Shown here: positions 1 through 34,732 of the stretch, piece by piece
How positions within the stretch are numbered: position 1 is the stretch's first letter
Layout of the letters: every line of letters starts with the position of its first letter
Source: Sphingobacteriia bacterium
Lineage (GTDB): Bacteria > Bacteroidota > Bacteroidia > UBA7662
Direction of reading: 5' to 3'
Length of the DNA stretch: 34,732 nucleotides
Assembly: GCA_009927485.1 (NCBI GenBank)
Contig: RFMW01000104.1
Coordinates: forward strand, 1-34,732
Program-made: the position numbers and the translations under genes
The notes under the pieces: model-generated
Databases searched by the model: none
Seen by the model: the letters and a program-made list of their open reading frames with translations, nothing else
What the model was told of the DNA's origin: nothing

Positions 1-41
1 GACTTGAATCGGAGGCCTGCTGCAACTATCTTAAACCCCGT

Positions 42-1196
42 TTACGGGCTGACCAAGTTGAGGCTGATTTGGAAGTACAGGGGATTGCCCAGGCGATTTT
101 CCATCACATAAGGTTCATCGCTCAAGAGTCCAAAGGCCCGGTAAATTTCTTGACCACCAACCAATCGATCCACCTCGTACCGGTAGTTGATCCGATAACC
201 GGCCTGCACCGATAGCCAAACAAAATCCTTGAGGGAGAATTCGTACATGGCCCTTAAGCGAATTTCCCCACGTCGAATCTCCAAATCCTCCCCTTGAATA
301 CGATAAGCAGATAGGTTGGATCCCCTCCATACGCGGTAACTCTGCCCTTCCAGTTCAAACCCTCCAAACAACATGTTGCGGGGATTGACGGTGTAACGAA
401 CATGGGCCCGGGCTGGAAAGAGAATCTCGGTGCCCCACTTGTTGGCGGGGTCGGTCCAATTGAACAAGAAAACGGGTATATAATTCAGTTCCCCAACCCG
501 GTAGGTGCGCGCCAAACCCAAGCCCCATTGTTTCTTCTCGTTGGGTCGTAACCCGTAAACCAGGGCAGCGGAATATTTGAGGTACTTGAGGGGCATCAGG
601 CCCATCGGCGAGAAATCACCGTTCAGGTCAGCTGAACCTTGAAACAAGAGAAAGCGCTTATCGTCCAGAGGTTTGAAGACGGTGGTGCTAACGCCCAAGG
701 TACGTAGGCCGTTCTCTGAGAGGGTCTGTAGCAAAGGATGCGCTGTTTGTAGCGCGGAACCATCGGGATCCTCCATGAAGTAGCGTTGTTCCCAGTAATT
801 GGCCCCCATCTGCCAAACCAAATTGGTCCGCGAGATCACCGGAATATTGAAGCCCAACCGCAGTCCCCGGGAGTTGAGGACGTTGACGCTGTCCTGGGCC
901 CAATTCATGGTTTTGTCCTGGCTCGTAAATGCGCCAGCACCTAACCCGTATCCCGCCTGGAAGTCGTAGCCTACGCTGATTAACTTGGCTGGACTAAGAC
1001 CTTCGATCTTGGGGGAGCAATATCGTCGCGATCCTTCGTCGGCAAATCCCACGTTGTCGTACATCGAAAAGTCTTCATCGCCAGCGCTTTCTTGTTTGGT
1101 GCTGTCCGTGTTCTGCGCTTGACTCACGAAAGCGATGGCCCAACATCCTAGGCTTAGGAGGATGGTTTTCCAGCAAGGTTTGAATGGATTTTGCAT
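42..1196 (-). CDS. Outer-membrane beta-barrel-like protein (DUF6268-like), signal peptide
   Basis: ORF 42..1250; signal-like MQNPFKPCWKTILLSLGCWAIAFVSQAQ suggests start at 1196; many amphipathic strands; family name is a recollection, not a search. Confidence 0.65.
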   Translation of the reverse strand: MQNPFKPCWKTILLSLGCWAIAFVSQAQNTDSTKQESAGDEDFSMYDNVGFADEGSRRYCSPKIEGLSPAKLISVGYDFQAGYGLGAGAFTSQDKTMNWAQDSVNVLNSRGLRLGFNIPVISRTNLVWQMGANYWEQRYFMEDPDGSALQTAHPLLQTLSENGLRTLGVSTTVFKPLDDKRFLLFQGSADLNGDFSPMGLMPLKYLKYSAALVYGLRPNEKKQWGLGLARTYRVGELNYIPVFLFNWTDPANKWGTEILFPARAHVRYTVNPRNMLFGGFELEGQSYRVWRGSNLSAYRIQGEDLEIRRGEIRLRAMYEFSLKDFVWLSVQAGYRINYRYEVDRLVGGQEIYRAFGLLSDEPYVMENRLGNPLYFQISLNLVSP

Positions 1197-1206
1197 CGAT
1201 TGGAAA

Positions 1207-1665
1207 TTACTTTTTGACCGCAAGTCGTTTCCAAATATCCGTTCGGCCAAAGGCGGAGACCCCTATGTAGCCCCTGATATCCAGGGTGTTCGGATCGGTC
1301 ATTTTGATGGTGCAGCTGTACGTGCTCCCGTTCAATGGATCGTAAATGGTGCCTTCGGACCACTGGTTATTCTCTTGGTAAACAAAGTCTTTGAGCATGC
1401 GGTAGCCTTTGAGGGGTACATTCCTCAGGTTGGCGTCCGGGTTATTCATATCGGTTTTGGGCAATCCGGACTTTGGATCGTTCGGTTCCTTGAGCCAAAC
1501 AATTTTGCCGTAATATTTGGATCCAATTTTCTCTACTTTGACCCGGGCCCGGCCGTTGCTGGGTTCCCATACGCCCAATAATCGGTCGCCGTCATCACCG
1601 GGCATGATTGCATATGCCTGCATGCACAGTGCAAGGCCCATTAGGAAAAAGGTTAGTTTTTTCAT
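1207..1665 (-). CDS. DUF2147 domain-containing secreted protein
   Basis: Signal peptide plus LLGVWEPSNGRARVKVEKIGSKYYGKIVWLKEPND...ALDIRGYIGVSAFGRTDIWKR-type DUF2147 pattern. Confidence 0.85.
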   Translation of the reverse strand: MKKLTFFLMGLALCMQAYAIMPGDDGDRLLGVWEPSNGRARVKVEKIGSKYYGKIVWLKEPNDPKSGLPKTDMNNPDANLRNVPLKGYRMLKDFVYQENNQWSEGTIYDPLNGSTYSCTIKMTDPNTLDIRGYIGVSAFGRTDIWKRLAVKK

Positions 1666-1732
1666 AAAATTAATTTGAGGGTTGAATCGAAATTTATTGA
1701 TAGGTGATGTTATGAAGTTCTAAAAAATACGA

Positions 1733-2254
1733 TTACCGGTATTGAATTTCCCATTGGAACCTCCCGTTTAATCGTAAATTTTGATCCTTATCAGCGCTTA
1801 ACCCAGCATCAACCACCAGGTAAAATGACTTTTGGGAAAAGAAATCCGAAAGCTCGGCTTCAGGACTGGGCTGCAAGATGGCTTGGCCTGATGCGGCAGA
1901 AACTGGATTAAGAACGGCCAACTCCTTCATCGGTAGGGATGGGTCATCGCTGGCAATGCTCAGGACCAGGGAACCGATTCCAGTCAAATCGGAGATGCTG
2001 TCACCGCTTAGTTCCGCAGATTTTAGTTGAACCTTCGTGATTTTCATGCCCTCTGGGACAGGATTGCCTAACAAACCAGCAAGGTCAACTTTGATCAACA
2101 CCTGTGCCGGGTTCGATCCCTCGTAAAGGGGTCCCGCCCATTCAAAGGCACATTCTGTAGTTCCGGTTTGGGTTTTGGATTCGGATTGGCACCCGTTCAT
2201 CAGGAGCATCAGCAGCCCCCAAAAGGCTCCAAGCGTAATTATTCGAAAGTGCAT
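1733..2254 (-). CDS. Hypothetical lipoprotein
   Basis: N-terminal MHFRIITLGAFWGLLMLLMNGCQSE has a lipobox (LMNGC); no recognised domain. Confidence 0.6.
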   Translation of the reverse strand: MHFRIITLGAFWGLLMLLMNGCQSESKTQTGTTECAFEWAGPLYEGSNPAQVLIKVDLAGLLGNPVPEGMKITKVQLKSAELSGDSISDLTGIGSLVLSIASDDPSLPMKELAVLNPVSAASGQAILQPSPEAELSDFFSQKSFYLVVDAGLSADKDQNLRLNGRFQWEIQYR

Positions 2255-2262
2255 GGTTACAA

Positions 2263-2282
2263 AATTTAGATTCGTCTAAATT
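2263..2282 (-). terminator. Perfect 8-bp inverted repeat with 4-nt loop (AATTTAGA-TTCG-TCTAAATT), possible weak terminator or processing hairpin
   Basis: Seen directly; spans the stop codon of the GT2 gene (2281) and lies just upstream of the lipoprotein start; AT-rich stem, so weak. Confidence 0.35.
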
Positions 2283-3012
2283 AAGACGGTTTACCGTATT
2301 TCAGGTAGGTGTATCGCGCATTATGGAAGGCGATGACGTAGCCGGCCTTCCCGTCCAGGAATCCGAGTTTGAAAATGTAGTCCCTGCAGAATTTGAAAAT
2401 GGCACGAATAATAGGAAAACGCCAGACCACCTCTCCTTTCATTTGCAATTGGGAGCGTGCAATCGCGGCAAATTTGTCGCTTTGTTGACGAAGCTCCTCT
2501 GGCTTATCGTAGCTGTAGTGCAGGATATTGCGGGGTATATCCACAACAGCCACACCCGCTTGAACGATTACCTGATCATGAGGATTCTGCCCCCCCCATG
2601 TTCCGTGTTGTCGGTGCCATAACCTGATTTTGCGGTCGGGATACCATGCGCCATGCCGAATCCACTTCCCGCAATAATTGTTAAGTCTTTTGAAACGAAA
2701 TGCAGTTTGTGGATTGGGAGCCTTGATTCGAAGAATGGCTTCGATAAGTTCAGGCGACAAGACTTCATCGGCGTCCAAGGAAAGGATCCATTGGTTTTTG
2801 GCAAATTGAATGGCCGCATTTTTTTGTTCAATATGCCCCTGGAATGCCTGGGTAAATATTTTAGCGCCAAGGTCTTGAGCAATGGCTACCGTGCCATCGC
2901 TGCTTCCGGAATCCAGGACAATTGTTTCGTCGCAGACTTCACGCAGAGAACGTAGGCAGGCCTCGATTTTGGCTTCCTCGTTGAACGCAATAACGACCCC
3001 TGAAATCTTCAT
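2281..3012 (-). CDS. Glycosyltransferase family 2 (LPS core WaaE/KdtX-like)
   Basis: MKISGVVIAFNEEAKIEACLRSLREVCDETIVLDSGSSDGTVAIAQ...SLDADEVLSPEL; GT-A fold motifs. Confidence 0.9.
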   Translation of the reverse strand: MKISGVVIAFNEEAKIEACLRSLREVCDETIVLDSGSSDGTVAIAQDLGAKIFTQAFQGHIEQKNAAIQFAKNQWILSLDADEVLSPELIEAILRIKAPNPQTAFRFKRLNNYCGKWIRHGAWYPDRKIRLWHRQHGTWGGQNPHDQVIVQAGVAVVDIPRNILHYSYDKPEELRQQSDKFAAIARSQLQMKGEVVWRFPIIRAIFKFCRDYIFKLGFLDGKAGYVIAFHNARYTYLKYGKPS

Positions 3013-3067
3013 GCTAATTTGGAGCGCCTCGGATCATTATTTTCCTCAAGAATGGATAGGGATTCCA

Positions 3068-3445
3068 TCAGGATTTCTTTGGAGGATTGGAAATTAATGC
3101 TTGGATCTCTTCCCGGAGTTGATCCACTTTTTGATGCAATTCTCTAATTTCTTTCTCTGCTTTTTGGTTAATGAGGTAATCGTTCTCTGCATGAATTCGG
3201 TCTTTTTCTTCTTGGCGGTTCTGACTCATCATGATGATGGGGGCCTGTATTGCAGCGAGGCAACTGAGGATAAGATTTAACAAGATGAAAGGGTAGGGGT
3301 CGTAGGCGCTTTGGTTCAAAATCCACGCGTTAAGCACAATCCACCCCATCAAGATTCCAAAAAACAAAAAAATAAAAGTCCATGATCCCCCAAAAGCAGC
3401 AATTCGGTCGGCCATTCGTTGCCCGTAACTCAATTTATTTTTCAT
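3068..3445 (-). CDS. DUF1003 domain-containing membrane protein
   Basis: GSWTFIFLFFGILMGWIVLNAW...DPYPFILLNLILSCLAAIQAPIIMMSQNRQEEKDR is the DUF1003 signature. Confidence 0.9.
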   Translation of the reverse strand: MKNKLSYGQRMADRIAAFGGSWTFIFLFFGILMGWIVLNAWILNQSAYDPYPFILLNLILSCLAAIQAPIIMMSQNRQEEKDRIHAENDYLINQKAEKEIRELHQKVDQLREEIQALISNPPKKS

Positions 3446-3469
3446 GAACTCGACGTTTTCTGCGGTTTA

Positions 3470-4903
3470 TCATTGCTTGAGCCAATTGGTGACTATCCAG
3501 CATTTTGACGATGCTTGCTTGGATGCTGAGTCTCCCCAAGCCTTCACTTGGAGTCGGAATTGGTACAAACCGTTGGGCCAATCCAGGGATTTTACAGGGT
3601 AAGTTTCGCCCGCCTCGCCAAAATCCTCTTGCCGATACACAATCTTACCGTCCACGGAATAAACTTCCAACAACATCGGGGTCCCATTGACCAAAGGGAT
3701 GAGTTGAACCCAATCTTTTCCGGGATTTGGATAAACGCGTATTGCCTGATTCTTGGGCAGGTTGAGCTCATCTGACAGCCCTACGGTACTCACCAAGGCA
3801 GCGTACGAGGTGTCCATGCAGCTCCCCATTCGCATCACCACACGGTAGGTGCCGTTGGAGGTCGCGGTATAGGTACGATTGGTAGCTCCTTGAATCGCGG
3901 TTCCTGCACTGTTGATCCATTGGTATGTGAGTGCCCCCGTTTGTACGGCGCTCAACTGATTTCGGTTTACTGAAATTCTTCGATCGGCGGTATCAATTTT
4001 GATAAGGACGCAAACCGTTGAATCGCACTGGTCAGGTCGTGGAAATCTGACCCGAAATTGTCCTGCCTGCTGATAGGTCGTTCCGCCATACACCAGCGAT
4101 TCACCCCTGCACAGGGTGTCGCGAAGGATCCCCATCATTTGCCTTCCGGTCACAAAGTTTGAATTGGGTCCTGTAAGGTTCAGTCCGTAGAAAAATCCAT
4201 GGTACCCCCCCTTGACATCTTCCAAATACGGGACCGATACGTTGTTACCGCCGGCAATACCTTGATCCATGGGGTAATACGACAATAATCCTGCCGAGGC
4301 GCTGTCCAGTTGTTGTTTGTAAAGGCACATCACCTCGTTATCCGACAAGGCTCTACCCCACAGGGCTGCCTCGTCAATATTCCCGTTCAAATAAAAGGGG
4401 TTGTTGCTGAAACTCAGACGGCCAATTTCTAATGGGATGCTGGTGTTGGTGATCATGCCTGTTGCATTCATGCTTCCTGCAAGGTTACCGTTATGGTAAA
4501 ACCTTAGGCTAGAACCTGTATAAACCAGGGCCAAGTGTTGCCATTGGTTCAGGAGAACCGGTCCTTGGGTCAGGGTGTGCATGGTTCCTGCACTGTTGCG
4601 AAACCTGGCCTCGAAGGTATTTGCGCTTAACTGAAGGACATAGAAGTCTGCATTGGCATCGTTTCGCAAGCCCATGATGCCATCGAAGTCCGGAAAGGAG
4701 GGCGCGGCATTGGTAGGGTAAACCCAGCAAGCCATCGAAAAGGAACCCAAATTGGCGACCAAAGCACTTGAACCGCTTACGGCTACATAATCATCGATCC
4801 CATCCATGGACATGCCGTTCAAGGGCTGACCTTTGGCATATGGGCCCATGATAACCCAACAAAAACAGAGTTTAATGAATAAATCCCAATTTAAAGTGCT
4901 CAT
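3470..4903 (-). CDS. LamG-domain protein with C-terminal T9SS type A sorting domain
   Basis: LamG/concanavalin-like motif (GMSMDGIDDYVAV...FSMACWVYPT...EIGRLS...DEAALWGRALSDNEV); C-term IRVYPNPGKDWVQLIP...NGLYQFRL; likely start at MSTLNWDLF (4903). Confidence 0.85.
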   Translation of the reverse strand: MSTLNWDLFIKLCFCWVIMGPYAKGQPLNGMSMDGIDDYVAVSGSSALVANLGSFSMACWVYPTNAAPSFPDFDGIMGLRNDANADFYVLQLSANTFEARFRNSAGTMHTLTQGPVLLNQWQHLALVYTGSSLRFYHNGNLAGSMNATGMITNTSIPLEIGRLSFSNNPFYLNGNIDEAALWGRALSDNEVMCLYKQQLDSASAGLLSYYPMDQGIAGGNNVSVPYLEDVKGGYHGFFYGLNLTGPNSNFVTGRQMMGILRDTLCRGESLVYGGTTYQQAGQFRVRFPRPDQCDSTVCVLIKIDTADRRISVNRNQLSAVQTGALTYQWINSAGTAIQGATNRTYTATSNGTYRVVMRMGSCMDTSYAALVSTVGLSDELNLPKNQAIRVYPNPGKDWVQLIPLVNGTPMLLEVYSVDGKIVYRQEDFGEAGETYPVKSLDWPNGLYQFRLQVKAWGDSASKQASSKCWIVTNWLKQ

Positions 4904-5047
4904 AATACAAGGATTTTTGAATAAATATATTGGAAATCCACCAGGGGATGGCTTTTTGTAATGCTCAAAATTAGGAGGGAGAGCCCCGTTTAAACATGAT
5001 TTGTTCGACATTTTGGAAGTGCCAAGATATTTTTATTGGGGTTAAAA

Positions 5048-5071
5048 CAAATTGAAAATTTGGTTAACCAA
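5048..5071. promoter_or_regulatory. Overlapping palindromes in divergent intergenic region
   Basis: CAAATT-gaa-AATTTG (5048-5062) overlapping the perfect 12-bp palindrome TTGGTTAACCAA (5060-5071), between divergent genes at 4903(-) and 5109(+). Confidence 0.35.
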
Positions 5072-5108
5072 TTCACTTCGTATACGGACTTATATTTAAA
5101 TTAATTTT

Positions 5109-6305
5109 ATGCTAAAGCAATCTCCGTTCATGGTAGGCTTTCCGCCTCCGAATAAGGCTTCCTTAGGGATCCATGATCTCGGCTTTCGATTTTTTTTCAC
5201 CATGACTTGCTTGTTGGGGGCTTTTGGCTTGTACGCCCAAACAACCACGCTGAGTTTCCTGCACGGTGGTGTTGTTCGAACCGCACAGGTCTATGTACCG
5301 CCTGCTACCCAGCCCTCCGATTCTTTGCCTCTGGTCCTGGTTCTCCACGGTTTTACCCAAAGCGGGACCACCATGCTTAACAGCACAGGATTCAATGCCC
5401 TGGCCCAGCAGTACCGGGCAGTAATTGCCTATCCTAACGGGGTCAATAACGGATGGAATACCCAAAGCGGCATGCCCGGGGCCTCGACGGCAGACGATGT
5501 GGGCTACCTTTTGGCCTTGGCCGATAGCATTCGCCTGCGGTGGGGCACCCGCTACCATCGCCTTTACAGCTGCGGTTTCTCGGCCGGGGGATTTATGTCC
5601 TACCGTTTGGCCTGCGAGCGGCCTGATCGCTTCGAGGCGATCGCTTCGGTGGCCGGAACCATGAGCAACGCGGCCTTTGCTGCCTGTCTAGGGCCACCCC
5701 TGCAGCCTGCCTACCGGGTACGGTTGATGCATATCCACGGAACATCGGATGCGGTGGTGAGCTACAACGGTGGGAGCGGTAATGTCTCGGCGGATCAGTG
5801 CGTTCAGGCCTGGGTAAGTCGGTCGCTTTGCCCGAGCTCGCCGGTGATCATCGCTTGGCCCAACACGAATACCGCAGATGGCTCCACCGTCGAACAAAAC
5901 ACCTACGCACCCTGCGCCCCGCTAGGTCCCAGCGGATCGGCGACGTCGGTCATCCCCGGTGGTGTGGTCTTCCTCAAAGTACAAGGTGGTGGGCATACTT
6001 GGCCCGGCAATGCCGCTCCGTTGTTTGGTTTGGGGAATGTGAACCAGGATATCGCAGCATCGGCGCGGATCATGGACTTCTTCTTGGGAGGAGCTGCGAC
6101 CCACCTCAACGAAAACCTGGAGAGCATCCTTCCTTCGAGTCTATCGTGGCAGGAAACATTGCGTGTTCTCCAAGAATCCTCAAACCAAGGCGATGGACTC
6201 TGGGATTTATGGGGAAGGCCCTGCGATCCACGGCAACTGCATCAGAGACAAATCTATTGGACAAGAGTATCGGGTATTGTTCGTAAATGGTACGTATCCA
6301 ATTGA
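5109..6305 (+). CDS. Secreted PHB-depolymerase/feruloyl-esterase family alpha/beta hydrolase with short T9SS-like C-terminus
   Basis: PLVLVLHGFTQSGTTM, GFSAGGFMSYRLACERPDRFEAIASVAG (GxSxGG), GGGHTWPG; C-term GLWDLWGRPCDPRQLHQRQIYWTRVSGIVRKWYVSN resembles a sorting domain; start could be 5199. Confidence 0.85.
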   Translation: MLKQSPFMVGFPPPNKASLGIHDLGFRFFFTMTCLLGAFGLYAQTTTLSFLHGGVVRTAQVYVPPATQPSDSLPLVLVLHGFTQSGTTMLNSTGFNALAQQYRAVIAYPNGVNNGWNTQSGMPGASTADDVGYLLALADSIRLRWGTRYHRLYSCGFSAGGFMSYRLACERPDRFEAIASVAGTMSNAAFAACLGPPLQPAYRVRLMHIHGTSDAVVSYNGGSGNVSADQCVQAWVSRSLCPSSPVIIAWPNTNTADGSTVEQNTYAPCAPLGPSGSATSVIPGGVVFLKVQGGGHTWPGNAAPLFGLGNVNQDIAASARIMDFFLGGAATHLNENLESILPSSLSWQETLRVLQESSNQGDGLWDLWGRPCDPRQLHQRQIYWTRVSGIVRKWYVSN

Positions 6306-6324
6306 TTGTCGTTATTTTTCGTAC

Positions 6325-8190
6325 ATGAATCCAATTGTTATAATTAATTTTTGGCCAAGGTTGTTCCTTCCGGTTTGCTTAACCTTGGTGATGTTGAATT
6401 CATGTTATGCAAAGGCCACAGGCCCATTACCGGGAATGCCGCCGCCTTGGAGCAAAGGTGTGATTTGGTACCAGATCTTCCCCGATCGATTCTGCAACGG
6501 GGATACCAAGAATGATCCCCCATTGGTTGCTCAACAAGATGCATGGCCACACGATACCCTTAGGCCCTGGAAGGTTCATCCTTGGACTTCCGATTGGTAC
6601 AAGATGCAGCCCTGGGAGAAAGAGGGGGGACAAGATATTTGGTATAACATAACCCGTCGGCGTTACGGTGGAGATCTCGCCGGAATCCTTCAACGCTTGG
6701 ATTATCTCCGCGAACTGGGCGTGGAGGCGATCTACCTCAATCCGATTTTCTATGCGCCATCGCATCACCGATACGACGCTTACATGCTGCACCATGTGGA
6801 TCCTTATTTGGGTCCAGACCCTCTAGGGGATTTGGCTATCATCGCCCAAGAGAAACTGGATGACCCGCAAACTTGGCAATGGACTTCGGCGGATACCATG
6901 GCCTTGCATTTGGTTGGTAAAGTTCACCAATACGGAATGCGTATTATCTGGGATGGGGTATTTAACCATCTTGGGGTGGGTAGTCCGTTCTTTCAGGATG
7001 TGATTCGTCACCAACAAGCCTCCGCTTATGCCGACTGGTTTGAAGTGGAGCAATGGTCCGACCCTGATTCCGGGAAGGATTTTCGATACAAAGGCTGGTT
7101 CGGTATTCAGGACCTTCCGGAGATCAAAGAAAACAGCGGAGGCCTGACCGAGGGTCCTTCCAATTATGTGATGAACATCACTCGTCGTTGGATGCGACCA
7201 CGGTGGGATTCTGCGGATCCAAACTTAAAGGGCATGTCCTTGGGCATAGACGGTTGGCGATTGGACGTTGCATTCTGCGTGGCCCACGCCTTTTGGAAAA
7301 AGTGGTCCGGTTACGTCAAATCCCTTAACCCAGAAGCCTACCTGACCGCGGAGGTCATTGATGAAGCCCATAAGCTCAAGCCTTATTTGCAGGGAGATGA
7401 ATTTGATGCGGTGATGAATTATCCCTTTGCTTTCGAAGGATCTGAATTTTTCATTAACGATAAGAGCCGCCCTTCGGCCCCTGAATTTCAGGAACGAATG
7501 AATGCCTTGGTGAACGTCTTTGGATATGAGCGATTTTTATCGCAACAGAATTTGTTCGGATCGCACGATGCCAATCGGATCGCTTCGCATATTGTTAACC
7601 GAAATTTTGCGCGTTATGCAGATTGGGGGGATTATTTTGCTAAATCCAAAGCCTCCAATCCCGCTTACAACACCCGCAAACCTCTGCCGGAAGAACGTCG
7701 TATTCAATGGCTATGGACCGTATTTCAAATGACTTTTCCGGGAGCACCTATGCTGTATTACGGGGATGAAGTGGGCATGTGGGGTGCTAATGATCCGGAT
7801 TGTCGTAAACCCATGGTATGGCCAGAATTGAAGTATGAATCGGAATGGTATCGTGCAGACCAAAGCAAATACTCGCAGGCTTGGTCTGTCGAAGTTGATA
7901 CTGTGTTATGGAATAATATTCGTCGCTTAATTGCCCTGCGCAAGGCCTACCCGGAATGGCGCCTTGGTGAGCACAAGTGGAATTCCGTTCCAAAATCGTC
8001 GGTATTGGCCTTTGAACGAATCGGCGATCGCAGGACCTATTTTTATTTGAATCCTAGCAATACTCCTCAACCGGTTAGCCTGGATTGGTGCAAGGACGAA
8101 GTCGATGAAGTATGGACCGGAGATGTGCATCGACCCCAAAGCGGACCGTATTGGTTGAAGCCTTATGGCTTTGCAATTTTCAGACCTTAA
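6325..8190 (+). CDS. GH13 alpha-amylase family (neopullulanase/cyclomaltodextrinase-like) lipoprotein
   Basis: GVIWYQIFPDRFCNGD; DGVFNH, GIDGWRLDVA, TAEVID, GSHDANRI catalytic regions; lipobox VMLNSC; start inferred at 6325. Confidence 0.92.
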   Translation: MNPIVIINFWPRLFLPVCLTLVMLNSCYAKATGPLPGMPPPWSKGVIWYQIFPDRFCNGDTKNDPPLVAQQDAWPHDTLRPWKVHPWTSDWYKMQPWEKEGGQDIWYNITRRRYGGDLAGILQRLDYLRELGVEAIYLNPIFYAPSHHRYDAYMLHHVDPYLGPDPLGDLAIIAQEKLDDPQTWQWTSADTMALHLVGKVHQYGMRIIWDGVFNHLGVGSPFFQDVIRHQQASAYADWFEVEQWSDPDSGKDFRYKGWFGIQDLPEIKENSGGLTEGPSNYVMNITRRWMRPRWDSADPNLKGMSLGIDGWRLDVAFCVAHAFWKKWSGYVKSLNPEAYLTAEVIDEAHKLKPYLQGDEFDAVMNYPFAFEGSEFFINDKSRPSAPEFQERMNALVNVFGYERFLSQQNLFGSHDANRIASHIVNRNFARYADWGDYFAKSKASNPAYNTRKPLPEERRIQWLWTVFQMTFPGAPMLYYGDEVGMWGANDPDCRKPMVWPELKYESEWYRADQSKYSQAWSVEVDTVLWNNIRRLIALRKAYPEWRLGEHKWNSVPKSSVLAFERIGDRRTYFYLNPSNTPQPVSLDWCKDEVDEVWTGDVHRPQSGPYWLKPYGFAIFRP

Positions 8191-8205
8191 AGCTTAGAAC
8201 ATCAA

Positions 8206-8724
8206 ATGAACAATCCTGGTCCATACAGCACCATTGAAATTCGTTACCGAGAATATTCGTCCGAGGAATTGGGGCAAAGTCAGCAAGTCCTCCACCAAAA
8301 AGTTCGGGATGCGGTGACCACTGCGTATGCCCCGTACAGCAATTTTGGGGTGGCCGCAGGGGTTCTTCTGGAAAATGGTCAGATATTGGTGGGAACCAAC
8401 CAAGAGAATGCCTCCTATCCTGTAGGTATTTGCGCTGAACGGGTTGTTTTGTCGGCTTTGTCCGTCACCCATGCGGGTCAAAAAGTCCGCTGCATGCTCA
8501 TACTCACCCAAAACCTCGTGAATCCCTTGCTTAAGGAGGGTTTCGATTTCAAAATTTCCAAGGATATTCCAGTGGCCCCATGCGGAATGTGTCGACAAGC
8601 CATCGCCGAGCAGGTCACTCGGCAACAGGAAGATTTTGAGCTCCTGTTGGTATCCGGAAGTGGTAGGGTTTGGTCCTTTGAGAAGGCGATCACCCTGCTG
8701 CCTTTGGCCTTTGGAACGATTTAA
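8206..8724 (+). CDS. cdd: Cytidine deaminase
   Basis: AYAPYSNFGVAAGVLLENG...NQENASYPVGICAERVVLSA...VAPCGMCRQAIAE. Confidence 0.93.
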   Translation: MNNPGPYSTIEIRYREYSSEELGQSQQVLHQKVRDAVTTAYAPYSNFGVAAGVLLENGQILVGTNQENASYPVGICAERVVLSALSVTHAGQKVRCMLILTQNLVNPLLKEGFDFKISKDIPVAPCGMCRQAIAEQVTRQQEDFELLLVSGSGRVWSFEKAITLLPLAFGTI

Positions 8725-8738
8725 TGAGGGTTTAAAGT

Positions 8739-8756
8739 GCATTGCAGAGGCAATGC
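8739..8756 (+). terminator. Hairpin GCATTGC-AGAG-GCAATGC downstream of cdd
   Basis: Perfect 7-bp inverted repeat, 4-nt loop, 15 bp after the cdd stop; T5 run only some distance downstream, so an imperfect intrinsic terminator. Confidence 0.4.
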
Positions 8757-8795
8757 GATGATTTAGCCCGATTTTTGAAGTCAAATTGTTTTTAC

Positions 8796-11053
8796 ATGAC
8801 ACAGGTCTTCAAATCGCCTTTCTCGGTCACTTTTTCCAAAATTCGTGCATTTTTCATGCTAATGGGGATTTGGGGCTTTTTGGTTTTGTTCAATGGTAAG
8901 GCTTTTGCCCAAAACATCACGGTTCAAGGCCAGGTTTCCAGCAATATGGCCGGGATCAGCATCCCGTTGCCCATGCAGGCGGTGTTGATTAACCTAGGGG
9001 CAAATACCACCTTGACAACCATGACGGATTCCACGGGGTTCTACTCGATTTCGGCAGCGGCTCCAGCCTTGAGCCCCAATGCTCGGATCCTGGTTTCGAC
9101 CAATTGTCCCAACAGTGGACCGGTGAGCAATTCACAATTATTGAATCCTGCGCTCACCGTGTATAACATTCCATTGACCTGTGGTGCCGGAGGCGGGGGG
9201 ACCACGACCATGGTTTTGGTTAACGGCACCTTGCAATGGGGTACAACCACCGCCCCTGCCGGTCAATTGGTTAAATTCTATCTTGGTGGATCTGTTGCCC
9301 CTGTGGATTCCATCATGACAGGAATTAACGGGGTTTTCCAGGATACGTTGAATCTTTCCATCGCAAGTATAGGTAGTACGGCGTTAATTGCCGTTGCCCC
9401 TTGCAACAACGGCGCGTTAATACGGGATACCGCCATGGTTTCCGTGACCAGTCCTGTCGCCTTGTTTCAATTGACTTGTTCGGCTGTCCCTGTCAACAAT
9501 ATTACCGTTCAAGGGCAGGTCTTATCGAATACCGGTCTGCCCATGGTAAACACCCCTGTTCGCATTTTGATGGCCAATACCGTTACCTTGACCGCCTATA
9601 CCGACAGCATGGGATATTATTCGGCGACTTTCTCAGCACCATCGGTTTTGCCTGGTGCCGTCATAACCGTTTCTGCACTTTGTGGAGGGCCCACAGGACC
9701 CGGTACCCCTGCCACAGGAACCGCTACGTATGTTCAAGGGACCTCTAGCTACACGGTGAATTTAGCCTGCGGTGCAACGAGCAGCAGGGTGCTTACTGTG
9801 TCGGGGGTTTACCTTGATCCCTCCGGATCGGGTATCGCCGGACAAATCGTACAATTATATCATAATCAATACAATACGCCATTAAGGACACTTACAACCT
9901 CGGCCGGTGGGTTCTTTGCGGATACGTTGACCACCACGTTAACGACCGGGTTCGTTTATGCAGTATCCTCCTGCGGGCCTGTACCGGTTCCGCCAGAGAC
10001 ACTGCATTTTACAACGGCAGTTCAAGTGTGCTGAATCTTCAATTGCAATGCGGCCCGCCGGCTGGGCAACATCGGGTGTCGGGTATGATCACCGGTTTCA
10101 CATCGGCGAATCCCATGAATTTTGATACCCTTTCCCTGGTGGTTATTCGAATACTGCCGAGTGGTCAAGGGCAGGTGGGGGGTTGGGCCACCGTGGACAC
10201 GGTCTATTTGTTGGATAGTGCCGGCTCGGCTTATTTTAATCTGATGTTACCAACAGGTCGTTACAGCCTGCTTGCAACCTTGCTCTCCGGCAATGCGTCC
10301 CAATATGCACCAACCTATTACGGGGATACCACCACGTGGACCCAAGCGGATTCCTTCAATCTCCCTGCCAATGCAACCTCCTTCCTTGTGATTGATCTCT
10401 GTGCCAACCAAGGGGGAACAGGGGGTGGAACCATTGGCGGAGGGGTAGCCGGGAACTTGCCAAGGTTGAGCGGGCCCTTGGCAGGGATTCAAGTCCAATT
10501 GATCAATGCCAACGGGATGAATCCTGTAGCTCACCGCAGTTCAGTGAGGACAGGGCCGGCCGGCTCCTTTGCCTTTACGAATATTCCCTACGGTTCCTAT
10601 ATGTTACGGTGCGAACACCCGGGTATGCATTCGAATATGGTGCCGATCATGTTGAGTGTTGGTTCACCTGCCCATAACTCGACCGTTTTCAATGCAGGTT
10701 CCAACGGGTTCACTGCTTCGACATCTTCCTTGCGGAATCTTGACCTTGGCATAGCTACGATTTACCCCAACCCGGTGAAATCAGGCCAAGAGCTGATCAT
10801 CCATTGGAATGTGGCTGATTTTGGGGCTGATTTTGCATCCGATGAGCCTTTGATCGTGTCCATCCGGGATTTACAGGGTAAGGCTTCTGTTTGTCAGGAG
10901 ATTAGCCCAAGCAACATGGGTCCGATGGGGGATCAAAGCCCTGGGTTTAGGGCAGGCCTTTCGACCAGCGGGCTCAAAGCGGGGATTTACATCCTGGATT
11001 TGCATCATTTCAGCGGTTTATCCAAAGTATTTCGTCTGGTTGTAGAGCCTTAG
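8796..11053 (+). CDS. Large secreted repeat protein (about six carboxypeptidase-regulatory/Ig-like modules) with T9SS C-terminal domain; frameshifted at about 10007-10010
   Basis: ORFs 8742..10034 and 10028..11053 are continuous if one T is added at CATTTTACAAC (giving ...LHFYNGSSSVLNLQLQCG...); N-term signal peptide; C-term TIYPNPVKSGQELIIHW...AGIYILDLHHFSGLSKVFRLVVEP. Confidence 0.8.
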
Positions 11054-11069
11054 GGCTTGATTATCTTTG
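11040..11069 (+). promoter_or_regulatory. Bacteroidota-type promoter candidate (TTG-N19-TATCTTTG)
   Basis: TTG at 11040-11042 and TATCTTTG at 11062-11069, matching the TAnnTTTG -7 consensus; about 29 bp upstream of ORF 11098. Confidence 0.5.
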
Positions 11070-11097
11070 GGTCCCTTTCCCAAATTAGGGGCATTGA

Positions 11098-11499
11098 ATG
11101 GCCTACTTAGCCTTTTTGCGTCGATTGTTTGCGGCTTTTATGGGCCTATCCCTGCTTGGGGTCTGTTTGTTCGTCACCAAGCCCGAGGGAAGGACGGAAT
11201 TGCAGCCACAAGGGTTCTCATCCAACGGGACTTCCAAGGAAAAGGAAGCCGACAAAGAGGCCAGGGTGTCCCCTGCCTTGCAACCCTGGTACCATCTTAC
11301 CCCTCAAACCCATGTCGCAAATTCGTCGCAGGACGAATCGACAACGGATGCCGATGACGTCCAGTTCTTGTCCATTCATTCAGGTGGTCCATCCATAGGC
11401 GGGGTTTGGTGGTCTCTGAAATCCATCTCCATCCCCAGGGCCGTATTGGCTGTTTGGGGTTTGATGCTCTCAACGGCCCTACCAACCCGAGCCCCGTAG
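11098..11499 (+). CDS. Putative secDF leader peptide (candidate translational-arrest Sec monitor), 133 aa
   Basis: N-terminal signal-anchor MAYLAFLRRLFAAFMGLSLLGVCLFV; hydrophilic middle; C-terminal hydrophobic AVLAVWGLMLSTALPTRAP-stop; promoter-like motif upstream; immediately precedes secDF. Confidence 0.5.
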   Translation: MAYLAFLRRLFAAFMGLSLLGVCLFVTKPEGRTELQPQGFSSNGTSKEKEADKEARVSPALQPWYHLTPQTHVANSSQDESTTDADDVQFLSIHSGGPSIGGVWWSLKSISIPRAVLAVWGLMLSTALPTRAP

Positions 11500-11566
11500 G
11501 GGGTTACAGCACTTAGCTCTGCAAAATGGTTTAGGGCACGCTTTGCAGAAAAATAGCCCCGTTTTT
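11499..11566 (+). promoter_or_regulatory. Structured leader region between the small ORF and secDF
   Basis: Perfect inverted repeat TCTGCAAA (11518-11525)/TTTGCAGA (11542-11549); CCCC-gta-GGGG at the ORF stop; GCCCCGTTTTTT at 11556-11567 can alternatively pair with upstream G runs. Confidence 0.4.
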
Positions 11567-11591
11567 TCTTTAATCTTAATTATAAAAATTT

Positions 11592-14500
11592 ATGAAAGCC
11601 AAAGGTGCTGTGCGGTGGTTTGCCGCTTTGTTTGCGTTGATTTGTTTGTATCAACTGAGTTTTACTTGGATTGCCTCCAACGTGGAAAGCGATGCTAAAC
11701 GTTATGCTCAAGGAGACGAATCCTTGGAAAGACGCTACCTGGATTCGATTGCCGAGAAAGAGGTCTTCAATTTCTTGTGGCTCAAGAAATTCACCTATGC
11801 CCAGGTTCGTGATCAGAAACTAAATCTGGGGCTTGACCTTCAAGGAGGTATGAATGTGGTGATGGAAGTGGATGTCGTGGATGTTATTCGGGCTTTGAGT
11901 AACCAGAGCAAAGATCCGGCCTTCAACAAAGCCCTTGAATTGGCCACCAGCAGGCAGGCCTCTTCGCAATCGGATTATGTTTCACTTTTTGTTCAAGCCT
12001 ACAAAGAGCAGGCCCCCAATGCCCGCTTGGCCGGCATCTTTGCAACGCGCGAAAACCAAGGTCGAATTGATTTCAATACCTCCGATGAAGAGGTCGTCGC
12101 CGTAATCCGTGCCGAGGCAGAAAGTGCCATTGACCGCTCATTCAATATCTTGAGAACCCGTATTGATAAATTCGGTGTTACGTCTCCCAATATTCAGCGC
12201 CAACAAGGATCTGGAAGAATTAACATAGAATTGCCCGGTGTTGATAATCCGGACCGTGTACGCAAACTCTTGCAGGGTACCGCTAAGCTTGAATTTTGGG
12301 AAACTTTCGAAGCAGCGGAAGTCCTCGATAGGGTTGCGGAAATCAATAAATTCCTGGCTGCCGAATCCAAACTCCAAGGGAAGTCGGCAACTGATAGCTC
12401 AACCAAGCCGGGAGATACCACCGCCGCATCGGCGGATACCTCATCCGCTAAGAATGCGCTGTTGAGTGATCTTGCCAAGTCCGATACTTCGATGGCCGGC
12501 GACACTTCGGAAGCAGGACTGGCCAGGACCAGGCAAGAAAATCCTTTGTTTGCCATCCTGATGCCTGCGGTTTACCAAGACAAAGACGGGAGTTCCAAGG
12601 TATCCCAAGGCCCCATCGTAGGAACATCGGCTGCTCGCGATACAGCTGCCGTCAACGCCATCTTGGCCAGGACCGAGGTGAAAAATTTCTTGCCGAGAAA
12701 CATGAAGATGTTGTGGACCGTGAAAGGGCGTGGGGAGGGCAACCGCTTCTTTGATTTGGTGGCCCTCAAAAAGCGCGGAAATGAGGATCAAGCCGGATTG
12801 GAGGGGGATGTGGTGACCGATGCCAGGGAATCCATCGATCCCTTTGGTAAAGTGGAAGTTTCCATGACCATGAACGCCGAAGGCGCCAAGCGCTGGAGAC
12901 GCATGACTGCCGATAACATTGGGAAATCGGTGGCCATTGTGTTGGATGATTATGTGTACTCTTTCCCCACAGTTCAGTCAGAAATCTCCGGGGGGATGTC
13001 CTCCATTTCCGGGAATTTCACCACCGAAGAAGCCAAAGACCTTGCCAATATCCTCAAAGCCGGTAAGTTACCAGCGCCTGCTCGGATTGTCGAGGAGGCT
13101 GTGGTTGGGCCTAGCTTGGGTAAAGAAGCGATTCAAAGCGGATTATGGTCCATCGTCATGGGCTTGTTGTTGGTCTTGGTCTTCATGGCCTTGTATTATG
13201 CCGGTTCTGGTCTGATTGCCAATGCCGTTTTGTTCGCTAACATTTTCTTCATCTTCGGTATTCTGGCCTCGCTCCAAGCGGTTCTTACCCTGCCTGGCTT
13301 AGCGGGTATTGTATTGACCATCGGTATGGCGGTGGATGCAAATGTTTTGATTTTTGAACGTATTCGTGAAGAATTGGCTCGATCCAAAAGCCAACGTCAA
13401 GCGGTGAGCGATGGTTTCTCTAACGCGTATTCATCGATTATTGACGCGAACGTCACGACCATCCTCACCGGTATTGTCTTGTATGTATTTGGTTCAGGCC
13501 CCATCCGTGGATTCGCGACGACCTTGATTGTGGGTATTCTTACCTCCCTCTTTGCGGCCTTGTTCCTTTCCCGCCTGATTATGGAATATTATGTTTCCAA
13601 AGACAAACCCATCACCTTTGGGACTTCCGCCACCTTGAAGATGTTCACTAACCTGAACTTTGACTTTTTGGGAAGGCGCAGGCTTTGGTACGGCGTTTCG
13701 CTTACCGTGATTGTGGCTGGTTTGATCTCCATGTTTACGCAGGGTTTCAATTTGGGGGTTGACTTCAAAGGAGGACGCAGTTATGTGGTGACTGTGGATT
13801 CTGATCGAGGTGCAGCAGATATCCGATCGGCCTTGACGGCCGTTTTCGGTTCGGCTCCGGAGGTCAAAACCTTTGGCAGTGATCGACAATTCAAGATCAC
13901 CACCACCTACAAAATCAACGATAACAGCCAAGCAGTTGACGCAGAAGTGGAAGAGAAATTATGGCAGGGAATGTCGGGCCTTTATCAGGCCAAACCCAGC
14001 CAAGAGACCTTCAAGGCTAATTATTTGATGAGTTCGCAGAAGGTAGGGCCAACGATTGCGGATGATATCAAGGCCTCGGCGATTTGGTCGATTCTTTTTG
14101 CTTTGGTTGCCATCTTCGTTTACATCGTGATTCGATTCCGCAAATGGCAATACGCTCTCGGTGCCACAGTGGCCTTAGCGCACGATGTTCTGGTGGTTCT
14201 TGCCGTCTTCACCCTGGGATGGAAGTGGTTCCCTTTCTCGATGGAAATAGACCAGGCCTTTATTGCTGCTATTTTGACCATCGTGGGGTACTCAATTAAC
14301 GATACCGTGGTCGTCTTTGACCGTATCCGAGAAGATCTTGGGACGAAGAAACTCACAGCCGATAAGAGCATAATGAATAACGCCCTGAACACCACGCTAT
14401 CACGTACCTTAATTACAGCATTTACCACCATCATCACGGTGGTGGTTTTGTTCTTATTCGGTGGCGATGTGATCAAGAGTTTCTCTTTTGCCATTTTGAT

Positions 14501-14594
14501 TGGACTTATTGTGGGTACCTATTCTTCCATTTTCACAGCCTCGGCCTTGGTCCTTGATACCGTGAAGTGGATGGAAGGTCGTTCCAAGCGATAA
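11592..14594 (+). CDS. secDF: Protein translocase subunit SecDF (fused SecD-SecF)
   Basis: LGLDLQGGMNVVMEVD, GMAVDANVLIFERIREE, FNLGVDFKGGRSYVV, SINDTVVVFDRIREDL; 1000 aa. Confidence 0.97.
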   Translation: MKAKGAVRWFAALFALICLYQLSFTWIASNVESDAKRYAQGDESLERRYLDSIAEKEVFNFLWLKKFTYAQVRDQKLNLGLDLQGGMNVVMEVDVVDVIRALSNQSKDPAFNKALELATSRQASSQSDYVSLFVQAYKEQAPNARLAGIFATRENQGRIDFNTSDEEVVAVIRAEAESAIDRSFNILRTRIDKFGVTSPNIQRQQGSGRINIELPGVDNPDRVRKLLQGTAKLEFWETFEAAEVLDRVAEINKFLAAESKLQGKSATDSSTKPGDTTAASADTSSAKNALLSDLAKSDTSMAGDTSEAGLARTRQENPLFAILMPAVYQDKDGSSKVSQGPIVGTSAARDTAAVNAILARTEVKNFLPRNMKMLWTVKGRGEGNRFFDLVALKKRGNEDQAGLEGDVVTDARESIDPFGKVEVSMTMNAEGAKRWRRMTADNIGKSVAIVLDDYVYSFPTVQSEISGGMSSISGNFTTEEAKDLANILKAGKLPAPARIVEEAVVGPSLGKEAIQSGLWSIVMGLLLVLVFMALYYAGSGLIANAVLFANIFFIFGILASLQAVLTLPGLAGIVLTIGMAVDANVLIFERIREELARSKSQRQAVSDGFSNAYSSIIDANVTTILTGIVLYVFGSGPIRGFATTLIVGILTSLFAALFLSRLIMEYYVSKDKPITFGTSATLKMFTNLNFDFLGRRRLWYGVSLTVIVAGLISMFTQGFNLGVDFKGGRSYVVTVDSDRGAADIRSALTAVFGSAPEVKTFGSDRQFKITTTYKINDNSQAVDAEVEEKLWQGMSGLYQAKPSQETFKANYLMSSQKVGPTIADDIKASAIWSILFALVAIFVYIVIRFRKWQYALGATVALAHDVLVVLAVFTLGWKWFPFSMEIDQAFIAAILTIVGYSINDTVVVFDRIREDLGTKKLTADKSIMNNALNTTLSRTLITAFTTIITVVVLFLFGGDVIKSFSFAILIGLIVGTYSSIFTASALVLDTVKWMEGRSKR

Positions 14595-14622
14595 TTGATC
14601 ACCAAGGATTTAAGAGGCTTCA

Positions 14623-15557
14623 ATGGCTAACATCGAAGTAGATTCATGGACCCCTGCTGATTTCGAATCGGCAGGGGTCTTGGATTTATTGGCAAGGCAG
14701 TCCGTCGAAGGATTTATAACCGGATTGCATGCCAGCCCGGATCACGGGTTTTCGGTGGAATTTGCTGAACATCGGTTGTACAATACCGGTGAATCGACCA
14801 GGCATATTGATTGGAAATTGCTGGCAAGAACCGACAAACTTTTCACCAAGCGTTACGAAGAAGAAACCAATTTAAGAGCGCATTTTTTGCTGGATGCATC
14901 GGCGTCGATGTTTTATCCGGAGGGAACCGGGAGAAAATGGGAATTTTCGATAAGAGCTATAGCCGCCTTGGTGCATTTGTTAGAGAAGCAACGGGACGCG
15001 TACGGTCTCCTGCTTTTTGACAAGGAACTCAGGAGGATTTTGCGCCCCTCCATGGGCAAATCCCATCATCATCGGATGATGTTGCATCTTCAGAAAGCCT
15101 GCGCTCCAAGGCTGAGGATTATGGCGGTCAAACCAAGTTGTTGCCGGCCTTGCATGAATTGGCAGAAACCATGCCGCCTCGGTCCATGCTTGTTTTGTTT
15201 AGCGATTGTTTTGAAACGGGACTCAATTCCATGGACGAACTTGCCGCTGCTTTGCAACACCTTCGGTACAAAAAGCACGAGGTGCTCTTGTTTCATACCG
15301 TTGATGAAGCAACGGAATTGGCCTTTGACTGGCCCAACAGGCCCTATACGTTGGTGGATCCCGAAAGCGGGAGGCAATTGCGCTTGAACCCTGCCGAATA
15401 CCGGGAAGCCTATCGCGATCAGGCCCTAAAGTTTCGAGAATCCTTGCGCCTTCGTTGCGGTCAATTTGGAATTGACCTCATCGAGGCCGACTGCGCTACG
15501 GGTCATGTCAAGGTCTTGGAGGCCTTTTTGAGAAGGCGTTCCCGCCGAAACCTGTAG
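14623..15557 (+). CDS. DUF58 domain-containing protein, frameshifted at about 15094-15096
   Basis: ORFs 14623..15387 and 15138..15557 join if AAA becomes AAAA at 15094-15096 (HLQKSLRSKAEDYGGQTKLLPALHELAETMPPRSMLVLFSDCF...); DUF58 motifs DWKLLARTDKLFTKRYEEETNLRAHFLLDASASM. Confidence 0.85.
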
Positions 15558-16486
15558 TTTTTGTACCAAGCTTCCCCAAGGACCGTGGCGATTAGGATAG
15601 CGGTCCCCCCATAAAACAAGGGAGACATTTGTTCGCTCTCGCCGAAGAGCCAATACCCTAACACAATTCCGTAAACAGGCTCCATGTTCACCGACAGCAC
15701 GAAAGTGAAGGGGTCGATCAGCCGCATCAGGCGTATACTGGCAACAAAGGGATAACAGGTACAAACCAAGGCCAAGACAGCAACCCAAAACCAATCCATG
15801 GCGCTAAGGCTCAGCCAGGGCCATGGAAAAGGAGGCATTGTTGAGGTGCCCGAATTTGGGGTCGAACTCCACCAATACCTGAACAGCAGCCAAAGGCTAA
15901 TTCCCAGCAAACCACCGACCATTTCCCAGAAGGCTACCTGCAACGGCTGAAATCGTTCGGTTAACTTGGAATTCAAAACGGCAAACCAAGCCGCTAACAT
16001 GGCGGATATACAGGCGGTCCACCACGCCAACGGCGCAAAATGCTGAACCTTCATCAGCAGGAACATCGCAAGCATGGCGAGGCATGATAAAACGATTTCG
16101 CTGATGCCGGGGAACTTTTTTCGATAAAGGGCTTTGATTAGGGAGGCCCACAACGCGGAGGTGGCCAAGCCGGCCAAAGTCAAGGCGATGTTCGATAGGT
16201 CAATGGCATGGTAGAAGGTCACCCAATGCAAAGCGATGATCCATCCTGTTCCTAACAGAGGCCACAGCGATTTCAAAGGCAACGCCAGCGGAACTCGGGT
16301 TGCTGAAGTCCATAATCCTATGATCATGGAGGCGATGGCCATGCGGTTCCAAACCAAATCCAAGGCGTGGACCTCGATGAGTTTGCCCAAAATGGCCGTA
16401 AAGCCCCAAACAAAGACGATAAAGTGCATTTCGGCATAGGCCAACCATCCTGCTTTGCGCTGATTCAACCTCATGGATTCCTTCAT
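15503..16486 (-). CDS. EamA/DMT family transporter
   Basis: Ten hydrophobic segments; FVWGFTAILGKL...; MEPVYGIVLGYWLFGES EamA signature. Confidence 0.9.
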   Translation of the reverse strand: MKESMRLNQRKAGWLAYAEMHFIVFVWGFTAILGKLIEVHALDLVWNRMAIASMIIGLWTSATRVPLALPLKSLWPLLGTGWIIALHWVTFYHAIDLSNIALTLAGLATSALWASLIKALYRKKFPGISEIVLSCLAMLAMFLLMKVQHFAPLAWWTACISAMLAAWFAVLNSKLTERFQPLQVAFWEMVGGLLGISLWLLFRYWWSSTPNSGTSTMPPFPWPWLSLSAMDWFWVAVLALVCTCYPFVASIRLMRLIDPFTFVLSVNMEPVYGIVLGYWLFGESEQMSPLFYGGTAILIATVLGEAWYKNYRFRRERLLKKASKTLT

Positions 16487-16491
16487 GCTGC

Positions 16492-17571
16492 CTATTTAGG
16501 GGCCCGGTAGTACAGCCAGGCCGTGCCCAAGCCAAACAAAATATTGGGGGTCCAAGCCGCAAGCAGAGGCGGGAAATCGCCTTTGATGGCAAAAGTCAGG
16601 CTGAAACGTTGCATCACGATAAAGGCAAAGCATAAGCCCAGACCAATCCCTAACACAGGGCCTATGCCGCCTCGCTTTTTGCGAGTGGAGAGGCTCAAAC
16701 CCATTAAGGTAAAAAGAATTGCAGAAAAAGGAATCGAGAATCGGCTGTAATGTTCCACCCAAAAAGGTTCGGTGGCTTCATTGCCCTTGCGTTCCAATTC
16801 TTGAATATAGCGGAGCAAGTCTTTTCTACTCAGGAGGTAGGCGTCCGAAGCGATGGATTGGTTAAAGTCTTCTGGACGAAAGCCGAGTTTGCGTTGACTC
16901 TGTGTTTGGGTCGTGACCGTGAGGCGGGAGCCGCTCCAGCGTCGTTCGGTGACTTGCATGAGGTCCCAGCATTGGCCCTTGGAATTCCATCGAATCCGCT
17001 CGGCACTAAGCCTGGAGATCAAGCGCCGATGACGGAATCGATCCATGGCCAAACGGTATCCGGTGCTATCGGTATTGGAATACGACTCCAGGTAAACCAT
17101 GCGACCTGGACCCGTCTGGAATTGCTGATTCCGGGAATGGCTGTAGCAGGGATCCCGAAGGTAGAGACTTTCGAAACGTATCCTGGCTTGATTGGAAGCC
17201 GGTAAAACCCAATTGCTCAGGTAATAATTAAGGCCACCTATGAACACGGCTACCCCAAGGAACGGCATGCAGAGCCGTCGGAATGACCAGCCGGTGTTAA
17301 GGACTGCAATGATTTCATTGCGTTCAGCCAAGCGGGCCCCGGTAAAGATGATGGCGATAAAGACAAAGAGGGGGCTGAGCAAATTGGCATAATAGGGTAT
17401 GAAATGGACGTAATATTCCCTCCATACCTGGCTTGCTCCCAAGGAGTGCTTCAAGAAGCCGTCCAACTTTTCGGTAAGATCAAAAACGATGGCTATAACA
17501 ATGAAAACGCCCAAAGCCCCTGCGTAATTGCTCAGGTACATCTTTGCCAAATAGCCGTCCAACTTTTTCAT
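16492..17571 (-). CDS. LptF/LptG (YjgP/YjgQ) family permease
   Basis: MKKLDGYLAKMYLSNYAGAL...; N-terminal and C-terminal TM clusters; FSIPFSAILFTLMGLSLSTRKKRGGIGPVLGIGLGLCFAFIVM. Confidence 0.88.
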   Translation of the reverse strand: MKKLDGYLAKMYLSNYAGALGVFIVIAIVFDLTEKLDGFLKHSLGASQVWREYYVHFIPYYANLLSPLFVFIAIIFTGARLAERNEIIAVLNTGWSFRRLCMPFLGVAVFIGGLNYYLSNWVLPASNQARIRFESLYLRDPCYSHSRNQQFQTGPGRMVYLESYSNTDSTGYRLAMDRFRHRRLISRLSAERIRWNSKGQCWDLMQVTERRWSGSRLTVTTQTQSQRKLGFRPEDFNQSIASDAYLLSRKDLLRYIQELERKGNEATEPFWVEHYSRFSIPFSAILFTLMGLSLSTRKKRGGIGPVLGIGLGLCFAFIVMQRFSLTFAIKGDFPPLLAAWTPNILFGLGTAWLYYRAPK

Positions 17572-18338
17572 CGGGATGATTGGGGTCCTGTGGAGGATCC
17601 GGGCTGATCCAAGTGGACCGGGCCAATTTGACGCATGAGGCGTTGAATCTTGGAGGCCCTTCGTCGCATGTAGGGACTGGGTTGACCGGGATTTCGTTGT
17701 CGAGGGTTGGGGAAGGCGGCGACCAACAAAGCAGCTTGACGTTTGCTCAAATTAGCAGCGCTCTTGTGAAAATAGGCTTGGGATGCAGCTTCGGCACCGT
17801 ATATGCCAGACCCCATTTCAATGCTGTTGAGGTAAACCTCCATGATGCGCTGCTTGGACCAAAGCAATTCAATCGTAACCGTGAAATAGGCTTCCAGGCC
17901 TTTCCGTAAATAATTACGTGCCGGCCAAAGGAAAATATTTTTGGCAGTTTGTTGGGAAATCGTCGATCCACCCAACATGCGCTTATTGCCTTTTTGATTT
18001 CTGCGGTAGGCACGTTGCAGAGCCTCAAAGTCAAAGCCATGGTGTTCCATGAAATGTTGATCCTCGGTGGCTACTGCCGCTTGGATTAAGTGGGGAGAAA
18101 TCTGTTCCAACGGCACCCAATCCCTGTACCATCGGTGGGCTTGGCCTTCTTGGGGTTCCTCCATCAGTCTGATGAACATCAGCGGTGTAAAGGGAATTGG
18201 CACCCAGCGGTAAAGCAAAGTCAACGCCAGGGAAAACAGCCACAAACCCAAGAAAAATCGAAAAACTAAACGAATCATTTGAATCTTTTGAGCCAGGGCC
18301 ATGGGTAACCAGGGTTTCTCAGGCCCATTGGAGCCCAA
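17568..18338 (-). CDS. mtgA: Monofunctional biosynthetic peptidoglycan transglycosylase
   Basis: AAVATEDQHFMEHHGFDFEAL, GGSTISQQTAKNIFLWP, RIMEVYLNSIEMGSGIYGAEAAS (GT51 motifs); ATGA overlap with the LptF/G-type gene. Confidence 0.93.
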   Translation of the reverse strand: MGSNGPEKPWLPMALAQKIQMIRLVFRFFLGLWLFSLALTLLYRWVPIPFTPLMFIRLMEEPQEGQAHRWYRDWVPLEQISPHLIQAAVATEDQHFMEHHGFDFEALQRAYRRNQKGNKRMLGGSTISQQTAKNIFLWPARNYLRKGLEAYFTVTIELLWSKQRIMEVYLNSIEMGSGIYGAEAASQAYFHKSAANLSKRQAALLVAAFPNPRQRNPGQPSPYMRRRASKIQRLMRQIGPVHLDQPGSSTGPQSSR

Positions 18339-18441
18339 AGATGCACCGCTTCTTAAACAAATCCAAGACGATGCTTGTTAGTTTAATCCGTACAATTCCT
18401 CATTTTCACCACCATTTGGCCTTCCAAACCCCATCTTTGCC

Positions 18442-19038
18442 TTGAAATTTTCCTTGAACTTTCTTTCATTCCTCAAATTCCTTCCGGTAGCGACCTTGAT
18501 CTCCTGCTCCACCATGGAATCAAAATCTCTGGTGGGTGTGGAGACAAAATCCGATATTCCTATGAATTTCTACGATTTGCAAGCTGAAGACCTTCAGGGT
18601 CAAACGATTTCGTTCTCCCGGTTTCGGGGGAAAAAGGTACTGCTGGTCAATACCGCCTCGGAATGTGGATTTACACCTCAATTGGCAGAGCTACAGAAGC
18701 TCCAAGATCGATACCAAGATCGATTGGTGGTGGTCGGAATTCCTACCAACGACTTTGGTGGCCAGGAGCCGTTGGGTAATTCCGAGATCGGAGCATTTTG
18801 TTCACGAAATTACGGAGTCAATTTCTTGTTGCTGGCCAAAGGCAGCACCCGGGGTACCGGTCAACATCAGGTCATTCGTTGGTTAACGACCAAGAGCCTT
18901 AACGGGGTCTCTTCGTCCAAAGTTTGGTGGAATTTTCAGAAATATTTGGTGGATGAGCAAGGTCAATTGATGAATTGGTATTTGCCCACCACCTCTCCGC
19001 TGGCATCACGATTGCTCCGTAAAATCGAAGGTCGATGA
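18442..19038 (+). CDS. Glutathione peroxidase family, probable lipoprotein
   Basis: LLVNTASECGFTPQLAELQKL, NDFGGQEP, AFCSRNYGVNF, VWWNFQKYLVD; TTG start MKFSLNFLSFLKFLPVATLISCS with lipobox. Confidence 0.9.
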   Translation: MKFSLNFLSFLKFLPVATLISCSTMESKSLVGVETKSDIPMNFYDLQAEDLQGQTISFSRFRGKKVLLVNTASECGFTPQLAELQKLQDRYQDRLVVVGIPTNDFGGQEPLGNSEIGAFCSRNYGVNFLLLAKGSTRGTGQHQVIRWLTTKSLNGVSSSKVWWNFQKYLVDEQGQLMNWYLPTTSPLASRLLRKIEGR

Positions 19039-19796
19039 TCAGCGATGCCTCTTTTGTGGGCCATCATCCCCGCTTCAAGGCGTTGGTGCATCGTCGGCTT
19101 CGCCAAGGTTGGGGCCTGGGAAGTGCCACATTGATCATGGTTGCTTGGGCTTTGTTCCTTCTCCTGGCATGTTCGCATGCATGGTCTTGGCAGAACCCGT
19201 GGTTGTATCCTGCCATGGCGTTGCAGACCTTTCTCTTCACAGGCTTATTCATTACCGCTCATGACGCCATGCACGGCACGGTTTCCTTGAATCCCGTCCT
19301 CAACCGCTGGATAGGAAGATTGTGCCTGTGGGCATTTGCGTTTAATTCTTGGAACAGAATGTTGCCCGATCACCACCGGCATCATCGCTATGTGGGTACC
19401 GACGGGGATCCTGATTTTGGACCACCACGCTTCGGGGTCTGGTTCTTTGGTTTTGTATTCCATTATGTGCGTTGGTACCAGATTCTGCTCTGTGCTGTGC
19501 TCTTTAATTACCTTCAGTGGTTGGGGGTTCCGGGCGCTTCCATGGTTCAGTTTTACATCATTCCCTCGTTCTTGAGTTTGCTCCAGTTGTTTTACTTTGG
19601 AACCTATTTACCGCATTTCTCAGACCCCGGTAGAGGTTTGGTTCCTAACAATGCACATCGCTCTCGAACCCAGCAAGCCAGGCATCTCTGGGCCTTTCTG
19701 ACTTGTTATTTTTTTGGATACCATTGGGAGCATCACGAATCTCCTGCTACGCCATGGTGGATGTTGCCTTTAACCAAAAGTTCTACTTTTTCATGA
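19035..19796 (+). CDS. crtW: Beta-carotene ketolase CrtW-like fatty acid desaturase superfamily
   Basis: Histidine boxes HDAMHG, HHRHH, HWEHH; LLPDHHRHHRYVGTDGDPDFG; FLTCYFFGYHWEHHESPATPWWMLP; ATGA overlaps on both sides. Confidence 0.85.
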   Translation: MISDASFVGHHPRFKALVHRRLRQGWGLGSATLIMVAWALFLLLACSHAWSWQNPWLYPAMALQTFLFTGLFITAHDAMHGTVSLNPVLNRWIGRLCLWAFAFNSWNRMLPDHHRHHRYVGTDGDPDFGPPRFGVWFFGFVFHYVRWYQILLCAVLFNYLQWLGVPGASMVQFYIIPSFLSLLQLFYFGTYLPHFSDPGRGLVPNNAHRSRTQQARHLWAFLTCYFFGYHWEHHESPATPWWMLPLTKSSTFS

Positions 19797-22285
19797 AATA
19801 TTTTCATTCAATTCTCATCGCTCTCACTTTAGTTCTTGTTGGATCCGCCCAAACCTGGGCCCAAAAAGGCAAAATTACCGGAAGAGTCAAGGATGCGATA
19901 ACAGGTCAGGCCATTCCCTTTGCCAATGTGATTATTCCGGGCACAACCCAAGGTACCACAACGAACGATCTTGGGGTCTACACTTTGGAACAGCTGGACA
20001 GGGGATACTATAACATCACCGTCTCTTTTCTGGGTTACAAATCCAAAACCTTTTTTGAGATCCAAGTTAGCGATGCGAGGGTGGCCCTCTTGGATGTGGA
20101 GTTGGAAACGGACAGCAGGTCTCTTCAAGCAGTTGAGGTGCAGGCTTCGGCGTTCTCGCGTACCGACGAAAGCCCCTTGTCGCTTCGCAACATCGGGGTT
20201 GCCGAAATTCAGCGAAATCCTGGAGGCAACCGGGATATATCCAAGGCCATTCAGTCCTTGCCGGGGGTTTCGTCCGGGGTGAGTTTTCGCAACGATATCA
20301 TTATTCGAGGGGGTGCCCCGAACGAAAATCGTTTTTACTTGGATGGGGTAGAGGTTCCTGTCATCAATCATTTTGCAACCCAAGGCAGTTCAGGCGGTCC
20401 GGTAGGGATTATCAATGTGGATATGATTCGCGAAGTGGACTTCTATTCCGGAGCCTTCCCAGCCAACCGTGGCAATGCATTGAGTTCTGTCTTTGAGTTC
20501 AAACAGAAAGATGCCCGCAGCGACAAAGCGGCCTTTCGGTCCATTGTGGGGGCAAGCGATATTGGCTTAATTGCCGAAGGACCCCTTGGCCCCAAAACCA
20601 CCTACGTGCTTTCGGCAAGGCGCAGTTACCTTCAATTTCTTTTTTCGGCCATAGGCTTACCCTTTCTACCAACTTTCAACGGTTTTCAAGCCAAGGTGAA
20701 ACACAAAATAGACAACCAAAACGAATTGTATTTCATTGGTTTAGGGGCGATCGATCAGTTCCAATTGAATACCAACCTCAACCTAAGTTACGATCCCTTG
20801 CTAAATCCCAAGATCAAAACCTTAGCCGATACCGAATTGGTGGACCAACAACGGTACATCCTTGGCTATCTCCCGGTGACTACTCAATGGAACTATACCA
20901 ACGGCTTGGTTTACAAACATTACGCCAAAACCGGGGTGATGACTTTCGTTTTAAGCCGCAACATGCTCAACAATGTTCAATACAAACATTTGGGCAATAA
21001 CGAAGACAGCGTCCGCCTTCAAGACTATGTTTCCCAAGAGAGCGATAACCGGTTTCGCTTTGAACACCAACTTCGAAGTTCGTCCGGTTACAAAATTTCC
21101 TACGGTTTGAGCTTGGAACGCTCGAGGTATTTTGTTCGTAACGAATCCAAGGAATTGGTGGCCGATACTTCCAATGCGGGTAATCCCCCTCAATTGGTGA
21201 GCAGATCCTTTGAAAGCCTCCTACGCTTTAATCGCTGGGGTATTTTTGGGCAAGTGTCGCGCTCCTATTTCGGCGAACTTTTGGTCACTTCGGCAGGGAT
21301 AAGGTTGGACGGTTGCGATTGGGCCATGTCGACTACCAATATGTTGGAACAATTTTCTCCTCGCTTATCCTTGTCTTATAATTTTGCCCCACATTGGACG
21401 ATCAATGCCAACACGGGGATGTATTATCAACTCCCCTCCTATACGCTGTTGGGTTTTCGGAACAAGGACGGTGAACTGCTAAACCAACGCAACGGGCTTA
21501 GGTACATGAACAACAGCCATTGGGTGGCCGGTTTGGAGTACTTCGGAGGCAAGACCTTCAAGGCAACCTTGGAGTCTTTTTACAAAGTGTATTCCAATGT
21601 TCCGATTTTGCAGGATCGGGGGATTAGCCTTGCCAATTTAGGCGCTGATTTTGGGATTATCGGCAATGAGCCTGCCTTGTCCCTCGGCAATGGCAAAACC
21701 TACGGTTTGGAACTCATGCTTCAACAGAAGCTCAACAAGGGTTTTTATGGCATTATGGCCTTGACTTGGGTTCGTTCACTTTTTGACAATCGTTCGCCGA
21801 TCAATTCGAACTTAGCCACAGCTTTGACCCCTTCGGCTTGGGATAACCGTTATTTGTTAACCCTGACAGGTGGCAAAATTTTTGCCAAAAATTGGGAAAT
21901 AGGGGTTCGTTTTCGATATGTTGGGGCTCCTCCGTTCACCCCATTTGATAGCGCATCCCTCAACAAAGTGATATGGGATCAATTTGGGCGTTCTACCTTG
22001 GATTTTAATCGATTGAACAGCCAACGTAGCGGAGCCACGATGCAATTGGACCTGCGCGTAGATCGCAAATGGGATTTCAAAGGTTGGGCATTGAATCTGT
22101 ATTTTGATATTCAAAACGCTCTCAATCAGCAGACCTTGGGCCCTCCATTTTTGGTCGCCGCGAGGGATCGGGGGACAGGGGCTTTGTTAACAGACCCCAA
22201 CCAACCTGATCGATACCTGGCTTCTGAATTGCCGAATACTGCAGGTCAATTGTTGCCCACGGTGGGCATTATTGTGGATTTTTAG
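19793..22285 (+). CDS. TonB-dependent receptor with N-terminal carboxypeptidase-like domain
   Basis: GKITGRVKDAITGQAIPFANVIIPGTTQGTTTNDLGVYTLEQL; plug NIGVAEIQRNPGGNRDISKAIQSLPGVSSG...IIIRGGAPNENRFYLDGVEVP. Confidence 0.93.
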   Translation: MKYFHSILIALTLVLVGSAQTWAQKGKITGRVKDAITGQAIPFANVIIPGTTQGTTTNDLGVYTLEQLDRGYYNITVSFLGYKSKTFFEIQVSDARVALLDVELETDSRSLQAVEVQASAFSRTDESPLSLRNIGVAEIQRNPGGNRDISKAIQSLPGVSSGVSFRNDIIIRGGAPNENRFYLDGVEVPVINHFATQGSSGGPVGIINVDMIREVDFYSGAFPANRGNALSSVFEFKQKDARSDKAAFRSIVGASDIGLIAEGPLGPKTTYVLSARRSYLQFLFSAIGLPFLPTFNGFQAKVKHKIDNQNELYFIGLGAIDQFQLNTNLNLSYDPLLNPKIKTLADTELVDQQRYILGYLPVTTQWNYTNGLVYKHYAKTGVMTFVLSRNMLNNVQYKHLGNNEDSVRLQDYVSQESDNRFRFEHQLRSSSGYKISYGLSLERSRYFVRNESKELVADTSNAGNPPQLVSRSFESLLRFNRWGIFGQVSRSYFGELLVTSAGIRLDGCDWAMSTTNMLEQFSPRLSLSYNFAPHWTINANTGMYYQLPSYTLLGFRNKDGELLNQRNGLRYMNNSHWVAGLEYFGGKTFKATLESFYKVYSNVPILQDRGISLANLGADFGIIGNEPALSLGNGKTYGLELMLQQKLNKGFYGIMALTWVRSLFDNRSPINSNLATALTPSAWDNRYLLTLTGGKIFAKNWEIGVRFRYVGAPPFTPFDSASLNKVIWDQFGRSTLDFNRLNSQRSGATMQLDLRVDRKWDFKGWALNLYFDIQNALNQQTLGPPFLVAARDRGTGALLTDPNQPDRYLASELPNTAGQLLPTVGIIVDF

Positions 22286-22649
22286 GAGGACGGTTCCAAG
22301 GGCTGAAATTTTGAGCCTCGTGGAGGGTTGCCTTCCAATCTCCACGGAAGGTTAATGCACGGTCGTCGATATAAACATCGGCCATTGGCTTGCCGAAATT
22401 CCATAGACGATCGTAGGGGATCCCGTGATGTTCCAACCATATTTTCATGGCTTGATCCTGGGCTTTTTCTTGGTCTTTGTGGTACAATTTGTTACTTCGG
22501 GTGGAGAAGATATAAATCTTCCACCCCAAGTCTTTCATGGCTTGCAGGGCCTCACGACTGCCCTCTACGGGTTCATCGTAAATTTGTCCATCCTTCCATC
22601 CTTCGCTGTATCGGTGCAGGACTCCGTCAAAATCGATGGCTACGGTCAT
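22269..22649 (-). CDS. Small HAD-like hydrolase
   Basis: MTVAIDFDGVLHRYSEGW...IYIFSTRS...ADVYIDDRALTFRGDW. Confidence 0.8.
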   Translation of the reverse strand: MTVAIDFDGVLHRYSEGWKDGQIYDEPVEGSREALQAMKDLGWKIYIFSTRSNKLYHKDQEKAQDQAMKIWLEHHGIPYDRLWNFGKPMADVYIDDRALTFRGDWKATLHEAQNFSPWNRPPKNPQ

Positions 22650-22755
22650 AGGTGGGGCATTTACAGGGTCTGTGAAGATAGGTTCAATGCGAGCTCTTTC
22701 GAATTGTATCTTCGTGCTAGAATTTCGAAATTACCGAATAAGCCTCGTTTTTCCA

Positions 22756-23556
22756 TTGACCAAGCACGCTGACCCCTCCCGTTCTGGGCATCCGCCCCAT
22801 CATCAACACGAAACTTCGTTGCATGGCACGGATACGGGTCTTCCTTTGTCCGTATCCAGGTATATGGGAGAATTGGTTTACGGCGGAATCGACGGTTCCG
22901 TCACCACCTTTGCCGTGGTATCTGCCGCAGCAGGGGCCGGCCTGTCCACTGCCGTCGTTTTGATCCTGGGCTTGGCCAACCTTATTGCCGACGGTTTCGC
23001 AATGAGCGTAGGTGCCTACCTCAGCAAACAAACGGAACGGGATAATTACCGGAAACATCGTGAAATCGAGGCCTGGGAAGTGGATCATTTGCCCGAGAAG
23101 GAGCGCGAAGAAATAAGGGAGATTTACGCAAGGAAAGGGTTCGAGGGGGATCTTTTGGACAAAGTGGTGGATACTATTACTGCGGACAAAGAGCGTTGGA
23201 TCGATGTCATGATGAAGGAAGAATTGGAAATGGTCGAAGATACCCGATCTCCTTTGGCATCGGCTGCCGCCACCTTTGCCTCCTTCGTGGTGGTGGGCAC
23301 TGTTCCCTTGCTGGCTTTTGTGGTGCATGCATTTTGGAATCCATCGGGCCTTCATCTTGCTGCACCGCTTACTTTGTTTTGGATCGCAGCGGCGATGACC
23401 TCGGTAGGCTTTGTAATGATTGGTTGGATGAAAACCAGGGTTACGAATGTCACCCCGTGGCGAGGCATGCTGGAAACATTGGTTCTGGGATCAGCCGCCG
23501 CAACATTATCTTTTGCAGCAGGATTCCTGCTTGAAAAATGGTTAGGGGCCTTGTAA
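22756..23556 (+). CDS. VIT1/CCC1 family (iron/manganese) transporter
   Basis: YMGELVYGGIDGSVTTFAVVSAAAGAGLS...ANLIADGFAMSVGAYLS...EELEMVEDTRSPLASAAATFASFVVVGTVPLLAFV; TTG start inferred. Confidence 0.9.
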   Translation: MTKHADPSRSGHPPHHQHETSLHGTDTGLPLSVSRYMGELVYGGIDGSVTTFAVVSAAAGAGLSTAVVLILGLANLIADGFAMSVGAYLSKQTERDNYRKHREIEAWEVDHLPEKEREEIREIYARKGFEGDLLDKVVDTITADKERWIDVMMKEELEMVEDTRSPLASAAATFASFVVVGTVPLLAFVVHAFWNPSGLHLAAPLTLFWIAAAMTSVGFVMIGWMKTRVTNVTPWRGMLETLVLGSAAATLSFAAGFLLEKWLGAL

Positions 23557-23591
23557 TTAATCGATGTTTTCTTTCAATATACCGAACGAAT

Positions 23592-25127
23592 ATGATTCCT
23601 GAACTTAAGTTTTCCAAGGCTCCCGCCTCGGCAGCCATCGCCAAGGTTTACGCGGATCTTGCTTCCCTTAAATCCTCATCCTTGCCCGCTGATTGGCTTA
23701 AGGTGATGGAGCATCACGGTTATCCTGAAGGTGAATGGATCCAAGTAGCCCTCGCTCCCGGTGCAGCTTGGCTGTACATTGCCCGCCCACCGGCAACTCG
23801 TTACGGGGTTGATGGGGAATATCGAGCGTTGGAAGAATTCAGAAAGGCCGGCCATCGTTTGGAGCGCCTTTGTAAAGGCCACAAAATCAAAACCCTTCAG
23901 ACTGAGTTTCATCCATCCCAAGGCAAAGGCCATGAAGCCCTCTTGGAAGGATTGCTTCTGAGTTCCTATCGATTTGACCGATACCTTAAGTCTTCCAATA
24001 AAGTTGCAGCGGGCAAGGCTTCCTCCGAAAAGGAATCGAAACGCTTATCGGTACATCCGGTTAACCTCGGCAAAGAGGCATTGCTGGAACTTGCAGAGCT
24101 CTGCCGTGCCGTTATCAAAGCGAGGGATTTGGTGAATGAGCCTCAATCGGTTTTGGGGGCGGTGGAATTGGCCCAGGCCTTCAAGGCCATGGGTAAAGAG
24201 TCCGGATTCAAGGTAACCGTTTGGAACCAATCCCGAATTCAGCAAGAGGGGATGGGGGGGATCTTGGCGGTGAACCGTGGATCGGTTCGTCCACCGACTT
24301 TTACCATCATGGAGTATAAACCGGCGAATGCGGTCAACAAACAACCTATTGTCTTGGTCGGTAAAGGGGTGGTTTACGATACAGGTGGTCTTAGCCTGAA
24401 GCCAACACCGGGCAGTATGGATTCCATGAAATGCGATATGGCCGGTGCTGCCGCTGTGGGCGCCACCATGCAAGCCATCGCCAAGAACAGCCTACCGGTT
24501 TATGTAATTGCCTTGGTCCCCGCGACGGATAACCGGCCTGGAGGGGATGCCTATGCCCCTGGAGATATTATACGAATTTCGGACGGTACCACGGTGGAGG
24601 TTTTGAACACCGATGCAGAGGGACGTTTGATCTTGGCGGATGCCCTGCATTATGCCAAGCGTTACAAGCCCGAATTGGTGGTGGATCTGGCTACCCTCAC
24701 CGGCTCAGCCGTGATGGCTTTGAGTTCGCATGCCACACCCTGCATGGGAACGGCAGATCGGAACCAGATGCAAGCCATGGTGGAGGCAGGATTTCGTTGT
24801 TACGAAAGGCTAGTACCCCTGCCTATCTGGGAGGAGTACGGTGATATGATCAAAACTTCCGTGGCTGATCTCAAGAATATCGGTGGTAGGGAAGCGGGAG
24901 CGATCACCGCAGCCAAATTCCTCGAACATTTTACCGATTACCCTTGGCTCCATTTGGATATCGCCGGGCCTGCCTTTCTTGATGCAGAGAGTACATACCG
25001 CGGTAAACACGGTACCGGTCATGGAGTACGCTTACTCTATTCCTACTTGCGCCATCGGTCCATGTTGCCCAAGGTTCCCGCCCAAGCGGCCACTTCTCGG
25101 ACTTCCTCCAAATTCAACAAAAAATAA
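23592..25127 (+). CDS. M17 leucyl aminopeptidase family protein
   Basis: GKGVVYDTGGLSLKPTPGSMDSMKCDMAGAAAV; VEVLNTDAEGRLILADAL (NTDAEGR signature). Confidence 0.95.
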   Translation: MIPELKFSKAPASAAIAKVYADLASLKSSSLPADWLKVMEHHGYPEGEWIQVALAPGAAWLYIARPPATRYGVDGEYRALEEFRKAGHRLERLCKGHKIKTLQTEFHPSQGKGHEALLEGLLLSSYRFDRYLKSSNKVAAGKASSEKESKRLSVHPVNLGKEALLELAELCRAVIKARDLVNEPQSVLGAVELAQAFKAMGKESGFKVTVWNQSRIQQEGMGGILAVNRGSVRPPTFTIMEYKPANAVNKQPIVLVGKGVVYDTGGLSLKPTPGSMDSMKCDMAGAAAVGATMQAIAKNSLPVYVIALVPATDNRPGGDAYAPGDIIRISDGTTVEVLNTDAEGRLILADALHYAKRYKPELVVDLATLTGSAVMALSSHATPCMGTADRNQMQAMVEAGFRCYERLVPLPIWEEYGDMIKTSVADLKNIGGREAGAITAAKFLEHFTDYPWLHLDIAGPAFLDAESTYRGKHGTGHGVRLLYSYLRHRSMLPKVPAQAATSRTSSKFNKK

Positions 25128-25129
25128 GA

Positions 25130-26221
25130 ATGACCTCCAATTCAGAACCCAAGAAGGTCATCGGTTTCAGTTCAGGAGATCTTAACGGGGTGGGTCTTCC
25201 CTTGTTAATGAAGATTTTTACCGATCCACGGATATTGCAAATGTGCACTCCCATCTTGTACGCATCGGGCAAGGTCGTAGGCTTTTACCGCAAAGACATG
25301 GGTCTGCAGGATTGGAATTACAACATGATACAGGAACCATCCCAGGCACACCCCCGTAAATTCAATTTGATCAATTGTTGGCAAGAAGAACTCAACATCC
25401 GGCCGGGTGTGGCCGATCCCCAATTATCCAACTTTGCCAGGATTTCTCTTCATAGGGCCACGGTCGATTGCCTCAATGGCCAAATTCATGGATTAGTGAC
25501 CTTGCCGATAGACAAGAACCTCATGCAGTCCGAGGAATTTCAATTCCATGGACATACCGAGTTTCTCGAAGACGCCGCTCGATCGCACGGCGCAGCTCAG
25601 GCCAAATCCTTGATGTGGTTGACAGCGGATGCCTTGAGGGTAGCTACCCTAACCGGGCATGTTCCTCTGCAAGAGGTTCCCGCACGAATCAACCAAGCAT
25701 CTCTTGTTCACAAACTCAAGGACATGCAATCCTCGCTGGCCCTTGATTTCGCCATAAACAAGCCTCGAATTGCAGTGCTTGGTCTTAATCCCCATGCGGG
25801 TGATGGCGGCCTCCTGGGCCAAGAGGAAATGAACATTATCCAACCGACCATTCGGCAAATGAGGGAACAGGGGATGTTGGTTTTCGGTCCCTACGGCGCC
25901 GATGGGTTTTGGGGTACCGGGGCTTGGTCCAAATTTGATGCGGTCTTGGGGATGTACCATGACCAGGTCCTGATCCCTTTCAAGACCTTGGCTTTTGAAC
26001 AGGGGGTTAATTTTACCGCTGGGCTTCCGATCGTTCGCTGTTCTCCGGATCATGGACCCGCTTTTGAAAAGGCGGCTGAACGCAAGGCCAGCCCATCCTC
26101 GCTTTTGCATTCCATATTTTGCGCATTGGATCGTATCCGAATGCGGGCTGAGCAAGAAGATTTGGCGGCCCATGCCTTGGTTAAATCAAGGTCAAATCAA
26201 GAATTAGAGCCTTCAGAGTGA
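25130..26221 (+). CDS. pdxA: 4-hydroxythreonine-4-phosphate dehydrogenase
   Basis: GFSSGDLNGVGLPLLMK; HGHTEFLEDAAR; LGLNPHAGDGGLLGQEE; GMYHDQVLIPFKTLAFEQGVNFTAGLPIVRCSPDHGPAFE. Confidence 0.95.
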   Translation: MTSNSEPKKVIGFSSGDLNGVGLPLLMKIFTDPRILQMCTPILYASGKVVGFYRKDMGLQDWNYNMIQEPSQAHPRKFNLINCWQEELNIRPGVADPQLSNFARISLHRATVDCLNGQIHGLVTLPIDKNLMQSEEFQFHGHTEFLEDAARSHGAAQAKSLMWLTADALRVATLTGHVPLQEVPARINQASLVHKLKDMQSSLALDFAINKPRIAVLGLNPHAGDGGLLGQEEMNIIQPTIRQMREQGMLVFGPYGADGFWGTGAWSKFDAVLGMYHDQVLIPFKTLAFEQGVNFTAGLPIVRCSPDHGPAFEKAAERKASPSSLLHSIFCALDRIRMRAEQEDLAAHALVKSRSNQELEPSE

Positions 26222-26251
26222 GCTTGAAGGCTTAAAGCCCTAAATTTTGCG

Positions 26252-26259
26252 TATTTTTG
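26252..26259 (+). promoter_or_regulatory. TAnnTTTG -7-like element (TATTTTTG) upstream of DUF177
   Basis: TATTTTTG 10 bp before the ATG at 26270; no clear TTTG at -33, so partial match only. Confidence 0.35.
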
Positions 26260-26269
26260 CGGCCCTGAT

Positions 26270-26806
26270 ATGAAGGCCCATAGCCCTTTTGCTGCCTACG
26301 ATATCCCCCTGCAGGCCATGCCTAACGGGGAGCATCGCTATTCCTTTGCCTTGAAGGGGGATTTTTTTGGACTTTTTGAGGCCTCATTGATCACCGAGGC
26401 TCAAATCCAGGTCGACCTGCAAATTCACCGCATGGGATCTCGATTAGACTGTACTTTTCGTTCAGAAGGGAGTATGCAAGTCGGTTGCGCCCGCTGTTTG
26501 GAGCCTTTGGGATGGCCTATACAAGACGAGTCACACCTCGTGGTCCAGTGCAGCGACAGCGTTTCGGAGCTTGATTCAGACGAAATTCTCGTTTTGCCAA
26601 GCGGAGAAATCTCCTGGAATGTGGCTCAATTCATTTACGAGAGCATACACTTGCATTATCCCCTCCGAGCCGTATGCGATGAGGCCGCTCTGCCATGTCG
26701 ATCCCAGGAACCTTGGTCTGAACAAGGCCTGCTCACCTACCAAACATCCGATAATTCCCCCACCGATCCGCGTTGGGATCGCCTCAAACATGTTAATTTT
26801 CAATAG
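26270..26806 (+). CDS. DUF177 (YceD-like) protein
   Basis: VGCARCLEPLGWPIQ motif; directly upstream of rpmF as in many bacteria. Confidence 0.85.
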   Translation: MKAHSPFAAYDIPLQAMPNGEHRYSFALKGDFFGLFEASLITEAQIQVDLQIHRMGSRLDCTFRSEGSMQVGCARCLEPLGWPIQDESHLVVQCSDSVSELDSDEILVLPSGEISWNVAQFIYESIHLHYPLRAVCDEAALPCRSQEPWSEQGLLTYQTSDNSPTDPRWDRLKHVNFQ

Positions 26807-26808
26807 CC

Positions 26809-26994
26809 ATGCCAAATCCTAAACACCGCCATTCCAGAAGTCGCCGTGATAAGCGCCGTGCCAACGACCATGCAGCCTTGGCAACCCTGGCAACTTGCCC
26901 AACAACCGGCCAGCCTCATCTTTTTCACAGGGCCCATTGGTTCGAAGGCAAAATGTACTACAAGGGTAAGGTCGTTATCGATACCCAAGCGTAA
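26809..26994 (+). CDS. rpmF: 50S ribosomal protein L32
   Basis: MPNPKHRHSRSRRDKRRANDHAALATLATCPTTGQPHLFHRAHWFEGKMYYKGK. Confidence 0.97.
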   Translation: MPNPKHRHSRSRRDKRRANDHAALATLATCPTTGQPHLFHRAHWFEGKMYYKGKVVIDTQA

Positions 26995-27008
26995 TTGCTT
27001 CGGTCATA

Positions 27009-28022
27009 ATGACCCTCAATTCATCGTCTTCCGTTATTGCGGCCATTACAGGCGTCCATGCTTGGGTTCCACCTCATGTGGTCACCAACCAGGATTTAAC
27101 CCGGTATATCGATACAACGGACGAATGGATCTACACGCGTTCCGGGATACGTGAGCGCCGTTGGTTGCAAGATGACTCCTTGGCCTCCTCGGATATGGGG
27201 GTAGAAGCGGTCAAAGGCTTGCTCGCCAAAAAGGGCATGAGTCCCCTTGACATTGATTTGATTATTTGTTGCACGGCCACGCCCGATATGTTGTTCCCTG
27301 CTACGGCTAACATTATTTCAGATAAGATTGGTGCCCACAATGCAGTAGGTTACGATGTATCCGCTGCCTGCTCAGGGTTCCTTTATGGGCTGAGCACCGC
27401 CACGGCTTTTGTCGAATCCGGCAGGTTTCGCAAAGTGGTGGTGGTTGGAACTGACAAAATGACCTCTATTCTTAATATGGAGGATCGAGCTACCGCCTTT
27501 CTGTTTGGTGATGGAGCGGGTGCAGTTCTAGTGGAGCCCAGCGTAAACGAATTCGGGATCCGGGATATTCTCCTCAAAAGTGATGGTTCAGGTCGTCATT
27601 ACCTGTACCAGAAGGCCGGAGGATCGCAGAGACCGGCCTCTCATGAAACCGTGGATAATCGAGAACACTTTGTACATCAAGAAGGAAAAACGGTTTTCAA
27701 ATTTGCCGTAACCGGCATGGCCGATGTGGCTGCAGAAATTATGGAACGAAACCAATTAACATCGGATGACATCGCTTGGTTAGTTCCGCATCAAGCCAAC
27801 AAACGTATTATCGATGCCACCAGGGACAGAGCGGGTCTTCCGGAATCCAAGGTGATGGTCAACATTGATCGCTACGGCAATACCACCAACGGCACCATTC
27901 CAATTTGCCTGTGGGAATGGGAATCACAGCTTAAACCCGGAGATAATTTAATTCTTGCCGCTTTTGGTGGGGGATTTACCTGGGGATCCATTTGGCTTCA
28001 ATGGGCCTATTCAACTCCTTAA
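27009..28022 (+). CDS. fabH: 3-oxoacyl-ACP synthase III
   Basis: TDEWIYTRSGIRERRW; DVSAACSGFLYGL; VPHQANKRII; YGNTTNGTIP. Confidence 0.96.
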   Translation: MTLNSSSSVIAAITGVHAWVPPHVVTNQDLTRYIDTTDEWIYTRSGIRERRWLQDDSLASSDMGVEAVKGLLAKKGMSPLDIDLIICCTATPDMLFPATANIISDKIGAHNAVGYDVSAACSGFLYGLSTATAFVESGRFRKVVVVGTDKMTSILNMEDRATAFLFGDGAGAVLVEPSVNEFGIRDILLKSDGSGRHYLYQKAGGSQRPASHETVDNREHFVHQEGKTVFKFAVTGMADVAAEIMERNQLTSDDIAWLVPHQANKRIIDATRDRAGLPESKVMVNIDRYGNTTNGTIPICLWEWESQLKPGDNLILAAFGGGFTWGSIWLQWAYSTP

Positions 28023-28039
28023 TTTAATTCAATATTCGT

Positions 28040-28606
28040 ATGGCATCCACATCAGAATTTCGCAACGGCCTATGCCTCAAATTCAACAACGACATTTATC
28101 AGGTGGTTGAATTTCTGCATGTCAAACCCGGCAAAGGTGCAGCCTTTGTGCGTTCCAAACTCAAAAGCTTGACCAACGGCAGAGTTCTGGAAAACACCTT
28201 TCCCGCAGGAGCCAAGATCGATCCTGTCCGCGTTGAAACACGTGAATATCAATTCATTTACAAAGACGACCTGGGTTACCATTTCATGGATTCCGAGTCC
28301 TTTGAACAAAATTCTTTGGAAGAATTCAAAATCAATTCCCCTCAATTTTTACAAGAAGGTGCTGTTTGCCTTGTCCTCGTGAATACCGAGGATGAATCGG
28401 TCCTAACCTGCGAATTGCCCCATCACATCGAAATGACCGTTACCTACACGGAGCCTGGTTTGCGTGGCGATACGGCTTCAGGAACAGCCTTGAAAGCAGC
28501 TGTTGTGGACGATGGTCCTACGGTTCAGGTGCCTTTGTTTGTGAATCAAGGCGATAAGATCAAAATCGACACCCGTACCGGCGATTATGTGGAGAGGGTG
28601 AAGTAG
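28040..28606 (+). CDS. efp: Elongation factor P
   Basis: FRNGLCLKFNNDIYQVVEFLHVKPGKGAAFVRSKLKSL; three-domain length; C-term GDKIKIDTRTGDYVERVK. Confidence 0.97.
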   Translation: MASTSEFRNGLCLKFNNDIYQVVEFLHVKPGKGAAFVRSKLKSLTNGRVLENTFPAGAKIDPVRVETREYQFIYKDDLGYHFMDSESFEQNSLEEFKINSPQFLQEGAVCLVLVNTEDESVLTCELPHHIEMTVTYTEPGLRGDTASGTALKAAVVDDGPTVQVPLFVNQGDKIKIDTRTGDYVERVK

Positions 28607-28644
28607 CTTCGTGAAGCTTAACCGTTATCAAATCAAAAAAATCC

Positions 28645-29136
28645 ATGGAAATCAAAGAAATTCAAGAATTAATCCGTTTTGTCTCCAAATCAGGAGTTTC
28701 GGAAGTGGAAATCGAGAAAGAAGGTTTCAAAATTCATATCAAAACGGGGTCAACCATGCCTGGATCCCCGGTTTACGCCATTGCACCTGCACCTGCACCG
28801 GTTGCTCCCATGGCGCCAGCCTTGGCTCCAGCAACGACCACTGCTGCTGAACCGGCTTTGGCAAAATCGAATACCGCTGTATCACCCACTCCTTCAGGCA
28901 CCGTAGTCAAAGCCCCGATGGTGGGCACTTTTTACCGTTCCGCTGGACCTGACAAGGAAGCCTTTGTAAAGGTGGGTGATAAGGTCCAACAAGGGCAAAC
29001 ACTCTGCATCATAGAAGCCATGAAATTGTTTAACGAAATCGAAGCTGAATTTGGTGGAACCGTCATGGAAATTCTTGCAGAGAATGCAGCTCCGGTGGAA
29101 TTCGATCAACCCTTGTTTGTGATTGCGCAATCCTAA
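28645..29136 (+). CDS. accB: Biotin carboxyl carrier protein of acetyl-CoA carboxylase
   Basis: Pro/Ala linker and biotinylation motif [12 protein letters not shown]. Confidence 0.96.
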
Positions 29137-29145
29137 ATTCCTGTT

Positions 29146-30483
29146 GTGTTCAAGAAAATTCTCATCGCCAACCGTGGTGAAATTGCATTGCGAATTATTC
29201 GCACCTGCAAAGAGATGGGCATTCAAACCGTAGCGGTTTACTCCACAGCGGACAGGGACAGCCTTCATGTTCGCTTTGCGGACGAGGCCGTGTGCATAGG
29301 CCCTCCTAAATCCGCCGATTCCTACCTCAATATTCAACAGATCCTTGCAGCTGCAGAGATTACTAATGCAGACGCAGTTCATCCTGGGTATGGATTTCTC
29401 TCCGAAAATGCCCGTTTCGCGGAGGTCTGTCGGGATTATAACATTAAGTTTATCGGGCCTACCCCTGAATCCATTCGGAGCATGGGTGACAAAATCACCG
29501 CCAAGGAAACCATGAAAAAGGCGGGTGTTCCGACGGTCCCAGGATCCGATGGATTGTTAGGATCGGACGCTGAGGCCAAAGCCCTCGCCAAGGATATTGG
29601 ATACCCGGTGATTGTAAAGGCCACTGCTGGCGGTGGGGGCAGGGGAATGAGGGTGATTTGGAAGGAAGAAGAGCTCGTTCCTGCCATGGAATCGGCGCGC
29701 ATGGAAGCAGCCGCGGCCTTTGGAAACGATGGATTGTACATGGAGAAATACATCGAGGAGCCAAGGCATATTGAAATCCAAGTCGTTGGTGACCAATTCG
29801 GTAAGGCATGCCATCTCAGCGAACGCGATTGTTCTATTCAACGCAGGCACCAGAAGTTGATCGAAGAATCTCCTTCGCCGTTCATGACCGATGAGCTCCG
29901 AACGCGAATGGGAGAGGCTGCTGTTCGAGGAGCCATGGCTGTTCAATACGAAGGCGCTGGCACCATCGAGTTTTTGGTGGATAAGTACCGCAACTTTTAT
30001 TTCATGGAGATGAACACCCGAATCCAGGTGGAGCATCCGGTGACCGAGGAGGTGATCGATTACGATCTTATCAAAGAACAAATCAAAGTAGCCGCAGGCA
30101 TACCGATCTCTGGCAAAAGTTATATCCCCAACATGCACGCCATTGAGTGCCGAATTAATGCGGAAGATCCTTACAATGATTTTAGGCCATCGCCGGGTAA
30201 AATCACCACCTTGCATGTCCCTGGGGGTCATGGAGTTCGCGTGGATACCCATATTTATTCAGGGTATGTTATACCGCCTTATTATGACTCTATGATTGCC
30301 AAGTTAATTACCGTGGCTCAGACCAGGGAAGAGGCCATCGCGACCATGGAAAGAGCACTCTCTGAATTTGTCGTGGAAGGTGTGAAAACGACCATCCCCT
30401 TTCATCAAAAAATGCTTAAAGACCCTAACTTTCTTTCCGGAAATTTCAATACCCAGTATTTGAATCATTGGAAAATGTCATGA
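29146..30483 (+). CDS. accC: Acetyl-CoA carboxylase biotin carboxylase subunit
   Basis: [72 protein letters not shown] start. Confidence 0.97.
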
Positions 30484-31142
30484 GTCCGGTTGAACCCGTC
30501 CAGGTTTTCGCAGAATCTACGCCGAATCCTACCGTGATCAAATTGATCACCAACAGGGCTTTATTGCCCGGGCATTTGTTGGAGATTAACCGTGCCAACA
30601 ATTTTGGTTTGAGTCCATTAGGATCCAGATTGTTGGAGTTTGAAGAAATTATTTCGGTGATGATTTCCAATTCGTTCGTTTCTTTGACACGACAGCCTCA
30701 TGCTGAATGGTCTGATCTCACTGCGGTGTTGCGTGATTTCATGAGCCATTACTTGCAATCGGATTTGCCTATCGTGGACAAGGCCCTTTGGGAAATTCAT
30801 GGGTCTTCCTTGGCCATTGATGCTAGCAGTACCGTGGTGACCCGACTTGAAAATGATGGGAATGAATCTTTGGGCAACCACCCTGTAGCGGGTGGTTTCC
30901 AGCGAAACCCTCAAATTGAATCCAAAATCGAAGAAATCCTTAAGGATTATATACAACCAGCGGTAGAACAGGACGGGGGTGCGATTCAGTTTAAATCGTT
31001 CAACCCTGAGTCTGGACTTGTCAAGGTTGTGTTGCGCGGAGCATGCAACGGTTGTCCCTCCGCGTCGCTAACCCTCAAGGCCGGAATTGAAAACCTTCTG
31101 AGACGTATGGTTCCTGAGGTGAAAGAAGTCGTTGCGGATTAA
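30480..31142 (+). CDS. Nfu/NifU-family Fe-S scaffold protein
   Basis: Nfu N-domain ([16 protein letters not shown]) and C-terminal [22 protein letters not shown] (CxxC); ATGA overlap with accC. Confidence 0.92.
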
Positions 31143-31182
31143 CCTACGTTAAATAAAGCGATTACGGCTTATCCTCCTAAGG

Positions 31183-31239
31183 GATGAATCCAAAACTTAG
31201 CGATGAATCCAAAACTTAGTGATGAATCCACAGCTTAGT
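31183..31239 (+). repeat. Three tandem 19-bp repeats (GATGAATCCAMARCTTAGY) at the mutAB translation start
   Basis: Copies at 31183-31201, 31202-31220 and 31221-31239; copies 1 and 2 identical except last base; each contains an ATG. Confidence 0.95.
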
Positions 31240-34200
31240 GAAGATTTTTATCATCGTCTCCTCCATTCATGGGAAGCTGATGATTTTGAGGTAAATGCTG
31301 CACAAGCTTGGGGCATTTTGTGGGATAAGGAGTGCAAGGATCAGCAATTCAAATTCAATCGATGTTACCAAAATCGATTGGTATCTGCCTACGCAAGCAC
31401 TATGGAGTCTGCAGCGAAAGCGACTGTCTTGGGGTCTGATGCTGTGGAAGTTCCTGAGGCTTTGACAACCCATCGTCCCAAGGAAGGTTGGCGAATTGGG
31501 TCGTTAATTCCATGCAGCCAAGGCACATTGGCTTCCTTGATTCAGGAGGCTTTGGAGGGAGGGGCGGATGCTTTGGCCTTGGTGGGTGAACAGCCAACGA
31601 TTGCTGAATTTATGACTGCCTCTGTGGGAGTAGGTTGGAATTATTTATTGGCCGATTTTCGGGAATGGGACTACGATACTTCCCTGAATTTGTGGGAGCA
31701 TTGGTGCGTAAAAAGCGGTGTGGATCCATCGGAATTGGAATTGCAGGGTGAATTGTGGGGCTGCATTTCCTTATTAAATGCCCCAAGTGCTTCAGAATAC
31801 CAAGCTGCCTTGCGTGAATCCGTGTACAAAGCCGTTCGATTCGCCAAGAAATTTCCAAAGGCATCTCCTGTTTTGTTCAGGGAAGAAGCTTTGTTAAAGG
31901 TTGGATTGCATTCATGGGAAGCCATTGCGGTGATTTTAACCATGACGATGGACTGGTTAGAGGCGTGGGGTAAGGATGTACCCTTTCCGCCCCTGGCAGT
32001 CGAACGTTGTCCAGGGGTTCAGTTGATAGAAGAGCTTGCTTTGCAATCCGTTGTTAGCATGGCTTTTCAAGAGCTGTGTCCTACCTCCCTATCCGTTCGG
32101 CATATGGCCAGACCAAGATCCGCGGATACAGAAGGGTCAGAAGGTTCCCGTGAGCTGTTAGGCATGTCCATGGCTGTCCTGGCTTCTGCCTTGGGCGGTG
32201 CAAACACTATTTTTCTTCAGGACCTGCAGGGCACCTTGAAAGGGATTTCCAACAACGATCAACGTCGATTACCTCGGAATTTGCAACTTTTGTTAAGGGA
32301 TGAAGCCATGTTGGCCAAGTCTACGGGGTTGGTCCGCGGTGCGGCAACGGTGGTTGCCTTGGAGAAAGCCGCATGGGAGTCCGTTGCAGAGGTTTTGTCC
32401 CAAATTCAAAACCAAGGTGGCGCTTTTGCTTGGTTGAAGCAGCGCCTTGCTCCTACGGAATCCACGATCCTGCGCGATGAGGCATCCTTCTCCACGTATT
32501 CTTGGGTCAAGCAAGTTGCCGTCAAAATCCAATCGACTCCCAACGCCCTCGTTCCCCACTGGGAATCCGGTACAGCCCCCTATCTGCGAGGACCCTATGC
32601 GAGCATGTACACCCAAAGGCCATGGACCGTACGGCAATACGCCGGCTTCAGTACCGCAGCCGATTCCAATGCTTTTTACAAACGCAATCTGGCAGCGGGC
32701 CAAAAGGGTCTCTCGGTTGCCTTCGATTTACCGACCCATCGAGGGTACGATTCGGATCACCCACGAGCCGTAGCGGACGTAGGGAAGGCGGGCGTTGCCA
32801 TAGACTCGATTGAGGACATGAAATGTTTGTTCAAGGATTTGCCTTTGGACCAATTGTCGGTAAGCATGACCATGAACGGGGCCGTTGTCCCGGTATTGGC
32901 CTTCTTTGTTGCTGCGGCCCAAGAAAGTGGCGTAACCCCGGATAAGCTCACGGGAACGATACAGAACGATATCCTCAAGGAGTTCATGGTTCGCAACACT
33001 TACATCTATCCTCCTGCATACTCTATGCAAATTATTGCAGAGATTTTTCGGTATTGTTCCAAGAAAATGCCGAAGTTTAATTCCATCAGCATTTCCGGCT
33101 ACCATATGCACGAGGCGGGGGCTCCTGCCGAATTGGAATTGGCCTATACCCTTGCCGATGGCATGGAATATCTTCGATACGGAATGCAGGCGGGTTGGAC
33201 ATCGATGATTTTGCCCCAAGGTTATCCTTCTTTTGGGCAACAGGAATGGATTTTGTGAGCGAAATCGCCAAGCTTCGCGCGGGCAGGTTGTTGTGGTCCA
33301 GAATTACCAGGGAATTTGGGGCCAAGGATCCCAAATCCATGGCCTTGCGTACCCATTGCCAGACCTCAGGATGGAGCTTGACACGGCAGGATCCGTACAA
33401 CAACATCACCAGAACCTGTGTCGAAGCCTTGTCCGCGATCCTGGGGGGAACCCAAAGCCTGCACACCAATGCCCTTGACGAAGCTATTGCGCTCCCCACC
33501 GATTATTCCGCCAAAATCGCTAGAGATACCCAATTGTTCTTGCAACGGGATTCCGGTTTATGCCAATGGGTGGATCCTTTAGGTGGATCTTTGTTGTTGG
33601 AACAACGAACACAAGAATTGGTCCGCGGAGCCTTGATTCGAATCCAAGAAATTGAAGAATCAGGGGGAATGACTCGAGCCATGGAAAGTTCATTACCCAA
33701 ACGTCGAATTGAGGAAGCCGCTGCCATCAAACAGGCCCGTATCGATACGGCTGCGGAAATTATCGTGGGCGTGAATGCTTACCGCATGCCGGAATCGGCT
33801 ACATCCTTGGAGATTCCCTTGCTCAAGGTGGATCACCAAGCGGTCTTTGCCAACCAAAAGACCTCGTTGGAACATCTCCGTGCAACCCGCGATTCCAAGC
33901 GAGTGCAACAATGTCTGGAGGCTTTGACCGAATGTGCCCTTCGAATGAAAAAGGCTAGCGAATTGCAGGCCCAAGGACAGGCGGTACCCAACGAAGGCTA
34001 TGGTCTTATGGAATTGGCCGTTGAAGCGGCTTTGCAAAGAGCTTCCTTGGGTGAAATTTCCTCGGCTCTCGAGTTGGCGTTTGGCAGATATACCGCCAAG
34101 CCTTTTACTTTGCAAGGGGTTTATGCCCGTCAAATCATGAACGATCCTTCGTTTGAATCGGCGCGTATGGCGGTCGAGGCCTTTGAAAGCCAACAAGGTC

Positions 34201-34604
34201 GGAGGCCTCGAATCCTTGTGGCCAAACTGGGCCAAGATGGTCACGATCGTGGGGCCAAAATTATTGCCACAGGATTTGCGGATTTGGGTTTTGATGTGGA
34301 CTTGGGGCCATTGTTCCAAACCCCTGAAGAATGCGCCAAGCAAGCCGTCGAGAATGATGTCCATTGGGTGGGTGTTTCCTCCTTGGCCGCAGGACATTTG
34401 ACCTTGATTCCGGCCCTTATGCAAGCTTTGCGCCATCTTCATGCCGACCATATACGCGTGGTTGTGGGTGGTGTTGTTCCACCGGAAGATTATGATCCCC
34501 TCAAGCAGGCTGGAGTCCAATCGGTGTTCGGTCCCGGGACACGCTTATCTGAGGCGGCTATCGAAATTCTGCAAGGATGGATGAACAGGTCCGATTCTCG
34601 TTAG
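31222..34604 (+). CDS. Methylmalonyl-CoA mutase: MutA-like domain fused in frame to MutB with C-terminal B12 domain; frameshifted at about 33195
   Basis: N-half MutA-like ([17 protein letters not shown]...[10 protein letters not shown]); then [63 protein letters not shown]; a missing T at 33195-33196 restores [17 protein letters not shown]-term [30 protein letters not shown] (DxHxxG). Confidence 0.9.
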
Positions 34605-34635
34605 GGACAGGAATTCGATGAAAGCGATTTAGGGC

Positions 34636-34732
34636 ATGGATACGCAACAACGGTTGGAGGCTTTGATTCGCGGTGAGCGTTTGGCCCTTGCCAGAGCCAT
34701 AACCTTGGTCGAAAGTCGCAAGGCAGAAGATC
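34636..34732 (+). CDS. meaB: MeaB/ArgK-type GTPase (MCM chaperone), N-terminus, truncated by window end
   Basis: MDTQQRLEALIRGERLALARAITLVESRKAED matches the conserved MeaB N-terminus and follows mutAB. Confidence 0.8.
   Translation, partial: MDTQQRLEALIRGERLALARAITLVESRKAED

Follow-up and report, generated by a model that had tools for sequence, protein, structure and literature searches.

A putative Sec-monitoring leader peptide ending in Arg-Ala-Pro-stop, and its Ala-Pro-stop relatives upstream of secDF throughout an order of Bacteroidota

In a screen of 30,175 genomes by Fujiwara et al. (2024), six clusters of secDF upstream open reading frames (uORFs) with a C-terminal Pro were used to define the class uDF_NAP-stop, which comprises 396 uORFs (400 genomes) and is found chiefly in three orders of Bacteroidota (PMC10987492). 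The clusters were grouped by the terminal Pro, the Asn at position −3 being a consensus residue and not a grouping criterion (PMC10987492). In PURE translation of a member of this class, peptidyl-tRNA reached ~30–50% with E. coli ribosomes and >50% with B. subtilis ribosomes, and replacement of the stop codon by a lacZ alpha fusion gave mainly the full-length product; stalling of the class needs residues −3 and −1, and by toeprinting the stalled ribosome has the stop codon in its A site (PMC10987492). In the RAPP and RAPG arrest peptides, it is peptide-bond formation that is blocked, with Pro- or Gly-tRNA in the A site (PMC10951233). Among the papers searched, no later one on the stop-type arrest class was found.

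The window, by which we mean the whole 34,732-nt stretch of DNA analysed, contains an ORF running from ATG to TAG directly 5′ of secDF on the same strand (Table 1). The initial annotation, made from the sequence alone, had described this ORF with its R-A-P codons, its TAG, and its distance to secDF, and all of these coordinates were correct. It had also described a promoter-like TTG-N19-TATCTTTG before the leader and the lack of a TAnnTTTG motif up to secDF, and both were found as described, no such motif occurring on the + strand between leader and secDF. The TATCTTTG box also precedes the leaders of five genomes of the same genus (G003, G004, G005, G006, and G007), and the layout of promoter, leader ORF, and secDF is compatible with cotranscription. 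The secDF product is a complete fusion of SecD and SecF (Pfam SecD_SecF_C, E 4e-80, among others), and no second secDF copy was found in the window's own genome (G000). The spacer between the signal and the predicted arrest site of the leader is ~107 aa, well above the 30 aa that the published screen required. Hydropathy agrees with the N-terminal signal or transmembrane segment that had been proposed, and the N-termini are hydrophobic in the leaders of all complete relatives. The initial annotation had recognised no family for the leader, and no convincing match was found in Pfam or NCBIfam.

Table 1. Coordinates of the leader, its promoter, and secDF in the window
Feature	Position	Strand	Basis
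−33 element TTG of Bacteroidota-type promoter (TTG-N19-TATCTTTG)	11040..11042	+	sequence; consensus only
−7 element TATCTTTG (TAnnTTTG)	11062..11069	+	nearest downstream + strand match at 17936
Leader ORF, 133 aa, TAG stop; candidate translation-arrest (monitoring) peptide	11098..11499	+	sequence, relatives, alignment
N-terminal hydrophobic export signal, residues 1–26	11098..11175	+	hydropathy; complete relatives likewise hydrophobic N-terminally
Gln-Pro-Trp, residues 62–64	11281..11289	+	conserved in both genus branches, 61–71 residues from C-terminus
Tunnel-side residues −9 to −4, S-T-A-L-P-T	11470..11487	+	Pro at −5 in 8/11 representatives
Arg-Ala-Pro, predicted arrest residues −3 to −1, Pro in P site	11488..11496	+	codons CGA GCC CCG
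TAG stop, predicted A-site codon of stalled ribosome	11497..11499	+	relatives: TAG, TAA, or TGA; toeprint of published class
Leader-secDF intergenic region, 92 nt, AT-rich 5′ of secDF ATG (11592)	11500..11591	+	sequence
Possible outer stem, GGGGTTA (11500–11506) with TAGCCCC (11554–11560)	11500..11560	+	predicted fold, z −1.21
Possible inner hairpin, TCTGCAAA (11518–11525) with TTTGCAGA (11542–11549)	11518..11549	+	weak support
secDF, presumed regulated gene	11592..14594	+	Pfam; single copy

Two genes next to this locus are interrupted in the window. Upstream, 8742–10034 and 10028–11053 (+) are adjoining ORFs with CarboxypepD_reg domains and a Por secretion tail, and their counterpart is a single open frame in the relatives L037 (771 codons) and L049 (740 codons), which indicates a frameshift in the window near 10030 that may be genuine or may stem from assembly. 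The gene 3′ of secDF lies in two frames (14623–15387 and 15138–15557, +) and is one ORF of ~315 codons in L037 and L049, pointing to a second frameshift near 15100. Despite the frameshifts in these two neighbours, the frame and C-terminus of the leader were confirmed by three relatives.

The sample for comparison covered the whole order of the window, with 21 genomes in six genera and three families, and in 20 of these genomes the sequence upstream of secDF could be read. All 20 have, 74–167 nt 5′ of secDF, a leader ORF that ends in (R/Q/L)-Ala-Pro-stop; it is complete in 19, the contig of G008 carrying the last 21 residues only, and the leader of G002 sits on a contig end separate from most of the G002 secDF. 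Searched at the protein level, 60 related genomes yielded leader homologues only within the genus (G001, 83%; G002, 78%; G004, 46%), together with a match to the 21-residue C-terminal piece in G008; SecDF identity in the genomes with leader homologues was 93–96%. The other leaders were located by position, by inspecting the DNA 5′ of every secDF, and A-P-stop ORFs were found in this way in G003, G005, G006, and G007, in three further genera belonging to the family, and in the two remaining families. The search for an exported ORF with a conserved C-terminal R-A-P and a drifting linker 5′ of secDF, which the initial annotation had suggested as a check, was thus positive in 20/20 genomes; Ala-Pro-stop is strict, and the Arg of the proposed motif varies (Arg, Gln, Leu).

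In an alignment of 14 leaders from the six genera, A132 and P133 were the only invariant columns, and the rest of the leader has diverged to 15–22% identity between genera. Residue −3 is Arg in the window's genus and in family f3; the rest of the order has Gln or Leu. Endings within the genus are LPTRAP and GFGRAP, and those of the order's other genera P(A/S)LAP, M(P/Q)AQAP, QPAQAP, RPFRAP, and RPSQAP. Besides the Pro at −5, Thr at −9 (7/11 representatives) and an aromatic or hydrophobic residue at −10/−11 recur, though not in the GFGRAP branch. That second branch of the genus (G003, G005, and G007) ends in FKGKGN(L/V)GFGRAP, so that two unrelated tunnel sequences end in the same RAP within one genus. 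The C-terminal hydrophobic stretch noted earlier is present in the window leader and missing in these three genomes, and a C-terminal membrane segment was rejected as a conserved feature. Gln-Pro-Trp is shared by the window leader and those of G003, G005, G006, and G007, in the context LQPWYH or FFQPW(H/S). It lies far outside the ribosome tunnel, where it could contact the translocon or SecDF; other genera have a vaguer hydrophobic patch at that place.

Within the order, no comparable leader was found 5′ of secA (0/18 loci), nor 5′ of yidC in the window's own genome. Beyond the order, the majority of the families sampled in the class were without an A-P-stop-type secDF leader, and such leaders end in NAP, KGP, or QGP in f18, NAP in f69, QAP in f52, and RAP or LAP in f4, with Asn at −3 in the sample occurring in f18 and f69 only. 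Leaders of three f18 genomes (L084, L115, and L158) end in PNAP-stop; three others (L113, L114, and L116) end in ILFERIIST(K/Q)GP-stop, with Gly replacing Ala at −2. In f4, a distant family with genomes of ~7 Mb, the endings HPALAP, PLTRAP, and PPTRAP (L087, L173, and L177) include near-matches to the LPTRAP of the window, and the ORF at the same place in L159 ends in LSFR. In a SecDF tree the order of the window grouped together (support 99), and the deep branches were left open, with three label changes; one origin and repeated origin of the A-P-stop leaders of Bacteroidota are both compatible with this phylogeny. In the tree, the row L053 stands on a very long branch, and the ORF taken for it is probably not the right one.

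By analogy with the published class and from comparison of sequences, the window leader is very probably a Sec monitoring substrate of the uDF_NAP-stop type. The initial proposal of a Bacteroidota Sec sensor that stalls while a stop codon occupies the A site gains support from the match to this toeprinted class (PMC10987492). Points counted against this reading are that the Arg at −3 differs from the Asn tested in the published class, that Leu-Phe at −11/−10, which recurs in f18 and in genera of the window's family, is lacking in the window's own genus, and, as set out below, that whole-ORF constraint is not visible in the closest pair and that intergenic folds are mostly ordinary. From the uDF_NAP-stop class we infer stalling of the window leader and its relief by pulling; coupling to secDF is presumed. 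Leader and secDF would share one transcript that starts at the leader's promoter, the peptide would be exported via its N-terminal signal, and the spacer would be long enough for the chain to engage SecYEG ahead of arrest. When SecYEG and SecDF pull the chain, termination would proceed and secDF expression would be basal; during slow export, the ribosome would remain on the stop codon and secDF downstream would be expressed more. For the coupling step, we favour with low confidence that the stalled ribosome prevents an RNA fold next to the stop codon.

All Ala codons (GCC, GCT, GCA, and GCG), all Pro codons (CCG, CCA, CCC, and CCT), and all three stops (TAG, TAA, and TGA) are in use at the leader ends, indicating that selection acts on the peptide; among ORFs of at least 40 aa in the same DNA, 25 of 7185 (0.35%) end in AP. 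Synonymous and nonsynonymous changes in the last 12 codons numbered 5 and 0 between G017 and G019, 6 and 1 between G012 and G016, and 5.5 and 1.5 between G003 and G007. Over the whole leader, dN/dS in the wider pairs was mostly 0.1–0.6 versus 0.03–0.05 for SecDF, i.e. constraint is weak. In the closest pair, G000 and G001, the whole ORF shows no visible purifying selection (4 synonymous and 24 nonsynonymous changes, dN/dS ~2 on few sites), as would be expected if the ORF were incidental and its conservation inherited similarity without function. However, this replacement excess could be explained by the fast-drifting spacer, and A-P-stop is kept across the three families although dS is 0.6–2.4 in several leader pairs; conservation across the whole order already refutes an incidental ORF, to which we give almost no credence. 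A small secreted protein that has a function of its own, such as a SecDF partner or envelope protein with Ala-Pro as a functional or protease-protecting end, would account for the export signal, the strict synteny with secDF, and Gln-Pro-Trp as a second conserved patch outside the arrest motif. It is nevertheless improbable, given that the mature part is barely conserved between genera and carries no convincing domain, that the invariant residues lie exactly at the stop codon, and that a related ORF class stalls (PMC10987492).

Control by RNA was considered for the intergenic region: the leader would be translated normally, with no arrest by the nascent chain, and this translation would govern a hairpin or terminator before secDF. 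In G000, the predicted outer stem begins right after the stop codon and is followed by GTTTTTTC (11554–11567), which gives a terminator-like layout, and its 5′ arm would sit under a ribosome stalled at the stop. The stem is also predicted in G001, and G002 and G008 have TGGGTTA/TAGCCCA with one compensatory pair. The stem is, however, not kept in G004 or in the other genus branch (G003, G005, G006, and G007), nor is the T-run, and folding energies are ordinary, intergenic folds being mostly no more stable than dinucleotide shuffles (z −3.4 to +0.9). MAFFT alignments of the intergenic regions gave no clean common stem, and Rfam gave no relevant match. An intrinsic terminator was rejected because the intergenic region gave no match in a pattern scan and the T-run proved not to be kept in relatives; a conserved RNA structure was likewise rejected, hairpins being drawable in most species with energies unremarkable against shuffles. 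As differing codons encode a C-terminus whose peptide is constant, RNA alone is insufficient to explain the conservation, and an attenuator of this kind is very unlikely, more so than a protein with its own job. For the Sec-monitoring reading, an intergenic hairpin as the coupling element is predicted and weakly supported.

This leader type was already published in 2024 as uDF_NAP-stop, a class that the initial annotation had not recognised. What is added here is its presence throughout an order, the natural exchange of residue −3, and the finding that a single genus has rewritten its tunnel-side motif. In this order of Bacteroidota, whose members are mostly uncultured, secDF is preceded by a termination-arrest type of leader with no exception in the sample; thus, Sec-activity feedback looks fixed in the order. 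A more far-reaching interpretation, which we hold tentatively and think somewhat doubtful, is that RAP-stop leaders are a hybrid uniting two known arrest chemistries: they would share the P-site geometry of RAPP-type Arg-Ala-Pro, but with hydrolysis by release factor blocked instead of peptide-bond formation, with −3 exchanged among Arg, Gln, Leu, and Asn by lineage, with the tunnel-side motif rewritten within a genus while RAP-stop is kept, and with SecDF induced without Shine-Dalgarno unmasking. The RAP/QAP/LAP/NAP/KGP series and the two tunnel sequences offer natural material on which contacts block termination, and both bear on how a stalled ribosome raises a downstream gene in bacteria not relying on Shine-Dalgarno sequences.

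Among known arrest peptides, TnaC senses tryptophan, not export. VemP and SecM resemble what is proposed for the window leader, being exported arrest peptides controlling secDF2 or secA in cis, but they arrest elongation at unrelated sequences and belong to Gammaproteobacteria. The window leader contains neither a VemP RxxxWKxxNxxY-like motif nor the SecM FxxxxWIxxxxGIRAGP, and its downstream gene is secDF, not secA; moreover, SecM unmasks a Shine-Dalgarno sequence, whereas none was seen 5′ of the secDF ATG in the 92-nt intergenic region. The RQH family (ApdA, ApdP, and ApcA, with RAPP or RAPG) is alike in the peptidyl-Arg-Ala-Pro-tRNA in the P site, as predicted for the window leader, and in having secDF or yidC downstream (for RQH also secA). 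No R-A-P-P, R-A-P-G, R-A-G-P, or R-G-P-P motif occurs in the window leader, which has a stop codon after R-A-P, so that hydrolysis would need to be blocked instead. The class uA_NSP-stop (PMC10987492) shares the phylum, the termination-type arrest predicted for the window leader, and the C-terminal Pro, but lies 5′ of secA in Sphingobacteriaceae, whereas no such leader was found at the 18 secA loci of the window's order. The closest likeness is to uDF_NAP-stop: the window leader is a short uORF 5′ of a Bacteroidota secDF, with no annotated function, an export signal or transmembrane segment as judged by hydropathy only, a long variable spacer, and a conserved C-terminal Pro-stop, and it differs in having Arg at −3 (Gln or Leu in sister genera) where the published class has Asn.
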